Assembly: GCF_031326345.1 (NCBI RefSeq)
Contig: NZ_CP133671.1
Coordinates: forward strand, 2,542,001-2,606,000
Source of the DNA: Aureispira sp. CCB-E
GTDB taxonomy: Bacteria; Bacteroidota; Bacteroidia; Chitinophagales; Saprospiraceae
Direction of reading: 5' to 3'
DNA length: 64,000 nucleotides
Position 1 is the first letter of the stretch. Every line of letters begins with the position of its first letter. Both the position numbers and the translations under genes were made by a program. Of the stretch, positions 1 through 64,000 are shown one piece after another. Below the pieces are notes generated by a model. It saw only the letters and a list, made by a program, of their open reading frames with translations. It searched no databases and had not been told where the DNA came from.

Positions 1-404
1 GTGATTGAAATTAAAACCAGTACATTTTTTTTTCGATTGAGCCAGAATTCCCAAAGAAACTCACCTTCTTTAGAAGTTTCTTTGCAGGTTTGTTTCCAGA
101 CATTTTCCCTAATCTTAACAGGTTCACTAGTTGGTTCGTAGCGTTCAGTAAACATATTTAGTGTACTGACCATAATTTCATCTGTGACACCTTGTGCAAA
201 GTAATAACTAGCTACAGTCATTGCGGAGCTGTTGTCGCCAGGGTTGATATTTAAGATATTCTTTTCGTAGGTCTGTTGAAGGGTTTCTGGGTATTCCAAA
301 GAATAAAAACCATTGGCACTTTTAAACTCCTTTTTGACAACTTCGGATGCACAACTACTTATAAAAAAACAAAAAATAAAAAGGAATTTAAAATATTGGA
401 ACAT
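1..404 (-). CDS. Lipoprotein of unknown function (3' end outside window)
   Basis: An open frame begins at an ATG (complement 402-404) and runs off the window edge after 134 codons. The N-terminus is a lipoprotein signal: a hydrophobic Phe/Ile/Leu stretch followed by the lipobox I-S-S-C with Cys18, so the mature protein is probably lipid-anchored in an envelope membrane. The visible mature part is soluble-looking, with alternating hydrophobic residues and several Trp, and matches no family I recognise. It lies downstream of mutL on the same strand, about 95 bp away, with a hairpin between them, so it may have its own promoter. The reading frame and the lipobox are clear; the function is unknown. 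Confidence 0.75.
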   Translation of the reverse strand, partial: MFQYFKFLFIFCFFISSCASEVVKKEFKSANGFYSLEYPETLQQTYEKNILNINPGDNSSAMTVASYYFAQGVTDEIMVSTLNMFTERYEPTSEPVKIRENVWKQTCKETSKEGEFLWEFWLNRKKNVLVLISI

Positions 405-452
405 AATAAAATATTAAAAATGGTATCTAAAAAATAAGTATGTCATTGTAGC

Positions 453-494
453 ATTTTGTAGCTGTTTGATTTTTTGTCCAAACAACTACAAAAT
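453..494 (-). terminator. Hairpin after mutL, candidate terminator
   Basis: A 16-bp stem with one mismatch (453-468 pairs with 479-494) and a 10-nt loop lies immediately after the mutL stop codon. There is no clear T-run beyond the stem on the minus strand, so a fully intrinsic terminator is uncertain. Confidence 0.4.
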
Positions 495-498
495 AATG

Positions 499-2460
499 TT
501 ATTCAAAACGTTTGCTTAATTCTACCAAATCCATAGAAATAAACGTTTTATGTCCATTGGGACCAACATAAGGAACTTGACAGGCAAATAACTCATTAAT
601 TAATTGTTGCATTTCAACAGGCTCTAATGGTTTACCTGCTTTGATAGAAGCTTGATAGGCGAGAGAACGTGCAATATTATCATAAAGATCAATTTTTAGA
701 TCAATATTTTGCTTGAACTGTTCAATCAATTTGGTAATAATGGTTTGTTCATTTTGTTGGCTTAGCTCACTAGGCAAGCCGTGAACAATAAAGCTATTGG
801 TACCAAACTCTTTAATATCTAAGCCCAACTCATTTAATTGTGGCAGCAAATCTTTAAGCAAGGTAGCATCAGATACCGAAAGCTCTACAGTTTGCGGAAA
901 TAGAAGTTTTTGAGTGGTAGCTCGTTTGTTTTCAAATTGATATAAATAGCGTTCGTACATGATGCGCTGATGTGCTGTATGTTGGTCTATCAGCAAGAAA
1001 CCAGACTTAATAGGACTGACAATATAGCGATTGTGCAATTGATATAAATGCTTGGTTGTGGCACTATCTACTGCTTGTTTAGTAGGGGGAGGTGTCGCAG
1101 AGGCTTTGCTAGAGAAAGTCATTTCTTGCGAGTTATCGTTGTCCTCGTGTCGTTCCTCGTCCCCAATAGCAGAAGAAAAGAGTGTTTGTTCCTCTTGTTC
1201 TAATTTTTGTCCTTGTTCCAGGGCCTCATTCTCGATATTTTCATACAGTTTCTCCCAATTTTGCAAATTGGAGAGTTCTGTTTCTGATTTTTGACGCTTG
1301 TGTTGCGTTGAAAAAGGCTGTTTGGAGGCACTCATTTTAGAACTAAATGTTTGTCCTTCTTGTGCCTCTTTTTTCGAAAAATTAAGATTTAATGCTGTTA
1401 GATCTAGGTTAGCATCGTCTAAGTGCTGCGAAATACCACTTTCTACTTCAAAGTCAAGGGTTGGAGTAATGCTGTTTTGAGCCAAGGCATGGCGAGCGGT
1501 AACTCTCAAATAATTGTAAACCAAACGTTCGTCTTCAAACTTGATTTCTTGTTTGGTAGGATGAACATTAACATCAATTTTCGCAGGGTCAATTTCAAAA
1601 AAAACGACATACAAAGGATAGACTTTTTCAGGCAACAAATCCTCGTAAGCACTTAAAATAGCATGATTTAGATAACCACTTTTGATGTATCGATTATTGA
1701 CAAAGAAAAACTGGTCCCCTCTAGTTTTTTTAGCCGCATCGGGTTTCCCAATATAGCCTTTGATTTTGATAATATCGGTATCTTCTTGGATTGGAATTAA
1801 GTTCTTATTGACCTTGTTGCCCAAAATACCGACAATACGTTGTCGCAAATTGGAAATAGGAAGGTGGTATAACTTAGCAGAGTTATGATGCAAAGAAAAG
1901 AAAATATCAGGATGAGCTAAGGCCACGTGCTGAAACTCATCGATAATATGTCGCATCTCAACCGTATCAGACTTTAAAAAGTTACGACGAGCAGGGACGT
2001 TAAAAAACAAATTTTTAACAGAAATAGACGTACCCGCTGCTGTTTGACAAGGCTCTTGAGTAACAATTCGAGAGCCTGCAATTTTAATTTGTATGCCTAA
2101 CTCTTCTTGTTGTTGTTTGGTACGCATCTCGACTTGTGCTACCGCCGCAATCGAAGCCATTGCTTCGCCTCGGAAACCTTTAGTTCGGATAGAGAACAAA
2201 TCTTCTGTTTGGCGTATTTTGGAAGTCGCATGACGTTCAAAACACATACGGGCATCCGTTTCAGACATTCCAATTCCATCGTCAACAACTTGAATAAGCG
2301 TTTTACCCGCATTTTTGATGATCAGACGGATGTTTTTAGCGCCTGCATCAATCGAGTTTTCTAGCAATTCTTTGACAACAGATGCAGGGCGTTGAACAAC
2401 CTCTCCTGCTGCAATCTGATTAGCAATGTGGTCAGGTAATAATTGTATTAAATCTGCCAT
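499..2460 (-). CDS. mutL: DNA mismatch repair protein MutL
   Basis: MutL, 653 residues, couples MutS mismatch recognition to downstream repair. The N-terminal GHKL ATPase is clear: the opening IANQIAAGEVVQRPASVVKE, the ELLENSIDAGA helix with the catalytic Glu, DDGIGM and FRGEA motifs, then the transducer domain with NVHPTKQEIKF. A low-complexity Glu/Gln/Ser-rich linker spans about residues 345-465. The C-terminal dimerisation domain begins near residue 467. Its metal-site motif reads DQHTAHQRIMYE (492-503), where the endonuclease consensus DQHAx2Ex4E has Glu in place of Gln498. The later CPHGRP-type motif reads GPNGHK, so nuclease activity is doubtful. The ATG at 2460 gives the canonical MutL start. 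Confidence 0.97.
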   Translation of the reverse strand: MADLIQLLPDHIANQIAAGEVVQRPASVVKELLENSIDAGAKNIRLIIKNAGKTLIQVVDDGIGMSETDARMCFERHATSKIRQTEDLFSIRTKGFRGEAMASIAAVAQVEMRTKQQQEELGIQIKIAGSRIVTQEPCQTAAGTSISVKNLFFNVPARRNFLKSDTVEMRHIIDEFQHVALAHPDIFFSLHHNSAKLYHLPISNLRQRIVGILGNKVNKNLIPIQEDTDIIKIKGYIGKPDAAKKTRGDQFFFVNNRYIKSGYLNHAILSAYEDLLPEKVYPLYVVFFEIDPAKIDVNVHPTKQEIKFEDERLVYNYLRVTARHALAQNSITPTLDFEVESGISQHLDDANLDLTALNLNFSKKEAQEGQTFSSKMSASKQPFSTQHKRQKSETELSNLQNWEKLYENIENEALEQGQKLEQEEQTLFSSAIGDEERHEDNDNSQEMTFSSKASATPPPTKQAVDSATTKHLYQLHNRYIVSPIKSGFLLIDQHTAHQRIMYERYLYQFENKRATTQKLLFPQTVELSVSDATLLKDLLPQLNELGLDIKEFGTNSFIVHGLPSELSQQNEQTIITKLIEQFKQNIDLKIDLYDNIARSLAYQASIKAGKPLEPVEMQQLINELFACQVPYVGPNGHKTFISMDLVELSKRFE

Positions 2461-2476
2461 GTATTGTTTAATGTGG

Positions 2477-2836
2477 TTAATTATACTCTTCTAAAAGTTC
2501 GTATTCTTGGCTTTCTAAAGGAAACCATTGTTTCATTAGCTTAGGCAATAAACTATCTAATATAAAATAGCTAGCAACAGACAAAGCAATGATAATCAGC
2601 AAAAGTCTAAAAGAGGAAGAACTAGTGAAGCCTTTTCTTTTGTGTTTGCTGTCTGAATATTTATAATTTCCAAACTCTTGGCGAATGCGCATTTTTGTCA
2701 AATCGCCATCTGCATTTTGGTTTTGTCTACTTTTTATACGACGTTCTAAAGCTTCTTTGTCAGCGTCATAAAAACGAGGCTTATAGCCAAATTCTCTGGG
2801 TTTAAATTTTGTAGTACTATTAAATAACTTTAACAT
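2477..2836 (-). CDS. Small single-pass membrane protein, conserved in Bacteroidota
   Basis: The start is placed at the ATG at 2836 (protein MLKLFNSTTK..., 119 residues). An in-frame ATG at 2869 would add 11 residues that look like non-coding translation. The protein has a basic, charged N-terminal half with a REFGYKPRFYDADKEALERR segment, a Ser/Lys-rich linker, one transmembrane helix (about residues 76-97) and a short acidic C-terminus. This pattern matches a small family found beside mutL-type genes in Bacteroidota that has no known function. It lies 16 bp upstream of mutL and 37 bp downstream of the J-domain gene, so the three are probably cotranscribed. Confidence 0.7.
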   Translation of the reverse strand: MLKLFNSTTKFKPREFGYKPRFYDADKEALERRIKSRQNQNADGDLTKMRIRQEFGNYKYSDSKHKRKGFTSSSSFRLLLIIIALSVASYFILDSLLPKLMKQWFPLESQEYELLEEYN

Positions 2837-2873
2837 AAGGTCATTTTTTGAACAAAATAATACAATCAAGCAT

Positions 2874-3665
2874 CTAAAACATAGGATTCATACGATGCAT
2901 TGCAAATAGCAAAATGATAATTATAAAAAACATCATCGCAATTAAAACATAAGCAATCCCTTGTTCTCCACGTCGATTGACAGCTTGTTTTTGAGCAACG
3001 GAAGTAGAAGCTGTTGATGTTGCAATAGGTTTACGGGGAGATTTTGTTTTTGTTTTTTTCTTTTGGGGCTTTTTTTCTATTGTGTGTTTGTCTTTTTGTT
3101 GTTTCGTTGTCTCCAAAAGCCCATCTTGACGTTGTTTGACGGCAGCTTTTTGAGGTGAATAATCTAAATTTTTGAGGGCTAGGTTTTTGGTACTTGTCTT
3201 GTTAGAATGGCTATTACTAGCTTTGAGTGTTAATGTTAATCGTTCTTGCGTAACATCTATTTCAGAGAGTCGAATGGTTTGAGTACCATTCGAAGCAACC
3301 TGCCCAATTAAATTAATTTCAACCAACTCGGCATTTAAAACTTCCCAAGAAATGGTTAACAAGTCGTTTTTTCGGACCGATTTTTTGGAAGCAAAAAAAG
3401 AAGCAATGACAGGGGCAGGTCCCGCTAATATTTCATTGACTTCTGCATCCAATTCTTTGCTCAAAGCTTTGTCATACCTAAATCGTTTGTGATCATCACT
3501 CAATACTTCATAGGCTTCTTTAATTTTGCCATAATGCATGACAAAAAAGGGATCGTTACCGTTTTCTTTAGGATGAAATTTGAGCGATAGTTTTTGATAA
3601 GCTCGTTGAATTTCGGATAGGGTAGCGTTTTTGGAGATGCCTAATATGTAATAATAGTCTTTCAC
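2874..3665 (-). CDS. Membrane-anchored J-domain protein with altered HPD motif
   Basis: The N-terminal 65 residues are a J domain ([21 protein letters not shown], then [19 protein letters not shown]). The invariant HPD tripeptide that stimulates DnaK reads HPK (residues 31-33), so normal Hsp70 activation is doubtful. An Ig-like region follows (about residues 90-165; pattern ...[18 protein letters not shown]), then a Lys/Thr-rich linker and one C-terminal transmembrane helix (about 240-260). The J domain would therefore sit in the cytoplasm or periplasm depending on topology. The GTG start at 3665 is preferred because it gives the family's usual [10 protein letters not shown] opening, and because a -7 box overlaps the region just upstream of it. 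An ATG at 3680 is the alternative. Confidence 0.8.
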
Positions 3666-3669
3666 AGAA

Positions 3670-3677
3670 CAAATATA
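3670..3677 (-). promoter_or_regulatory. Bacteroidota -7 box (TATATTTG) for J-domain gene
   Basis: TATATTTG on the minus strand matches the TAnnTTTG consensus of the Bacteroidota primary sigma factor. It ends only 4 nt before the GTG start at 3665, which would give a leaderless or nearly leaderless transcript. No -33 TTTG was identified. Confidence 0.4.
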
Positions 3678-3712
3678 CATTTTTTTAAGGGAAGAAGGAA
3701 GGGGTTTTTTAA

Positions 3713-3721
3713 GTAAAACTA
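3713..3721. repeat. Target-site duplication, left copy (gtaaaacta)
   Basis: The 9-bp sequence gtaaaacta directly abuts the left inverted repeat of the insertion sequence. It is repeated exactly at 4880-4888 next to the right end, as expected for IS4-family insertion. Confidence 0.9.
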
Positions 3722-3738
3722 CTAAGTACAGGACAAAA
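3722..3738. repeat. IS left terminal inverted repeat
   Basis: CTAAGTACAGGACAAAA is the exact reverse complement of 4863-4879. The transposase stop codon and its last codons lie inside this repeat. Confidence 0.93.
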
Positions 3739-4792
3739 GTTTTAATTCCTGAAATAAAGTTAAAAAGTTAAGTAAACGTTCTTTGATATAATCTAAGCCA
3801 AATCTAAAAATACTAAAGAGTTTAGCTTTTCGAGTTTTTAGTTTTTTTATTGGAATTTTACCCCCTCTTTTGATTAACCATTCTCCTGTTTTATAAGACC
3901 AAACAAAGGCTATTGCAACAAGAAATAGTAGACTGGATAATCTAGATGGTGCTGTTACATGAGTATCCTCAAAATTAAATCCTCTTGTTTTACAAGCTGA
4001 GAAAAAAACTTCGATTCCCCAGCGTTCTTGATAAATTCTTTTACCTTTTGAAATAGGTTTGTTACTTATCAAAATAAGCCATTCAGATTTACCTAGTTTC
4101 TGACCTCCAATATAAAGTTGGTGCTTGAAAAGTATTCTTTGTTTTCTCAAAGCTTTAAAAGTTGATTGGCTAAAGTATTTGCCAACTTTTACTTCTTTTA
4201 TTTGTCCAAACTTTCGCATCAAACTGTTACTTCGGATTCTAATAATAAAAATTAAAGGCAAAGATTTTAAATAGCTTATCCATTGATTACCAATAAACTC
4301 ACGGTCTGCTAACAAATATTTGATTTGCCCTTTTTGCTTTATTGTTAAATGACTCATCAAGCTTTGCATTAAATCTATCCGTTCCTGTTGAGAAGAGTTA
4401 CCTCTTTTGTCTAATAGAGTCCAAATAAGTGGTATTGCTGTTCCATTATAGCTAATACCTATTAGTAAAATATTGATGTTGATTTTCCCAAATTTCCAAT
4501 TGGTTCTATCAATGCTCAGAGCTACCCACTGATTACTAAAAACAATGAGTTTCCAAACTAATTGAATATAGCACTTACGACAGAATTTGTATTCTTTCAT
4601 GAAACGTTGAATCCTTTTGAAATTAGATTCTCGTTTTGCAAAAGGGTTCAATACCAGCGAAAGTTGAGCATAGCTAATGCTGCTCATTTTTATTATGGAA
4701 ATAACCAGCTTACTCAACATGGTCAATCGCTGACTTTGACCAGCAAAATGATCAGATAATATATCTTTAAGAACTTTTTCTGTATCTTTCAT
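3722..4792 (-). CDS. IS4-family DDE transposase
   Basis: This 356-residue transposase catalyses cut-and-paste transposition of the surrounding element. The RNase-H-fold catalytic triad is visible: Asp95 (ALSIDRTNW), Asp163 (LLADREFIG) and Glu261. The Glu lies in a perfect IS4 signature Y-x2-R-x3-E-x6-K, with Tyr254, Arg257, Glu261 and Lys268 ([15 protein letters not shown]). The N-terminal part up to about residue 75 is a helical DNA-binding region. The gene is uninterrupted and its TAG stop is formed by the first three bases of the left inverted repeat, so the coding sequence runs to the very tip of the element. All catalytic residues are present, so it is predicted to be active. Confidence 0.95.
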
Positions 4793-4862
4793 TCGGAGTT
4801 ATTGAAGTTTGTAAATAGTGATTTCGCAACTACTAATTTACTAATTTTTCAATTTCTCCATT

Positions 4863-4879
4863 TTTTGTCCTGTACTTAG
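4863..4879. repeat. IS right terminal inverted repeat
   Basis: Reverse complement of 3722-3738 over 17 bp without mismatch. It lies about 70 bp upstream of the transposase start codon, so the transposase promoter probably lies in the intervening sequence. Confidence 0.93.
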
Positions 4880-4888
4880 GTAAAACTA
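4880..4888. repeat. Target-site duplication, right copy (gtaaaacta)
   Basis: Exact copy of 3713-3721 immediately outside the right inverted repeat of the insertion sequence. Confidence 0.9.
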
Positions 4889-4913
4889 CTCAAAAGAAAA
4901 ATTTAATCTAGGC

Positions 4914-6713
4914 TTAATTCGTTGTCGGTTGTTCTGGCGGGATACCACAAGGCAAGGCAATGCTAGCCAATCGACCAATGAATGCCAAATCATCCCTTAG
5001 TTGTTTTCTTCTAAGCTCTTCGGCATAAAAAGCAGCTTGATATTCTAAGTCTACACGAATCTTGTTAAACTTCGTATGGTTTGATTCCATTTTTTGTAAC
5101 GTTTGGTTCAAGGTTTGTGCCGTTATCGGTTGAGGATTTAGGCGTACTCGAATGGTGGGGGTGACTTTAAAATTAGTTTGGTCGTAAAAAGCCTCTTTTC
5201 CCTGATAGGCAACAACGACAGCCTGTGCGGTTTGCATTTTTTTATAGAGCAGAAAAGGGTCACCACGATAGCCCTCTTTAAATAATTCTTTATCAGTACT
5301 TTTGAAGGCAAAAATACTACTGATATTGGGATCGACACTATAAACGTGTACTCGATCGTATTGTTTGCCATTGGTAACACGAATTTCTAAATCAAACTTA
5401 TCCAAAGGCTTTAGAGTTTCGGCTACAGTGATCCAACCCATTTTATCTAGCTTGAAACCAAATTTATTCAAACGGTAAGTTGCTCGTTTTTGTAAAACTT
5501 TTTGATAGTCTGTTCGTATTTTTTTTGCAGCCTTAGCTTTCTTTTCAAGCTCTTTATCCAATGCTTTTTTGAGTTCAACTAATTGTGTTCTTGTTTTTTT
5601 GAGCTGTTGGCTATAATAATTACCTAAATTCTTAACAGAAGGAGGCAAGTCTTTTATATTGCCCAAGTTTTCTCTAGCAAAGGCTTTGAATTGCATCCGA
5701 TAATCAGAATTGCTGCCTAGTAATTGAGCAACTTTTTCGTCACAACGTGCCATATCCCAATCTAGGTGGTTGATATAAATATCCAAGGCAGCTTGTTCTC
5801 TAGCCAAATGGAGGTAGTGCAGGCGTTGTTCAAAAGCTTTGGTGGCAATTAAGGTATTAGCAAACTGTCTTTTTTTGATCACTTTGATGGCACTAGGGTC
5901 TATACCTGTGCAGCTTGTGGTGGAATCTATACCATGGTCAGCATGACTGCCTTCATCTTGAAAAAAATTAAAACTTGTGTTGGGCAAGGCTGGTTTTTTC
6001 TGTGAATTTCTATCATGAGGATACATGGCACCAAAACTATAATACAAGCTATCTAAAAGTGCTGTAGTCGCTACTTTATAATTTCGAAAAGGCAAATGTT
6101 TTTGTGCGGTATTGGCAAAGTTTGGGGGTAAAAAATCAAGTTCTTCCAGATCAACAGGAATTAAATATTGTTTGGGTGGGGTAGGCTTTAGCCATTGCAT
6201 TTCTCCTTGAGGATTGCGAATTCCTTCAAAAATAAGCGGGTTTTTTAGTTCTGTTTGTCGATTAGTTGCGATATAAACGGGATTACTTTGATTAAATGCG
6301 AGTTGTTCACCATCGGCAGTAGCATTGATAAAAAGTGTTGCCCCATTTTTTAAGACAGCATCTTTGTACTGACCACTAATGTTTGACTGAATTTGCTCTT
6401 CTAAATTAGCAATATCTGTTACCTCTATGGTAATTTCTTTTTCTACGATACGTCCATTTTTGTCTCGAAATGCTCCCTTGGGAATAGACAAGATGGTGCC
6501 GTTGGTAGTTTCTACAACATGATCCTCCAAGCCACTTAGCTTAAAAAATTCACTTTTTTTGAATGTTTCTATAAAAGGGTCGCCAGGGTGGTATTTTATT
6601 TTTTCTGTGAAGGCATTTATATCAATGGCAACCTTAGAATCGGTATTGGAGTCATCAGAGTTACAAGCTATAAATGCAATCGTCAGTAGACAGAATATTA
6701 AATATGGTTTCAT
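4914..6713 (-). CDS. Large lipoprotein with ZU5-like N-terminal domain
   Basis: This 599-residue protein has a lipoprotein signal (IAFIAC, lipid-modified Cys17) followed by an Asp/Ser/Asn spacer, so it is exported and membrane-anchored. Residues about 45-110 contain the pattern ETTNGTILSIPKGAFRDKNG, with a following beta-rich strand, resembling ZU5-type beta-sandwiches common in Bacteroidota surface proteins. A Lys/Leu/Ala-rich coiled coil spans about residues 355-415, then a beta-rich domain and a C-terminal helical segment rich in Glu and Arg. The catalytic function, if any, is unknown. The gene now lies directly behind the IS element, whose insertion left its stop codon about 25 bp from the duplication. 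Confidence 0.75.
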   Translation of the reverse strand: MKPYLIFCLLTIAFIACNSDDSNTDSKVAIDINAFTEKIKYHPGDPFIETFKKSEFFKLSGLEDHVVETTNGTILSIPKGAFRDKNGRIVEKEITIEVTDIANLEEQIQSNISGQYKDAVLKNGATLFINATADGEQLAFNQSNPVYIATNRQTELKNPLIFEGIRNPQGEMQWLKPTPPKQYLIPVDLEELDFLPPNFANTAQKHLPFRNYKVATTALLDSLYYSFGAMYPHDRNSQKKPALPNTSFNFFQDEGSHADHGIDSTTSCTGIDPSAIKVIKKRQFANTLIATKAFEQRLHYLHLAREQAALDIYINHLDWDMARCDEKVAQLLGSNSDYRMQFKAFARENLGNIKDLPPSVKNLGNYYSQQLKKTRTQLVELKKALDKELEKKAKAAKKIRTDYQKVLQKRATYRLNKFGFKLDKMGWITVAETLKPLDKFDLEIRVTNGKQYDRVHVYSVDPNISSIFAFKSTDKELFKEGYRGDPFLLYKKMQTAQAVVVAYQGKEAFYDQTNFKVTPTIRVRLNPQPITAQTLNQTLQKMESNHTKFNKIRVDLEYQAAFYAEELRRKQLRDDLAFIGRLASIALPCGIPPEQPTTN

Positions 6714-6812
6714 GAGTATGGATTTTATTATGATTAAGATGAGTGTCGTTCTCTAAAATGTTACTAATAAAGATGTATTTATGATCGTTTTTGGTGCTTT
6801 GGGGAATAAAAA

Positions 6813-8627
6813 CTACATCATTTGCAGTTGCACCAACCGTTGATAAATGCCTTTGGCTGCCAACAATTCCTGATGAGTGCCCTGTTCAACAATTTTTCCT
6901 TCTTGCAACACTACAATTTTGTCTACATGTTGGATGGTCGAAAGGCGATGTGCAATGACAATCGAAGTTCGATTTTGCATCACTCGAAGCAATGCTTCTT
7001 GAACCAATCGTTCGGAAGCAGAATCTAGGGCAGATGTTGCTTCGTCTAAAATGAGGATTGGTGGATTTCTGAGAATGGCCCTTGCAATCGTAATGCGCTG
7101 TCGTTGTCCTCCACTTAGTTTATTGCCTCGATCTCCAATAGAGGTTTGATACCCTTGTTCCATTTGAACAATAAATTCGTGGGCATTGGCAATTTTGGCA
7201 GCCGCTTCAACTTCTTCTTTTCGAACATTTTCTAAGCCAAATACAATATTATTATAAATGGTATCATTAAAAAGAATTGCTTCTTGAGAAACCATACTCA
7301 TCAATCCTCGAAGCGCTTTGAGTTGGTAGTTTTTGATATTAATACCATCCAACAAAATTTCACCTTCTGTTAAATCATAAAAACGAGGAATTAAGTCAAT
7401 TAAGGTTGATTTTCCAGCGCCAGAAGCTCCAACTAAGGCAATCGAGCTGCCTTTGGGAATAGTTAAGTTAATATCGTGTAGGATTGTTCGCTCTTGGTTG
7501 TACTGAAAATGGACATTTTTAAAGCTGATTTCTTTGGAGAAATTTTGTATGTTTTGAGCATTGGGCAAATCATCAATACCAATAGGCGCGTTCAAAATGT
7601 CGTTGATACGCTCAATTGCTGCGCTTCCTTTTTGAATGGCATAATAGGCACTAGAAAATGATTTTGCAGGATCAATAATATTGTAAAACATACTAATGAA
7701 CACCACAAATGTAGAGGCTTCAAAGGTACCTTGAAAAACTAGAGAACCGCCAAACATTAAAAGTACGACAACAACCGAAACGCCTAAAAATTCAGTTAGG
7801 GGAGAGGATAAATCTTTGCGGCGCATAATGCGTACCATCGTTTGTTCATAATGATGATTTTCTGTTTCAAAGTTATTTTCTTGATACCTTTCTGCGTTAA
7901 AAGCGCGCACAATTCTAAGTCCTCCTAGTGCCTCGTCCAAAATAGAAAGTAAACGACCTTGAGATTCTTGGGCAGCAGTAGATTTTCGTTTTAATGTCCG
8001 AGCAATCCCTCCTATAATCAAACCCACAAATAAGATTAAAATAAATGAAAATCCAGTTAATAAGGGGCTAATATAAAGCATGACAAGCAAAGAGCCTATA
8101 ATCATGATGGGAGAACGAACAACTGTTTCTACAGATTGCAAGACAGACCATTGAATTTCCTGCACATCAATGGTTATCCTTGACATTAAGTCCCCTTTGC
8201 GTTCTTCTGAAAAATAGGAAAGTGGCAAGTACAAGAGTTTTTCAAAAACCGCTTTTCGAATTCTTTTTTCAATGCCATATCGAACCGGTGTCATGACGTA
8301 CAGTGCCAAGTATCGAAATAAATTTTTGAACAAAAAAGTACCCACTACAATAGCAGAAACTAAAATCAATCCCGCTTCTTTGCCGTTTTCAATGATGTAC
8401 TGATTCAAACTAGTATTAAAATACTGTTTCCAGCCAGCAATAAAACCTTGTTCCGTTACAGCACTATGTGTTATGGCTTCTGTTGCAAATAAAATGTCTA
8501 AAAATGGCTTTAGAACCAAAAAAGAAGCAATGGTAAATAAGGCGGCAAGAATATTAAAGAGCACATTTAGAGCCGCATAAGATTTATAAAATTGTAGATA
8601 GTGTAATGTCTTGAGAAAATGCTGCAT
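6813..8627 (-). CDS. ABC exporter, MsbA/LmrA type (fused TMD-NBD)
   Basis: A 604-residue half-transporter, expected to homodimerise in the inner membrane and export a lipid or hydrophobic compound. The N-terminal part (about residues 15-320) has six transmembrane helices of the type I exporter fold, including the coupling segment FSEERKGDLMSRITIDV. The ATPase domain follows with Walker A GASGAGKST (about 397-405), Q-loop VSQEAILF, signature LSGGQRQR, Walker B ILILDEATSALD and switch His in IAHRLST, all intact. Its length and order match MsbA-like lipid flippases, common in Bacteroidota, but the substrate cannot be read from sequence. A palindromic site lies about 45 bp upstream of the start. 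Confidence 0.9.
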   Translation of the reverse strand: MQHFLKTLHYLQFYKSYAALNVLFNILAALFTIASFLVLKPFLDILFATEAITHSAVTEQGFIAGWKQYFNTSLNQYIIENGKEAGLILVSAIVVGTFLFKNLFRYLALYVMTPVRYGIEKRIRKAVFEKLLYLPLSYFSEERKGDLMSRITIDVQEIQWSVLQSVETVVRSPIMIIGSLLVMLYISPLLTGFSFILILFVGLIIGGIARTLKRKSTAAQESQGRLLSILDEALGGLRIVRAFNAERYQENNFETENHHYEQTMVRIMRRKDLSSPLTEFLGVSVVVVLLMFGGSLVFQGTFEASTFVVFISMFYNIIDPAKSFSSAYYAIQKGSAAIERINDILNAPIGIDDLPNAQNIQNFSKEISFKNVHFQYNQERTILHDINLTIPKGSSIALVGASGAGKSTLIDLIPRFYDLTEGEILLDGINIKNYQLKALRGLMSMVSQEAILFNDTIYNNIVFGLENVRKEEVEAAAKIANAHEFIVQMEQGYQTSIGDRGNKLSGGQRQRITIARAILRNPPILILDEATSALDSASERLVQEALLRVMQNRTSIVIAHRLSTIQHVDKIVVLQEGKIVEQGTHQELLAAKGIYQRLVQLQMM

Positions 8628-8672
8628 TCATTTTGGTTTATTAGAAAAGTAATACGCTATAATTTGTGGTGC

Positions 8673-8692
8673 TATTCTATCGAAATAGAATA
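8673..8692. promoter_or_regulatory. Palindrome upstream of ABC exporter, possible operator
   Basis: TATTCTAT-cgaa-ATAGAATA is a perfect 8-bp inverted repeat with a 4-bp centre, 46 bp upstream of the exporter start codon. It could be a dimeric repressor site or an RNA hairpin in the leader. Position and symmetry are the only evidence. Confidence 0.3.
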
Positions 8693-8825
8693 TTTGAGAA
8701 TGTACTAAGCCAAAGAACGTTATTTTTTGGTTGGTTAGAGAGAATACGGTCTGGATTTTTTGATTCGGTACTTATTTCGGTACTTTTTTGAAAGCCCAAT
8801 CAACTTAGTGGATTTGTTGTTCATT

Positions 8826-8964
8826 ACTCCGTTGAAAAATCGTATTAGTTTGATTATCAGTAAGATGTACTTTTGCTAACCTTTGCACTAAAAGACTGAT
8901 AATCAAACTAATGCAAGATGCTTTTTTACGTTTTTCGTAGGAAAACTAAAAAATCAACGGAGTA
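8826..8964. repeat. Nested palindromic repeat, copy A (139 bp)
   Basis: The outer ends are perfect 11-bp inverted repeats, TACTCCGTTGA (8826-8836) and TCAACGGAGTA (8954-8964). Inside is a second perfect 18-bp inverted repeat, ATTAGTTTGATTATCAGT (8845-8862) with 8896-8913, around a 33-nt loop. Related copies with the same architecture or ends occur at 36842-37041 and 37686-37754. It is non-coding and is either a non-autonomous mobile element or a structured-RNA or REP-like repeat. Confidence 0.85.
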
Positions 8965-9307
8965 TTAGTTGTTGTAAGATGAGGAATTAATTGATTTGAT
9001 TTTAATATTTTAGTTATCAGTGTTTTATGTGTTGGTCTTGTTCTCTTTAAATGATTATAAGTATACTGTTCAAAAAAAATAAAAAAAAAGTAGACGAAAA
9101 AGCAACTTTATGAAAACAATTATCGTTTATGGGCATATTCTGATCGTGTTCAGTGTAATTTTATTAAATTAATTTAATTATCCTATGCGTTGAGTTTTAT
9201 GTAAAAGTTGTTGGTAATTCATTAATAAAAATAACTTTTAGAAACAGTTCTCCCCTCAACGCTTTTATCCTTTTTCTTTTTAATTTTAAACTTAAAATCT
9301 AAGTACT

Positions 9308-9796
9308 ATGAAATACTTGGTAATGGTCGCTGCTACGCTTATGTTAAGTGTAGGGCAAGGGAATGGACAGATGGCTACTTCTATTGATGTGGTAGATGTT
9401 CCTAAAAAAGTGCTGGCTACTTTTAACAAAAATGGCAAGGTTGAGCAAGTCGATTGGACATTGGAAAAAGAGCAATATATTGCCAGTTTCTACGATGAAA
9501 CGAAATTGGTTTTTCTGCAACTTTATTATAATGAAGAAGGCAAATGGTTGAAAACTCAAAAAGAGTTGGAAGAAGATAAGTTGCCAACGCCTATTGCGAC
9601 TAGTTTGAGCGAAATTTATGGAGAAAATTATGCCATTCTGTTGATTACAGAAGCTTCATATCCAGACAAAGTAGAGTATCAAGTTGAGATTGAGTATTCA
9701 GAAGAAATGCTACAATTGTTGTTTGATAAGAATGGCAAATTGCTATCAAAAGTAGCGCTTGAAGAAGAAATTGAAATATTTGAAGATGAGGATTGA
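9308..9796 (+). CDS. Secreted PepSY-like (BLIP-like fold) protein
   Basis: A 162-residue protein with a cleavable signal peptide (about residues 1-20, ending near GNGQ), so periplasmic or secreted. The mature part carries two copies of the pattern 'V..AF.K..K...V.W..E...Y.A.F', starting VPKKVLATFNKNGKVEQVDW and again near PIATSLSEIYGENYAIL. This fits the PepSY-like putative beta-lactamase-inhibitor-like family abundant in Bacteroidota, whose role is unproven. It is highly acidic (many Glu, with an acidic tail). It stands alone, with a terminator hairpin 60 bp downstream. Confidence 0.75.
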   Translation: MKYLVMVAATLMLSVGQGNGQMATSIDVVDVPKKVLATFNKNGKVEQVDWTLEKEQYIASFYDETKLVFLQLYYNEEGKWLKTQKELEEDKLPTPIATSLSEIYGENYAILLITEASYPDKVEYQVEIEYSEEMLQLLFDKNGKLLSKVALEEEIEIFEDED

Positions 9797-9859
9797 TGTT
9801 ATTACTGCTATGTAAATATTAGAACAATATAGAGTAACTGATCGTGTAATGAACTTATT

Positions 9860-9889
9860 TCGGAATAAAGCAATTTTGTTTTATTCCGA
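9860..9889 (+). terminator. Rho-independent terminator after PepSY-like gene
   Basis: A perfect 10-bp stem (tcggaataaa at 9860-9869 with 9880-9889) is followed by a T-rich run on the plus strand, 64 bp after the stop codon. Confidence 0.75.
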
Positions 9890-9919
9890 TTTTTTATTTT
9901 TTTTAATCCGAATTTTAGA

Positions 9920-10408
9920 ATGAAATACTATCCAATTTGCACCTTTAAAGAATTTTATGTAGATGTCTCAGTAGCAAAGAGGGAGCTAACGGAATGGTGG
10001 AACTGGAAATTATGGAATCCTTTGTGCCTTGTTGAGACCAACCCTAAAGATGATTCGTTGAAACTTCGGTTTAGTACAGAATTATTCAAAGATATACGTA
10101 CTGTATGGACCTTGTCTATAAACAGTCTGTCAGAAGATGTTGTTATAACAAGTAGACCTTTAGGGAATGGAGATTTAAATTTGACGTGGAACATAACAAT
10201 TAAAGGAAAAAATAAGGAACAATTATTAATTAGTACTATTTTGCTAGAGGGTAATTTAGCAGGGCTTTACTACGAGCGTTATGCCGTTTGTTGGACGAAG
10301 CTGTTAAAAAATATGAATCGCGATTTTATTCATTATTTGAATCGAAAATATTTAAGCACAACCTTTATGGTAGAGAATGGATGTACGGAGTATTATCCTA
10401 TTGTGTGA
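9920..10408 (+). CDS. Hypothetical protein, possibly SRPBCC-like fold
   Basis: A 162-residue soluble protein with no signal peptide and no recognised family. It is rich in Trp near the N-terminus (ELTEWWNWKLWNP), then has alternating hydrophobic strands (LSEDVVITSRP, LNLTWNITIKG, QLLISTILLEGN) and a long C-terminal helix (YERYAVCWTKLLKNMNRDFI). That strand-rich core followed by a long terminal helix is reminiscent of the START/SRPBCC (polyketide-cyclase-like) fold, but this rests on pattern only. The gene sits between a terminator and a small ORF that precedes the MscS gene. Confidence 0.65.
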   Translation: MKYYPICTFKEFYVDVSVAKRELTEWWNWKLWNPLCLVETNPKDDSLKLRFSTELFKDIRTVWTLSINSLSEDVVITSRPLGNGDLNLTWNITIKGKNKEQLLISTILLEGNLAGLYYERYAVCWTKLLKNMNRDFIHYLNRKYLSTTFMVENGCTEYYPIV

Positions 10409-10430
10409 GATTAATATTTCATAGAATTTA

Positions 10431-10568
10431 ATGCTTAAGGTGGTTGTCGATGAACTATATTCCTACTGCGTAGTATTGATTTTGTACATTTTGTTTCATG
10501 AGCGTTACGCCATTGATTATTTGAATCTTCTGGAAGGAAATTCGCCAAGTATTAATAACAAAAGCTAG
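10431..10568 (+). CDS. Possible small membrane protein upstream of mscS
   Basis: A 45-codon ATG frame too short for standard calling. Its TAG stop is immediately followed by the ATG of the MscS gene, an arrangement that would favour translational coupling. The product has a hydrophobic centre (YCVVLILYILF) and a polar tail. Against it, the stretch around 10449-10475 includes a TACTGCGTA motif also seen in the repeat-bearing spacers near 13975 and 48285, so this may be a repeat remnant that happens to be open. No homologue is known to me. Confidence 0.25.
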   Translation: MLKVVVDELYSYCVVLILYILFHERYAIDYLNLLEGNSPSINNKS

Positions 10569-11432
10569 ATGAAAAAAACATTTATACAAGCCTTAGCCAT
10601 TGTAACGATTATGATTTTTAAGCGTTACAAAATCCATCTGTTAAACAACAATCAGATAGAATGGGTAAAAGAAATAGATGTTGCTTTTGTGGATGTTTTG
10701 TTAAATTATGTTTATTTTCTTTTGATACTTAGTTTTGCCAAAGGAGCTATTTTCTTTTGGTATCGAAAAAGCAAGAAAATCCCTCAAGAAAGATCTGACA
10801 ATATCATTTTGGGGGTGAACAATATTCATGCTTTGGTTGTCGGAGTGGTAACTGTCCTAACAGGGCTTGCCTTGATGGGAATTGATGTGAAAGCTTTTTT
10901 TGCTTCGTTGAGTATCATAGCAGCCGCTATTGCTATTATTTCGAAGGACTATATTTCCAATGTCATAGGAGGAATGCTGATTGCCTTTTCGAATGATGTG
11001 AATCTTGGAGATTATATCAAGGTAGGGGGCAACAAAGGGAAGGTAATAGATATGTCGATTACCATGTTTAGTTTGTTGACGGACGATGATGATGTGGTTA
11101 TTATTCCGAATAATATGGTATATGCTTTGGATGTTATTAATTATACCAAAAGAGCTATAAAAAAGACCAGTATAGAGTTTGAAATAAGTTTAGACGCAAT
11201 TGCTACAGTGAGTCAGTTAGAAGCAGATTTAATTGCTACTTTAAACGAATTTGACCCTATTATTCAAAGTGATTCTTACAACCTAAAAGCAGTGGGAATT
11301 AAAAAAGACTATGTAGAATTTAAGTTTCAATATATTTTAGATATACCCGACCGAGAGAAAGAAAAAGATATTCGAAAGAAAGTAATTCGGAGAGTAGTAC
11401 AAATTATCAAAAAAGTTGATTCTTCTCTGTAA
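10569..11432 (+). CDS. Small-conductance mechanosensitive channel (MscS family)
   Basis: A 287-residue inner-membrane channel that would open under membrane tension to release solutes on hypo-osmotic shock. Transmembrane helices lie at about residues 41-65 and 84-108, and the pore-lining TM3 at about 112-142 has the small-residue pattern SLSIIAAAIAIISKDYISNVIGG. The beta domain follows with the MscS signature DYIKVGGNKGKVIDMSITMFSLLTDDDD cut short here, and VVIIPNNMV. Length and order match the E. coli MscS core (286 residues). It precedes the ATP-grasp run by 64 bp and may be cotranscribed with it; a functional link is only inferred. Confidence 0.9.
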   Translation: MKKTFIQALAIVTIMIFKRYKIHLLNNNQIEWVKEIDVAFVDVLLNYVYFLLILSFAKGAIFFWYRKSKKIPQERSDNIILGVNNIHALVVGVVTVLTGLALMGIDVKAFFASLSIIAAAIAIISKDYISNVIGGMLIAFSNDVNLGDYIKVGGNKGKVIDMSITMFSLLTDDDDVVIIPNNMVYALDVINYTKRAIKKTSIEFEISLDAIATVSQLEADLIATLNEFDPIIQSDSYNLKAVGIKKDYVEFKFQYILDIPDREKEKDIRKKVIRRVVQIIKKVDSSL

Positions 11433-11496
11433 AGAGACATTGACAGACATATATATTTAGCGAACACACAATTCCATTTTTGGAAAAAAAACAATC

Positions 11497-12957
11497 ATGA
11501 ACAGAAAAATCCAAGTTATTCAACCAGGCACTTTTGAAGGAGAAAATCATTGGTATCCAAAGGCTTTAAATGCGACCATTCATCCAATGGTTAGCTTTTT
11601 TTTGAACCTAGATACTAAGCGAATTATCAATCGTTATTGCCATTTGCATCCCAAAGTGAATCGAGAAAAGCTATCAGAAATTTTAACATACAAATGCAAG
11701 CATTTTTTGTGGTGTGGGGCAGATTTAATTAATGCTACTTCTGCGAATGGTTTTAAAAGAATGGTTGTGATTGAAAATAATTCAAGTCCATCAGGGCAAA
11801 AATCAATGCCATTGTTGGATGATAACAAGGAAGATGGTTCGTACCGTTTGTTGGTAGAGCGAACATTTAAGCCTTATATTAGAAATAAAAAAGGGAAAGC
11901 AAAGGTAGAGGGGAAACTAGCTGTCCTATATGATAAAAACTTCATGGAGGTATCTGGTTATGGACATGTTATCTCTGATGTAATGGGAGAAGAGTGCTTT
12001 TTGGTACCTTACTTCTATGGAGAAGACAACAAGCATATAAAAGTAGAGGATGATCAAATGCATTTTCAAACAGAAGATGGTACTTGGCATCCATTAAGAG
12101 CTGTTTTTCGCTATGTAACTCAACGTCCTTGGACGAGGTTTCCGTTACATTCTAAAACTAAGATTTTAAATCCAATTGCTGCTTGTTTGGCGGGAGGTCG
12201 TAACAAAATGGTTGCTGCCAAAGCTTATGATTTGTACAATGCACAATTAGAGCCTTATGGTTTGCAAATTAATATTCCAGAAACAATATGGGATGTGAAC
12301 AAAGCTGAAATTCCATTATGGGTAACCAAAATGGGAGGGCATGCGGTTATTAAAATTCCTTATAGCAACGCTGGGCAAGGTGTCTTCACGATTACGAGTG
12401 AAGAGGAGTTGGATGCTTTTATGGAAATGGAGTTTGATTATGAACGTTTTATTGTTCAAAGTCTAATAGGGAATTATAATTGGAGTTCGACAGGTAATAA
12501 AGGAAAGTTTTATCATGTAGGGACAATTCCCAATCAAAAAGGCGAAACTTTTGTCACGGATATTCGAATGATGGCAAGCAGTACTGTAGATGGTATTCGC
12601 CCTTTGTGTGTTTACTCTCGAAGAGCAGCAAAACCGTTGGTAGATCACCTCAAAGAAGGTGCTGAATCTTGGGATATGCTAGGTACCAATTTATCTGTAA
12701 AAGAAGGAACTAATGTTTGGTCAAGTGATACCAATCGCTTGATGTTAATGGATCGTCGAGACTTTAATAAATTAGGAATAGGTTTAGATGATTTGATAGA
12801 ATGTTATATTCAGACGGTACTATCTATGGTGGCTATTGATAAAATGTGTATTAAGCTATATAATAGCAAAGGTAAATTTAGAATGCGTTTGTTCAAATCT
12901 TTAAATGACGATGCCACTTTGTTGAATGAAATATTAGAAGGAAATGAAAAAGTATAA
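11497..12957 (+). CDS. ATP-grasp-like protein, probable amide ligase
   Basis: A 486-residue cytoplasmic protein. The central part resembles the ATP-grasp fold: a nucleotide-binding strand pair with HAVIKIPYSNAGQGVF (about residues 281-296), a hinge segment FIVQSLIG, and a metal-site-like TDIRMM, with a preceding pre-ATP-grasp segment containing ACLAGGRNKMVAAKAY. The first about 200 residues match nothing I recognise and may bind the substrate. ATP-grasp enzymes join a carboxylate to an amine via an acyl phosphate. The gene overlaps the next ATP-grasp gene by 14 bp, so the two ligases are surely cotranscribed. The assignment rests on motif resemblance and context rather than a strong family match. 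Confidence 0.6.
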   Translation: MNRKIQVIQPGTFEGENHWYPKALNATIHPMVSFFLNLDTKRIINRYCHLHPKVNREKLSEILTYKCKHFLWCGADLINATSANGFKRMVVIENNSSPSGQKSMPLLDDNKEDGSYRLLVERTFKPYIRNKKGKAKVEGKLAVLYDKNFMEVSGYGHVISDVMGEECFLVPYFYGEDNKHIKVEDDQMHFQTEDGTWHPLRAVFRYVTQRPWTRFPLHSKTKILNPIAACLAGGRNKMVAAKAYDLYNAQLEPYGLQINIPETIWDVNKAEIPLWVTKMGGHAVIKIPYSNAGQGVFTITSEEELDAFMEMEFDYERFIVQSLIGNYNWSSTGNKGKFYHVGTIPNQKGETFVTDIRMMASSTVDGIRPLCVYSRRAAKPLVDHLKEGAESWDMLGTNLSVKEGTNVWSSDTNRLMLMDRRDFNKLGIGLDDLIECYIQTVLSMVAIDKMCIKLYNSKGKFRMRLFKSLNDDATLLNEILEGNEKV

Positions 12958-13957
12958 TTTTTTGGTGTTAACAGAACATACAAAGCACAGCGATCAAAAT
13001 TCTTTGTATGCATTGGTAGCTGAACTTGCTAGACATGAACAATCAGGGCAAGTATATGTTGCCAGTCGAGGCAATGCTAAAAATAAGTGTTTTTTTGAAG
13101 ACAGAACATCGTCTGAAGTAGAAGCTACTCTGGCGACTTCTTCTTTTGCTTTTCAAAGCGATGGAGCTCAGTTCTTAGAAGACACTACGACAATAGACAT
13201 TCAATCGGTCGATGTTGTTTTTATGCGCTTGCCAAGACCTGCTACGGATGAGTTTTTGGAGCATTTGGTAAGCATAGCACCAAAGCAAGTATTTGTCAAT
13301 AACCCCAAAGGTATTGTCAAAACAAGTACCAAGGAGTTTTTATTGAACTTCCCATCGGTATGCCCGCCAATGAAGTTTTGCCGATCTGTCATAGATGTGC
13401 TCAACTTTGCTTCCAAATATCCTATTGTGCTGAAGCCATTGCGAGAATATGGAGGAAAAGGGGTGGTAAAAGTGCAAGACCATTATGTTTTTGCAGGAGA
13501 TGGTCGTCCTCAACCTATCAAAGAGTATTTGATGGAAATCAAACAAGAATTGGAAACCAATGGATATTTGGCAATGAAATTCTTGAAGAATGTATCGGAA
13601 GGTGACAAGCGCATTTTGGTTGTAAATGGTGAGATTCTAGCGAGTTCTTTGCGCTTGCCTGCACCAGATTCTTGGTTGTGTAATGTTGCACAGGGAGGAA
13701 CTTCGGTGCCTTCTACTGTTAGCCCAGAAGAAGTGGAAATTATTGAACAGATAACTCCTACGCTATTAAAAGAGGGAATTGTAATGTTTGGTGCAGATAC
13801 CTTGGTGGGAGATGATGGAAAACGGATCTTGTCGGAAGTAAATACGTTGAGTATAGGCGGTTTCCCACAAGCAGCAGAGCAAACAGGGACTCCTGTCGTT
13901 AAAAAGGCAATTAATAATATAATAGCTTATGTCAATAGTCAACAACCTAGGGCTTAA
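12944..13957 (+). CDS. GshB/RimK-like ATP-grasp ligase
   Basis: A 337-residue enzyme of the prokaryotic glutathione synthetase type. Visible features are the phosphate-binding strand YPIVLKPLREYGGKGVVKV cut at YGGKG, the central NGEILASSLRLPAP and GDKRILVVNGE strands, and the metal-binding end GDDGKRILSEVNTLSIGG, which holds the Glu and Asn that coordinate Mg2+. It probably ligates an amino acid or peptide to a carboxylate. Glutathione synthesis is possible, but no GshA lies here and the partner is another ATP-grasp-like gene, so a peptide-type product is equally likely. The ATG lies inside the previous gene. A repeat-bearing 102-bp spacer separates it from the deacylase gene. Confidence 0.82.
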   Translation: MKKYNFLVLTEHTKHSDQNSLYALVAELARHEQSGQVYVASRGNAKNKCFFEDRTSSEVEATLATSSFAFQSDGAQFLEDTTTIDIQSVDVVFMRLPRPATDEFLEHLVSIAPKQVFVNNPKGIVKTSTKEFLLNFPSVCPPMKFCRSVIDVLNFASKYPIVLKPLREYGGKGVVKVQDHYVFAGDGRPQPIKEYLMEIKQELETNGYLAMKFLKNVSEGDKRILVVNGEILASSLRLPAPDSWLCNVAQGGTSVPSTVSPEEVEIIEQITPTLLKEGIVMFGADTLVGDDGKRILSEVNTLSIGGFPQAAEQTGTPVVKKAINNIIAYVNSQQPRA

Positions 13958-14059
13958 GTTCGTTGCAAACACGCAGTAGCAGCGCAGCTAACTAAAAGCA
14001 AAGTGCTCATGAAGTAATCTACAGCGTATTAATTTTACTAAATTAAGAATTTATAGTTA
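13958..14059. repeat. Spacer with repeat module D
   Basis: About 37 bp (13986-14022) match, with four or five differences, the segment at 36999-37035 inside repeat copy B; both begin agctaactaaaagc and continue through a gctca-gaagtaatc core. A TTCGTTG half-end precedes it at 13959-13965. This is a fourth, degenerate member of the intergenic repeat family. Confidence 0.6.
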
Positions 14060-15028
14060 ATGGAAGAACCTAAGGTAATTCAGCAATTTAATTTGTCTGA
14101 TACCCCCCCTAAATCTATTCGACACTATTGGGTCGATTTAATTACGGATGGCATGAACAATCCTATGCGTGTGCCGATTATGGTAGCAAGAGGTAGTCAA
14201 GATTTTCCGATCTTAGGACTCACAGCAGCCGTTCATGGCAATGAATTGAATGGCATTCCTGTGATTCAGCGTTTGTTTTCAGAAATAGAGGTAGAGGATT
14301 TAAAAGGAACAATAGTGGGAGTTCCTGTTGTTAATATTCCTTCATTTGTACGCAAAAAAAGGCGTTTTAATGATGGAGTCGATCTCAATCATATTATGCC
14401 AGGCAAAGCAGATGGAAACGTGAGTCAAGTATATGCTTACCGTTTCTTTCATAAGCTAGTCAAGCATTTCGATTATTTGTTGGATTTGCACACTGCTAGT
14501 TTAGGGCGAATCAACTCTTACTATGTTAGAGCAGATATGAAACATCCTGTTACTAGAAAATTAGCGATGCTTCAAGGAGCGCAGTTGATTGTGCATAATC
14601 CTCCTTCAGATGGTACATTGAGAGGGGCAGCAGATGAAATTGATATTCCTGCTATTACACTGGAAGTGGGGAATCCCAATACGTTTCAACGTAAGATGAT
14701 TAAGTCTGGAATTATTGGAGTACACAATGTGTTGTCTTATTTAGAAATGACAGACGACGAAGCAATAATGCCTGAAATTCCAACTGTAGTATGTCAGCGA
14801 TCTTATTGGATTTATACTGATATAGGGGGCTTGCTGCAAGTGCATGTAGATTTGATGGAAAGAGTAGAGGAGGGAACATTGATTGCTTCGATGCGAGATG
14901 TGTTTGGCAATTTGGTAAAAGAGTATTTTGCGCCAGAAGATGGTGTTGTAATCGGAAAAAGTGTTAGTCCTGTGAATCAAACTGGAGGACGTATTTTACA
15001 CTTGGGCATCGTTAGGAAAAATACATAA
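14060..15028 (+). CDS. Succinylglutamate desuccinylase/aspartoacylase-type metalloenzyme
   Basis: A 322-residue M14-family zinc hydrolase of the AstE/AspA group. The Zn ligands are visible as His59 and Glu62 in AAVHGNELNG and His144 in LLDLHTAS, and the general-base Glu202 lies in ITLEVG. The substrate-binding motif reads NDGVDLNHIMPG (usual DLNR/DLNH). A C-terminal beta domain follows from about residue 245. Family members remove acyl groups from acylated amino acids. Next to two ATP-grasp genes it most likely trims or recycles the ligation product; such ATP-grasp/AstE neighbourhoods are known in bacteria. It ends in a strong terminator, so it closes this operon. Confidence 0.88.
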   Translation: MEEPKVIQQFNLSDTPPKSIRHYWVDLITDGMNNPMRVPIMVARGSQDFPILGLTAAVHGNELNGIPVIQRLFSEIEVEDLKGTIVGVPVVNIPSFVRKKRRFNDGVDLNHIMPGKADGNVSQVYAYRFFHKLVKHFDYLLDLHTASLGRINSYYVRADMKHPVTRKLAMLQGAQLIVHNPPSDGTLRGAADEIDIPAITLEVGNPNTFQRKMIKSGIIGVHNVLSYLEMTDDEAIMPEIPTVVCQRSYWIYTDIGGLLQVHVDLMERVEEGTLIASMRDVFGNLVKEYFAPEDGVVIGKSVSPVNQTGGRILHLGIVRKNT

Positions 15029-15046
15029 TCTCAAAAAGAAACAAAT

Positions 15047-15082
15047 AACCCAGTTAAGTGTATCAATAAACTTAACTGGGTT
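15047..15082 (+). terminator. Terminator closing the ATP-grasp/deacylase operon
   Basis: A perfect 13-bp stem (aacccagttaagt at 15047-15059 with 15070-15082) and a 10-nt loop lie 18 bp after the deacylase stop codon. The following sequence is A/T-rich. Confidence 0.8.
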
Positions 15083-15243
15083 GATAAATTTTATACCTGT
15101 ATTCTAAAAAAAAGTTTTGATTGCTGAATTAAAATGACGAATTTCGCTCTGCCAAATTCAAATGTTTGAATAGGGTGGAAAAATGGATTATTGGATATAG
15201 CTATTCTTGCCTTAAGCAAGAAAAGAATGCTCTAAATAGATAA

Positions 15244-16650
15244 ATGAAGAACACGTATACAGACTTAATAGAACAAAGCTATTATTTTCCTCAAGAGGGC
15301 TTTGATTTGAACAATGAATATTTGACTTTTCATGGGGTGTCTCTCAAATATTTGATTGAAAAATACGGCACACCCTTTAAATTTATATACCTGCCCAAAA
15401 TCGGGGACCAGATAAAAAAAGCTCGAAATCTATTTAAACGAGCCATTAAAAAGAACAAATACCAAGGGAATTACCACTTTTGTTACTGTACTAAGTGTAA
15501 TCACTTTTATCACGTTGTTAGTGAGGCTTTAAAGCATAAGGTCAATTTGGAAACTTCTTCTTCTTTTGATATTGATTTAATTCTGAAATTATACAAAGAG
15601 AAAAAACTCAACAAAAAGTGCATCATTCTTCACAATGGTTATAAAACAGATGAATATCTACGAAAAATCCTAGAGCTAAATGAAATGGGATTCGAAAACT
15701 CTGTTATCATTTTGGATAGTACCGATGAGCTGACACGAATCGAAGCGATTAGTAAGGAGAATACCAAAAAAATTAAGATTGGCGTTCGAATGGCAATCAA
15801 TGAGGAAGCTCAATCGGCTTATTATACGTCTCGATTAGGTATTCCACAAAAAGAGATGTTGGACTTTTTTCACAATCGAATCAAAGATAATGACAAATTT
15901 GAGTTAAAAATGTTGCACTTTTTTGTCGATTCGGGAATCAAAGATACTTTGTATTATTGGGGAGAATTTCAACGTGCCTTGAGTCTGTACATTGAGATGA
16001 AAAAAGATGCGCCCAAATTGTCTTCTTTTAATTTAGGTGGTGGCTTCCCAATTCGAAATCACTTAGGGTTTGAGTATGATTACGAATATATGATCAATGA
16101 AATAGTGAGCAATATCAAAGAAGCTTGCGCCCAAGAAGGGATAGAAGAACCTAATATTTTTACAGAGTTTGGAAAGTATACGGTAGGAGAGTCAGGAGCG
16201 ATTATTTTTGAGGTTTTAGAACAAAAACAGCAGAACGATACAGAAGCTTGGTATATTATTAATAATAGCTTGATGAATACGATTCCTGATGCTTGGTCTA
16301 TTCACGAAAAATTTATTCTGCTGCCAATCAACAAATGGTCAAACAACTATCAGCGAGTCAATATAGGAGGTATTAGTTGCGATCACTCAGATTACTACAA
16401 TTCCGAAGATTTTAATCAAGAAATCCTTTTGCCCAAATATCCCAAAGATGATAGGGAGCCATTGTATTTAGGCTTTTTTCATACGGGAGCTTATCAAGAT
16501 GCGATTAGTGGATACGGAGGCATCAAACATTGCTTAATTCCTTCGCCCAAACAAGTAATTATTGATCGGGATGAGAAAGGAAACTTCATAGATTATGTTT
16601 ATCGAGAGGAGCAATCTGTTCAAGAAATGTTTAAGATTTTGGGCTATTGA
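15244..16650 (+). CDS. Arginine decarboxylase-like PLP enzyme (fold type III)
   Basis: A 468-residue enzyme of the alanine racemase/ornithine-DapA decarboxylase fold. The PLP Lys is Lys84 in CYCTKCNHF, followed by the strand LETSSSFDIDL typical of the Bacteroidota SpeA-like group. The Gly-rich phosphate loop is NLGGGFPI, the pre-barrel Glu is in EFGKYTVGESG, and the active-site CD pair is in GGISCDHSDYY, followed by GAYQDAISG. It probably decarboxylates arginine or a similar basic amino acid for polyamine synthesis; diaminopimelate or carboxynorspermidine substrates cannot be excluded. A terminator separates it from the ATP-grasp operon, so it has its own promoter. Confidence 0.8.
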   Translation: MKNTYTDLIEQSYYFPQEGFDLNNEYLTFHGVSLKYLIEKYGTPFKFIYLPKIGDQIKKARNLFKRAIKKNKYQGNYHFCYCTKCNHFYHVVSEALKHKVNLETSSSFDIDLILKLYKEKKLNKKCIILHNGYKTDEYLRKILELNEMGFENSVIILDSTDELTRIEAISKENTKKIKIGVRMAINEEAQSAYYTSRLGIPQKEMLDFFHNRIKDNDKFELKMLHFFVDSGIKDTLYYWGEFQRALSLYIEMKKDAPKLSSFNLGGGFPIRNHLGFEYDYEYMINEIVSNIKEACAQEGIEEPNIFTEFGKYTVGESGAIIFEVLEQKQQNDTEAWYIINNSLMNTIPDAWSIHEKFILLPINKWSNNYQRVNIGGISCDHSDYYNSEDFNQEILLPKYPKDDREPLYLGFFHTGAYQDAISGYGGIKHCLIPSPKQVIIDRDEKGNFIDYVYREEQSVQEMFKILGY

Positions 16651-16960
16651 GTGTAGCACAAGACTAGTGTTAATTGAGATTCGTATGGCTTATTCTGTCG
16701 TGTTTGGTAATGGTAAAATTTACTAGAATAAGTTAATTGTTTAATGCATTGGTAGTGAGAAATATAGTTAAAATAAAACAGTTTATGAAATATTTAATTT
16801 GTTAAGAATAGAAGATTTTTTTCATAAAATCACCCAATTGGCTTGGAAGTGTAAAATATTTTATATCTTGAGCCTATCATGGGTTTTAGGGTTTAGTTTT
16901 CTGGTCAAGTTGCTCCTGCAACTTGGCCTTTTTTTTTTAATTTAAATAAAAAGGAGACCA
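16651..16960. other. 310-bp intergenic region
   Basis: AT-rich sequence with no gene. The only recognisable element is the hairpin plus T-run at 16903-16937, directly before the protease gene. Confidence 0.6.
16903..16937 (+). terminator. Rho-independent terminator upstream of protease gene
   Basis: An 11-bp stem with one G-U pair (ggtcaagttgc at 16903-16913 with gcaacttggcc at 16918-16928) and a 4-nt loop is followed by a run of ten T. It ends about 23 bp before the protease GTG start, so it may terminate the decarboxylase transcript or attenuate the protease gene. Confidence 0.8.
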
Positions 16961-19105
16961 GTGAAAATACTACTAACAAAAATAGGGATTTATTGGCTAT
17001 TGTTACTGGGCTTAGTCCCGATTGTAACAGCCCAAGAAAAAGCCACACCTCCTAAAATCCCTTATGCACCTTATGGAGGCGTATTTACCCCCAAAGGAAC
17101 CTTGCGAGTACTGCTAGTTTTTGTTACTTATAAAGATAATAATACCGCAAATCCTGCCTTTGAAAATCAAAAAAATCCACTACCTCGTTGGAATTATAGC
17201 GAAAATAATAAACTACCCGATTTTGTTAATCCGAAAACAGGAGCTTGCCCCAATTACATTTTTAATTCTGCTTCCGATTTTGAACAAGAAATGGATTTGG
17301 TGGCAAATAATTTTTCAAAGGAATTTGCCTTAATGTCTAATGGAAAATTCAAAATGATAGGGGAGGTATTTACAAATGCAGAAGGAAAACCCACAGTGGT
17401 AGAAATTGATCCAGCTGGAGGTTATTCGTGGACGCACCTTAATGGACGTGCTGTAGAGGCAATGCAAAAGATAAATCCTAAAATGGATTATTCCCGTTTT
17501 GATCAGCGTAGAAACTTGCCTAATTTTAAATTTGATAATTCGGATACCACACAATATAAACCAGATAAAATTATAGATTTTGTCGTATTTGTTCATCGCT
17601 ACAATAAAGGTTGGAATCAAGAACCCAAGCCAGGAATGCGAGGATGGGTTGGTTCAGGAGGTGGTTTTGCATCTACAGGTGTCTTGCCCCAAAATACAGT
17701 GAATGGCTATCGGATAGCAGAAGGATTCACGATGACGTATAATTCTGGAGTTTTTATACACGAAGTTGCTCATGTTTTGTTTAATGCACCTCATATAATG
17801 GGAGTTAATAATGTTGTTGGGAATTATTTTTATCTGCTGAGTGCTGGTTGGGGGGTTATGGCGCCGAATAGTATCTTTTCTGGGTTTAATGCTTGGGAAC
17901 GTTGGTATGTTGGATTTATTGATTTGGTAGCAGACATACAGAAGACAAAAGATGTGGAAGAACAGCCTATTTTTGTCTTGAGAGATTTTTTTACAACAGG
18001 TGATGCTATGCGAATCAAAATACCTTTTTCGGGTGGGCAATATCTTTGGCTAGAGAACCATGCTAAGTTGCACGAATTGGATGAACATCCATGGAGTGGC
18101 AAAGTATTGGGCAAAGGCGACACGGTTGCTCGTTCTGCAGCAGGAATTTATGCTTATGTAGAAGGGATTGAAAGCAGCCGAAATACGATCTTTTCGGCTT
18201 TGTCGGATCGAGCCAATGGAATTAAAGTACTGCATGCTGGAGGAAATTACGACTACTACATGTACGAAGATATACCAGACCAAAGAAATAATTGGGGAAA
18301 TGTGATGAAAAGCTTTCGGAGATTGGAAGAAAATCCTATATCTGGAACAAACAATTTGTATCGTTATCCTTATGATAACAACAAAGATGGCGTTATTAAG
18401 ATTGATCCCAATTACAACTCTAGTAAAACAGAATGGTATGCCCCTATTTTTAGAGAGGAAATTAGTCCTGACTCTTTTGTTAATTTGTATGGTTGTTTTG
18501 GAGTGTACGATGCCAAGAAGTCGGAAGGTTATATAGGTCCTGTTGCCTTTAAAGATGGGGACTATCTGGATTTGAATTCTAATCCAATGCCTTTGAATTA
18601 TCCTCGTTATGACCTTAAAAAGAACAAATTAGCCCCTTACATTTTGAATGGTTTAGCGTTAAAGTTTTCTGCAATAGAAAATAGTTCTGATATGCAGGTA
18701 GAGGTACGATTTGAAGAAGTTAAGTTATGCCAGAATAAGCGTTGGACTGGAAATATAGAATTGCCTGATATAACCAAAGATGAACGCCCAGACTTGGAAC
18801 TCGCCAATTGTGTGCAGTTGGTGTTGAATAAAAGTGGTACTGTCAACACACATGTTCAAACAACAGCAGGTGACTTTATTCATCCGACGGTTTTTACAGT
18901 AAAAAAAGGAGCCACATTGTATTTGAATAAACGCTCAAAACTAATTCTCGAAGATGCAACTACGTTGATTGTAGAGGAGGGAGGAAAGGTCGTTTTAGGT
19001 CAGCAGGCTCAAATTGTAGTTAAACCAAATGCAAAACTAATTATAGATGAGGATATGCTTCAAATGGGGAAGCATGCAAAAGTCATTAGACAAGGGCAAA
19101 AATAG
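16961..19105 (+). CDS. Secreted M6-like zinc metalloprotease
   Basis: A 714-residue protein starting at GTG, preceded by a rare AGGAG-like site (aaaaaggagac) that supports this start. A signal peptide covers about residues 1-24 (ending VTAQ). The opening LRVLLVFVTYKDN resembles the immune-inhibitor-A/M6 group, and the zinc motif is HEVAH (His267, Glu268, His271) in FIHEVAHVLFNAPHIMG. The C-terminal 90 residues are repeated hydrophobic strands (LYLNKRSKLILED, TLIVEEGGKVVLG, AQIVVKPNAKLII), like a short beta-solenoid. No T9SS sorting domain is visible, so it is secreted by another signal or stays periplasmic. Confidence 0.82.
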   Translation: MKILLTKIGIYWLLLLGLVPIVTAQEKATPPKIPYAPYGGVFTPKGTLRVLLVFVTYKDNNTANPAFENQKNPLPRWNYSENNKLPDFVNPKTGACPNYIFNSASDFEQEMDLVANNFSKEFALMSNGKFKMIGEVFTNAEGKPTVVEIDPAGGYSWTHLNGRAVEAMQKINPKMDYSRFDQRRNLPNFKFDNSDTTQYKPDKIIDFVVFVHRYNKGWNQEPKPGMRGWVGSGGGFASTGVLPQNTVNGYRIAEGFTMTYNSGVFIHEVAHVLFNAPHIMGVNNVVGNYFYLLSAGWGVMAPNSIFSGFNAWERWYVGFIDLVADIQKTKDVEEQPIFVLRDFFTTGDAMRIKIPFSGGQYLWLENHAKLHELDEHPWSGKVLGKGDTVARSAAGIYAYVEGIESSRNTIFSALSDRANGIKVLHAGGNYDYYMYEDIPDQRNNWGNVMKSFRRLEENPISGTNNLYRYPYDNNKDGVIKIDPNYNSSKTEWYAPIFREEISPDSFVNLYGCFGVYDAKKSEGYIGPVAFKDGDYLDLNSNPMPLNYPRYDLKKNKLAPYILNGLALKFSAIENSSDMQVEVRFEEVKLCQNKRWTGNIELPDITKDERPDLELANCVQLVLNKSGTVNTHVQTTAGDFIHPTVFTVKKGATLYLNKRSKLILEDATTLIVEEGGKVVLGQQAQIVVKPNAKLIIDEDMLQMGKHAKVIRQGQK

Positions 19106-19193
19106 GTTTTCGAGCCTTTGTTTAGATTTATTCTAAATAGAGATAGGTGTTAACAAAACGCTAAAATAGATACAGGAAAACGAAACGAAATTT

Positions 19194-19201
19194 TATATTT
19201 G
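19194..19201 (+). promoter_or_regulatory. Bacteroidota -7 box (TATATTTG) for nqr operon
   Basis: TATATTTG matches TAnnTTTG and lies 70 bp before the nqrA ATG. No clear -33 TTTG is present. It is the best promoter candidate for the six-gene operon. Confidence 0.5.
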
Positions 19202-19271
19202 CAGCACGTCTGATATCTATTGTCAGAATTTAATCATTTATTTACATTATATTAATTTATATACAAGCTAT

Positions 19272-20885
19272 ATGACACTCTCAACAGGTCTTATCTTTGG
19301 TATAATTTTCATTTTGATGTTTATTGTTGTAATGGCAACAGTATCAGAAGGTTTGGTGAAAATCGCAGCAAAACATCACGGTGAAAATCCAGAGAACTAC
19401 GGCGTCTTACCAAATGACTTGCCAAGTATGCTTAAACGAGGTGAAGGTTCCCCTGATTATGTTTCTCACAACGATCATTTTATTGATTTAAAAAAGGGTT
19501 TTGATATTAACCTTTTAGGAGAAGCATCATTGGAGCATGGAATTGAATCCGTACACTCCTCAACTTATGCGCTAAAACCAAAGGATTTTATGGGCATGAT
19601 GCCAATTCCTAAAGTGGTTGTAGAAGAAGGAGGCGCTCTAAAAGCTGGAGACGTTCTTTTTTATGATAAAAAACGCCCAGAAATTAAATATGCAGCACCT
19701 GTTAGTGGAGAAATGCTAAAAATCCAAAGAGGAGAAAAGCGTTCGATTAATGAGGTGGTTATTTTGGCAGATAAAGAGATTGAATACCGTTCGTACAATC
19801 TTCCAGATTTGAATACTGTAAGCCGTGAAGAATTAGTGGCTTTCTTGTTAGATTCTGGAGCTTGGCCTTTTATTCGTCAGCGTCCATTTGATATTGTGGC
19901 AGAGCACGAAAAAACGCCTAAGTCTATCTTTGTAACAACATTTGACACGGCACCATTGGCACCAAGTTTCAACCTAACTGTTCAAGGGAAAGAAGCTGAC
20001 TTCCAAAAAGGTTTGGATGTATTGGCAAAATTGACAGATGGAGCTTTGCACTTAGGATTGGACGGTAGAGGAAACCAAAACCCTTCAAAAGCATTTACTG
20101 ATGCTACGGGTGTTGAAAAACACTGGTTCAATGGTCCTCACCCAGCAGGAAATGTAGGGGTACACATTCATCACATCGATCCACTAAATACAGGTGAAAC
20201 AGTGTGGCACTTGGACGTACATGGAGTATTAGTGATTGGTACTTTATTTAATAAAGGTATTTTTGATACAGAACGTGTCATTGCGTTGACAGGATATGAA
20301 ATGCCAAATCCTCGTTATATCAGAGCACACCAAGGACTTTGTATTGAAAAATTAGTTGCAGAGGTTAAATTTGAAGAACAAATAGCAACAACAGATAAAG
20401 AAGGAAAACCAGTAAGTGGAACTAGAAAAGCAGTTCGTTTAATTTCTGGAGATCCATTGACTGGAAAAGAAATTACTCCAAATGGTTATTTGGGCTTCTT
20501 TGACGACCAAATAATGACCATTGAAGAGGGAGATTACTACGAATTATTTGGTTGGTTGTTGCCAAGAACAGGACACCCAACACAGAATCGTACTTTCCCA
20601 GGTGCTTTTGTACCTAGCTCTGTCTACAAAGCGGATACTCAACAAAATGGAGAGCACAGAGCATTTGTGGTTTCTGGAGAATACGAAAGTGTTTTGCCAA
20701 TGGATATCTACCTACAATATTTGCTAAGAGCTGTTCAAGCCAATGACTTTGAAAGAATGGAAGGTTTGGGAATCTTAGAATTGGGTGAAGAAGATGTGGC
20801 TTTGTGTGAGTATGTATGTACTTCTAAGCATCCTGTTCAAAAAACACTTCGTCAAGGATTGGATATGTTAAGAGAGCAGGGATAG
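19272..20885 (+). CDS. nqrA: Na+-translocating NADH:quinone reductase subunit A, membrane-anchored
   Basis: Subunit A of the six-subunit sodium-pumping NADH:ubiquinone/menaquinone oxidoreductase; NqrA is the peripheral quinone-site subunit. Canonical homology starts near residue 70 (HFIDLKKGFDINLLG, as in the usual first residues of NqrA) and runs to the C-terminus, including HPAGNVGVHIHHIDP and LPRTGHPTQNRTFPG. The protein is 537 residues against about 447 in Vibrio because of an N-terminal extension with one transmembrane helix (residues 5-24) and a charged linker. The extension is in frame from the first ATG after the -7 box. It would tether NqrA to the membrane. Confidence 0.95.
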   Translation: MTLSTGLIFGIIFILMFIVVMATVSEGLVKIAAKHHGENPENYGVLPNDLPSMLKRGEGSPDYVSHNDHFIDLKKGFDINLLGEASLEHGIESVHSSTYALKPKDFMGMMPIPKVVVEEGGALKAGDVLFYDKKRPEIKYAAPVSGEMLKIQRGEKRSINEVVILADKEIEYRSYNLPDLNTVSREELVAFLLDSGAWPFIRQRPFDIVAEHEKTPKSIFVTTFDTAPLAPSFNLTVQGKEADFQKGLDVLAKLTDGALHLGLDGRGNQNPSKAFTDATGVEKHWFNGPHPAGNVGVHIHHIDPLNTGETVWHLDVHGVLVIGTLFNKGIFDTERVIALTGYEMPNPRYIRAHQGLCIEKLVAEVKFEEQIATTDKEGKPVSGTRKAVRLISGDPLTGKEITPNGYLGFFDDQIMTIEEGDYYELFGWLLPRTGHPTQNRTFPGAFVPSSVYKADTQQNGEHRAFVVSGEYESVLPMDIYLQYLLRAVQANDFERMEGLGILELGEEDVALCEYVCTSKHPVQKTLRQGLDMLREQG

Positions 20886-20950
20886 TTACTTGCTGCTGAG
20901 ATAAAAATAAAATTAATAATAGAAACGAATACTAATAATAAAGTAACCTT

Positions 20951-22204
20951 ATGGGACTTTTTGATGTAGAATTTTGGAAAAAGATAGAGCCTAGCAAAGA
21001 TAAAAAATTTGCTCACGGTCTTTACGACGGTGTATTTACGCTCTTTTTTAAGCCGAATGAGGTAAACCACACTGGTACTCATATTAAGGGTCCAATGGAC
21101 CTGAAACGTTTGATGATACATGTTGTAATTGCATTACAAGCTTGTTATCTAATCGGGTCATACAATATTGGCCACCAACATTTTTTAGCACTAGGCGAAC
21201 ACACAGGTGTTTTGGATGCAGTCCATCTAAAATTAGTCATTGGTTTGATGTCTATTTTGCCTTTGTTTATTGTATCTAACTTAGTAGGTTTGGCTATTGA
21301 GTTTTACTTTGCGTCACAAAAAGGGCATCCGATAGAGGAGGGGTATTTGGTAACAGGTGCCTTGATTCCTTTGATTATGCCACCAGATGTTCCGTTGTGG
21401 ATGTTGACACTGTCTATTATTTTTGCTGTATTGTTGGCAAAAGAGGCTTTTGGAGGAACAGGAATGAACGTGGTTAATATAGCCTTGATGGCACGTGCCT
21501 TTATTTTCTTTGCTTATCCTACTGAAATTTCTGGAGATGCTCCATGGGTATCTGCAATTGATTTTAATAATGGAGTAACAGACTATAGCTTCTTGCATAC
21601 TATGTTTAATGGTTTGTTTGAGAGTTTGGGATGGAGTACTTTTATTAATGGACAACCTTTGTTAGAGTCTTTTACTGGTGCAACACCATTGGTATTGGCT
21701 AGAACAGGTGGATGGGAAGCCGTTACAGAAGTGTATTCTTCTACAGCAATGTTTGTTGGAGGAATTCCTGGTTGTGTTGGTGAAACTTCAAAATTAGCCA
21801 TTATTCTAGGTATTGCTATCTTGTTGGTAACTCGTGTTGCTAGTTGGAGAATTATGTTCTCAATGGCATTGGGAGTTGCTGTAACAGGTATGTTGTTTAA
21901 TGTATGGGGCTTCAATGCTTATATGGATGTACCTTGGTATAACCACTTCTTGATGGGAGGTTTGATGTTTGCTTTGGCATTTATGGCAACCGATCCTGTT
22001 ACTGCTTGTGGAACCAATACAGGAAAATGGATTTACGGATTCTTGATTGGTTTCTTCGGAATGGTTATTCGTGTGATGAATCCTGCTTACGCAGAAGGAT
22101 GGATGTTGGCAATCTTGTTGATGAACGTATTTGCGCCAACAATTGATTTCTATGTAGTAGATGCAAATATTAATAGACGTTTAAAAAGAGCTAAAGCTGA
22201 ATAA
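20951..22204 (+). CDS. nqrB: Na+-translocating NADH:quinone reductase subunit B
   Basis: NqrB, 417 residues, is the large membrane subunit that carries covalent FMN and riboflavin and forms part of the Na+ path. At least nine hydrophobic segments are visible. The flavinylation motif is TGAT, with Thr245 in FTGATPLVLA, equivalent to the SGAT of the Vibrio enzyme. FGGTGMNVVNIALMARAFIF and MATDPVTACGTNTG are typical of the NqrB/RnfD family. Its stop codon lies 2 bp before nqrC. FMN attachment would need an ApbE flavin transferase, which is not encoded in this window. Confidence 0.97.
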   Translation: MGLFDVEFWKKIEPSKDKKFAHGLYDGVFTLFFKPNEVNHTGTHIKGPMDLKRLMIHVVIALQACYLIGSYNIGHQHFLALGEHTGVLDAVHLKLVIGLMSILPLFIVSNLVGLAIEFYFASQKGHPIEEGYLVTGALIPLIMPPDVPLWMLTLSIIFAVLLAKEAFGGTGMNVVNIALMARAFIFFAYPTEISGDAPWVSAIDFNNGVTDYSFLHTMFNGLFESLGWSTFINGQPLLESFTGATPLVLARTGGWEAVTEVYSSTAMFVGGIPGCVGETSKLAIILGIAILLVTRVASWRIMFSMALGVAVTGMLFNVWGFNAYMDVPWYNHFLMGGLMFALAFMATDPVTACGTNTGKWIYGFLIGFFGMVIRVMNPAYAEGWMLAILLMNVFAPTIDFYVVDANINRRLKRAKAE

Positions 22205-22206
22205 AA

Positions 22207-22959
22207 ATGGGAGAGAAAAAAGAAATGAATGTTTACGCGTATGTATTTATGATTACATCCGTAACCGCTTTAATCTTATCGCTTTTGTATACTAGTCTCA
22301 ATCCAATTTTTGAAGCTAATAAAGCGGAAGCTAAAAAAGTAGCTATTTTGAGTTGTTTACCCGACTCTATGGATTTAGACAAACCAGAAGTTGTACAGGA
22401 TGCTTACGGAAAAGTAAAAATGTATGCTGTAACAGAAAGTGGTAAAGTTTATACCAACGATGATTTAGAAAAAATCAATGACTTGGCTACCAATGGAGCC
22501 AAAAAATACGGTGCATTAGCAGAGCTAGACTTGGCTAATGAGGAAAAAAGAAAGGAAGAAAACCGTTTGTATCCAGTCTATGAGTACGATGGTGCAGAAG
22601 GAAAAACTTACGTTGTTGCCATTCGTGGAAATGGTCTTTGGGACAAAATCTGGGGATACATTGCCCTTAAATCTGATTTGAATACAATTGCTGGTGTTTA
22701 CTTTGACCACAAAAATGAAACACCTGGTTTGGGTGCCGAAATTAAGGATAGCGATAAGTTCAAGGCTCAATTTATTGGGAAGAAAGTTTTTGAAGGAGAG
22801 AATGTAGCGTTGACGGTACTAAAGCGTCCTAAAAAAGGAGAGCATTATGTAACAGGTATTTCTGGTGCCACAATTACTAGTGATGGGGTTACTGAAATGT
22901 TCCGAAAAGGAATGAGTAAGTACGAAACGCACTTTGAGCAGTTGAAAAATAAAAAATAA
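22207..22959 (+). CDS. nqrC: Na+-translocating NADH:quinone reductase subunit C
   Basis: NqrC, 250 residues, carries the second covalent FMN on its periplasmic domain. One N-terminal transmembrane helix (about residues 10-30) is followed by a soluble FMN-binding domain with GNGLWDKIWGYIALKSDL, FDHKNETPGLGAEI and the flavinylation site SGAT at residues 219-222 (GISGATITSDGV), where Thr222 receives FMN. It starts 2 bp after nqrB, indicating tight coupling. A small inverted repeat (22960-22974) sits in the gap before nqrD. Confidence 0.97.
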   Translation: MGEKKEMNVYAYVFMITSVTALILSLLYTSLNPIFEANKAEAKKVAILSCLPDSMDLDKPEVVQDAYGKVKMYAVTESGKVYTNDDLEKINDLATNGAKKYGALAELDLANEEKRKEENRLYPVYEYDGAEGKTYVVAIRGNGLWDKIWGYIALKSDLNTIAGVYFDHKNETPGLGAEIKDSDKFKAQFIGKKVFEGENVALTVLKRPKKGEHYVTGISGATITSDGVTEMFRKGMSKYETHFEQLKNKK

Positions 22960-23014
22960 ATTGCGATTCGCAATCGAATAAAAAAAATTATAAACTATAA
23001 ATAATTATAGCGCA

Positions 23015-23668
23015 ATGGCTGATACTATAGTTGATTCAAAAAAACAAGGAGGATTACTTGGAAAGCAAGAAATGAAGCTTCTTAAAGATCCATTACACAG
23101 TAATAATCCAATTACCATCCAAGTTTTGGGAATTTGTTCTGCTTTGGCTGTAACAGGTTCTGTTTACAAATCTTTGGTTATGGCAGTAGCACTAATTTTT
23201 GTATGTGCTGCTTCTAGTTTAATTATTTCTTTGTTGAGAAATTCTATTCCTAGTTCTATTCGTATGATTGTACAATTACTTGTTATTGCAGGTTTGGTAC
23301 AAATTGTAGAAATTGTATTAGGAGCATTTGCTTATACTGCGTACGTAGAACTTTCTGTATTTATTGGTCTTATTATCACCAACTGTATTGTAATGGGGCG
23401 TTTGGAAGCCTTTGCTATGGGAAACAACCCTTGGCAATCATTCTTAGATGGTGTTGGTAATGGACTAGGCTATGGTTGGATTTTGGTAGCTATGGCAGTA
23501 GTACGTGAGTTGTTTGGTAAAGGTACATTCATGGGATGGGAAATTCTATCACCAGATTGGTACGTTGCCAATAACTTGATGGTTTTACCTGCTTCTTCTT
23601 TATTTGTAATTGGTGTCTTTATCTGGATACAACGTGCATTAGATCCTGAATTAGTAGATAAATCTTAA
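23015..23668 (+). CDS. nqrD: Na+-translocating NADH:quinone reductase subunit D
   Basis: NqrD, 217 residues, is an integral membrane subunit homologous to RnfE/NqrE that forms with NqrE the inverted-topology pair binding the intramembrane Fe-S centre. Six hydrophobic helices are visible, with the family's Cys-bearing helices ALAVTGSVY region (GICSALAVTG) and GLIITNCIVMGRLEAFAMGN. It lacks a signal peptide and its charged N-terminus (KKQGGLLGKQEMKLLKDPL) is cytoplasmic. Confidence 0.97.
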   Translation: MADTIVDSKKQGGLLGKQEMKLLKDPLHSNNPITIQVLGICSALAVTGSVYKSLVMAVALIFVCAASSLIISLLRNSIPSSIRMIVQLLVIAGLVQIVEIVLGAFAYTAYVELSVFIGLIITNCIVMGRLEAFAMGNNPWQSFLDGVGNGLGYGWILVAMAVVRELFGKGTFMGWEILSPDWYVANNLMVLPASSLFVIGVFIWIQRALDPELVDKS

Positions 23669-23727
23669 TTCATACCAATCAACTTAACATCTTGTAAAAA
23701 TAATATTACTATAAATCTAACGATAAA

Positions 23728-24336
23728 ATGGGCGAGACATTAAATATATTTATCAAAGCGGCCTTTATTGATAACATGATTTTGGCATATTTCTTAGGAA
23801 TGTGTTCTTATCTGGCAGTATCCAAAACAGTTAAAACAGCTGTAGGTCTAGGATTAGCAGTTATCTTTGTATTGGGAATTACAATGCCTATCAACTGGGC
23901 AATCAATACCTATCTTTTGTCTGATGGTGCAATCATTGAAGGAATCAACCTGACTTTTTTGCGCTTAATTTTGTTTATTGCTGTAATTGCGTCTATGGTG
24001 CAATTGGTAGAGATGATCATTGAGAAGGTCTCTCCTGCATTATATAACTCACTAGGAATTTTCCTTCCTCTGATTACTGTAAACTGTGCCATTCTTGGAG
24101 GTTCTCTGTTTATGGTATCTAGAGAGTATGGATTTGCTGAATCAGTTTCTTTTGGTTTAGGATCTGGATTTGGTTGGTTCTTGGCGATTGTTGCAATTGC
24201 CTCTATTCGTGAAAAATTGCGTACTGCTGATGTTCCTCCTGCATTGAGAGGACTGGGTATTGCATTTATCATTACAGGACTAATGGGAATTGCCTTTATG
24301 AGCTTGGCTGGATTAAACCCTGGCGATTTTAATTAA
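23728..24336 (+). CDS. nqrE: Na+-translocating NADH:quinone reductase subunit E
   Basis: NqrE, 202 residues, pairs with NqrD in the membrane. Six transmembrane helices and the signature segments [18 protein letters not shown] and [17 protein letters not shown] are present; the Cys residues in these two half-helices are the ligands shared with NqrD for the intramembrane iron centre. The length and spacing match Vibrio NqrE (198 residues). Confidence 0.97.
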
Positions 24337-24395
24337 TTATGACTTCTTCTTTATAGAGAAGACTTAAGAGCTGATTAGTAAAAAAAATCATACTT

Positions 24396-25736
24396 ATGTT
24401 ATTAATATCTAATATTTACTTAATACCAATATCAATAGTTGTATTCTCTGTATTGATTTTGGTTCTATCATCAGGATTGTTAGCCGCAAGAAAACGACTG
24501 TTGCCACAAGGTGATGTAACGTTGTCCATCAATGGAGATAAAGAAATTGAGGTTAAGCCTGGTGCTACTTTGTTGGGCGCATTGTCAACAGATAATATCT
24601 TCTTGCCATCTGCTTGTGGTGGTGGTGGAACTTGTGCCATGTGTAAATGTCAAGTAATCTCTGGTGGTGGAGAGCCTTTAGCAACAGAAATGAATCACTT
24701 GACACGTAAAGAAGCTGCTGAACATTGGCGTTTGGCTTGTCAGGTAAAAGTTCGTTCTGACATGGAGGTGGAAGTTCCTGCCGAAATCTTTGGTATCAAA
24801 AAATGGGAATGTGAAGTTATTTCAAACTACAACGTGGCTACATTTATCAAAGAATTCGTCGTAAGAGTTCCTGAGCCAGTATCTTTTGAAGCTGGGGGAT
24901 ACATCCAAATTGATGTACCAGCAATTACTGTAGATTATAAGGATATGAACATTGATTCGCATCCAAGAATGGGGAAAGCCAAAGATGAGTTTGAAGCAGA
25001 ATGGAATGCTTTGGATATGCGTCAATTTACAATGGTTAATGAGGAGCCTATCTTCCGTGCTTACTCAATGGCCAACCACCCTAAAGAGGCAGAAGAGCAA
25101 CAAATTATTATGTTGAACATTCGTGTAGCACCACCACCACCAATTTTCCATGTGGTAGATGGTAAGCGTCAATTCAAAGAATACATGGATGTAAATCCTG
25201 GAATTTGTTCTTCTTATGTATTTGGTTGCAAACCTGGAGATAAAGTTACTATTTCTGGTCCTTATGGTGAATTCCATATCAAGCCAACCAAAAAAGAAAT
25301 GGTTTATATTGGAGGTGGTGCAGGTATGGCTCCATTGCGTTCGCACTTATTCCACCTATTCCATACCTTAAAAACAAGAGATCGTAAAGTTTGTTATTGG
25401 TATGGAGGCCGTGCTCCTCGTGAGTTGTTCTACATTGATGACTTTAGACAAATTGAAGCAGAATTCGATAACTTCTCTTTCTTCATTACTATTGATAGAG
25501 ACCCACAAGATCCTAACTGGGTAGAGAAAAAAGATATCCATGATGAAAATGGAAACTGTTTCTTTGGTTTTGTAATGCCTGAGTTGAAGAGACATTATTT
25601 AGATCAACACCCTGAGCCAGAAGAAATCGAATACTACTTCTGTGGTCCTCCAATGATGGCTCAATCTATCTTTACAGCCCTAGACCAATTGGGCGTTCCT
25701 AAAGAAAACATTGCATTTGATGACTTTGGTGAGTAA
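24396..25736 (+). CDS. nqrF: Na+-translocating NADH:quinone reductase subunit F
   Basis: NqrF, 446 residues, is the NADH entry subunit. It has an N-terminal transmembrane helix (about residues 8-30), a plant-type 2Fe-2S domain with Cys74, Cys80, Cys83 and Cys115 (ACGGGGTCAMC ... RLAC), an FAD domain with the RAYSMAN flavin motif, and an NADH domain with YIGGGAGMAPLRSH and the C-terminal YYFCGPPMM. All redox ligands are present. It ends the operon and is followed 32 bp later by a terminator. Confidence 0.97.
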   Translation: MLLISNIYLIPISIVVFSVLILVLSSGLLAARKRLLPQGDVTLSINGDKEIEVKPGATLLGALSTDNIFLPSACGGGGTCAMCKCQVISGGGEPLATEMNHLTRKEAAEHWRLACQVKVRSDMEVEVPAEIFGIKKWECEVISNYNVATFIKEFVVRVPEPVSFEAGGYIQIDVPAITVDYKDMNIDSHPRMGKAKDEFEAEWNALDMRQFTMVNEEPIFRAYSMANHPKEAEEQQIIMLNIRVAPPPPIFHVVDGKRQFKEYMDVNPGICSSYVFGCKPGDKVTISGPYGEFHIKPTKKEMVYIGGGAGMAPLRSHLFHLFHTLKTRDRKVCYWYGGRAPRELFYIDDFRQIEAEFDNFSFFITIDRDPQDPNWVEKKDIHDENGNCFFGFVMPELKRHYLDQHPEPEEIEYYFCGPPMMAQSIFTALDQLGVPKENIAFDDFGE

Positions 25737-26103
25737 TCCTTGCTAGAATTATCATAGTTCAAATATAGGCACCTTTCACATCTTGTGGAAGGTGCTTTTT
25801 ATTTTTTAGATATTAGAATTGGGAGAAGTAATAAAACTGATTTTATAGGTTTAATGTATTGTTTTTGTGTAGTACAATGTTTTGGCTACCAATTTTTTAT
25901 ACTTATTGAAAAAGATTGAATTGCTGAAAAAGACATTATTTTTGACTTTTATGATAGTGGTAGAGGTTTTACTTTTGTTGGTTTATAGAGTATTGGTAGC
26001 ATACTAGGTTAGTTTGTGCTCTATTAATAATTTGATAAACAACCTATTGATTACAATTTATAAGGTGTATTAACAACAAGATAATAAATTCAAAATACCA
26101 CAA
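25737..26103. other. 367-bp intergenic region
   Basis: Holds the nqr terminator at 25769-25804 and then AT-rich sequence with no gene. It must contain the promoter of the giant secreted protein, but no clear TAnnTTTG box was found. Confidence 0.6.
25769..25804 (+). terminator. Rho-independent terminator of the nqr operon
   Basis: A 12-bp stem with one G-U pair (gcacctttcaca at 25769-25780 with tgtggaaggtgc at 25784-25795) has a 3-nt loop and is followed by a T-rich run. Confidence 0.9.
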
Positions 26104-29100
26104 ATGAACTCAAAGATTTACTTTATATGTTTAATTTTATTATTCAGCTTAATAAAGGATGGGACGGCTCAAAAAACAATAGAGGAGTCTCCAATAATGT
26201 TAAAAAATTACCCAGATAAAATTGATTTTATTTCTAATCAAGGACAATGGGAGGAAGCTATTCTTTATCAAGCAGAGATTGCTAAAACACAAGTTCGATT
26301 TTTAAAGGATAAAATCAGCTTTGGGGCATTAACAGAGTGCAATATCCCTGAGCGGTCTAACTTAGATAGCATTGAAAAAGCGAGTAAAACAAAAGAGGAG
26401 GCTTTATTAAAAATAAAAGAAGTAGAAGAAGCTTATGCTCAAGAAAAAGGTAGTATTAAAGGCTTTGTTTGGAATATGCATTTTGACGGTGCTAATAGTA
26501 AGAGTCAAATATTGGGAAAAGAGGAAAAAGAAGCTCAATACAATTATTATTTAGGGAGTTTAAAAGCAGAACGCATTGGTGCAATGGGGGAAGTTTGGTA
26601 TAAAGATATTTATCCAAATACAGATGTACGCTTTTATAGTGCAAGGGAAGGACTAGAGTATGATATTATTTTGTACCCCAAAGCTAAATCAGAAAATGTT
26701 AGAATAGAACTAGAAGGAATCGAAAAAATTCGTTTGGATGAAGAAGGAAATCTAGTCTATAATACTCCTTGGGGGGAAATGGTGAAGAAGGCGCCTTACG
26801 CTTATCAAATGATTGAGGGGCAAGAAGTAGCTATAAGTACAAAATATCGATTGGATGGCAACTATATTGGGTTTGAAATACTAGAAGATTATAATCAAAA
26901 CAAACCATTAATTATAGATCCCCTAATTTTAAAGTGGAGCACGTATTTGGGAGGCGCAGGAAATGATAATTTGCGTTCATCAGGAGTGCATAATGAGGAA
27001 CTATATCTTCATGGAACAACGCTTTCTATAGCTTACCCAACTACAGCAGGGAGTTTTCAACAAATTTATGGAGGTGGCTCAACAGATGTTTTCTTTTCTA
27101 AGTTAGACAAGGATGGTAATTTGTTGGTATCTACTTTTATTGGTGGAAATGATGAAGATTATACAGGTTGGAGTATGTTTCAAAATGGAACGTGGTACGT
27201 AGAAGGTTCCGTTAAATCGACGGATTTTCCAGTTACGGCAGGTGCTTATCAAACTACTTATGGAGGAGGAAGTAGCGATGCTTTTTTCCTAGAAGTAAAC
27301 TCAAATTTGCAATTAGAATATTCTACTTATTTAGGAGGTGGAAACTATGATGGACTTGCTCAAGGTATTTATCACACAGGAAATAATATGCTTTATGTAG
27401 AAGGTAGCACAGGTGATAACACAACTTTTCCTTCCACCAAGAATGCTTTAAATAATCTATCTGGAAGTAGCAACTTTATCCTTGCCTACAATACGGCAGG
27501 TCATCAAGTAGAAGAAGTGGCAATGGTTTCTCCAGAATTTAATATAGATGATTTAGTATTTGATGGTACAAACGTTTTTGCATTAGGAAGAATTGATGCT
27601 AGTGCTGTTGGTTATACGACACAAGGAGCTTTCCAAAGAACTTATGGTGGAGGTTCACAAGACGTTTATATACTAAAATTGGACAATGTGCTAGATCCAA
27701 TATTTGCAACTTATATAGGAGGAAGTGGATATGAGGAGATAAAGTCTTTTGAAATTAAAAACAATAGTTTATACCTTTTGGGAGTGTCAACTTCTAATGA
27801 TTTCCCAACAACGGCAGGAGTATTTCAAACTACTTATGGTGGTGGTTATAGAGATTTATTTGCTGTTAAAATGGATTTATTAGGAAATGTACTTTATAGT
27901 ACCTACATAGGAGGAGGAGATGTAGAAGACCTTAGTGTTTTTGTAGGTTATAGGGGAATAGTCGAAGGCGATGATTTTTATGTATTGGGACGGACTGAAT
28001 CTGCAGACTTTCCTACAACAGCAGGAGCTTTTCAACCTAATTATAGAGCGAGCGAGGATAATTTTATCGTAAAACTCAATTCAAGTGGACAAGCGGATTG
28101 GGCAACTTATTTTGCTGGATATGGAATAGATGGGTTATTAGATTATACCATTTTAAACAATGAACTAGTTATTTTAGGCTACAGTACTTCATTTACTTTT
28201 CCAACAACAGCAGGGGCATATCAAACAAGTCGAGGTGGTTCTTTCGATTGGACTTTCTCTAGATTAAATTTGTCAACAGGCTATCCTAACTACAGTACTT
28301 ATATTGGAGGAAGCCGCAGTGAGTTTAGTGGAGATGATCACTTGTATATAGATGGAACAGATATTTATATTGTAGGAGAGACCAGATCTAGTGACTTCCC
28401 TGTTACACCAGGAGCTGCTCAATCGAATAGTGGGGGGCGAGATGATTGGGCAATTGTAAAAATTAATCAAAACAATACTTTTGAGTATGCAACCTATTTA
28501 GGAGGAAATGCCTCAGATGTATTGGGTGATAACGTGAGATTGGAAAATGGCAAAATACACTTGTTGGGAGGAACCAATTTTTTTAGCACGCTTAGTTCTT
28601 TTAATACTTATCCGACTACGGTTACTGCTTTTCAAAATACTCATAGGCAAACGACAGAAGGTGATTTTTATTACTCTCAACTAGATGCTTCTACAGGAAC
28701 CTTGTTGTACAGTACATTGATAGGAGGAAGTGGTGACGACTCTTATTTAGATGGGCTTGAAATGGTTGTTTCTGGAGAAGATATTTATATAGTCGGAGGA
28801 ACCAAATCGGTAGATTTTCCTGTCACGCAAGGTGCCATACAGACAACTTACGGAGGAGGTAAAGATATTTTTGCTTTAAAATTATCTCCTTGTGTAGACA
28901 GTATCCAGCCAGACACCATATTGCCATTATCACAGACTGTATGTCGAGAAGCGACCGTAGAGCCTTTGATTGGAGGTAATACAATGGCTGCGTTCCCAAC
29001 TGTATTAAGAAATAATGTTCTTGATAATCATACTCCAGGTTCTCCATCCTTTCCATATCAATGGCAAGATAGTATAGCAGGAGGAAATTGGACGATTATT

Positions 29101-32100
29101 ACAGGAGCTACAGGCAAAGATTATTTGCCACCAGAGTTGACAATAACTACTTATTATAGAAGAGTTGTGTTGAATACCTGTGGGGATGTTATAGGTTATT
29201 CTAATGAATCTGTTATCAATGTAACGAGTGATCAAGCTCCTGTCGTAGATGGGGGGGATAATTTATTGGTGTGCACAGGTGGAAGTATCCAAATAGGTGC
29301 TCCAACAACAGGAGGAACTCCAGGGTACACATATGCATGGACTCCAACACTTGGGCTAGATGATCCGACTATTGAACAACCAACCGCTACCGTTACAAGT
29401 TCTACGGTATATACGGTACAAGTAACGGATGCCAATGGTTGCATACACAAAGATCAAGCCCTTGTAAATGTAATGACGGCTTCTGCTGGACCAGATGTAT
29501 TTGCTTGTCAAGGATCGGGGGTCAGAATCGGAAGTCCTGCGCCAGCAGGAGCAACAACACTGACTTATGCATGGTCTCCCACAACAGGTTTGAGCGATCC
29601 TTCTATTGCGCAACCAATAGCCAACCCCGTCAGCACAACAACATATACCGTAACAGTTACAGGACCGAATGGCTGTCCTTTGGTCGATGACGTTGAGGTA
29701 ACTCCAGTAAGCTTGCCTACGGCAGGAAGCAATGAAACGACTTGTTTGGGAACAAGTGTCACCTTAGGGCAACCAAGCTTGGCAGGGTATAGTTATGAAT
29801 GGACGCCAAATTTGTACCTGAGCAACTCTTCTATCGCACAACCCACTTTTACAGCAACGAGTATTCCCAATCCAAACCCATTAACTTATAGTTTAACAGC
29901 GATTCACGATGCTTCGGGTTGTGTAGCGACATCATCTATAGAAGTGACGGCAAGTGGTGCCAATGCTGGCATTGATGGTTGTGGACCTAGAACAATCGGC
30001 ACGCCAGACGAGTCGGGAGGAACGGCTACTTATTCATGGTCTGTGGTCTCAGGAGATGCAGCAAGTTTGACAACGCCTACTGTTCCAGAGCCTATTGTTA
30101 ACCCTACGGTTAATACTATTTATGAACTGAGTGTTGCTCGAAATGGAATAGTTTGTACGGATCAAGTATTGGTAACAGCCAATTGTGGTTGTCCTGCCTT
30201 TAGTTTAACAGCAGATTCAGATGTAAATTGTGCCATTGGAGATTCGTTGGCAAATACTACTTTGAGTGCTACTTTTACAGACACTACCAATTATTTATTT
30301 AGTTGGTCGCCTGCTACAGATTTAAGTAGCACAAATATGCCAAACACTTCCATTGTAGGTACTTTTACTAATAATCGTACTTATACTTTGACAATTACTA
30401 ATAAATTAGATCCAGCTATAACTTGCTCTCAAAGCATCCAAGTTTTTGGAAGTAATACCAGCTTACCAGAAGTACAAATAAACGATACGATAGCTTGTAT
30501 AGGCGTTGGTGTGCAGATTGGGACGAGTCCTGTTGCAGGACGTTCGTATCAATGGTTTCCTTCTACCGACCTAAATGACCCTAGTATTGCCGACCCTATC
30601 GCAACATTAGACCATTCAAGATTATATGTTCTAGAAGTTACAGATAATGCCACAGGTTGTTCGGGACGAGATACGATGATTGTCGTTGTGCGTGCTGTTG
30701 GCGCAAATGCAGGAGAAGATGCAGAGTTTTGTGATGGAGCAGTTATAACATTGGGAACATCGGCACTACCGAACCGAACCTATGCTTGGGAACCAGCCAA
30801 CGCATTGGGAGCCCCTAATGAGGCGCAACCTACAGATACTATCTTTATTACCACAGATTATTACCTTACAGTAACAGATACCCTAAGTGGTTGTATAGAA
30901 CGTGATACTATTACCTTTACAGAGAGAACGGCACCTGTTGCTGATGCAGGAGTTGATTCCGTAAGTATTTGTCGAGGAGGAGGAGTAAGAATTGGAACGC
31001 CAGCTGTTGCAGGTGTGACATACACGTGGCTGCCAACAACAGGTTTAAGTAATCCTAATATTGCCCAACCAATTGCTAGCCCAACCAATACAACAACTTA
31101 CCAATTAATTGCAAGCATAGAAGGCATTGGTTGTTATTCTGTTGATGAAATAAAAGTCAAAATATCCTCTAATAATGCACCACCAATTGGCGCAGGAAAT
31201 GACCAAAATATTTGTTTGGGAGGTTCGGCAACACTAGGTATTGTAGGTAGCCCTAACTTGGTTTATGCTTGGTCACCAGCTACAGGACTAAATGATTCTA
31301 CTTTAGCTCAGCCAACAGCAACGCCAACTGATACAACGGTTTATAGCTTGATGGTTACAGATACCATAACAGGATGTACCAATGAGGACGATGTAGTTTT
31401 GTTTGTAGGAGACTTGCCAACAGTAGATGCAGGGAGTAACAAAACGATTTGTGCTAATTCTTCGTTTGCAGGAATAGGACCATATTCATCGAAGCCTGGG
31501 TATACTTATAGCTGGAGCCCAACGACTGGATTGGATGACCCGAATACCAATAGGGCTTATATAGAAGGATTGAGTCCTAATAGTAATATATTGTATACCT
31601 TACTAGTGACAGACGCTGCGGGGTGTATGGGAAGTGATACTGTTCGAGTGATTGTACGGTCTAATCCTATTGCAGACGCAGGACCAGATGTTACGGCTTG
31701 CTCTTCGGCTCAAATTGGGACAGCAGCTATTAGTGGCTATTCATACAGTTGGATCCCTTCTACCGGCCTAAGTTCTAGTTCTGTTGCACAGCCAACGGCT
31801 ACCATTCAATCAGAAATGACGTATATAGTAAGAGTTTATGACTCTAATTTTTGTTCTGTAGACGATACTGTTGTTGTAAGACCAACTACTGTCGCTAATG
31901 CTGGAAACGATGTCGTAATTTGCAATGGAGAACGTTCATTAATTGGTACTCCTGCCGAAACAGGAACAACTTACACATGGTATCCAAGCGCAGGGTTAGA
32001 CAACCCCAATATTGCACAGCCAATGGCTAGCCCTACAACAACGACAACATATGTTGTTATGGCTTCTAATAATGGCTGTGTAAAAATGGATACAATGGAA

Positions 32101-34137
32101 GTAACAGTATTAAACCCAACGATTGATTTAGGAGGTGATCTATTGGTTTGTAATGGGAGTTGTGCTACAATAGGTATTCCTGCCAAAGCAAACAAATCCT
32201 ATCAATGGTCGCCTAACACAGGAGTAAGTTTGCCCAATAATGCAACAACCAATGTTTGCCCAACAGCAACAACAACATATACTTTGGTTGAAACAGATCT
32301 TATATTGGGATGTGTCGCTACAGATGATATTATTGTAGAGGTAGGAACAGCTATCCCACCAGTTGCGAATGCAGGAAGAGACACAAGCATTTGTCCAGGG
32401 AATGCTACTTCTATTGGAAGTGTTGCCATGCCGAATTATACGTATACTTGGTCGCCTGTTGCGGGATTAGACAATCCTTATATTGCACGCCCAATCGCAA
32501 CACCGAGTGGTACTACTACTTATGTGGTAACGGTAGTTGATAATGCAACAGGTTGCTCAGATACCGACACCATTCGAGTAGAAATAGGAACGACTCCTAC
32601 TGTACCAACATGGAACGATATAACGATTTGTTCTGGAAGTTCTTCCTTGATAGGAACTGCTATGAGTGATAATAATATTAGATATAATTGGAGTCCGACA
32701 AGTGGTTTGAGTAATCCAGCTATTTCTAATCCCATAGCTTCTCCAAATGCTACAACAACATATCAGTTGACGGTTACTGATACACTTTCTGGCTGTACCA
32801 ATTCGACAAGTTTAGTGGTTAATGTTGTTAATGGCACACCAGTTATTGCAGATGCAGGTACCGACATCAACGCTTGTGTTGGAGATGTGGTTACATTAGG
32901 TTCGACTAATACAACTAGTGGCGCAACGTATACTTGGTCACCAAGTACACTTTTATCTTCTGGAAGTGTGGCACAACCGAATAAAACGATTCCTAACTAC
33001 TGGACATCTGGAATCTATCGCTTGACAGTAACTTTAGGAGGTTGTACTTCTATAGATGAAGTGGTTGTGAATGCCAAACCAGAAGTTATTATAGAGGCAG
33101 GAGATGACAAAGTTATTTGTAATACAGCAACGGTACTAGAGGCTGAGCCAACTTCTGTAACGAATCAGTGGTCTGTTGTTTCAGGACCGAATACACCTAT
33201 CTTTGGAGATATTAATAACGCTGCTTCGACATTGAGTGGTTTGATTCCTGGGGTATATGTTTTAAGATGGAATGTTTCTGGAAGTAATATTTGCAATGCG
33301 GGATATGACCAAGTGCAAATTACAGTAGGTGCTGTTCCTCAGTTGAATATTACCAATCCTGCAACTGCTTGTCCAACGGTAGATATTACAGCACCATTGG
33401 TGACTTCAGGGAGCACATTGCATGGTGCTACACTTTCTTATTGGACAGATTCAGTAGCAACTATTCCTGTCAACAATCCTACTGATGTCGGTTTTAGTGG
33501 TACTTATTTTATTCAAGCACGTACTAATTTAGGTTGTAAGGCAGTTGAAGCGGTTCAGGTAGATATTGATTGTAGTAATATTTTCTTGCCAATTGAATTA
33601 TTAGAATTTACGGCTCAATTACAAAATAAAAATACAGCTTTATTAAATTGGAAGGCGATTGAAGAACTTGGAGTGGTAGGGTTTGAAATTGAGCAAGCTA
33701 TGCCTTCGTCAGGAACACCTACGTTTGAAAAAATTGCTTGGGTTGAAAGTCAAGCTATGAAAAACACCTTGCAGCATTATTATTATGAGGTACCTAACTT
33801 AACAGAAGGAACGCATTACTTTAGATTAAAACAATTGGAGGCAAATGGCTTGTATTCTTATTCGGAAATAAGGGCTCTAACAGTGGACAAAAGTACAGCA
33901 ACGATTGTGATGTATCCTAATCCAGCCAAAGATCAGGTGATAATTGAATTGTCTGAAATGCCTAAGGGAAAAGTTCATATTCAAGTCATGAATGCATTAG
34001 GACAGATGCTTTGGGAACAATATCATGAGCCAACTCAGTTCTTGAATTTGAACCTTACGGATCTAGTGCCTGCCAGTTATATGGTCAAAGTACAATTTGA
34101 AAATGAAGTAAAGGTGTTTAAATTGATTAAAGAATAA
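26104..34137 (+). CDS. Giant T9SS-secreted surface protein (propeller plus Ig/PKD-like repeats)
   Basis: A 2677-residue exported protein. It has a signal peptide (about 1-22), then an N-terminal domain (about 35-270) opening with FISNQGQWEEAILYQAEI, of the DUF7948 type. Next comes a beta-propeller of SBBP-type repeats (about 275-925) built on YLGG...D and FPTTAGAFQ..YGGG..D motifs. An array of about 18 Ig/PKD-like repeats of some 80 residues follows (1045-2490), each with an early Cys, the core Y-x-W-x-P-x-x-GL, and a late GC. A beta-rich joiner follows (about 2493-2600) and a type A T9SS sorting domain starts at MYPNPAKD (2603-2677). It is probably a cell-surface adhesin or stalk. It is monocistronic and flanked by terminators. 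Confidence 0.9.
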   Translation: MNSKIYFICLILLFSLIKDGTAQKTIEESPIMLKNYPDKIDFISNQGQWEEAILYQAEIAKTQVRFLKDKISFGALTECNIPERSNLDSIEKASKTKEEALLKIKEVEEAYAQEKGSIKGFVWNMHFDGANSKSQILGKEEKEAQYNYYLGSLKAERIGAMGEVWYKDIYPNTDVRFYSAREGLEYDIILYPKAKSENVRIELEGIEKIRLDEEGNLVYNTPWGEMVKKAPYAYQMIEGQEVAISTKYRLDGNYIGFEILEDYNQNKPLIIDPLILKWSTYLGGAGNDNLRSSGVHNEELYLHGTTLSIAYPTTAGSFQQIYGGGSTDVFFSKLDKDGNLLVSTFIGGNDEDYTGWSMFQNGTWYVEGSVKSTDFPVTAGAYQTTYGGGSSDAFFLEVNSNLQLEYSTYLGGGNYDGLAQGIYHTGNNMLYVEGSTGDNTTFPSTKNALNNLSGSSNFILAYNTAGHQVEEVAMVSPEFNIDDLVFDGTNVFALGRIDASAVGYTTQGAFQRTYGGGSQDVYILKLDNVLDPIFATYIGGSGYEEIKSFEIKNNSLYLLGVSTSNDFPTTAGVFQTTYGGGYRDLFAVKMDLLGNVLYSTYIGGGDVEDLSVFVGYRGIVEGDDFYVLGRTESADFPTTAGAFQPNYRASEDNFIVKLNSSGQADWATYFAGYGIDGLLDYTILNNELVILGYSTSFTFPTTAGAYQTSRGGSFDWTFSRLNLSTGYPNYSTYIGGSRSEFSGDDHLYIDGTDIYIVGETRSSDFPVTPGAAQSNSGGRDDWAIVKINQNNTFEYATYLGGNASDVLGDNVRLENGKIHLLGGTNFFSTLSSFNTYPTTVTAFQNTHRQTTEGDFYYSQLDASTGTLLYSTLIGGSGDDSYLDGLEMVVSGEDIYIVGGTKSVDFPVTQGAIQTTYGGGKDIFALKLSPCVDSIQPDTILPLSQTVCREATVEPLIGGNTMAAFPTVLRNNVLDNHTPGSPSFPYQWQDSIAGGNWTIITGATGKDYLPPELTITTYYRRVVLNTCGDVIGYSNESVINVTSDQAPVVDGGDNLLVCTGGSIQIGAPTTGGTPGYTYAWTPTLGLDDPTIEQPTATVTSSTVYTVQVTDANGCIHKDQALVNVMTASAGPDVFACQGSGVRIGSPAPAGATTLTYAWSPTTGLSDPSIAQPIANPVSTTTYTVTVTGPNGCPLVDDVEVTPVSLPTAGSNETTCLGTSVTLGQPSLAGYSYEWTPNLYLSNSSIAQPTFTATSIPNPNPLTYSLTAIHDASGCVATSSIEVTASGANAGIDGCGPRTIGTPDESGGTATYSWSVVSGDAASLTTPTVPEPIVNPTVNTIYELSVARNGIVCTDQVLVTANCGCPAFSLTADSDVNCAIGDSLANTTLSATFTDTTNYLFSWSPATDLSSTNMPNTSIVGTFTNNRTYTLTITNKLDPAITCSQSIQVFGSNTSLPEVQINDTIACIGVGVQIGTSPVAGRSYQWFPSTDLNDPSIADPIATLDHSRLYVLEVTDNATGCSGRDTMIVVVRAVGANAGEDAEFCDGAVITLGTSALPNRTYAWEPANALGAPNEAQPTDTIFITTDYYLTVTDTLSGCIERDTITFTERTAPVADAGVDSVSICRGGGVRIGTPAVAGVTYTWLPTTGLSNPNIAQPIASPTNTTTYQLIASIEGIGCYSVDEIKVKISSNNAPPIGAGNDQNICLGGSATLGIVGSPNLVYAWSPATGLNDSTLAQPTATPTDTTVYSLMVTDTITGCTNEDDVVLFVGDLPTVDAGSNKTICANSSFAGIGPYSSKPGYTYSWSPTTGLDDPNTNRAYIEGLSPNSNILYTLLVTDAAGCMGSDTVRVIVRSNPIADAGPDVTACSSAQIGTAAISGYSYSWIPSTGLSSSSVAQPTATIQSEMTYIVRVYDSNFCSVDDTVVVRPTTVANAGNDVVICNGERSLIGTPAETGTTYTWYPSAGLDNPNIAQPMASPTTTTTYVVMASNNGCVKMDTMEVTVLNPTIDLGGDLLVCNGSCATIGIPAKANKSYQWSPNTGVSLPNNATTNVCPTATTTYTLVETDLILGCVATDDIIVEVGTAIPPVANAGRDTSICPGNATSIGSVAMPNYTYTWSPVAGLDNPYIARPIATPSGTTTYVVTVVDNATGCSDTDTIRVEIGTTPTVPTWNDITICSGSSSLIGTAMSDNNIRYNWSPTSGLSNPAISNPIASPNATTTYQLTVTDTLSGCTNSTSLVVNVVNGTPVIADAGTDINACVGDVVTLGSTNTTSGATYTWSPSTLLSSGSVAQPNKTIPNYWTSGIYRLTVTLGGCTSIDEVVVNAKPEVIIEAGDDKVICNTATVLEAEPTSVTNQWSVVSGPNTPIFGDINNAASTLSGLIPGVYVLRWNVSGSNICNAGYDQVQITVGAVPQLNITNPATACPTVDITAPLVTSGSTLHGATLSYWTDSVATIPVNNPTDVGFSGTYFIQARTNLGCKAVEAVQVDIDCSNIFLPIELLEFTAQLQNKNTALLNWKAIEELGVVGFEIEQAMPSSGTPTFEKIAWVESQAMKNTLQHYYYEVPNLTEGTHYFRLKQLEANGLYSYSEIRALTVDKSTATIVMYPNPAKDQVIIELSEMPKGKVHIQVMNALGQMLWEQYHEPTQFLNLNLTDLVPASYMVKVQFENEVKVFKLIKE
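29236..33570 (+). repeat. Tandem Ig/PKD-like repeat array within the giant gene
   Basis: About 18 successive units of roughly 230-260 bp encode the consensus C-x-G...IG...Y-x-W-x-P-x-x-GL-x-x-P...QP-x-A-x-P-x-x-T-T-x-Y...GC. Units are diverged in DNA sequence rather than identical, indicating an old expansion. The last two units (from about 33080) lack the WxP core. Confidence 0.85.
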
Positions 34138-34155
34138 TATGCTGTGTTGTTTATT

Positions 34156-34215
34156 AGCAATTCTCGGTTTGTAAAATAAATTTCATATGTTATTTTTTGT
34201 AAATCGAGAATCGCT
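34156..34215 (+). terminator. Long hairpin terminator after the giant gene
   Basis: 34156-34176 pairs with 34195-34215 over about 21 bp with one or two mismatches plus G-U pairs, around an 18-nt loop, starting 19 bp after the stop codon. Confidence 0.65.
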
Positions 34216-34234
34216 GATTAAATCCTAAACAGAT

Positions 34235-34641
34235 ATGAAAAATTACTTATGTAATCTTTGATTTATCTTGCTCATTTTATTGATATGTAGTATACTAGTG
34301 GTACTTCTTCTACAAGTTTTATTGTCATGGAAGTTAAAACTTCTTCCAAAGATGCTTCTTTAGTTGGAAAAACTGGAATAATGAAAGTAGAAGAATTAGA
34401 AGACAAAGGAGATGGAAAGGAAACAGTAGATTTGCCACTAGTAAAAACTAAAGTGCCCACAGAAGCTGATATATCTTTGTACAAGGATAAAGGTAAAGCT
34501 ACAGAGGATAAAAAACTAAGTGCTACCACAAGGATGAAGGTGCTCAAAGAAGAAGGGGGAATGGCAGAGATAGAAATTGTAGATGGAGCTGATATTACTA
34601 AAACAGGATGGGTGGAAAAATCAAAAATAAAAGATGAATAA
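34235..34641 (+). pseudogene. SH3-like lipoprotein gene with broken signal sequence
   Basis: The intact frame from the ATG at 34327 encodes 104 residues: an acidic, Lys-rich segment and a C-terminal SH3-like end (RMKVLKEEGGMAEIEIVDG then TGWVEKSKI). Just upstream, an ATG at 34235 begins a signal-like sequence that hits a TGA after eight codons. Reading on in the same frame gives the lipoprotein-signal-like FILLILLICS, and the frame leading into the 104-residue ORF (YTSGTSSTSFIV) is offset by one or two bases. The gene therefore looks like a lipoprotein that acquired a stop and a frameshift in its export signal. Alternatively the short ORF is a genuine cytoplasmic protein. It overlaps the next gene by 8 bp. 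Confidence 0.5.
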
Positions 34642-35317
34642 TTTAATTTATATATTGCTGTTTTCTTTTTGTAGTTGCCAAGCGCATCCTACACCCTTAA
34701 AAAATAATAACTCAAATACAGTCATGACAGATTCCCAAAGTGATACCATTATTAAAAAATTGGTAGAAGATCAATATGGTGAATTTTTTAATTATGCAAT
34801 CCAAGAACAAATTATTAGTGCTGTTTGGGCAGAAGCAGGTGGTGCGGCTCCTCTAAAGGCTATTGTAATAGATGAAACAGCACCCACCAAAGCACGTTTG
34901 TTGGCTTGTGAGGTTTTAATGAAAAACGAGTTTACTTTCTTGAGGGATGAAGATGTTAAAATTGATCAAATAGCTACTATCTATACCAATGCCTTAGAAA
35001 ATAATACCACAGGAATGGCCAATTCTTGGGGCTTTCTTTATGAGCACAATGATGAAGGACCAATTGGAATTATGTTAGTAATGCTTGGTGAGAAAGCAAT
35101 TCCAGAACTGGTCAAATTATTAGATAATGAAACCATCCATTTGTACCAAGGTAGCAAAGAAGCTATGGTAGGAAATGCCTATCAATTTAGGGTAAAGGAT
35201 TTTGCGGCGTATTATATTTGTAGAATTAAGAATATAGAGGCTGTTTACCACGAAACACAGGCAGCTCGGGATGTGGAAATTGAGGAATTAAAGGCGTTAT
35301 TAAAAGAAGATAAGTAA
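34634..35317 (+). CDS. Lipoprotein of unknown function, HEAT-like
   Basis: A 227-residue lipoprotein: a short signal with Cys at residues 13 and 15 (SFCSC) and an Asn/Thr-rich spacer. The body is helical, with patterns such as APLKAIVIDETAPTKARLLACEVLMKNE and GIMLVMLGEKAIPELVKLLDNE (each cut here), suggesting HEAT-like repeats. No catalytic motif is apparent. Its ATG overlaps the 3' end of the broken SH3-like gene, so the two were built as a translationally coupled pair. A bidirectional terminator follows. Confidence 0.7.
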   Translation: MNNLIYILLFSFCSCQAHPTPLKNNNSNTVMTDSQSDTIIKKLVEDQYGEFFNYAIQEQIISAVWAEAGGAAPLKAIVIDETAPTKARLLACEVLMKNEFTFLRDEDVKIDQIATIYTNALENNTTGMANSWGFLYEHNDEGPIGIMLVMLGEKAIPELVKLLDNETIHLYQGSKEAMVGNAYQFRVKDFAAYYICRIKNIEAVYHETQAARDVEIEELKALLKEDK

Positions 35318-35343
35318 TCAATCGTTCAAAAAATAAAGAACTT

Positions 35344-35373
35344 TCTAGGAAAGCCTCTAAAGCTTTCCTAGAA
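35344..35373. terminator. Bidirectional terminator between convergent genes
   Basis: A perfect 12-bp stem (35344-35355 with 35362-35373; ttctaggaaagc and its complement) lies between the stop codons of two convergent genes. Confidence 0.8.
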
Positions 35374-35380
35374 TTAAAAT

Positions 35381-35842
35381 CTACTCATGTATAGCTACCA
35401 AAATATCAACCTCTGCATTGGCTCGATCCATAGATTTTGGTCCATGAATTTCAAAATCTGCTGTAAATTTACGATCTAAGTCGGTATTCCAAATCTCTAA
35501 CCATGTCTGATAAATAATGTTATCGTCCAAATTTCCTTTGGATGTAAATTTAGCCATTTTACCACCTTCAAATGCTTGCCCAATCATTCCTTCAGGAATT
35601 TCGCCCAAGGTGCTTACTTTGCAGCCCAAAATAGTGTCATAGGGTTGTGTATGGTCTCCTTCATAATTTGTATAAATAGAATAAACCTCTAATCCTGTTC
35701 TATTGGGAATTTTCTCCATAATGTTTTCAGAGATAAATCGATTCCAAAGTGCAGGAATATCTTTGGCTGCTTGATTCTCTTGATTGCTTGTGCGAACAGC
35801 AATACCAATAATTTGAAAAGGGGCAATTGTTTCTTGTTGCAT
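35381..35842 (-). CDS. GyrI-like/AraC effector-binding-domain protein
   Basis: A 153-residue stand-alone effector-binding domain of the GyrI/Cass2 type, normally found at the C-terminus of AraC or MerR regulators and able to bind small ligands. Typical segments are the opening FQIIGIAVRTSN, DIPALWNRFISENI, YSIYTNYEGDHTQPYDTILG and the closing FTADFEIHGPKS with a final Glu/Asp-rich strand. No DNA-binding domain is attached. It stands alone, transcribed toward the terminator at 35344-35373. Confidence 0.82.
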   Translation of the reverse strand: MQQETIAPFQIIGIAVRTSNQENQAAKDIPALWNRFISENIMEKIPNRTGLEVYSIYTNYEGDHTQPYDTILGCKVSTLGEIPEGMIGQAFEGGKMAKFTSKGNLDDNIIYQTWLEIWNTDLDRKFTADFEIHGPKSMDRANAEVDILVAIHE

Positions 35843-36032
35843 GATGTGTTATTTTTGATAATATTTAATACGCTGCAAAAAATTAAAAGCTTTTGTTGCA
35901 GTGTATAATTCCTAATGAAGATTTATTCTTCATTCCAAAAGTAGGAGTACAAGATGACAACCCTGTGTCAGTAGGTGAGTAGAATTTATAAAAAGGTGGG
36001 TAGGTAGTTGATCATGTTTTTACTAAAAACAA

Positions 36033-36067
36033 AAAAAGCGTTCAATCCAATGGACTGAACGCTTTTT
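36033..36067 (-). terminator. Rho-independent terminator of rpmI-rplT
   Basis: A 12-bp stem (aaaaagcgttca at 36033-36044 with 36056-36067) lies 19 bp after the rplT stop codon, with an A-run on the plus strand that is a T-run on the transcribed strand. Confidence 0.85.
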
Positions 36068-36085
36068 ATAATAAGGTTATTACGC

Positions 36086-36430
36086 TTATTTTACTGCATC
36101 GATGATTGCTTTGAAAGCTTCTGGCTCATTCATTGCTAAATCAGCTAGAACTTTACGGTTCAACTCGATACCTTGTTGGTTTAACTTGTGCATGAACTGA
36201 GAATAAGAAAGTCCATACTCACGAGCACCAGCATTGATACGAGTGATCCACAAGCTACGGAAATTGCGTTTCTTTTGTTTACGGTCGCGGTAAGCATATT
36301 GTAAACCTCTTTCAACAGCATTTTTGGCTACCGTGTAGACTTTTGATCTAGCACCAAAGTAACCTTTCGCTTGCTTTAATATTTTCTTTCTTCTTTTTCT
36401 TGATGCAACAGAATTAACTGAACGTGGCAT
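36086..36430 (-). CDS. rplT: 50S ribosomal protein L20
   Basis: L20, 114 residues, binds 23S rRNA early in 50S assembly and in many bacteria represses its own operon. The highly conserved start [20 protein letters not shown], then [19 protein letters not shown] and [20 protein letters not shown], leave no doubt. It lies 132 bp downstream of rpmI on the same strand, an unusually long gap for this pair that could hold a regulatory leader. Confidence 0.98.
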
Positions 36431-36562
36431 ACTAATTAAATTTTAAAAAAATAAACTAATTTGAAAAGCAGGGGTGCTAGGCAAAGAAGACGCCCACACT
36501 TGTCCTCTGTTTTCAATCTTTCACGATGGAGATAAACTCCTACACTTCTTTAATGCTTAAAA

Positions 36563-36757
36563 TTACTTAGCAAGTAATTCCTTAATACGTTTCTCATCAT
36601 GTTTGTGTACAAGAGCATCGTGTCCTGCTAACAATTTACGTTTTTTCGACTTTTTAGTCAAAATGTGACGCAAACCAGCTCTACGACGTTTGATCTTGCC
36701 AGAACCTGTTAATTTGAAACGCTTTTTAGCACCAGAATGTGATTTCATTTTTGGCAT
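36563..36757 (-). CDS. rpmI: 50S ribosomal protein L35
   Basis: L35, 64 residues, matches the family in full: [20 protein letters not shown], then [20 protein letters not shown]. It starts the rpmI-rplT unit. infC, which usually precedes rpmI, is absent; the upstream 400 bp is a repeat-bearing spacer. Confidence 0.98.
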
Positions 36758-36841
36758 AATAACGAATTCTTTATATTAGGGAAACCCTAATGGTTTATTA
36801 AAAAGCGTTGCGAAGATAATGATTTTGCTTGGAAATAACAA

Positions 36842-37041
36842 TAGTTCGTTGAAAAACTTTATTAGTTTGATAATTAATAAATTATTATTTTATTGCATTT
36901 TGGGTTAAAATTTTTATTATCAAACTAATATAAATGTGCTTTTTTGTCTTTTTGGTAAAAAAGTAAAAAACTAAGCTTGCGCCCTCACGACCGCAGGGAG
37001 CTAACTAAAAGCGAAGCGCTCACGAAGTAATCAACGAACTA
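36842..37041. repeat. Nested palindromic repeat, copy B (200 bp)
   Basis: Outer ends are perfect 11-bp inverted repeats, TAGTTCGTTGA (36842-36852) and TCAACGAACTA (37031-37041). The inner stem ATTAGTTTGATAAT (36861-36874) pairs exactly with 36916-36929. Compared with copy A, both outer arms differ at the same paired positions, preserving complementarity. The right half carries an extra segment (about 36975-37030) shared with the spacer at 13986-14022. Confidence 0.85.
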
Positions 37042-37050
37042 CTAAAATAA

Positions 37051-37102
37051 AAAACGAACCACTAAAAGTTTGCACGATAATGCATTTTTAACGGTTCGTT
37101 TT
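37051..37102 (-). terminator. Terminator hairpin of the A-type Fe-S carrier gene
   Basis: aaaacgaacc (37051-37060) pairs perfectly with ggttcgtttt (37093-37102). The loop is long (32 nt), so this is moderate evidence. It lies about 57 bp after the stop codon and abuts repeat copy B. Confidence 0.5.
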
Positions 37103-37158
37103 GTGCTTATTAACTAAGCAACACCTTTATTGTTGATGTATTAGGAGCATTTTTAAGT

Positions 37159-37500
37159 TTATGCAGAAAATGAAGTTCCACATCCACAGCTTTCTTTTGC
37201 ATTGGGATTGTTGAAGGTAAACCCTCTATTCTGTAAGCCATCTAAGAAATCAATCTCGATGCCTACCAAATAAATTGCATGTGCTTTGTTCATAATAACA
37301 CGAAGTCCACCTGTTTCAAATTCATCATCATTTTCTTTCTTCTCGTCAAAACCCAAAATATATGTAAATCCAGAACATCCGCCACCTTTGACACCTACAC
37401 GCAATCCGTGTTTGTCTGTAACGTTTTGTTCTGCCATGATCTTCTTTAGCTGTGTGATCGCTCCTTCTGTTAATTTTACTGGAGTTTCCAAATCAGTCAT
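37159..37500 (-). CDS. A-type iron-sulfur carrier (IscA/SufA/ErpA family)
   Basis: A 113-residue scaffold/carrier that delivers Fe-S clusters to target proteins. The three ligand cysteines are Cys42 (KGGGCSGFTYILGF) and Cys105 and Cys107 in the C-terminal SCGCGTSF. It also has the family's LTEGAITQLKKI start and NPNAKESCGCG end. No other isc or suf gene lies beside it; it is monocistronic between repeat-bearing spacers. Which of IscA, SufA or ErpA it equals cannot be decided from sequence. Confidence 0.93.
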   Translation of the reverse strand: MTDLETPVKLTEGAITQLKKIMAEQNVTDKHGLRVGVKGGGCSGFTYILGFDEKKENDDEFETGGLRVIMNKAHAIYLVGIEIDFLDGLQNRGFTFNNPNAKESCGCGTSFSA

Positions 37501-37984
37501 AATTTTTTATTTTATATAATTAGCAGTCTACTGGTTTTAGTTCTTTAAAAAAAAAATAACCATCAAATTAATTATGATGTAGCAACAGACTATTGATAAT
37601 AATACGATTGTTTGTAAAATTAGATGCGTTTTACCCAACAGTTTGTCAAAAAATAAGAAATAATTAACAAACTATTACGACACATTACTCCGTTGAAAAT
37701 TGTATTGGGTTATAATTATCAGCATAACTTGTTTATGGAATACTCAACGAAGTATTAACGACAAATATACAAATTATATACTAAACACAGTGTAACTAAA
37801 ATTAGTTCATTGCATTTTTATATAAAAGCGTACAAAAATACGCCTTAAAACGCGTTTAATTGCTTATCCTGAAGATACTATTTAATAATAAGACGAAAAA
37901 ATGACATTTTATACCTCTGAGACCAAAAGAGATTAGGATAAAAAAACAACGAACTATTAAAAAATAAAAAACAACCTATTATCT
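37501..37984. other. 484-bp intergenic region between divergent genes
   Basis: AT-rich and non-coding. It contains the short palindromic repeat copy C (37686-37754), further degenerate half-ends such as aacaacgaactatta near 37945, and a -7 box at 37980-37987. Confidence 0.6.
37686..37754. repeat. Palindromic repeat, short copy C (69 bp)
   Basis: Ends TACTCCGTTGA (37686-37696) and TCAACGAAGTA (37744-37754) pair with one mismatch. The interior resembles the left arm of copy A (ATTATCAG at 37715-37722) but the right inner arm is missing, so this is a deleted or minimal form. Confidence 0.7.
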
Positions 37985-37987
37985 TTG
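37980..37987 (+). promoter_or_regulatory. Bacteroidota -7 box (TATCTTTG)
   Basis: TATCTTTG fits TAnnTTTG, about 50 bp before the ATG at 38039. Because it overlaps the earlier in-frame ATG at 37985, it supports 38039 as the true start of the downstream gene. Confidence 0.5.
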
Positions 37988-38038
37988 CATCGCTCATGTT
38001 TAAGGGTGGAAAATAACTATAAATATTTATACTTATAT

Positions 38039-38626
38039 ATGGAAGCTACGATTGAAATATTAAAATTATTATTGCCTTCACTTTTTGTGTTTTTGACAGC
38101 TTGGTTGGTCTTGCGTGCTTTTCTGAATCGAGAAACAGATGTTGTACAAGGCTTATTGGCACGTGATGCTGAAAATAGAAGAGTCGATTTATTAAAAACA
38201 ACAAATGAGACCTTATTACCCATGCGTTTGCAAGCCTATGAACGCATGACTTTGTTTTGCTCTAGAATGGAAATAGGGCAGTTGGTAACGAATACAGATG
38301 CCACTCCTAATATGACAGCAGAGATGTACAAGACGGCTTTAGTTTTGCAAGTAGAGGAGGAGTTCAATCACAACATTACACAGCAAGTATATATGACAGA
38401 TGATTTGTGGAATATCATTTTGTTGGCTAAAAAGGAAGTGACTCAAATTTGTCAAAAAATATACAACGACTTGATGAACGAGCATCAGAACAAAGGACAA
38501 GAAGGAGTGCCTTCTGCAAAAGATTTTTTAGATGCTTTGGTTGCTTATTTGCAACAAAACCCACAAATTGGCTACATTCAAGCATTGGGAGCAATCAAGA
38601 AAGAAGTGGGCGTGTTGTTCAACTAA
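38039..38626 (+). CDS. Conserved Bacteroidota single-pass membrane protein
   Basis: Start chosen at 38039 (MEATIEIL..., 195 residues), because the upstream ATG at 37985 lies inside the probable -7 box. One N-terminal transmembrane helix (about residues 8-28, LLLPSLFVFLTAWLVL) is followed by a cytoplasmic helical domain with LLPMRLQAYERMTLFCSRM, VEEEFNHNITQQVYMTDDLW and a C-terminal ALGAIKKEVGVLFN. The pattern is that of a widely conserved Bacteroidota family of unknown function (DUF7935-like). It is monocistronic, ended by a strong terminator. Confidence 0.78.
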   Translation: MEATIEILKLLLPSLFVFLTAWLVLRAFLNRETDVVQGLLARDAENRRVDLLKTTNETLLPMRLQAYERMTLFCSRMEIGQLVTNTDATPNMTAEMYKTALVLQVEEEFNHNITQQVYMTDDLWNIILLAKKEVTQICQKIYNDLMNEHQNKGQEGVPSAKDFLDALVAYLQQNPQIGYIQALGAIKKEVGVLFN

Positions 38627-38673
38627 AAGATAATAAATATCAATAAGTAGGATACAAAACCAATCCTAATTAC

Positions 38674-38726
38674 AAAGCTTAATTTAGAGTAGAAGGCGAT
38701 AAAAGGGCCACTCTAAATTAAGCTTT
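38674..38726 (+). terminator. Strong rho-independent terminator
   Basis: A perfect 17-bp stem (aaagcttaatttagagt at 38674-38690 with 38710-38726), 19-nt loop and a T-rich tail, 48 bp after the preceding stop codon. Confidence 0.88.
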
Positions 38727-38906
38727 TTTATTTTTATAATAATACTTAATTGAGCGGCTATTGTGTGGCGTTAAATATTTATTTTCAATAACCGTGGAAT
38801 TATTTTGAACAAGATGTTGTTTCTATGTTTTGTGCTCAAAAAAACATTTACCTAGAATCGTCTCAAAATGAGTTGTATTCTATTTTCAATCAAAAGAATC
38901 TAAATC

Positions 38907-40673
38907 ATGGAACCTTCTGTTTTTCAAGTCAACCTGACTGGAATATTAAAAATTTTATCTGATAATCTTTATAGCCAAAAGGAGGTGTTTATACGGGAGT
39001 TGCTCCAAAACTCTGTTGATGCCATCCAAGCTCGAAGAAAAATGGAAGCCTTTGAACCTTATATTCGGGTAGATTATTACCAAAATAATGAAGGCAAAGG
39101 TTTGGTTTTGAGTGATAATGGAATTGGTTTGACATTGAGTGAAGTAGAAGAGTTTTTATCAAAAATAGGTTCTAGCTCCAAATCAATAGATGTTGTTCAA
39201 GACCAAACCGATGATTTTATTGGGCAGTTTGGGATTGGATTGTTGTCTTGTTTTATGGTTAGTGATGAGATTGTAGTAAAAACACAGGTAAAAGAAGCAA
39301 CTGAAACAGTAAAATGGGTTGGACACATCAACGGAACCTACGAGACAATTGTATCTATTCCACCAGAAGAGTTTGTCGGGACACGTGTTATCTTAAAACT
39401 GAGACCCGAATTGGATTTGAATCCTTCCAAAATTCAACATTTATTGGAACTGTATGGAACATTTTTACAAATACCGATTCATTATGAAGTGAATGGTCAT
39501 CCTCAAGCTACTATAGGACGTAGTTTTCCTTGGGAAAAGCAGAAAAATGGCGATGCTATTTTGAACTTTGGACGAACTGTTTTTCAACAAAACTTTTCTA
39601 ATTATATCGAATTGTCTGATCGTACTGGGCAAACAACTGGGGTAGCTTATATTTTGCCCCATCCAGTACATTTTGCCGCCATTCAGAATAACCATGTTTA
39701 TATTAAAAATATGTTTATTACTGATCACGCACAAGATTTGCTGCCAGATTGGGCGTTTTTTGTTCGGGGAATTGTGAATTCCAAAAACTTATCTCCAACA
39801 GCGTCTAGAGAAGAAATTTATAAAAATGAGACAGCACAGCAAGTGCAAGAAGATTTAGGCAATTGCATAAAAGATTATTTAAAAAATCTGAGTGTTGAGC
39901 ATCCCGAACAGCTTACGTACATCCTTAAGACGCATAGCAACGCGCTCAAGTCGCTGGCTTTGGCGGATACCAATTTTTTAGAATTTATTGCCAATTGGTT
40001 TGTCTTGCCTACGACAGAAGGAGAATATACCATTAAGGATATTAAGACAAAAAGTAAGACAGTTTTGTTTGTTCCCGATTTGGATGAATTTCGTCAATTG
40101 GTGCCGATTGCTAGAGCAAATGGACAATTGGTAGTTAATGCTGGCTATATTTACGATACCGAGCTTTTAGAACGCCTAAAACAGCAAGATACGAATACTT
40201 TGTACCAACGTATTGATGTCAATTATTTTGGTAATATTTTGCAAGATGTGGCGGTGGAAGATTATGACTTGTATGCTGATAAGTTGGGAGTACTTCAAGA
40301 ATATATGGCAGCATTTGATTGTGAGCTGGAGTTGAAACAGTATTTGCCGGAAGAAATTCCTGCTATATTCCATTTGTCACAAGAAACCTTACGAAATCGA
40401 GACCTAAATCAAATTAAAGACAACAGCAACGCACTTTGGTCAAGTGTAACGGATTCTCTTTTTCAAGAAACACAGTCGTATCGTTCTAAGTTATTTTTGA
40501 ATTTTAAGAATCCAATTGTTCAAAAAATTCTTCAAGACCAAAAAGGACAAGAGCGGCTGTTTCTCGAAACGGTTTATATCAATGCGATGTTGATGGGGCA
40601 TTATCCTCTCAATCAGATGGAGTTGGATGCTATGAATCGCAATTTATTATTATTACTAAACAAAACCCTATAA
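38907..40673 (+). CDS. Divergent Hsp90-family chaperone-like protein
   Basis: A 588-residue GHKL ATPase of the Hsp90 family. The N-terminal nucleotide site is intact: catalytic Glu31 and Asn35 in RELLQNSVDA, Asp70 in SDNGIGL, a lid with IGSSSKS, and GQFGIG (106-111). The middle domain retains VRGIVNSKNLSPTASREEI, with the Arg that contacts the gamma phosphate. The C-terminal dimerisation region is shorter and more divergent than in E. coli HtpG (624 residues), and no MEEVD-like tail is present. The next gene, a TPR-like protein, starts 2 bp after the stop, so the two almost certainly act together. It appears to be a separate bacterial Hsp90 class rather than the housekeeping HtpG. Confidence 0.88.
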   Translation: MEPSVFQVNLTGILKILSDNLYSQKEVFIRELLQNSVDAIQARRKMEAFEPYIRVDYYQNNEGKGLVLSDNGIGLTLSEVEEFLSKIGSSSKSIDVVQDQTDDFIGQFGIGLLSCFMVSDEIVVKTQVKEATETVKWVGHINGTYETIVSIPPEEFVGTRVILKLRPELDLNPSKIQHLLELYGTFLQIPIHYEVNGHPQATIGRSFPWEKQKNGDAILNFGRTVFQQNFSNYIELSDRTGQTTGVAYILPHPVHFAAIQNNHVYIKNMFITDHAQDLLPDWAFFVRGIVNSKNLSPTASREEIYKNETAQQVQEDLGNCIKDYLKNLSVEHPEQLTYILKTHSNALKSLALADTNFLEFIANWFVLPTTEGEYTIKDIKTKSKTVLFVPDLDEFRQLVPIARANGQLVVNAGYIYDTELLERLKQQDTNTLYQRIDVNYFGNILQDVAVEDYDLYADKLGVLQEYMAAFDCELELKQYLPEEIPAIFHLSQETLRNRDLNQIKDNSNALWSSVTDSLFQETQSYRSKLFLNFKNPIVQKILQDQKGQERLFLETVYINAMLMGHYPLNQMELDAMNRNLLLLLNKTL

Positions 40674-40675
40674 AT

Positions 40676-41794
40676 ATGAATTGGCAAAATCTTCAAAGCA
40701 TAGAAGATTTAGAATTGGCTTTGGAGCATTTAGAAGGAGCTAAAGAATCATTTGAAAATAGAGATTTGGCGTTCAAGTGTATCCAAAAAGCTAAAGCATT
40801 TAAGAATGTAAACTTGGAATTTGATGCCCGAATGTCTTATGTTCGACAGTCTGTCTTTTTGAATCAATATCAAGAAGCGATAGGAATGTTTCCTTGGTTT
40901 TTGAATGAATGTGATAACAAAGAAAACTATTTTAAATACATACAAGTCTTGTGGACATTCAAGTGGATTATTAATTCACTGACAGATTTTCATACGATCT
41001 CGCTCGAAAAAATAGAAGGCTTGTTTCAGGAGTTTGAACGCCGTTTCAAAGAATTTGGAACAGGAGATCGGGTAATCAATTATTTTAAAGCGCAACGAGA
41101 ATCACAGCTAGGAAATGTTGAAAGGTCGTTGGAATTAGCAGAGCGCTATTTTAATGACACTAAAACATGTATGTTGGATGATTGTGCTGCTTGTCAACCT
41201 AATAACATTTCCAGAGTGTTCTTAGTAGCAGAACAATACGACCGTATGATGGAGTGCATCCAACCTATTCTAGATGGACGATTGACCTGTCATGTTGTGC
41301 CTCATACAACATTTCCAAAAGCAGCGTATGCAAGCATGCGAACAGGGGAATGGGAGAAAGCAGGGCATTACGTACAATCCACGTACAAGCATTTGGATTT
41401 TTCAACACCAGATTTATACGAAGCTTCGGTTTTATTACTCTACCATGCTTGTCAAAAAGAATTCTTAAAAGGACGAAAGTTGATGCAAAAACAACTTTCT
41501 TTTGCTTTAGAATTGAATTCTAGCGGGGAGGTATATGATTTTTATTTTAGTTGTGCTTTGTTTATGCAAGCGTATATCAAGGCAGGGCATAAGGAGATGA
41601 AAATACAGGTGAACTCCAAAACGACGGATTTTGTCACAGCATTAAAGGAAAACTCCTATGATGCTGCAACGTTACAAAAGTGGTTTAGAGAAACAGCATA
41701 CAAACATGCAAGTCTGTTGGACAACCGAAATCGAAATACTTTTTTAAACGATTATTTTGAGAAAGTAGAAAAGTGGTTTGAAGCCTTTGTTTGA
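40676..41794 (+). CDS. TPR-like partner of the Hsp90-like protein
   Basis: A 372-residue helical protein with degenerate tetratricopeptide-like repeats throughout (for example YVRQSVFLNQYQEAIGMFPW, YFKAQRESQLGNVERSLELA and ASMRTGEWEKAGHYVQSTY). A cysteine cluster, Cys165, Cys170 and Cys173 (CMLDDCAAC), could bind a metal. No enzymatic motif is seen. Eukaryotic Hsp90 works with TPR co-chaperones, so this gene, separated by 2 bp from the Hsp90-like gene, may encode its cofactor or client adaptor. That role is inference from gene order and fold. Confidence 0.75.
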   Translation: MNWQNLQSIEDLELALEHLEGAKESFENRDLAFKCIQKAKAFKNVNLEFDARMSYVRQSVFLNQYQEAIGMFPWFLNECDNKENYFKYIQVLWTFKWIINSLTDFHTISLEKIEGLFQEFERRFKEFGTGDRVINYFKAQRESQLGNVERSLELAERYFNDTKTCMLDDCAACQPNNISRVFLVAEQYDRMMECIQPILDGRLTCHVVPHTTFPKAAYASMRTGEWEKAGHYVQSTYKHLDFSTPDLYEASVLLLYHACQKEFLKGRKLMQKQLSFALELNSSGEVYDFYFSCALFMQAYIKAGHKEMKIQVNSKTTDFVTALKENSYDAATLQKWFRETAYKHASLLDNRNRNTFLNDYFEKVEKWFEAFV

Positions 41795-42057
41795 GTTGGT
41801 TGATTAATACATAACATTTTTGAGGTAGGAAGGTTTTAAGAGATGTTTGGTAGTGGTAACACTATATTAGGACAAGGCATCATAAAGATAAAAAAGAAAG
41901 TACAAGCTTCTTGCAGGTGCTTTTTTTTTGTTATTATGGGGCTGCTAATTTCTAAAGGCTTAAAAAAATAAAAGTCTAATAGATTAAAAAGTTGGTTGTT
42001 AGTTAGGTATGTTATGCTAGCAGCTTATTAATGTCATCAATGTTTAACGCATCAATC

Positions 42058-42804
42058 ATGTTTAAATCTACTTTTATATCCTTATGCTGTATTTTATTTT
42101 TTGTGTCTTGTCAACCACAAGTACATTTGGTAAAATCAGATAATCACTACCAAGAAATCAAGACAATAGAAGGGGAGGATACCAGTATAGTATCTTTGAT
42201 TGCTCCTTATAAAAAAGATATGGAAAAGGAGATGAATACCGTTATTGGTGAAATGGCAAAAATGTTGACAAAGGCACAACCTGAGTCTACTTTAGGGAAT
42301 TGGGCAACCGACTTGGTGCATCAAAAATGCGAGGATTATTTGGATCGTAAAATTGATTTTGCTGTTTTGAATTATGGAGGTTTGAGAATTACTTCTATTC
42401 CTAAAGGTCCCGTAACAAAAGGAAAGATTTTTGAATTAATGCCTTTTGATAATCTTTTGGTCGTAATAGAGATGAAAGGAAGCGAACTGCCCGCTTTGTT
42501 TAATCATATTGCTGCCAATGGCGGTTGGCCTCTAAGCAAGCAGATAGAAATGACAGCGCACCGAAACAAAGCAGTGGATGTGCGGATTAATGGTCGAAAA
42601 GTAGAAAATGATCGAATTTATAGTTTTGCTACCAATGATTATATTGCTAATGGGGGAGACAAATGCACTTTTTTAAAAGACAAAAAACAAATTCCTACGG
42701 GTGTTTTGTTTAGAGATGCCATCCTTCAATATGTTCAAGAGCAAACAAAAGCTGGTAAAAAACTAGATGCGAACCTAAGTAAACGTATTTTTGTTTTAAA
42801 GTAG
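42058..42804 (+). CDS. Lipoprotein with 5'-nucleotidase C-terminal domain only
   Basis: Start placed at the ATG at 42058 because it gives a compact lipoprotein signal (MFKSTFISLCCILFFVSC); an ATG at 42031 would add nine residues. The mature protein matches the substrate-binding C-terminal domain of UshA-type 5'-nucleotidases: STLGNWATDL, DFAVLNYGGLR, GKIFELMPFDNLLVVIEMKG and FATNDYIANGGD. The N-terminal metallophosphatase domain is absent. In Bacteroidota the two halves are often encoded by adjacent genes; here the neighbour is nth, so the catalytic half is missing or elsewhere. Confidence 0.82.
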   Translation: MFKSTFISLCCILFFVSCQPQVHLVKSDNHYQEIKTIEGEDTSIVSLIAPYKKDMEKEMNTVIGEMAKMLTKAQPESTLGNWATDLVHQKCEDYLDRKIDFAVLNYGGLRITSIPKGPVTKGKIFELMPFDNLLVVIEMKGSELPALFNHIAANGGWPLSKQIEMTAHRNKAVDVRINGRKVENDRIYSFATNDYIANGGDKCTFLKDKKQIPTGVLFRDAILQYVQEQTKAGKKLDANLSKRIFVLK

Positions 42805-42870
42805 ACTGTTGACACAAATGAACGACCAAGTAGTAGCAACACAGTTAGCTATTCTTAAAAAATATAAAAC

Positions 42871-43536
42871 ATGAAAAAAGCTGAAATTGTAGCAACGATT
42901 CAAGAGCGCTTAGAGGCACTTTATCCAGAAACTCCCGTACCATTGGATCATAAGGACCCTTATACGTTATTGGTCGCCGTTTTGTTATCTGCTCAATGTA
43001 CCGATGCTCGTGTCAATACGGTTACGCCTGCACTTTTTGATTTAGCAGATAACCCAAAAGATATGGCAGCTGTAGAAGTAGATAAGATTCGTGAAATTAT
43101 CCGTCCATGTGGTTTGTCTCCTCGTAAGTCTAAGGCTATTTCAGAACTTTCTAAAATATTAATTGAAAAGTATGATGGCAAGGTGCCCCAAGATATGGCG
43201 GCACTGGAAGAACTGCCAGGAGTTGGGCATAAGACTGCTTCGGTTGTGATGTCTCAAGCCTTTGGAGAGCCTGCTTTTCCTGTTGATACGCACATTCATC
43301 GTTTGGGGTATCGTTGGAAATTGACGAATGGTAAAAATGTAGCGCAAACCGAAAAAGACTTAAAGCGCTTATTCCCCAAAGAAAGCTGGAATAAGTTGCA
43401 TTTGCAGATAATTTTCTTTGGAAGAGAATATTGTCCCGCACGAGGGCACAACCCTTATGAATGCCCTATCTGTAAAGATTTTGGTCGCAAAGAAATGTTC
43501 AAAGAATACGACAAGGCGCAAGCAAAAAAGAAATAA
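42871..43536 (+). CDS. nth: Endonuclease III (DNA glycosylase/AP lyase)
   Basis: Nth, 221 residues, removes oxidised pyrimidines and nicks the abasic site. The helix-hairpin-helix is LPGVGHKTAS with catalytic Lys121, and the catalytic Asp139 lies in FPVDTHIHRLG. The C-terminal iron-sulfur loop is degenerate: Cys188, Cys198 and Cys201 (CPARGHNPYECPIC) are present, but the spacing is C-x9-C-x2-C instead of C-x6-C-x2-C, and no fourth Cys follows. The enzyme therefore probably lacks the 4Fe-4S cluster, or binds it with a non-Cys ligand. The glycosylase core is intact. Confidence 0.93.
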   Translation: MKKAEIVATIQERLEALYPETPVPLDHKDPYTLLVAVLLSAQCTDARVNTVTPALFDLADNPKDMAAVEVDKIREIIRPCGLSPRKSKAISELSKILIEKYDGKVPQDMAALEELPGVGHKTASVVMSQAFGEPAFPVDTHIHRLGYRWKLTNGKNVAQTEKDLKRLFPKESWNKLHLQIIFFGREYCPARGHNPYECPICKDFGRKEMFKEYDKAQAKKK

Positions 43537-43572
43537 GTGACCACATTCTACCTCAAAGGCAATTCTAAAAGA

Positions 43573-44184
43573 TTATACAGCGATAATCTGAGTAAATGTT
43601 TCAAGGCTGGGGCGTAGGGTTGTTTTTTGTAAAGGAGTCATTTTTAGTGTTTGTAAAGGGTTCTTAGTAAAATCTAGACCAAATAATTTATGATAAGGAC
43701 TGAGGTCAAAATGACTTAGATGATTAGAAGTGGCATACAAGTGGGTGAGGAGAGGAGCTTCAATTTGTAGTTGGTTTAATTGATTGTTGACACAACTTAG
43801 ATAGATTAAACTAGGACATTGTTCGACATTTAATTGGTTGAGATGATCATTATTACAACAATATAAATAGGTCAAATTGGGGCAGTTCGAAATATGAAAG
43901 TTGCGTAACTGATGATGTTTTTGACAACTTAGTGATCGAACATTGGGAAGATTTTTGACATGGATTTGTGTGGTATTTTTTTGATTGCATACAATATGAG
44001 TCGCTAGCAAAAGTTCTTCGATTGCCCTACTTGCTGTTTGGTGCAAGAGGTCGGCATGTTCAACTTCTAGTGCTTGCTTAACTCTACCGTGATTTTGAGA
44101 CTTGTCCAAAAGCCAACCCAAATCTTGAGTTTCTTTTGAAGAAGAAAAGAGTAAAGACCGAATTTTTTTTTCTATTGAACGCAT
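43573..44184 (-). CDS. LRR-like protein of unknown function
   Basis: Start preferred at 44184 (MRSIEKKIRSLLF...); the ATG at 44238 would add 18 unlikely residues. A helical, charged N-terminal third is followed by about six degenerate leucine-rich repeats (residues about 75-190) of the form L..L.C..N.L..L.V..CP.L..L, with unusually many Cys, Asn and His. There is no signal peptide, so it is cytoplasmic, and the repeats would form a short solenoid for protein binding. It converges on nth with only 36 bp between the stop codons. Confidence 0.65.
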   Translation of the reverse strand: MRSIEKKIRSLLFSSSKETQDLGWLLDKSQNHGRVKQALEVEHADLLHQTASRAIEELLLATHIVCNQKNTTQIHVKNLPNVRSLSCQKHHQLRNFHISNCPNLTYLYCCNNDHLNQLNVEQCPSLIYLSCVNNQLNQLQIEAPLLTHLYATSNHLSHFDLSPYHKLFGLDFTKNPLQTLKMTPLQKTTLRPSLETFTQIIAV

Positions 44185-44322
44185 AAATATAGATGATTTT
44201 TGATAGTTCCGAATGGTGTGGAAGTTATCAAAGAACAATTTTTAGAAAATTATGGAGTTCAAATAAGCTTTAGCTCAAGTTGTCAAAGAGGAACACTTTT
44301 GGACAGCTACTCAAGTACAGGT

Positions 44323-45597
44323 TTAGTGACGTTTCTTTTTTTTCTTACTAGGTTTTTTGCCGTATAGTTTTTGTTCTAATTCAATTTGTTTTAAATCTTC
44401 TTGGATTAACTTTTTCCAATCCAATCCTTTGGTATCTTTGGTAAAGTCAAGCGTATCGGCATAATCTATTTTGTCAATATTTAAGACCTCAATTTTGCCA
44501 CCAATATAAAACTCAATTTCTGCTAACAACTCCTTTTCATCAGAACTGCAAAAAGAAATAGCATTTCCTCTATTATTACCCCGACCAGTTCGACCAACAC
44601 GATGTACGTAATTTTCTGCTTGTTCTGGTAAGTCATAATTGACAACATATTCAACTTTTGGAATGTCTACTCCTCTGGCGCTGACATCGGTTGCAATAAG
44701 CAAACGAATTTTACCACTTTTAAAGTCATTTAATGCAGAACTTCGTTCCTTTTGCGATTTATCGCCATGCAAGGTTCGACTAAAAATATCGACTCGTTCC
44801 ATTGCTTTTAACAAGCGTTCGGCTCGAACTTTTGTCCGTACAAAGACCAGTATTTTAGCATTTTTTTGCTCTCTATACAGACGTTCTAAAAAATAACGTT
44901 TGTCCTCCATTTCGATAAATCCAACCTTGTGGTCTACATTTTTGGCAACTGGATTCTTGGGGGCAATTTGAATACGAATGGCATTGCTCTGAATCAAAGA
45001 ATATGCTAACTTTTTGATTTCTTTGTCGATGGTAGCTGAAAAGAATAAGGTTTGACGACGTTTGGGTAAATAACGCAGGACATCTTTTATATCTTTGATA
45101 AAACCTTTGTCTAACATATGATCTGCCTCATCTAAGATCAAGGTCTCTACACGATGCAAATCTAAGTGTCCTTGACTGCGCAAGTCGAACATACGTCCAG
45201 GGGTCGTTACTAAAATATCAGCCCCTTTCTCTAGTAGTGCAATTTGGGGATCTTGTTCCACACCACCAAAAATACAAATCGCTTTTATTAACGTATGTTT
45301 GGATAAATTGTTCAACACTTCGGTCACTTGAATGGCTAATTCATGTGTTGGCACCATAACCAAGCACTTGATGCCATCTTTGCGACGTGCTTTGGCTTTC
45401 CAAGTTTGTAGTTTGTGAATGATTGGAATGCCATAAGCGGCTGTTTTTCCAGTTCCTGTTTGTGCAATAGCCAAGACATCTTCCCCTTTTAAAATATAGG
45501 GAATGGACTTAAATTGGATGTCTGTTGGACGTTTAAAGCCTAGTTTGTTTAAATTCTTCTTAAGTTCTGGGCTAATATTATATTCTGAAAATTTCAT
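44323..45597 (-). CDS. DEAD-box RNA helicase (RhlE-like)
   Basis: A 424-residue ATP-dependent RNA helicase. Motifs in order: Q motif with Gln28, motif I AQTGTGKT (Lys51), motif Ia PTHELA (usually PTRELA), motif II LDEADHML, motif III SAT, motif IV LVFVRT, motif V ATDVSARGVDIP and motif VI HRVGRTGRG. A short basic tail (KKPSKKKKKRH) may bind RNA nonspecifically. It is likely a ribosome-assembly or mRNA-turnover helicase; several paralogues are usual in this phylum, so no exact gene name is given. A -7 box lies 19 bp upstream of the start. Confidence 0.93.
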   Translation of the reverse strand: MKFSEYNISPELKKNLNKLGFKRPTDIQFKSIPYILKGEDVLAIAQTGTGKTAAYGIPIIHKLQTWKAKARRKDGIKCLVMVPTHELAIQVTEVLNNLSKHTLIKAICIFGGVEQDPQIALLEKGADILVTTPGRMFDLRSQGHLDLHRVETLILDEADHMLDKGFIKDIKDVLRYLPKRRQTLFFSATIDKEIKKLAYSLIQSNAIRIQIAPKNPVAKNVDHKVGFIEMEDKRYFLERLYREQKNAKILVFVRTKVRAERLLKAMERVDIFSRTLHGDKSQKERSSALNDFKSGKIRLLIATDVSARGVDIPKVEYVVNYDLPEQAENYVHRVGRTGRGNNRGNAISFCSSDEKELLAEIEFYIGGKIEVLNIDKIDYADTLDFTKDTKGLDWKKLIQEDLKQIELEQKLYGKKPSKKKKKRH

Positions 45598-45615
45598 GAT
45601 TTCTTTTTTAGCTTA

Positions 45616-45623
45616 CAAAGATA
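45616..45623 (-). promoter_or_regulatory. Bacteroidota -7 box (TATCTTTG) for DEAD-box helicase
   Basis: TATCTTTG on the minus strand, ending 18 bp before the helicase start codon, implying a short leader of about 13 nt. Confidence 0.55.
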
Positions 45624-45736
45624 AGCTTTTCACAAAGAAGTCTAAGTAAAAAACAATCGAAATATTGGAAGTAAAAAAAGTAGACTGCAAAGAGTAGCCT
45701 TTTCGATTTTTATTGAATACGATATAAGAACAGCAT

Positions 45737-47029
45737 TTATGGTATAATAACACTTGAGTTGGAGTCAACAATGAGTTCGCTGCAAAATGTCAAATCTTTA
45801 TCCAATCGCCGTGTAATGGATTGATAGACTGTTTTGATTTTTCGAGAGACAAGCCCTTCAAATATTTTATTTCCTTGGTATTGAATGATGATAGGTTGGT
45901 CTAAATTTAGCATTTCATCGTTGAGATAAATAGATAGTTTAGGGCTATAGTTCTCGAGTATATTGATGGTGTTATGCTTACGTTCAACGACGATTCGTTT
46001 GCCTGTTTGAATGTATTGATTGGGAACTCCAAGCCAATAAAAATTATGATGATGACAATCATCTTGTTTCCACACAATTTTATTGGGCAAAGGAGTTCTT
46101 GTAAATTGAGCCATCCATTCCATCGCAATGGTATCTGCTCTATCCATCCAATGTCCTTTGTTGGGAACCAGCTGTACTTGATGAACATAACCTTTAGGGT
46201 CTAGTGTTTGTAAACTATCTAGCCAAATACCCCAATCTTTAGCCCGTGCATTTCGTTCGTAGGCAGCATCATTAGCACCCATAAAAATAGCAAAAGGTAA
46301 GTTTCTAAGACCATCGGGAGTAGTTTCGTTTGGGTGTCCTGCCATCATCGCTGCTGCGGCAAAATAGTCCGCCATTCTAGGAGCTAGTTGAAAGGTACCG
46401 TCACCACCAGCTGAGTATCCTGTCAAATAAATTTTATTAGGATTGACTCCTGCAACAAGAACAGCAGCTTGAATTAACTGTTCAAACAAGGCATCAATAT
46501 GAGCCTGATGCCAAAGATTCCATGTATTGGTTGGTGCACGTGGAGCAACATAAATACCTTCTTTAAGTTGATAAAGATTGATTTGATTGTTCCATTGCTG
46601 GTCGTTTGCGTCAGAAGTAGTGCCACCACCACCATGCATCGAAATATAAAGTGAGTGTCCATCAACTGGGGCTTTTCCAAATGTTTTGATCTGAATGGGC
46701 ATGCTAAATTCTTGGTAAGAGAATAATTTATTATCCCAATTTTTCTTTAACTGCTCAAATCGTTGATGGGTTATGTCGTTAAATAGTAATTTTTTTGCCT
46801 CTTTTATATCTTGTTTGGTACTATTTTGACTGTAAAAAGGCTCTTCAGAAATAGGCTTGCGCTCATTGATAGGAGTAGACAACCAATTTTCTAATGTGGA
46901 AATAGTAGTGTTATTAGCTTTGTTGGAGGTTGTTTTGGCAGGCGTGCAGCTTGTTTTTAGAGTGCAAATACTGATAAAAATAACAAGGGATAAGAAGTAG
47001 TGCATTTTATTGGTTTTATATTTAGACAA
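45737..47029 (-). CDS. Alpha/beta-hydrolase esterase-like lipoprotein
   Basis: A 430-residue exported hydrolase with a lipoprotein-like signal (Cys near residue 28 in LKTSC). The core resembles PHB-depolymerase/feruloyl-esterase-type alpha/beta hydrolases: the oxyanion loop SMHGGGGTTSDAN, the nucleophile elbow GYSAGGDG with Ser206, a likely Asp in IFMGANDAAYERN and the His in PNKGHWMDRAD. The last about 110 residues form a beta-rich accessory domain ending in VDSNSSVIIP. The substrate is unknown; an ester-linked polymer or surface glycan is plausible. It has its own -7 box and is divergent from mrp. Confidence 0.8.
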   Translation of the reverse strand: MSKYKTNKMHYFLSLVIFISICTLKTSCTPAKTTSNKANNTTISTLENWLSTPINERKPISEEPFYSQNSTKQDIKEAKKLLFNDITHQRFEQLKKNWDNKLFSYQEFSMPIQIKTFGKAPVDGHSLYISMHGGGGTTSDANDQQWNNQINLYQLKEGIYVAPRAPTNTWNLWHQAHIDALFEQLIQAAVLVAGVNPNKIYLTGYSAGGDGTFQLAPRMADYFAAAAMMAGHPNETTPDGLRNLPFAIFMGANDAAYERNARAKDWGIWLDSLQTLDPKGYVHQVQLVPNKGHWMDRADTIAMEWMAQFTRTPLPNKIVWKQDDCHHHNFYWLGVPNQYIQTGKRIVVERKHNTINILENYSPKLSIYLNDEMLNLDQPIIIQYQGNKIFEGLVSRKIKTVYQSITRRLDKDLTFCSELIVDSNSSVIIP

Positions 47030-47037
47030 GTTCTAAA

Positions 47038-47045
47038 CAAAGTTA
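47038..47045 (-). promoter_or_regulatory. Bacteroidota -7 box (TAACTTTG) for esterase gene
   Basis: TAACTTTG on the minus strand, ending 8 bp before the esterase ATG at 47029. It would give a very short leader. It is arranged back to back with the mrp promoter. Confidence 0.5.
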
Positions 47046-47067
47046 TAAAATTGCAACTATAAATTTG

Positions 47068-47075
47068 TATCTTTG
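47068..47075 (+). promoter_or_regulatory. Bacteroidota -7 box (TATCTTTG) for mrp operon
   Basis: TATCTTTG on the plus strand, 78 bp before the mrp ATG. A TTG lies at 47051-47053, closer than the usual -33 spacing. Confidence 0.5.
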
Positions 47076-47152
47076 TTCTATTCTATACAAGTTTAGAAAA
47101 ATACAATTAGGTCTTTGTGAATCGATGGATTCAAAAATGAAGCAAGAATAAA

Positions 47153-48247
47153 ATGGAATTTGACAAATCAAAAATTATAGAAGCTTTGCGTACAGTTAAT
47201 GATCCTGATACTGGACAGGATATTATCAGTGTACGTATGGTGGAAAACTTACAAGTAAAAGGGAAGGATATTAGTTTTACAATCATTGTTCCCTCTTTAA
47301 AATCTCCGATCAAAAATCAATTGACTTTTGCCTGTATTGGTGCTGTTAATTCGGTTTATCCAGAAGCAGAAGTACATGTACATTCTAAGCCTAGAGAAGG
47401 AGGAGAAACGAATCGACCTCAAAGCCCTGTTCCACATATTAAAAATATTATTGCAGTGGCATCGGGAAAAGGAGGGGTAGGAAAATCTACGGTAGCAGTT
47501 AATTTAGCATTGAGTTTGAAAGCAATGGGAGCTAGTGTAGGATTGATGGATATTGATTTGTATGGTCCGTCTATTCCGACAATGTTAGGAATGCAAGGTC
47601 AACGTCCTAAGATTCAAGATGTTCACGGAAAGCCTAAAATGGTTCCAATTGAAAAGTTTGGGATCCCTACGATCTCAATTGGATATATGATTGAACCGCA
47701 ACAGGCAGTTGTGTTGCGTGGTCCTCGTTTGGGAGGAATTGTTAAGCAGTTCTTTCAAGAGTGTTTGTGGCCTAAATTGGATTATCTAATTCTAGATTTG
47801 CCTCCTGGAACAGGAGATATTCACTTGACATTAGTGCAAACGGTACCTGTTACAGGGATTGTTATGGTAACAACACCACAAGAAGTGGCGTATACGGATG
47901 CAATTAAAGGAATGAACATGTTCCGATTGGAAAATATTAACGTGCCAATTTTGGGTGTAGTAGAGAATATGGCTTGGTTTACTCCTAAAGAGTTGCCTAA
48001 TAACAAATACTATATCTTTGGAGAAGGGGGTGGTAAGCGATTGGCAAAAGAAGCAAATACCATGCTACTTGGGCAAATTCCAATTGTTCAAGGAATTCGA
48101 GAAGGAGGAGATAAGGGAGTACCTGCGGCAGTAGGTGAGGAACCTATTTCTAAAGAGGCTTTCTTGAATGTTGCTAAAAATGTATTACGCCAAGTTGCAG
48201 TAAGAAATGAAATGATAGAAGCAACAAAAGTCGTTAAGACTACTTAG
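47153..48247 (+). CDS. mrp: Mrp/ApbC-type Fe-S cluster carrier ATPase
   Basis: A 364-residue protein of the Mrp/NBP35 family, which holds and transfers 4Fe-4S clusters. The N-terminal MIP18 (DUF59) domain opens with IIEALRTVNDPDTGQDI, and the deviant Walker A ASGKGGVGKST is at residues 103-113, with the Mrp family's DIDLYGPSIPTMLG and LPPGTGD motifs following. The usual bridging CxxC after VENM is absent; the segment reads WFTPKELPNNKYYIFG, as in other Bacteroidota members as far as I recall. It starts the operon mrp-nfu-(SH3 lipoprotein)-phosphatase-aroQ. Confidence 0.94.
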   Translation: MEFDKSKIIEALRTVNDPDTGQDIISVRMVENLQVKGKDISFTIIVPSLKSPIKNQLTFACIGAVNSVYPEAEVHVHSKPREGGETNRPQSPVPHIKNIIAVASGKGGVGKSTVAVNLALSLKAMGASVGLMDIDLYGPSIPTMLGMQGQRPKIQDVHGKPKMVPIEKFGIPTISIGYMIEPQQAVVLRGPRLGGIVKQFFQECLWPKLDYLILDLPPGTGDIHLTLVQTVPVTGIVMVTTPQEVAYTDAIKGMNMFRLENINVPILGVVENMAWFTPKELPNNKYYIFGEGGGKRLAKEANTMLLGQIPIVQGIREGGDKGVPAAVGEEPISKEAFLNVAKNVLRQVAVRNEMIEATKVVKTT

Positions 48248-48373
48248 TAGTTTGTTCGATAAATGATGAACCTTTTTTACACGGTTACTGCGTGGTTTTA
48301 ACAGAGTGATGTTATAGAAACAGGAAATCATTGAACGAATTATTATGCGAATGTTGCATCAAAAAATAATATT

Positions 48374-48634
48374 ATGAGTTTAGAAAAAGAAGAAATTTTA
48401 CAACGAGTAGAACAAGCATTAACTACGTTGCGTCCTCACTTAGAAATAGATGGCGGAGATATCGAAATCGTTGAATTGACGGATGATATGGTCCTTCGTT
48501 TCCGATGGTTGGGCAACTGTGAAACTTGTTCGATGAGTACTATGACAATGAAAGGTGGTGTCGAACATACTATCTTGTCTTTTGTACCAGAAATTAAAGC
48601 AGTAGAGGCTGTTAATGGACTTTTTATTGCTTAA
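48374..48634 (+). CDS. NifU-like (Nfu) Fe-S scaffold protein
   Basis: An 86-residue stand-alone NifU C-terminal domain that assembles and transfers Fe-S clusters as a dimer. The signature is LRPHLEIDGGDIEIVELTDD with ligands Cys49 and Cys52 in GNCETCSMSTMTMKGGVE. It lies 126 bp downstream of mrp. The pairing suits an Fe-S relay in which Nfu supplies the cysteines that this Mrp lacks; that is inference. Confidence 0.94.
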   Translation: MSLEKEEILQRVEQALTTLRPHLEIDGGDIEIVELTDDMVLRFRWLGNCETCSMSTMTMKGGVEHTILSFVPEIKAVEAVNGLFIA

Positions 48635-48697
48635 ATTCAAAGACTAGTATTGACAATTGGTTCTCTTATGTTATCCATAAACGATTAAAACTATTTT

Positions 48698-49372
48698 ATG
48701 CATCCATCTTATTCTCAGTGGTTTTTATGGGTTTGGTGTTGCCTTATGGGAGGCTTTACTTCTTGTGGAGGAAAGCCAGAACCGCCAATAGTAGAAGAAA
48801 CTCCAATAAAAACGTCTTGGACACAATCCGAATTGGATAAAATGGATGTATATGCAATCGCAGGAGATTATTATGAGATTCAAATTGGTATCAAAGGCAA
48901 AGAGTTAACAGGTGTGTATCGAGACCCTAAGGCAAAGAATGTGCAAGATTGTCTTTTCTTTTTTGAAGGTATCATTGGAAACAAAAATCCTATAGAGGTA
49001 CAATGTTACAACCCAACCAATACAAAGGCTGCTTTTAAGGGGTATTTTAAAATATTAGGCGATGCAATGATTATTCAGTTGGCAACCTTGCCTTCTGCAC
49101 AGTGTGATACAGAATTTACCGATAATGTAGGGCATTCTGTTGTTTTGGATTCTAAGAAAGAATGGTCGGCTATTCGAATGGTACAACACTCTACAGGTTT
49201 GCACGAACAACCAATTGTAGAAAGCCCAAAATTAGGAGAAGCACTTCAACGAGGTGTTGCGGTTGGGGTATTAGAACAGCGGAATACTTGGTTTCGAGTA
49301 GAAGTACTTGATGGAAGTGGCTCACAAGGCTGGATTTCTGGGCATGGTTTGTATCCATTAATAGAATTATAA
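48698..49372 (+). CDS. Lipoprotein with C-terminal bacterial SH3 domain
   Basis: A 224-residue lipoprotein: hydrophobic N-terminus with lipobox GFTSC (Cys23) and a Gly/Pro-rich spacer. The middle (about residues 50-150) is a beta-rich domain of unknown type with three Cys. The last about 65 residues are a bacterial SH3 domain (GLHEQPIVESPKLGEALQRG, then NTWFRVEVL and GWISGHGL), which usually binds peptidoglycan or cell-surface peptides. It sits 4 bp ahead of the phosphatase gene, inside the mrp operon. Confidence 0.78.
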   Translation: MHPSYSQWFLWVWCCLMGGFTSCGGKPEPPIVEETPIKTSWTQSELDKMDVYAIAGDYYEIQIGIKGKELTGVYRDPKAKNVQDCLFFFEGIIGNKNPIEVQCYNPTNTKAAFKGYFKILGDAMIIQLATLPSAQCDTEFTDNVGHSVVLDSKKEWSAIRMVQHSTGLHEQPIVESPKLGEALQRGVAVGVLEQRNTWFRVEVLDGSGSQGWISGHGLYPLIEL

Positions 49373-49376
49373 AAAC

Positions 49377-50102
49377 ATGGGAATATATCTACCAGCGCCA
49401 CCCGATGGGCGCCAGTTAGTTATTGGAGATGTACACGGCTGTTTCGACACGTTAAAAGCTCTGATAGAAGAACAAATTCAATTGACGCAATCTGACCAAT
49501 TGATTTTTTTAGGAGATTTGATTAATCGTGGCAAAGACAGCAAGAAAGTACTGGATTATTTGATGCAGTTGGAGTTAGAGTATGAATTGTATTGTATCAA
49601 AGGAAATCATGAGCACAATTTATTAACCGCTTACGATTGTGGAATGGATTTTTTCGAAAACTTTTTGCACGAGTACAACTCAGATGACTTAATGCAAGGG
49701 GATTTGTATGCCTACTTGGATTTTTGTGCACAGATGCCTTATTTCATAGAAACACCAACTCATATTTTTTCTCATATGGGATTTACGTTGAAAGAACCTA
49801 GACCGATTACCGATACTCGGGCTTATTTTCACAATCAATCGTTGCAGATTTCAAACGATTCTATTCAGAGTAAAAAACAAGTACAGGGACATACCACAAT
49901 GGCATTAAGCCAAATCAGTAAGGTAGTAGAAGCAGAACAAGCTGTTGTGAATATTGATGCAGGGTGCTACTATAAATCTGTTGATGGATTAGGTTATTTG
50001 TGCGCCTTAGAGACGAAGAACAACTTGTTATATGTCCAACGCAATATAGAAAAGATAACTAAAGTAGGAGCGCATCAAAGCGACCTTCCATCAATCCAAT
50101 AG
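49377..50102 (+). CDS. PPP-type metallophosphatase
   Basis: A 241-residue metallo-phosphoesterase of the serine/threonine phosphatase/ApaH-like group. Metal ligands and motifs are GDVHG (17-21), GDLINRG (46-52; the family's GDxxDRG with Asn for the second Asp), GNHE (76-79), a His in FSHMG and a His in QGHTT. Related bacterial enzymes act on protein phosphoserine/threonine or on diadenosine polyphosphates; sequence alone does not decide. It starts 4 bp after the SH3 lipoprotein and ends 3 bp before aroQ, so it is cotranscribed with both. Confidence 0.88.
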   Translation: MGIYLPAPPDGRQLVIGDVHGCFDTLKALIEEQIQLTQSDQLIFLGDLINRGKDSKKVLDYLMQLELEYELYCIKGNHEHNLLTAYDCGMDFFENFLHEYNSDDLMQGDLYAYLDFCAQMPYFIETPTHIFSHMGFTLKEPRPITDTRAYFHNQSLQISNDSIQSKKQVQGHTTMALSQISKVVEAEQAVVNIDAGCYYKSVDGLGYLCALETKNNLLYVQRNIEKITKVGAHQSDLPSIQ

Positions 50103-50105
50103 TGT

Positions 50106-50519
50106 ATGAAAATTTTAATTATCAATGGCCCTAATTTAAATCTATTGGGTAAACGAGAACCTGAGATTTATGGGACAACAACCTTTGATGGATATTTAGC
50201 CACGTTACGAAAGCTATTTCCTCAGTTGGAGTTAAGCTATTATCAAAGCAATGTAGAAGGACATTTGATAGACAAGTTACATGAAGTTGGTTTTGATTGG
50301 GATGGAATTATTCTAAACGCAGGGGCATATACGCATACATCTTTAGCATTGGGAGATGCTATTGCTGCAATTAAAACACCTGTTGTAGAAGTGCATATTT
50401 CTAATGTGTTTGCACGTGAAAAAGTACGCCATCATTCCTTTATTGCTCCCAATTGTATTGGCAGTATTTCTGGTTTTGGGCTACGTAGTTATGAGCTAGC
50501 TTTGCGTTATTGGCTTTAG
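50106..50519 (+). CDS. aroQ: 3-dehydroquinate dehydratase, type II
   Basis: AroQ, 137 residues, converts 3-dehydroquinate to 3-dehydroshikimate in the shikimate pathway and forms dodecamers. The opening ILIINGPNLNLLGKREPEIY holds Arg17 and Tyr22 of the flexible lid, the substrate-binding Asn71 is in NAGAYTHTS, His97 is in VEVHISN, and Arg108 follows in the lid-clamping segment. All key residues are present. It is the last gene of the mrp operon, and its stop overlaps the convergent next gene by 4 bp. Confidence 0.96.
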   Translation: MKILIINGPNLNLLGKREPEIYGTTTFDGYLATLRKLFPQLELSYYQSNVEGHLIDKLHEVGFDWDGIILNAGAYTHTSLALGDAIAAIKTPVVEVHISNVFAREKVRHHSFIAPNCIGSISGFGLRSYELALRYWL

Positions 50520-50983
50520 TGTGTGATTTTTCGCTCCAATCTTTTAGCAGCTCGAAGTTGTCGCTTAGTGCATTGTTTTTTAATCTGTTGTTGTGTCTGT
50601 GACGTAGTAGTTTTTTGGAATTCATTATATGTAAAAACAATGGTGTCTTGATCAAAGCCATGGGCTTCAACTGTTGCGGTTAATCTCAAAATTTTATTAG
50701 GAACAATAGTAACATCGGTTATTTTTAATGGCGAAAATCCTAATTTAGAAACAATCAAATCATAGGAGCCAGCTTCTATATTTATGAAAAGAAAACCTCC
50801 ATTTACATCCGTACGGGCTTGGGCAACTAAAGAGCCATTGCGTTGTAAGTAAAGGGAAGCATACTGGATTGGTTCTTGAGTATAGTTTTCCATTAGATAA
50901 CCTCTTAAGCCTCCGTAATGTTGAGCAGATGTTATTAAAGTGATGAATAGAAAAAAAAGACAAGTAAAATATTTCATACGCAA
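50516..50983 (-). CDS. Secreted protein with CarboxypepD_reg-like domain
   Basis: A 155-residue exported protein. A signal peptide spans about residues 1-20 (ending TSAQ). The core is one carboxypeptidase-regulatory-like beta-sandwich: LRGYLMENYTQEPIQYASLY, then RTDVNGGFLFINIEAGSYDLIVSKLGF, cut here to its halves. The C-terminal about 35 residues are a Gln/Lys/Arg-rich helical tail. Such domains are usually the plug-side extension of TonB receptors; here it stands alone. It is convergent with aroQ, overlapping it by 4 bp at the stop codons. Confidence 0.8.
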   Translation of the reverse strand: MRMKYFTCLFFLFITLITSAQHYGGLRGYLMENYTQEPIQYASLYLQRNGSLVAQARTDVNGGFLFINIEAGSYDLIVSKLGFSPLKITDVTIVPNKILRLTATVEAHGFDQDTIVFTYNEFQKTTTSQTQQQIKKQCTKRQLRAAKRLERKITH

Positions 50984-51218
50984 AATGGGTTTAGCTGTAG
51001 TCTATAGAATTTTGGAGAACTGTTAATAAAAGTTTAAATTTAGTTGGAGACTAAATCAATCTTTCGCAAGGTGCATCTAATTTGAATGTTAGGTGATGAT
51101 TCAATTTAGGTGTGTCGCTCATCGACTCAATCATTACTTTGTGGGAGTTACTTTGTAGCAACAACGCTAAATTCCACCAATAAGATTCATTAAAAAACTA
51201 AAAGTTCCCTTTCAAATT

Positions 51219-52970
51219 ATGAAAACAATCACAATGTTGTTACTGTTTTGTTCTTTTTTTTGCTCTGTATTAATGGCTCAAAGTGAGGCTCCTATACCTA
51301 TTAAAACCAATATTCATGCCGTTAAATTGCATTTGCAAGGAGCTGAAGTCATGCGAAAAACCTCGATTCCTTTAAAAGAAGGTAGAAATCATCTTGTATT
51401 TACAAATTTATCTCCTAAACTATATGAGCAAACAATCCAAGTTGCTACCAACAAAGCCGTAAAAGTTATTTCTGTTACAAGCAAACAGAATTTTATAGAA
51501 CGCCGTCAAGCTACCCCAAAAATCAAACGCTTAAACGATTCTTTGGATATATTAAGAGATGCGATAGATTTGCTGGAGAACGAACGTGGTTCTTATGAAG
51601 AAGAACAAGCATTGTTAAAGCAAAATCGTTCTATGAAATCTTCACAGCAAAATTTGACAGTGACAGAGCTCGAAAAAATGTCTGAGTTTTATCGAAAACG
51701 AAATTTTGAGATCAACAAAAATATTACCAGACTAACCAAGCGTATTACAACATTAAGCCGTCAGGTATTTGATTATAAATTGCAACTGTACGAATTAAAT
51801 GCCGATAGGAGGGCAATGGCAGAAATTTATCTAGTCGTAGAAGCGGCAACTGCTGCAAAAACAGACTTCGATTTGAGGTATGTTGTTAGTGATGCTGGAT
51901 GGGCTGCAATTTATGACTTAGAAGCCAGTAATTTTGGAAGTACAATTGACTTAGCATACCGAGCATTGACTTATAATAATACAGGAGTAGATTGGAATGA
52001 CGTGGAACTAACACTTTCGACAGGTGACCCCTTACAAAGTATGTTACAGCCAACTTTAAACGTCTGGAATTTGACAGGATCGTCTTCTTACCAAATCAAT
52101 ACGATTGCTAATATTGATATTAGTGTTAATAATAATGCTCCGATTCAACAGCAAATAATTCAGCCAAACAATTATTATGAGTTATCCAAAACAGATGAAA
52201 TTAAAGCAATCTTGGGCAAAGATTACTCAGAAACAATAGATTATAATACAGCAGAATTTGAACGTTATAGAAATAACCAGCCAGATATCCCAAACATGGT
52301 TACTGCAACATTGGAAGTGCCAGAGTTTAATGCAGATTTTAAAATTAAAAAGCCTTATACCATCCCTTCTGATCGAAAGCCTTATTCGGTAGATATAAAG
52401 CAATTTGAACTGCCTGCGACTTACAAGCATTATGCTGTCCCTAAATTAGACAAGGATGCTTTTTTATTAGCGCAAGTTGTCGGGTGGGAGGACTTGGATT
52501 TGGTTAGTGGTCCTATTAATATTTATAACAATAAGAAATACATAGGACAATCTCGATTGAGTATTGATAATTTGAGCGATACGTTATCTGTTTCGTTGGG
52601 TCGAGACCCCAACGTTGTTCTATCTAGAAAAAAGGTAAAAGGTTCTTCTAAAAAAGTATTTTTGGGGACTTCTAAAAAAGCAACAATTGCTTATGATATA
52701 GTGGTTAGAAACAATCATTCAAAGCCAATTAATATTGAAATTTTGGATCAAGTTCCGATCTCTTCAGATAAAGATGTTGTTATTACCGTTGATGAAAAGT
52801 CCAATGCTGCTTATGATGAAAAGACAGGGGTGTTATCTTGGAATTTGACGATTCCTTCCACTCAAAACAAAGCGTTGACATTTGGCTTTTCTATCAAATA
52901 TCCGAAAGATAAACAGGTGAAAATTGAGTATAAAAAATCACGCACAATGGAACAGATGCGTTATTTCTAG
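51219..52970 (+). CDS. MuiA-family protein (DUF4140-DUF4139)
   Basis: A 583-residue exported protein with a signal peptide (about 1-21, ending LMAQ). The N-terminal DUF4140-type domain holds VKLHLQGAEVMRKTSIPLKE. A coiled coil spans about residues 95-200, and the C-terminal DUF4139 beta-rich region includes LRYVVSDAGWAAIYDLEA, LSTGDP and the closing LTFGFSIKYPKDKQV. The family is named after a mucoidy inhibitor and is common in the envelope of Bacteroidota and Proteobacteria; its molecular role is unknown. It is monocistronic, ended by the bidirectional hairpin at 53009-53054. Confidence 0.88.
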   Translation: MKTITMLLLFCSFFCSVLMAQSEAPIPIKTNIHAVKLHLQGAEVMRKTSIPLKEGRNHLVFTNLSPKLYEQTIQVATNKAVKVISVTSKQNFIERRQATPKIKRLNDSLDILRDAIDLLENERGSYEEEQALLKQNRSMKSSQQNLTVTELEKMSEFYRKRNFEINKNITRLTKRITTLSRQVFDYKLQLYELNADRRAMAEIYLVVEAATAAKTDFDLRYVVSDAGWAAIYDLEASNFGSTIDLAYRALTYNNTGVDWNDVELTLSTGDPLQSMLQPTLNVWNLTGSSSYQINTIANIDISVNNNAPIQQQIIQPNNYYELSKTDEIKAILGKDYSETIDYNTAEFERYRNNQPDIPNMVTATLEVPEFNADFKIKKPYTIPSDRKPYSVDIKQFELPATYKHYAVPKLDKDAFLLAQVVGWEDLDLVSGPINIYNNKKYIGQSRLSIDNLSDTLSVSLGRDPNVVLSRKKVKGSSKKVFLGTSKKATIAYDIVVRNNHSKPINIEILDQVPISSDKDVVITVDEKSNAAYDEKTGVLSWNLTIPSTQNKALTFGFSIKYPKDKQVKIEYKKSRTMEQMRYF

Positions 52971-53008
52971 AGGAATTGATAAGCTTACAACTAATATGCA
53001 ATGATCGT

Positions 53009-53054
53009 TAATATTCTGTACTTACTTTTTTATTTTAATAAATACAGAATATTA
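53009..53054. terminator. Bidirectional terminator between MuiA-like gene and rSAM operon
   Basis: A perfect 12-bp stem (taatattctgta at 53009-53020 with 53043-53054) lies between convergent genes, with an A/T-rich loop. Confidence 0.75.
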
Positions 53055-53113
53055 CGAGGTTGTTTGGTGTTATGGTATTTTCTCTTAAGCATTTATTGCT
53101 ATTATTCGTGTTG

Positions 53114-53389
53114 TTAATGAATGTTGAGGCTTAATGTTCCTAAACAAACTGAAAACCCAATGATTGCAATTAATAATCCTGCTAAAATAAGCGACATCCC
53201 TCTTGAACGATTGGGGTCGTTGCTAAAAATAGCCATAAAAAGCCCTACAACGAATATACCTCCAGCATGGATGTAGGCAATAATAGCGCCCGCCAATGCT
53301 GCATCACCATTATCACCTGCATGAATTAGTAAGGTATAGAGTATAAAAAGAAGTAGATTGATACCAATAATTTTTCCTGAATTTTCCAT
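53114..53389 (-). CDS. Small three-helix membrane protein of the rSAM operon
   Basis: A 91-residue integral membrane protein with hydrophobic helices at about residues 7-25, 31-59 and 64-84, and short polar loops (AGDNGDAAL, SNDPNRSRG). No family is recognised. It starts 23 bp after the radical SAM gene on the same strand and is the last gene before the terminator, so it is probably an accessory membrane component of that unit. Confidence 0.7.
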   Translation of the reverse strand: MENSGKIIGINLLLFILYTLLIHAGDNGDAALAGAIIAYIHAGGIFVVGLFMAIFSNDPNRSRGMSLILAGLLIAIIGFSVCLGTLSLNIH

Positions 53390-53412
53390 AATACTAGGCT
53401 TGTCGATTTCTG

Positions 53413-54858
53413 TTAATTAGGCAGAACTTCTTGTCGAAGAACGTTCAATTTTAGCTTTAATTCATCATTTCTATAAAATAGATTCATTGTTTCAAAAGGA
53501 ATTATTTTTCCATCTGTATTGACGATATGAACACAAGATTTTTTAATTGCTCGTACATCAAAGTCATAAGCATCCATAAAATTCATGATAATAATTCTAA
53601 AAAGGTTGCTATAATTTAATTCAGGAGCAACGATATTGGGCAAACAGCAAAGTAAATCGTGAAAACCTTCTTGAACTGTATCAACCGATTGAGCCGTACT
53701 AAAAACGTCTAATATTTTTCCTTTTAGAACTTGATCGTGTTCATAAACGATGGTATTTTTAGAATTATTGAGCAAGGCTTCTGGGTCAACCAAACTAGTT
53801 AGAGGAATGACTTTGTCAGCTACTTTCAAGGCATAGCCCATCACCAACGCATCTGGATTGCAAGGCACAGGTATTAAGTCGTTGGGTTTAAAAATAGGTG
53901 CTTGTTCTAAAATTTTGCGACGAATTTCTGTATTGGTCAATCTGTCTTTGCTAGGATCAAACTCTTCTAAACGACCACTAATTTGTATGGGTTGAAAGGT
54001 CACTCCTCGAACGCATTTTTGTTTTAATGCATAGTTGATAATTGTCCCAATTTCGTCATCGTTCAAACCTTTTTGAAGGGTTACTACTAGCGTGGTAGAT
54101 AGATTGAGTTGATTGAGGTTGTCTAGTGCTTTTTGGCGAATTTTAGTCAAGTCCTTGCCTCTTAATTTCAACAATGCTTCTGGTTTAAAAGAATCAAATT
54201 GTAAGTAAATTTCGAAGCGAGGCATATAACTTGCTAAGCGTTTGGCAAACTCAAAGTCTGTTCCAATTCGAAGCCCATTGGTATTGAGCATTAGATGCTT
54301 GATGGGTTTTGATTTTGCTAAGTCTAATATTTCAAAGAATTGGGGATGAATGGTGGGTTCTCCTCCACTAATTTGAACGACATCAGGCTCTCCTTCGCTG
54401 GCAACAATGGCATCTAACATGTTGTTAATTTCCTCCAAACTTCGATGATTGCCACAGGAAGGAGAAGAACTAGCATAACAAATGGGACAGGTTAAATTGC
54501 AACGATCTGTAATTTCAATTAAGGTTAGGCAAGAATGTTGTTCGTGATCAGGACAAATCCCGCAATCATACGGACAACCGTATTTGGTCTCTGTATGAGG
54601 TTTTAAAGGATATTCTGATGCTTTGTTATAATTTCTTATTTGCTTGTAATAGGCTATATCGTCTGCAATTAATACTTTTTGGTGACCGTGTGTGGGACAA
54701 TGTTTGCTTAAATAAACATTCTCATCTTCAAAAATAACTTTGGCATTGATGGTGCGATGACATTCATTGCAAAGGCTTTGTGTATGGTCATAATAAATGT
54801 AGTTGCGCATAAGGTTGATATAGCTTGAGGGTAATGTTAAATGAATTTTCAAAAACAA
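53413..54858 (-). CDS. Radical SAM enzyme, tetraether-lipid-synthase-like (MJ0619 group)
   Basis: A 481-residue radical SAM protein. The 4Fe-4S/SAM cysteines are Cys120, Cys124 and Cys127 in DRCNLTCPICYA. N-terminal to it are two extra Cys-rich motifs: Cys30, Cys33 and Cys54 (LCNEC ... HCPTHG), and Cys95, Cys99, Cys102 and Cys110 (YGCPYDCGICPDHEQHSC), which probably hold auxiliary metal centres. This arrangement is that of the MJ0619/Tes group, whose archaeal members join lipid chain ends to form tetraethers. Neighbouring membrane genes fit a lipid or lipoprotein substrate. An in-frame ATG at 54810 is a possible alternative start. Confidence 0.85.
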   Translation of the reverse strand: MFLKIHLTLPSSYINLMRNYIYYDHTQSLCNECHRTINAKVIFEDENVYLSKHCPTHGHQKVLIADDIAYYKQIRNYNKASEYPLKPHTETKYGCPYDCGICPDHEQHSCLTLIEITDRCNLTCPICYASSSPSCGNHRSLEEINNMLDAIVASEGEPDVVQISGGEPTIHPQFFEILDLAKSKPIKHLMLNTNGLRIGTDFEFAKRLASYMPRFEIYLQFDSFKPEALLKLRGKDLTKIRQKALDNLNQLNLSTTLVVTLQKGLNDDEIGTIINYALKQKCVRGVTFQPIQISGRLEEFDPSKDRLTNTEIRRKILEQAPIFKPNDLIPVPCNPDALVMGYALKVADKVIPLTSLVDPEALLNNSKNTIVYEHDQVLKGKILDVFSTAQSVDTVQEGFHDLLCCLPNIVAPELNYSNLFRIIIMNFMDAYDFDVRAIKKSCVHIVNTDGKIIPFETMNLFYRNDELKLKLNVLRQEVLPN

Positions 54859-54896
54859 TTGGCGACCTATTGTAAAGTATAGTTTTTTCTGGACGA

Positions 54897-55667
54897 CTAC
54901 TTATTGTGTAATAATTGTTTAGGATGAAAAAATAACTGATAAAAGGTTCGACTATAGTAAAGCATTCCTAATAAACAGGTAAGTTGAATGGTACTTAGCC
55001 CAAAAGAAAATTTATAACCAGGCTTGATGAAATCAATCATAAAACGGAAAATAAAATAAGCCATTAAAAAGAATTGAAAACGAATGCCTTCTCTAAAGTT
55101 AACGTTTTTTTCAATACAAACAAAAGATAGCCAAAGCGTTCCTAAGAACAGAATTTCGTAAAGTGCTACTGGATGGCGGCGAATACCATCTCCCAAATAC
55201 AAAGCCCAAGGTAAATCAGAGGGAAGACCGTAGGTTTGTTCGTGAATTCCCATAGAAAGGCAACCTATTCGACCAATCATCATGCCCAATAGGAGGGGAT
55301 AAACAAATAAATCTCCAGAAGATCGCTTTTCTCCAATGATTTTTTTTACGATTTCAACACAAATCAAGCCCCCGAACAAGGCGCCAACAATGGTTTTGTT
55401 CAAATAAAAATAGAGTAGTCTATTTGGTGAATTAAAAAATTGAACAGGATTTTCTAAACTACCAATTAATCTAGAAAAAATGAGTGCCCCTAATGCTGCC
55501 CCAACTAATATCCAAAGCCGATTGGGTTCTGAAATAGTGTCTTTTTGTTTTCGACGTAAATACAAGAAATATTGAAACCCAATTGCAATGCCTAGCACTT
55601 CAAAAACCAAATGTGCCAATATGCTGAATGGACCAAATCTAAAAACTAAAGGAAATGTTATCTCCAT
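54897..55667 (-). CDS. Lgt-like integral membrane protein (prolipoprotein diacylglyceryl transferase family)
   Basis: A 256-residue protein with about seven transmembrane helices. It resembles Lgt in topology and in the motifs GRIGC (Arg133, equivalent to the Lgt signature Arg) and GIRRHPVALYE (Arg164). Two catalytic positions differ: the essential His of the Lgt FHGG motif is Phe98 (ALFGG), and the Asn of GRIxN is Cys136. It therefore probably does not perform the ordinary lipoprotein reaction and may use another acceptor or lipid. It starts 34 bp after the upstream gene and lies 38 bp before the radical SAM gene. Confidence 0.8.
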   Translation of the reverse strand: MEITFPLVFRFGPFSILAHLVFEVLGIAIGFQYFLYLRRKQKDTISEPNRLWILVGAALGALIFSRLIGSLENPVQFFNSPNRLLYFYLNKTIVGALFGGLICVEIVKKIIGEKRSSGDLFVYPLLLGMMIGRIGCLSMGIHEQTYGLPSDLPWALYLGDGIRRHPVALYEILFLGTLWLSFVCIEKNVNFREGIRFQFFLMAYFIFRFMIDFIKPGYKFSFGLSTIQLTCLLGMLYYSRTFYQLFFHPKQLLHNK

Positions 55668-55701
55668 GTGGTGGTTATTAATTACTTAAAAAGTTATTAG
55701 G

Positions 55702-56826
55702 CTAATAATCAAAAATGTGCTCTATCTCAATTTCTTTTTGCTCCAACTCCAAAACCAAGGCACTTAAGTTAGCAACCAGAACGACTAAGGCAACACGTTC
55801 TAATGTTTTATGGGTGGCAATGGTTTGTCTAAAAATAGCTTTAGAATACTGTTGTGGGGCTTCCCAGTTTTGGGGTACCACAACGGTCAGTAAAATCGCT
55901 GAACGATTTCCTGCAATCTCTATAATACGAGCCCCCGCTTTTATCAAAGCACATAACGAAGGGTTGAAGGCTGCATAGCGGGGCAATGTGATTAACGTAG
56001 CTTCTGGTGAAAGTACCTTTATAAGTGCCAAACCTAAGTCGTTTTGATCGACTTCGGGTGGTAGTTGGTTAATGACAACAGCGGTAACTGGTGCAGCAAC
56101 GCCATAAGCAGATTTTGTTCCCATGCCCAACAAAAAGCCATAAAAAGCTTTAAAAAGCAATTCACCACTAATAAAAACTCGACGTTCTATCTTGCGTATC
56201 CAATTCCATTCTAAGCAAGTTGTTTGAAACCAAAGCTGCCGAAATTCCTTTAAAAAAGAATAAAGATACCAAGGTTCTTTTTTTATAAAATCAACATAGC
56301 GTTGCGTATAAGCAGCATAAAAGCGATCTTCTGCCGTCATTTTAGAAGGAATGAGGTCTGTTAAACGTCCCACACTACCTTCATACAAAAGCTTGCCTCG
56401 ATACTCGATCAATGTGCTATATCCAATCACTTGGATCATTGTGTAGTATTGCTTGTTGTAAGGAAAGTAAGGGGCAATGGCTTTAGACAAAGCATGGTAG
56501 CTGTCCCAAAATTGTTCTACGTGTTGCTCATAAGGAAAATGAGTAGCGGTCTGCTGTTTAAAATAAGCGGCTTGTTCGGCAGGGCTAAAAACTAAAAACC
56601 ATTCAGGATAGGTTAAAAATGTCTGGTCACCAGGTCGTTGGTAGGCTGTTGGTGTCAAGGGCGAAACGTTTGTCGGAAACCAATCCTTGTTCAATTGTAT
56701 GGTCGGTTTTATTTTCTTTGCTCGAATTCTTGTTTTAATAAAAAAAAGAAGGAAAATAAGAGCTAAAAATAAGAGTAAAGAAAGCAATATAGGCATTGTG
56801 GTGAAAATTGGTGATGGTGTTGTCAA
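55702..56826 (-). CDS. Unknown membrane-anchored protein leading the rSAM operon
   Basis: A 374-residue protein with one strong N-terminal transmembrane helix (about residues 12-31) followed by a basic stop-transfer segment. The soluble part is rich in Tyr, Trp and Phe; it has the striking motif YQRPGDQTFLTYPEWFLVFSP cut to TFLTYPEWF here, a central region with IQVIGYSTLIEYRG and a second hydrophobic segment around ELLFKAFYGFLLGM. No family is recognised. It is the first gene of a four-gene unit with its own -7 box 12 bp upstream, so it probably works with the Lgt-like and radical SAM proteins. Confidence 0.7.
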   Translation of the reverse strand: MTTPSPIFTTMPILLSLLLFLALIFLLFFIKTRIRAKKIKPTIQLNKDWFPTNVSPLTPTAYQRPGDQTFLTYPEWFLVFSPAEQAAYFKQQTATHFPYEQHVEQFWDSYHALSKAIAPYFPYNKQYYTMIQVIGYSTLIEYRGKLLYEGSVGRLTDLIPSKMTAEDRFYAAYTQRYVDFIKKEPWYLYSFLKEFRQLWFQTTCLEWNWIRKIERRVFISGELLFKAFYGFLLGMGTKSAYGVAAPVTAVVINQLPPEVDQNDLGLALIKVLSPEATLITLPRYAAFNPSLCALIKAGARIIEIAGNRSAILLTVVVPQNWEAPQQYSKAIFRQTIATHKTLERVALVVLVANLSALVLELEQKEIEIEHIFDY

Positions 56827-56837
56827 ATCTTATGCAA

Positions 56838-56845
56838 CAAAGATA
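56838..56845 (-). promoter_or_regulatory. Bacteroidota -7 box (TATCTTTG) for the rSAM/Lgt-like operon
   Basis: TATCTTTG on the minus strand, ending 12 bp before the first start codon of the operon. It places a promoter between the operon and the hairpin terminator of the upstream gene. Confidence 0.55.
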
Positions 56846-56873
56846 CTTGTATTTAAATCAGGGCAAACAAAAC

Positions 56874-56912
56874 AATACTTCGTGTATTGTTTATAAAAAC
56901 ACACGAAGTATT
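56874..56912 (-). terminator. Hairpin terminator of the DUF3857 gene
   Basis: A perfect 12-bp stem (aatacttcgtgt at 56874-56885 with 56901-56912) and 15-nt loop, 50 bp after the preceding stop codon. It isolates the rSAM/Lgt-like operon. Confidence 0.7.
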
Positions 56913-56961
56913 ACAAATGAAAAATGATAATTAGCTAACTACTAATCTAAGAAACAATGTA

Positions 56962-58959
56962 CTAAGTTTTCTTAAAGATAATAGATTCCTTTTGTTTTCT
57001 TAGAATGGCTTCATAAAAAGCTTTTAGCTCAGGGTAGATACTACTAGGAAAATACCTTTGCTTTAATTGATAACTATACACTATTTGGATGTTTTCACCA
57101 ACAACGGATGCGCTATAACTATACTGTGCCGCTTTATTGGGCAAACGAATAATCTCAGATTGAGGCAACGATTTAACTTGATACCCTTGCGGAATTTCAA
57201 TACTCATAACAAAACTTTGCTTTTCTAATACGGGAAATTGTATGGGACAGACTCTAGTTTCTGACGTAAAGAATGCTTCGTCCAACACCTTTAGGTAAGT
57301 TGGGGTGAAACTAGCCGTTTGAGCATTTATTTTATAGTTGTTTTTGATGCGAATTAACAAATCCAATGCAACCGATTGGTGATTACCTTCCATGTTTTTA
57401 ATACTACCAGATTGAATGATTAAACCCTGATGATCCCGCTCCAATTGCTTGAAAAAACGCAGTTGATTGCCTGCTTTTTTCCACATATTGCGCAACTCAT
57501 AAGCACCATAGTCCTTTCCAACATATTGCAAGGTTCCTGTTGCCAAGCCATCCTTGGTCAATTTAATTTTAGAGACATAGTTCTTAACAAATTTTTTGTT
57601 GGGCAAATCAACCCAATTGGAGTATTCGCCTAAGCGCAATCCTTGACTGCTCAAACAATAGTAAGGCAACAAATCTAAGGTGCTGAATGGCGTATTAGCA
57701 TCCAAAAAATGAAATTTTTGATCCTTGAGTTCTACCCCTGCAATTACATAGTTAAAAGAACTGATGGATGGTTTCAAAGGATTGACAAAGCGATTTCCTG
57801 TTGTACTGAGCATGATGGGATATGCTTTTAAGCCAGCTTTTTTTAATGCAGCTACCAATAAGAGATTAACATCACTAATATTTCCAACTCCTTTGTCATA
57901 GACCATTCGAAGCGGCTTTTCACTATACATTTGCCACTTTTTGTTCCAAATGACTTTTTTTTGCAAATGCCCTAAAATCGCCAAGGCTTTTTCTTTAGGA
58001 GTTTCTAATCCTTTTGTTAGACTGTCGATGACAGGCTCTAAGAACTTAACTTCTCGCAAGTGTCGTCCAAAAGAAGCCCCTTGAAGCAGTCTCTGCCCAA
58101 CCTCTTCCCAAGAATAAGAGAGTTGTTGTTGAAAGCCGCCAGGAATTTGATAACCTGCTATATTAAAATCCAAGAAACCAATGTAGTTGAGCGAAGAACC
58201 AATAAAAGGCTCGGTTTTAAAAGCAGGAACATTAGATGCCGAAAAACGTTTGTTAATTTCGGTGTACTGATTGTTCATATCTCCGCCATTAAAATCGGAA
58301 TTGATAAGCGTACTATTTTCTTCCTTTTTAAGCTCTACCAAACCATTTGCAGTGACTTTGTAATCAATGAACTCAGGGTACATAAATTCATAAAAGGAAA
58401 ATTGAATGGGAATATAGGATTGATAGTACCAAGTGGGAAGAACAACCAGGTTCGGAGTACGGACACTATATTGTATGTCAACAATACTCCCTACATAGAC
58501 ATCTTGAGCAGCATATTTTATAATATGATAATCCTTATGGCGCTTGTCAATGATACAATCTTTTTCTTTAAGAATGGTTTTTACTACTTTATCATCTTGT
58601 AGATTATAAGTTGTAATTGTCAAGCGAGACAACTTATCAATGTTCAAATCATCACTGATAGAGATGTAAATGCTGTCTTTGGTATATTTTATGCCTTTGT
58701 TTTTGTAAATCTTAATGCGATTTCTATACGTTATATCTGCCTTAAAACCATCTGGTTCTTGTAAATCTTTATAATAAGATATTTGGGTATAGCATTCTTT
58801 TTTTAAGTAGGCAGCAGGAACACTGGTGTCGCCTTGGTAGGAGGTTGATAATAATGCTTCTTTAGATGGTGCTTTAAATGGTTTGTTTTTTTGCGCAAAA
58901 CTGGTGCTAATACTTACTAATAGGCAGGATAAGACAATGCCCAATGAATAGTACTTCAT
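56962..58959 (-). CDS. Exported DUF3857/transglutaminase-like protein, catalytic site lost
   Basis: A 665-residue protein with a signal peptide (about 1-22, ending SFAQ). The N-terminal half is a DUF3857 beta-rich domain (ITYRNRIKIYKNKGIKY, then IVDIQYSV). The middle (about 330-440) is a transglutaminase-like fold: LAILGHLQKKVIWNKKW, KGVGNISDVNLLLVAALKKAGL cut here, and FHFLDANTPF. The family's catalytic Cys (usual GDCKD) is replaced in GNISD and the His (usual FNHVI) is Tyr in FNYVIAG; only the Asp remains. It is thus probably a non-catalytic binding or assembly protein in the periplasm. Confidence 0.82.
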   Translation of the reverse strand: MKYYSLGIVLSCLLVSISTSFAQKNKPFKAPSKEALLSTSYQGDTSVPAAYLKKECYTQISYYKDLQEPDGFKADITYRNRIKIYKNKGIKYTKDSIYISISDDLNIDKLSRLTITTYNLQDDKVVKTILKEKDCIIDKRHKDYHIIKYAAQDVYVGSIVDIQYSVRTPNLVVLPTWYYQSYIPIQFSFYEFMYPEFIDYKVTANGLVELKKEENSTLINSDFNGGDMNNQYTEINKRFSASNVPAFKTEPFIGSSLNYIGFLDFNIAGYQIPGGFQQQLSYSWEEVGQRLLQGASFGRHLREVKFLEPVIDSLTKGLETPKEKALAILGHLQKKVIWNKKWQMYSEKPLRMVYDKGVGNISDVNLLLVAALKKAGLKAYPIMLSTTGNRFVNPLKPSISSFNYVIAGVELKDQKFHFLDANTPFSTLDLLPYYCLSSQGLRLGEYSNWVDLPNKKFVKNYVSKIKLTKDGLATGTLQYVGKDYGAYELRNMWKKAGNQLRFFKQLERDHQGLIIQSGSIKNMEGNHQSVALDLLIRIKNNYKINAQTASFTPTYLKVLDEAFFTSETRVCPIQFPVLEKQSFVMSIEIPQGYQVKSLPQSEIIRLPNKAAQYSYSASVVGENIQIVYSYQLKQRYFPSSIYPELKAFYEAILRKQKESIIFKKT

Positions 58960-59114
58960 GGTGAATGGTTCGGTTTAAGTTTAAGAAAGTAAAAAATGTT
59001 AAATTAAGAGCTAATTTAATGTTTATTTATAATAAAAATAAGCAAGCGAGTATAAAAAAGTATGGATAAAGTTATAAGATAACTTTAATTGTCTATTAGA
59101 TTGACAGCCTACAA

Positions 59115-62100
59115 CTAAAACAAAAGACCATCTAATTTTTTGCTGAATAACTGATCTAGTATTTTAATTAAATGTGGTAGCTGCTCGACTGGACGTAGCT
59201 CTCGTTTAGGGGATTTGAATACGGTGTCCTCTAGATGAGTCGGAGAGTAGGTCCTTCTAGGCTTTTTGTATTGTTGGAAAAAGTTTTTTCGATGTACTTC
59301 TTCAGGAGTAGGTTGTTGGTTAGGACTTGCTTGAACCCAATAAGTATATTTATTATCTGCGTTAATAATACGATGCCAACCACCTTCTTGGTCAAAATAG
59401 ATGTTAGCGCCTAGACCATTGATTAATAACTCAATTCCTAGTAAAATGTCATCTTTGTGTTCTTTTTTCTGCTCGGGTTTCCAGCGATTTTTATCTTCCA
59501 AAGAGAACGGTTTTTTGTGGTATTGGCGTGCTTTGACTTTGGGAGTAGCATTTTCTTCTTCTGTTTCCAGAGCATCTACCATTTTATTATAAATCGCCTC
59601 ATTATACCATACCGTACGTGCTGTCCATTCAAACGATTTTTCTTTACAAATATCAATATAGTATTGCAATAAACGTTGAGGATGTTGACCATAAATGCCT
59701 AAATAGATTCCGCCACTGTCTTCTCGAAGCATTCCATACAATTCCAATTTAAGATCAAAATAATCCTTTTCCCACTGTTCCATTTTTTTATAAACAGTGG
59801 TATTTAGAGTAGCTAGTCCCATTGATGTTAGTGCCATGTCTAACTCGTAATTTTCAATAATTTTTCGATGCTGCTCAAACTTATCTTCTAATGCCAAGAA
59901 ATTGGTATACTGCAATGATTTTTTTTCATCTGCCCAGAATCCTTTGGCATTTTTGCGTTTAGAACGTTTTAGAATGTCCAATTCACTCAACAAGCGAACA
60001 TAAAATTTCCCTTCAAAGAGCTGAACAATGTTTTGACGCAACTCGCTGGCAAAATCCATGTATTCGTTTTGAGTCAACTCTTCTAGCATCAATTCTAGTT
60101 TGAGAGGATCGGCTTCAATATCAATAACTAATGCCTCGTCTTGAATGTCAACAGCAATGACTAATTTTTCATCAAAACTATATTGATTCAATTGGTGGGC
60201 TAGTGGGATAATAAGAATCTCTCTAAGCGTTCGTTGCAATGCTCTTGCGCCATATTTGGGATTGTACCCTGTTGCACACAAAAAGTCGTACAAGTCACTA
60301 GATAGTTTAAACTCCAAGTTTCTATGCAAGATTCCTTCCCGTTTCTTAAATATCTCTAGTTCTCTTTCAACCACAAATCGAACAACATCTTGGGTCAAAG
60401 AATAAAAAGGAACCACTTGATCAATTCTATTAAAAATTTCAGGACGGAAATAGCGACGGACTTCATTGGTGAAGTGTTCGGCTTCTCTTTTTTCTGTCTT
60501 ATCTTCTACCCAACCGATGTCATTATTTTGAAGCTTTTTAGCACCAATATTAGAAGTCATGATAATAATAGAACTACAGAAATTAACAACTTTCCCTTGG
60601 CTATCGGTCAAGCGGCCTTCACCCAAAATTTGCAAGAGCAAATCATTGAATAAAGGATGTGCTTTTTCTAATTCATCAAATAACAAAACACAGAAAGGTT
60701 CTCGTCGAACGGCAGAAGTCAGTAAACCATCTGAAAAATAGCTCTCTCCAGTTAGTCGAGTAACAGCATAAGGAGTAGAATATTCACTCATGTCAAAGCG
60801 AATCATTTTGTCCCTACTTCCAAACATAAACTGCGCTAAAACTTTTGCCATTTCTGTTTTTCCAACACCTGTAGGTCCAACAAAAAGCATGGAGGCAATG
60901 GGTTTACCTTGGCGCAAGAGCGCTGTTTTGACAGAGGCTAAGATGTCAACTAAAATACCTACGGCATGATTTTGCCCAAAGACATTGCTATGAAAAAAAT
61001 GCTCAACAGAAGGCAAATCCATGGGAATCGAAGGGTCTACCATAAAAGCAGGCATTCCTGTTTCCTCACAAAATGCTTGGATAACTTCTGTTCGGTTTAA
61101 AACATACAACTGTTTTTGTTGCTGCATTTTTTTCTGTTTCGCTTTAGAACCAATAAGAATACTCTCTAAAAATCGGATTGGTTTTCCAGGGAAGCCAGAA
61201 TAAGGCGTATAACGTTTGTTCAGTCGAATGGTTTCTTTAATGGCTTCGTGTTCAATAACTATTTTCTCTGTATGAGCAATGTGTTCCACCTTCTGAAGGA
61301 TAATCGACTCTAAGGCGGTACTGCTTTGTGGTTCTGATAATTGAATTATTTGAAAATTATTAACATAGTTAGGACTACGCGCTTCTATTCGTGCAAACTC
61401 TTCGTCGGTACATTCTGAAATAATAATGATTTCACCTCGTGCAATATATTCCCTCAAATAATCTGCAATACTAACACTATTACCTTGGTATTGACCAACT
61501 TCAAAGAGTTCTAATAAATTTCTAATGAATAAAACATCACCTCTTTGAGTCAATTCTTTGCAAAGCAACGTTAAGTTTTCTTGCCAACCCACATTTCCAC
61601 TCAACTCTTTAATCAAAGTAGAAGCAGTTGTTTCCCAAATAGTAGGAGAAAGTTTGAAGCGTTTGCGTTGATGTGCCAGTTCCCAGACCAAAGTACTCTT
61701 TCCAACTCCAGAACGACCTACAATCAAAACATTTTTGTTGTATCTACCAGTAACAATATCGGCTAGTTGTGTCAGTTCTTTTTCATACCCAAAAAGAGAT
61801 GGAGTGTCAATTAAGACTTTCTGAGCAACTTTAGGCAATAATTCCTTTTTCTTTTCTTCTTGCAAGGAAGCAATTTCACTAGGTGTATAAGTACGCAAAT
61901 CTAGCAGCTCTGTACTTAGAGTTGTTTTTTCAAACCACAAGGTAGAGATAACATCTTGCAGCAAGTTCAACCGTTGTTTACGCATAAAATCCAAGCGAAT
62001 GGCTTCTTGAACAGCAGTTTCAATTTCGGCTACTTCTGTTGTAAACGCTTCTACACCCAGTGCAGGAACAATAGCCCAAAAACCTTGGTGATGTGTTTGT

Positions 62101-62399
62101 ATGAAGTAATCAAAAGTGACCTCTAAATTTCGAAACGCAATTTGGGATTTACCTGCTTTGAAATGAACGTTTACTTTCTTTTGTTCGAAATCTCCTTGAA
62201 CGTAATAGTCCAGTAAAGTGTCATATTCTCCTTTGTCCAATAATTTATCTTGATAACTATCGCCAAATTTTCCAGCCATCATAGGAGCGGGAATATTGAC
62301 CCAAAGCACCCCATTATCTAGTATAGGGGTAGTAATAATATCAGGATTATGCTCCATTTGGAGTTGAACAATGTGAAAGGGTAGTTTTATCTTTTGCAT
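59115..62399 (-). CDS. ClpB-like double AAA+ ATPase with degenerate first domain
   Basis: A 1094-residue protein with two AAA+ modules in the ClpA/ClpB order. The N-domain (1-200) is unlike ClpB's. NBD1 keeps Walker A GRSGVGKS (228-235), but Walker B is VLFIRN (289-294, where ClpB has FIDE), the sensor-1 strand reads IISEC, and the arginine-finger region is VNNF instead of ERRF. NBD2 is intact: Walker A GPTGVGKT (508-515), Walker B LLFDELE (572-578), sensor TSN (615-617), Arg658 in FNRID, and sensor 2 GYNPKYGARALQRTL (711-725). No long ClpB M-domain coil is evident. The last about 340 residues match nothing I recognise. Confidence 0.88.
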   Translation of the reverse strand: MQKIKLPFHIVQLQMEHNPDIITTPILDNGVLWVNIPAPMMAGKFGDSYQDKLLDKGEYDTLLDYYVQGDFEQKKVNVHFKAGKSQIAFRNLEVTFDYFIQTHHQGFWAIVPALGVEAFTTEVAEIETAVQEAIRLDFMRKQRLNLLQDVISTLWFEKTTLSTELLDLRTYTPSEIASLQEEKKKELLPKVAQKVLIDTPSLFGYEKELTQLADIVTGRYNKNVLIVGRSGVGKSTLVWELAHQRKRFKLSPTIWETTASTLIKELSGNVGWQENLTLLCKELTQRGDVLFIRNLLELFEVGQYQGNSVSIADYLREYIARGEIIIISECTDEEFARIEARSPNYVNNFQIIQLSEPQSSTALESIILQKVEHIAHTEKIVIEHEAIKETIRLNKRYTPYSGFPGKPIRFLESILIGSKAKQKKMQQQKQLYVLNRTEVIQAFCEETGMPAFMVDPSIPMDLPSVEHFFHSNVFGQNHAVGILVDILASVKTALLRQGKPIASMLFVGPTGVGKTEMAKVLAQFMFGSRDKMIRFDMSEYSTPYAVTRLTGESYFSDGLLTSAVRREPFCVLLFDELEKAHPLFNDLLLQILGEGRLTDSQGKVVNFCSSIIIMTSNIGAKKLQNNDIGWVEDKTEKREAEHFTNEVRRYFRPEIFNRIDQVVPFYSLTQDVVRFVVERELEIFKKREGILHRNLEFKLSSDLYDFLCATGYNPKYGARALQRTLREILIIPLAHQLNQYSFDEKLVIAVDIQDEALVIDIEADPLKLELMLEELTQNEYMDFASELRQNIVQLFEGKFYVRLLSELDILKRSKRKNAKGFWADEKKSLQYTNFLALEDKFEQHRKIIENYELDMALTSMGLATLNTTVYKKMEQWEKDYFDLKLELYGMLREDSGGIYLGIYGQHPQRLLQYYIDICKEKSFEWTARTVWYNEAIYNKMVDALETEEENATPKVKARQYHKKPFSLEDKNRWKPEQKKEHKDDILLGIELLINGLGANIYFDQEGGWHRIINADNKYTYWVQASPNQQPTPEEVHRKNFFQQYKKPRRTYSPTHLEDTVFKSPKRELRPVEQLPHLIKILDQLFSKKLDGLLF

Positions 62400-62726
62400 G
62401 TAATAATCTATTGATTTGAGAATCTTAATTCTTCTCTTTTCAGGATTGTATAGAAACTAGAACTAAGTAGGGCAACTTTGTAAATATACAAGATTTAAAA
62501 AGAACCAATGCGAAGTTGCTGGATGAATTAAAACAAATATAAATAAAAGAATAAAGAAGGATAAATCAAATTTTTATTTACATTTGGGGGCATTTTAAGC
62601 AAGTCTACAACTAGATAAAATATATTATGTCAATTAATGCCTTGAGCAACAATTTTTTAATGATGTCAAAATAGTGTGTAGATACTTAAATAGTATTTTT
62701 TTAAATTTTATATAAAAACTAAAACC
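62400..62726. other. 327-bp divergent intergenic region
   Basis: AT-rich sequence between two divergent start codons. It must hold both promoters, but no TAnnTTTG box or hairpin stood out, and no gene is seen. Confidence 0.55.
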
Positions 62727-64000
62727 ATGAAAAAAATTACACTGACAGCATTCGCTGTTGTTGCATTTTTATGCCAACTACAGGCACAAATCTACTCTGG
62801 AGTAGCAGAATCTCATTATGCAGGAGAACTTGGATTGGGGATTAACCCCGCCAACGTTGTCACTCCTTATTTCAAAGCTGATGTTAGTTTTATTGGATAT
62901 AATTTATCGTTTGTTAACGACTATGCTAGTATTAGTCAAGATAGTCTTTTTAATGGAAGAGGAGACTTTTTTGATCGATTGACCTATAAAGATAATGGGA
63001 GCGACCAAGCAAATTTAGCTTTTAATGGTGAAATTAATTTGGTAAGCGGTCTAGTTTCTATTAATGATAAAATGGGAATAGGCTTTGGTATCAAAAGTAA
63101 GTTCTCTTTGAATGCAAGAGGAATTAATAAAGACCTAATTCGAATGAGTGCTTCTGGGTTGGAAGATTCTACTTATTATGGTTTTTCTTATCAAGATGAT
63201 TATTCTTATTTGTCGGCAATGGCTTGGAATGAGTATAGCGTTACGTTTGGAGCTGAGATTTTCCAAAAAGATAATCATTATGTAAAAGTAGGAGGGGCAT
63301 TGAAATTGTTGCAAAGTGTCGGTTCTTTTTACGTACATGCAAGAGATATTTCTTATGAGTTTTATAACTCAGACACGATAATTAATGCTTCAGGACAAAT
63401 TTCTTTTGGAGGAAATGAAGCATTTTTAGATGCCTTTAATGGAAGAGGTTTCCCTAATTTCCAAAATCAATTTAGTGGTGGAAACTTTGGGTTTGCAGTT
63501 GATTTTGGAGGTGTCTATGAATACCGACCAGACAGCGAACAAGAATATAAATTGAAAGTAGGGTTATCGTTTCATGACATTGGTTTTGTGGCAATGTCCA
63601 AAGATCAAACATCTTCTAATACAGTAACATTTAAAAACTCAACATTTGATGTTAATATGTTTGATGGTATCCAATATCTTTATAATATCAATGATATTAT
63701 TATCCAAGATACCAGCCAATTTAATCATAATCAAGGAGAAGATAGTTATTTGATGCAAACACCTTCAAGAATGAATCTTTTTGTGGATTACAAAGTCATC
63801 AAAGGATTTTATGTTTCATTCTTGAGCGAAATTTCTTTGTACGACAGAAATAATCCTTACAAAGTAGTCGGAATCAATTCATTTCAGTTAACACCAAGAT
63901 ATGACTTTAAATGGTTTGGTTTCTCTATGCCTATTTCTTATGTTCAAAACTCAGGCTTTCACTTGGGCTTAGGATTTAGAGCAGGGCCTGTATTTGTAGG
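62727..64000 (+). CDS. DUF5723-type outer-membrane beta-barrel protein (3' end outside window)
   Basis: An open frame from the ATG at 62727 runs through the window end (424 codons visible). A signal peptide covers about residues 1-21 (ending QAQ). The mature part opens with GELGLGINPANVV, a typical start of the DUF5723 family of Bacteroidota, followed by many alternating amphipathic strands with aromatic ends (for example FGIKSKFSLNARG and FYVSFLSEISLY), as expected of an outer-membrane barrel. The function is unknown. It is divergent from the ClpB-like gene. The frame was checked across the whole visible length and contains no stop. Confidence 0.8.
   Translation, partial: MKKITLTAFAVVAFLCQLQAQIYSGVAESHYAGELGLGINPANVVTPYFKADVSFIGYNLSFVNDYASISQDSLFNGRGDFFDRLTYKDNGSDQANLAFNGEINLVSGLVSINDKMGIGFGIKSKFSLNARGINKDLIRMSASGLEDSTYYGFSYQDDYSYLSAMAWNEYSVTFGAEIFQKDNHYVKVGGALKLLQSVGSFYVHARDISYEFYNSDTIINASGQISFGGNEAFLDAFNGRGFPNFQNQFSGGNFGFAVDFGGVYEYRPDSEQEYKLKVGLSFHDIGFVAMSKDQTSSNTVTFKNSTFDVNMFDGIQYLYNINDIIIQDTSQFNHNQGEDSYLMQTPSRMNLFVDYKVIKGFYVSFLSEISLYDRNNPYKVVGINSFQLTPRYDFKWFGFSMPISYVQNSGFHLGLGFRAGPVFV

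Follow-up and report, generated by a model that had tools for sequence, protein, structure and literature searches.

A Tes-superfamily radical SAM protein, an Lgt-fold protein and a small cysteine-bearing membrane protein travel together

What might a radical SAM protein of the Tes/TrsS superfamily do beside a membrane protein with the Lgt fold, and which of the surrounding genes belong with them? The question is raised by a 64,000-nucleotide stretch of the Aureispira sp. CCB-E genome (the window), in which four open reading frames on the minus strand are separated by gaps of 34, 38 and 23 bp. These encode orf1, an anchored protein of 374 aa (55702–56826); an Lgt-fold membrane protein of 256 aa (54897–55667); the radical SAM protein, 481 aa from the listed TTG (53413–54858); and a small membrane protein of 91 aa with three hydrophobic helices (53114–53389). 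Internal ATG codons are the probable starts of both the radical SAM protein (at 54810, giving 465 aa) and orf1, whose listed TTG (56826) is 12 bases away from the -7 box of a promoter-like TTG / TATCTTTG pair. This pair, which we take to be a promoter motif of the Bacteroidota type, was matched 5' of orf1 on the minus strand by a regular-expression search, spanning 56838–56866 or 56838–56870. Since the motif is frequent by chance in the window, with 8 hits in 6 locations on the minus strand and 14 on the plus strand, this match is weak evidence alone. Terminator-like inverted repeats flank the unit, one upstream of it at 56874–56912 (18 nt, 89%) and one at 53009–53054 (16 nt, 94%), separating it from the convergent gene at 51219–52970. 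An earlier note on this DNA had described the four frames, their spacing, the promoter-like box, the flanking repeats and the three-helix membrane protein, and all were found as stated.

The same note had treated the four genes as one self-contained unit, a description that fails for orf1. No Pfam or NCBIfam profile matched orf1 at E<=0.01, and among the 60 genomes searched it found matches in only four, the window's own counted, all of the same genus. It adjoins the radical SAM/Lgt-like pair in three of these (loci L190, which is the window's own, L191 and L192), and a paralogue (42%) is encoded elsewhere in the window's genome. As no genome from outside the genus matched orf1, a four-gene operon was rejected as the conserved unit. 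The worry that the four genes might rarely be neighbours in relatives is borne out for orf1 only; the other three hold together.

Among 395 Bacteroidota genomes, the Lgt-like gene was present in 32 and a radical SAM gene of the window's type in 31, with both in 31 (hypergeometric 2.8e-45, a value that ignores kinship). One genome, G017, carries the Lgt-like gene without the window-type radical SAM gene. The Lgt-like gene was found in 3 of 249 Bacillota genomes, exactly the three with a radical SAM match above 500 bits (a count in which G412 is the seed genome), and in none of the 17 Bacillota genomes having only 265–355-bit matches. The loci examined do not all represent independent genomes, with L088 and L153 both in G411, and L008/L081 and L013/L109 possibly also shared. 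An all-frame recount placed an LGT-family gene in 94 of 107 loci, always on the same strand as the radical SAM gene, within 1.5 kb of it in 90 and within 200 bp upstream in 70; greedy longest-ORF gene calls had missed nine of these genes, giving 85/107 (66 as the next upstream gene). The Lgt-like gene lay no more than 1.5 kb from the radical SAM gene at 95 of 110 window-type loci, versus none of 11 archaeal Tes loci (after 4 of 15 with no complete ORF were dropped), 3 TrsS loci, 9 'longN' loci and 2 'merR-type' loci. Both partners are kept, though unlinked, in G034, G272, G395 (199 bits) and G406 (343 bits), with 8 kb of upstream sequence present, while in three draft genomes that have the radical SAM gene (G399, G401 and G403) no Lgt-like gene scored above the canonical level. 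The pairing proposed from the window is thus real and near-obligatory (31/32 in Bacteroidota, and kept when unlinked). The two genes are likewise neighbours, or lie close together, in Bacillota, Acidobacteria, Cyanobacteria, Proteobacteria, one Planctomycete and one archaeon, and the genera with the module include Flavobacterium, Chitinophaga, Mucilaginibacter and Paenibacillus; the module, for which the initial framing had suggested a modification not described for this phylum, occurs beyond Bacteroidota as well.

The best NCBIfam score of the radical SAM protein was to TrsS (NF045646; 324 bits, cut-off 490), and it scored 288 bits against Tes (NF045702; cut-off 450), passing neither. Its best PDB sequence match was GDGT-MAS (7tol, 1.1e-68), and its AlphaFold2 model (pLDDT 89.7, with residues 370–394, including C388 and C389, mostly below 50) matched 7tom/7tol in Foldseek with TM 0.81–0.82, the other entries listed reaching at most 0.39. 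Pfam recognised Radical_SAM, a zinc ribbon and, weakly, Fer4_12. In fold the protein is like Tes, and it retains three of the four Tes metal sites, with the CX3CX2C motif, the rubredoxin-like C-X2-C...C-X2-H set and the N-terminal auxiliary C-X3-C-X2-C set all kept: of the 59 window-type rows, 58 have Cys at columns 14, 17, 38, 79, 83 and 86 (one is gapped) and all 59 have it at columns 104, 108 and 111, and the His of C-X2-H was found in the window's own sequence. Judging from archaeal conservation, the ligands of the Tes C-terminal auxiliary cluster would be three Cys, together with a labile Met439. These three Cys are not conserved in the 59 window-type rows, where column 321 is mostly A (24/59) or C (20/59), columns 425 and 440 are mostly S/T and D/E, and the Met439 column holds M in 43/59. 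The window-type protein has a C-terminal set of its own (C317, C388, C389 and C426, ATG numbering) in a region shorter than that of Tes, and the insertion that Tes carries between the PVPC and HPHC columns is absent from the window-type rows displayed. Since the archaeal C-terminal Cys are absent, Tes chemistry is not simply transferable to this protein.

In a tree built by a quick method with SH-aLRT support only, with nine close rows and L142 left out and a program warning that TrsS and the window side meet by long branches, as do the Tes side and merR-type, the window-type proteins formed their own clade, separate from those of Tes and TrsS. Their sister group has as neighbours an ICMT/PEMT-type methyltransferase and a DUF4395 protein, and 13 window-type and ICMT-type members scored 306–359 bits on the TrsS profile (cut-off 490). 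The scores, the clade and the Cys set together ruled out both Tes and TrsS as identities. The original assignment, Tes-like with the Cys motifs of the MJ0619 group, therefore stood as regards the GDGT-MAS fold and three Cys sets, and gave way as regards the clade and the C-terminal Tes Cys. Placement in a clade with a known non-lipid function, which the earlier note had named as a point against its reading, was not found; no clade member of known function was encountered.

The Lgt-like protein, so named from the letters of the window, belongs to the LGT family (Pfam PF01790, 73 bits, cut-off 24.9) and has the corresponding fold, the sole PDB match of its AlphaFold2 model (pLDDT 93.5) at E<=0.001 being 5azb (E 1.6e-7, TM 0.58); against the NCBIfam lgt profile it scored 30.5 bits, below the cut-off of 118.9. 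We aligned 85 relatives and the genome's own canonical Lgt, transferring E. coli numbers by hand. R133, Y204 and R208, equivalent to E. coli Lgt Arg143, Tyr235 and Arg239, are kept in 85/85, and E171 aligns with a retained Glu202. The His103 position is V94 in the window and V/M/L in at least 72 of 78 relatives, a count that covers the three commonest residues only, and the Asn146 position is C136, with Cys in 85/85. In Lgt, His103 is described as catalytic, Asn146 as essential, and Arg143, Tyr235 and Arg239 as serving the phosphatidylglycerol headgroup (PMC8689077). With the catalytic His lost and Asn146 replaced by Cys, the protein was not classed as a working Lgt, and plain diacylglyceryl transfer is doubtful because the catalytic His is missing. 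A separate canonical Lgt is encoded elsewhere in the same genome (L003).

Members of the small-protein class are barely similar in sequence, and similarity clustering splits or misses them; their signature is a Cys, lipobox-like and predicted to lie on the outer face, at the end of the last helix. In the window this helix leads from a positive flank, RSRG, to GFSVC, and the C-terminus reads ...LNIH. Across the class the Cys helix comes last among two or three and is not an N-terminal signal; it has a positive flank and a mostly uncharged tail. Of 80 loci, the window itself included once, 49 had a signature protein just 3' of the window-type radical SAM gene, versus 4 of 577 control stretches; over the distance searched, 39 of 110 window-type loci lacked the strict signature. 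The filter itself demands Cys and S/G/A at -2, so that only the cluster-based count supports this preference: among 60 sequences, -2 was S/G/A in 58, and -3 was mostly F/L/N. A lipobox is given as [LV][ASTVI][GAS]C after a positive-then-hydrophobic segment (PMC8689077), whereas -1 in the small proteins is mostly T/A/V/I rather than [GAS]. BrkB was rejected as an identity for the window's small protein (18 bits, cut-off 33.7). Two or three copies, each with its own Cys, occur in 13 of 70 loci, which fits a role as substrate.

We therefore regard the three proteins as almost certainly one functional unit, and it is reasonably likely that this unit acts on lipid; the three genes probably give a lipid modification of the cell membrane. 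The envelope lipid or lipoprotein modification suggested at the outset survives in that the module is most naturally read as lipid-related; we infer the product of the module, as we do the acceptor role of the small protein, a role that is itself somewhat less likely than not. The best explanation overall, held tentatively, is a three-protein membrane module that performs radical chemistry on a phospholipid or a lipidated protein, with the small protein as acceptor. The Lgt-fold protein, probably no longer an ordinary Lgt with His103 gone and Cys at the Asn146 position, would bind phosphatidylglycerol or a similar diacylglyceryl lipid. The radical SAM enzyme would cleave SAM and abstract hydrogen from the Lgt-bound lipid, most likely from a hydrocarbon chain, as Tes does, and its C-terminal auxiliary cluster may help to form a new C-S or C-C bond. 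The outer-face Cys of the small protein, lipobox-like at the end of its helix, would be the most likely acceptor, and the product would be an uncleaved, lipid-modified membrane protein. In its fullest form, which we consider unlikely, this would be a new membrane-protein lipidation in several phyla, in which the radical enzyme attaches a phospholipid bound by the altered Lgt, through its hydrocarbon chain or its glyceryl portion, to the outer-face Cys, making an uncleaved lipoprotein by a carbon-radical link rather than by nucleophilic transfer. The topology runs against the best explanation, as the Cys is predicted outside and the radical SAM protein is presumably cytosolic.

The strongest alternative, itself on the unlikely side, is a free-lipid product: the radical SAM enzyme would couple two acyl chains, or an acyl chain and another lipid, of phospholipids passed on by the Lgt-fold protein, yielding a membrane-spanning or tethered lipid with the small protein as an accessory subunit. 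The nearest solved structure is that of GDGT-MAS, which is described as also binding bacterial phospholipids (PMC9433317), and the Lgt-like protein keeps its headgroup residues. However, the clade is separate from Tes, the three archaeal C-terminal Cys and the PVPC–HPHC insertion are missing, and the duplication of the small protein is left unexplained. It is less likely that the module matures a protein in a RiPP-like manner, with the radical SAM enzyme modifying the small protein, for example by cross-linking its Cys through a thioether or otherwise, and the Lgt-fold protein serving as a membrane scaffold or for later lipidation. The small protein is fast-changing, sometimes duplicated and has one conserved Cys, as this would lead one to expect, but the Pfam search of the radical SAM protein found no precursor-binding domain, and its full-length structural match is a lipid enzyme rather than a SPASM maturase.

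Methylation, desaturation or some other alteration of a pre-existing lipid or quinone, with the neighbours merely giving membrane access, appears improbable: it leaves the near-obligatory Lgt partner and the Cys protein unexplained, although the sister group adjoins a methyltransferase and DUF4395 protein and MJ0619 was originally annotated as a methylase (PMC9433317). A neutral effect of co-transfer with no joint function would suit the patchy distribution (of 9 genomes in the window's genus, its own among them, 6 have the radical SAM gene), but is very improbable, already weakened by the four genomes that keep both partners apart and by the absence of the partner from genomes with other radical SAM subfamilies.

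Compared with Tes/GDGT-MAS MJ0619, then, the window-type enzyme shares the full-length fold and three Cys sets, and differs in its sub-threshold scores, its separate clade, its replaced C-terminal set and its nearly constant Lgt-like partner. With TrsS, a radical SAM (seleno)protein reportedly named in a paper by Haft and Tolstoy, it shares Cys columns 317 and 94, the former an in-frame TGA in the true TrsS L142; it differs in its clade, its score and its partner, which none of the three true TrsS loci has as a neighbour. The Lgt-like protein resembles Lgt in fold and in the residues aligned with Arg143, Tyr235, Arg239 and Glu202, and departs from it at His103 and Asn146 and in its NCBIfam score. 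Literature searches for the gene pair, the old pterin annotation and Bacteroidota Tes homologues returned no study of the pair and a single passing mention, in Pseudarthrobacter, where radical SAM and prolipoprotein diacylglyceryl transferase annotations share a stretch of ~3.5 kb that three single-cell genomes contain and one lacks (PMC12010503); these genes match the pair in annotation. Mss is described as a bacterial membrane-spanning lipid synthase (PMC11868695), and the literature discusses bacterial Tes homologues as candidate producers of the bacterial membrane-spanning lipids behind palaeoclimate proxies (PMC8941075). A large bacterial branch with another C-terminal Cys set and a near-obligatory Lgt-like partner should be kept apart from Tes unless a test places it there. 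An orphan enzyme branch thereby gains defined partners, making it a testable three-gene system in genera that include cultured strains.

Four minus-strand ORFs separated by gaps of 34, 38 and 23 bp were present in the window as the earlier note had described, and the promoter box and hairpins it had proposed were recovered as a TTG/TATCTTTG pair upstream of the unit and inverted repeats on either side. The unit comprises orf1 and genes for an Lgt-like protein, a radical SAM protein and a small membrane protein; the last three form a conserved module, and orf1 lies outside it. A paralogue of orf1 (42% identical) is encoded away from the module in the same genome (G000:C1:2833916-2834995, L194).

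The radical SAM protein had been proposed to resemble Tes, the archaeal tetraether synthase. Its AlphaFold2 model (pLDDT 89.7) matched the archaeal enzyme GDGT-MAS over the full length with a TM of 0.81-0.82, compared with at most 0.39 for the other entries listed, and three sets of cysteines are conserved, namely those of the SAM cluster, the rubredoxin-like site and the N-terminal auxiliary site. The likeness holds for the fold and these three sites, but not for the placement of the protein or its C-terminal cysteines. When 87 proteins were placed in a tree, the 50 rows of the window-type subfamily formed one side of a branch with an SH-aLRT of 100, the ICMT-type subfamily lay next to it (both together, 96), and the Tes and TrsS rows fell across a branch of 99, with long-branch warnings applying. 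The nearest relative in this tree, from an uncultured Aureispira, is 85% identical, which suggests that the window comes from an Aureispira-like member of the Saprospiraceae. The three C-terminal cysteines of archaeal Tes at columns 321, 425 and 440 are not conserved in window-type rows, while C317, C388, C389 and C426 (window protein numbering) are conserved in 58-59 of 59. In GDGT-MAS, three clusters of the [Fe4S4] type are described beside a single rubredoxin-like iron; Met439 on the C-terminal cluster is labile, and a long hydrophobic pocket also takes up bacterial phospholipids (PMC9433317).

Other branches of the superfamily have their own surroundings. TrsS is listed as a selenoprotein (PMC13188914), and an in-frame TGA at the C317 column inside the true TrsS gene of an Acidobacteria locus (L142) places its selenocysteine at a conserved cysteine of the window protein's family. 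At all three true TrsS loci examined (L176, L177, L178), a protein of 133-161 aa with a twin-arginine-like N-terminus (SRREFA or SRRNFT) is encoded directly upstream. A further branch in Acidobacteria (L183, L185) directly adjoins an FAD oxidoreductase which, named from the start of its sequence, looks like a mercuric-reductase relative.

The radical SAM and Lgt-like genes occur together in Bacteroidota. When the same 395 genomes were searched with the radical SAM protein (E<=1e-30) and an Lgt-like profile (E<=1e-45), matches were found in 34 and 32 genomes, respectively, and 31 of the 34 carried both genes. The remaining three (G066, G096, G302) have only distant radical SAM members and no Lgt-like gene at E<=1e-45. 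Those of G066 and G302 score best as Tes in NCBIfam (493.8 and 441.9 bits; cut-off 450); the former, at L055:7864-9321, exceeds the cut-off, and its 17 kb region contains no Lgt-like gene. In G096 (L054), a distant LGT-family gene (122.5 bits) lies 360 bp upstream of a radical SAM relative with 30% identity, on the same strand, and the two may represent another variant of the pair. G017 is the sole genome with an Lgt-like gene and no radical SAM gene; its protein (L188) keeps R133, C136, Y204 and R208, and H19, K91, E105 and K108 are changed. Among 249 Bacillota genomes, the Lgt-like profile matched exactly the three whose radical SAM score exceeded 500 bits, counting the seed genome G412, which is not independent, and none of the 17 with just weaker radical SAM relatives.

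Gene order was compared at 107 loci, comprising 26 regions from genomes, 80 named contigs and the window itself. When every reading frame was counted, an LGT-family gene was found in 94, every time on the same strand as the radical SAM gene (an earlier greedy ORF count gave 85); it lay within 1.5 kb in 90 loci and less than 200 bp upstream in 70. The 13 loci without one include L055 and L056, whose radical SAM proteins score best with Tes. For L046 (G034) and L049 (G272) the Lgt-like gene is on a different contig, and for L063 (G395) and L119 (G406) it is elsewhere in the genome (199 and 343 bits, respectively), as it is for L067, L095, L126 and L140, at contig ends (278-342 bits). The genomes of L080 (G399) and L091 (G401, contig end) have no Lgt-like gene at E<=1e-15, and that of L097 (G403, contig end) yields just 82-84-bit matches, the level of canonical Lgt.

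By subfamily, a same-strand Lgt-like gene within 1.5 kb was found in 95 of 110 window-type loci and three of six loci of the sister ICMT-type, and in none of 11 archaeal Tes, three TrsS, nine longN or two merR-type loci. Named carriers with the Lgt-like gene close by include Bacteroidota, Acidobacteriota, Cyanobacteriota, Pseudomonadota, Bacillota (Paenibacillus, Fictibacillus, Brevibacillus, Neobacillus, Cohnella, Saccharibacillus) and a Thalassarchaeaceae archaeon (L129); in a Planctomycete (L133) the Lgt-like gene lies 2.3 kb downstream. ICMT-type loci L051, L052, L053, L061, L062 and L075 are near an Lgt-like protein, and several also have an ICMT/PEMT-type methyltransferase. L051, L052, L053 and L061 encode a DUF4395-like protein whose tail is Cys-rich and, by eye, a small Cys membrane protein after the Lgt gene; the methyltransferase and DUF4395 assignments have a Pfam basis for L051 and were read from sequence for the others.

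For the model of the window Lgt-like protein (pLDDT 93.5), E. coli Lgt was the sole match at E<=0.001. In E. coli numbering, transferred manually through an alignment, the positions of Arg143, Glu202, Tyr235 and Arg239 are invariant in 85/85 Lgt-like proteins, that of Asn146 is Cys in all 85, and at that of His103 no fewer than 72 of 78 window-type rows have V, M or L. In E. coli Lgt, His103 changes are reported to inactivate the enzyme and Asn146Ala to abolish activity, and docking placed Arg143, Asn146, Glu202, Tyr235 and Arg239 among the residues around the phosphatidylglycerol headgroup (PMC8689077). The window's genome also has a separate canonical Lgt and a third LGT-family gene (G000:C1:191626-192330, L004), which has Cys at the Asn146 position too (GRLGCHF).

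The third member of the module, encoded at 53114-53389 in the window, is a protein of ~60-145 aa that has two to three hydrophobic helices; its gene often lies directly 3' of the radical SAM gene. Its similarity clusters are short and split; 60 of 61 clustered proteins (52 loci) have a Cys within the last 30 residues, preceded by S/G/A at -2 (58/60) and G at -4 (39/60). In 49 of 80 loci a signature filter recovered it in the 700 bp downstream of the radical SAM gene; the filter was positive in 4 of 577 control stretches, taken 2-6 kb away, and never on the opposite strand at the same place. When sequence upstream of that gene was searched as well, 71 of 110 window-type loci had the signature, compared with 0 of 31 loci of other subfamilies, ICMT-type included, whose similar proteins at L051, L052, L053 and L061 lie beyond the filter's stretch. 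Two or three signature ORFs occur within 1.7 kb in 13 of 70 loci, and L077 has four clustered copies. Since K/R precedes the last helix in 68 of 70 proteins and the post-Cys tail is K/R-free in 57 (summed net charge +148 versus +6), the Cys should face outwards. Tails ending in -FH or -MH occur in 14 of 70, both in Bacteroidota and in loci of Acidobacteria and Proteobacteria such as L154, L086 and L134.

We propose that the Lgt fold would present a phosphatidylglycerol-like lipid on which the radical SAM enzyme would make a carbon radical, with the Cys of the small protein most likely as partner or acceptor. Because the Tes reaction involves an intermediate in which substrate carbon is bonded to a cluster sulfur (as described in PMC9433317), an enzyme related to Tes is a plausible candidate for making a C-S bond. 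Standing against this proposal are the reach required from the cytosol to the outer face, a C-terminal Cys set unlike that of Tes, and the loci in which no small protein was found.

We found no study of this pair in open-licence papers, though an earlier description is possible; one report mentions in passing a stretch of ~3.5 kb with radical SAM and prolipoprotein diacylglyceryl transferase genes that is present in three Pseudarthrobacter single-cell genomes and missing in one (PMC12010503). Compared with the known systems, the Lgt-like proteins have mostly V/M/L, and always Cys, where canonical E. coli Lgt has His103 and Asn146, and window-type radical SAM proteins have C317, C388, C389 and C426 in place of the C-terminal cysteines of archaeal Tes. 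We rate the three-gene module as built from known enzyme kinds, in a new form.
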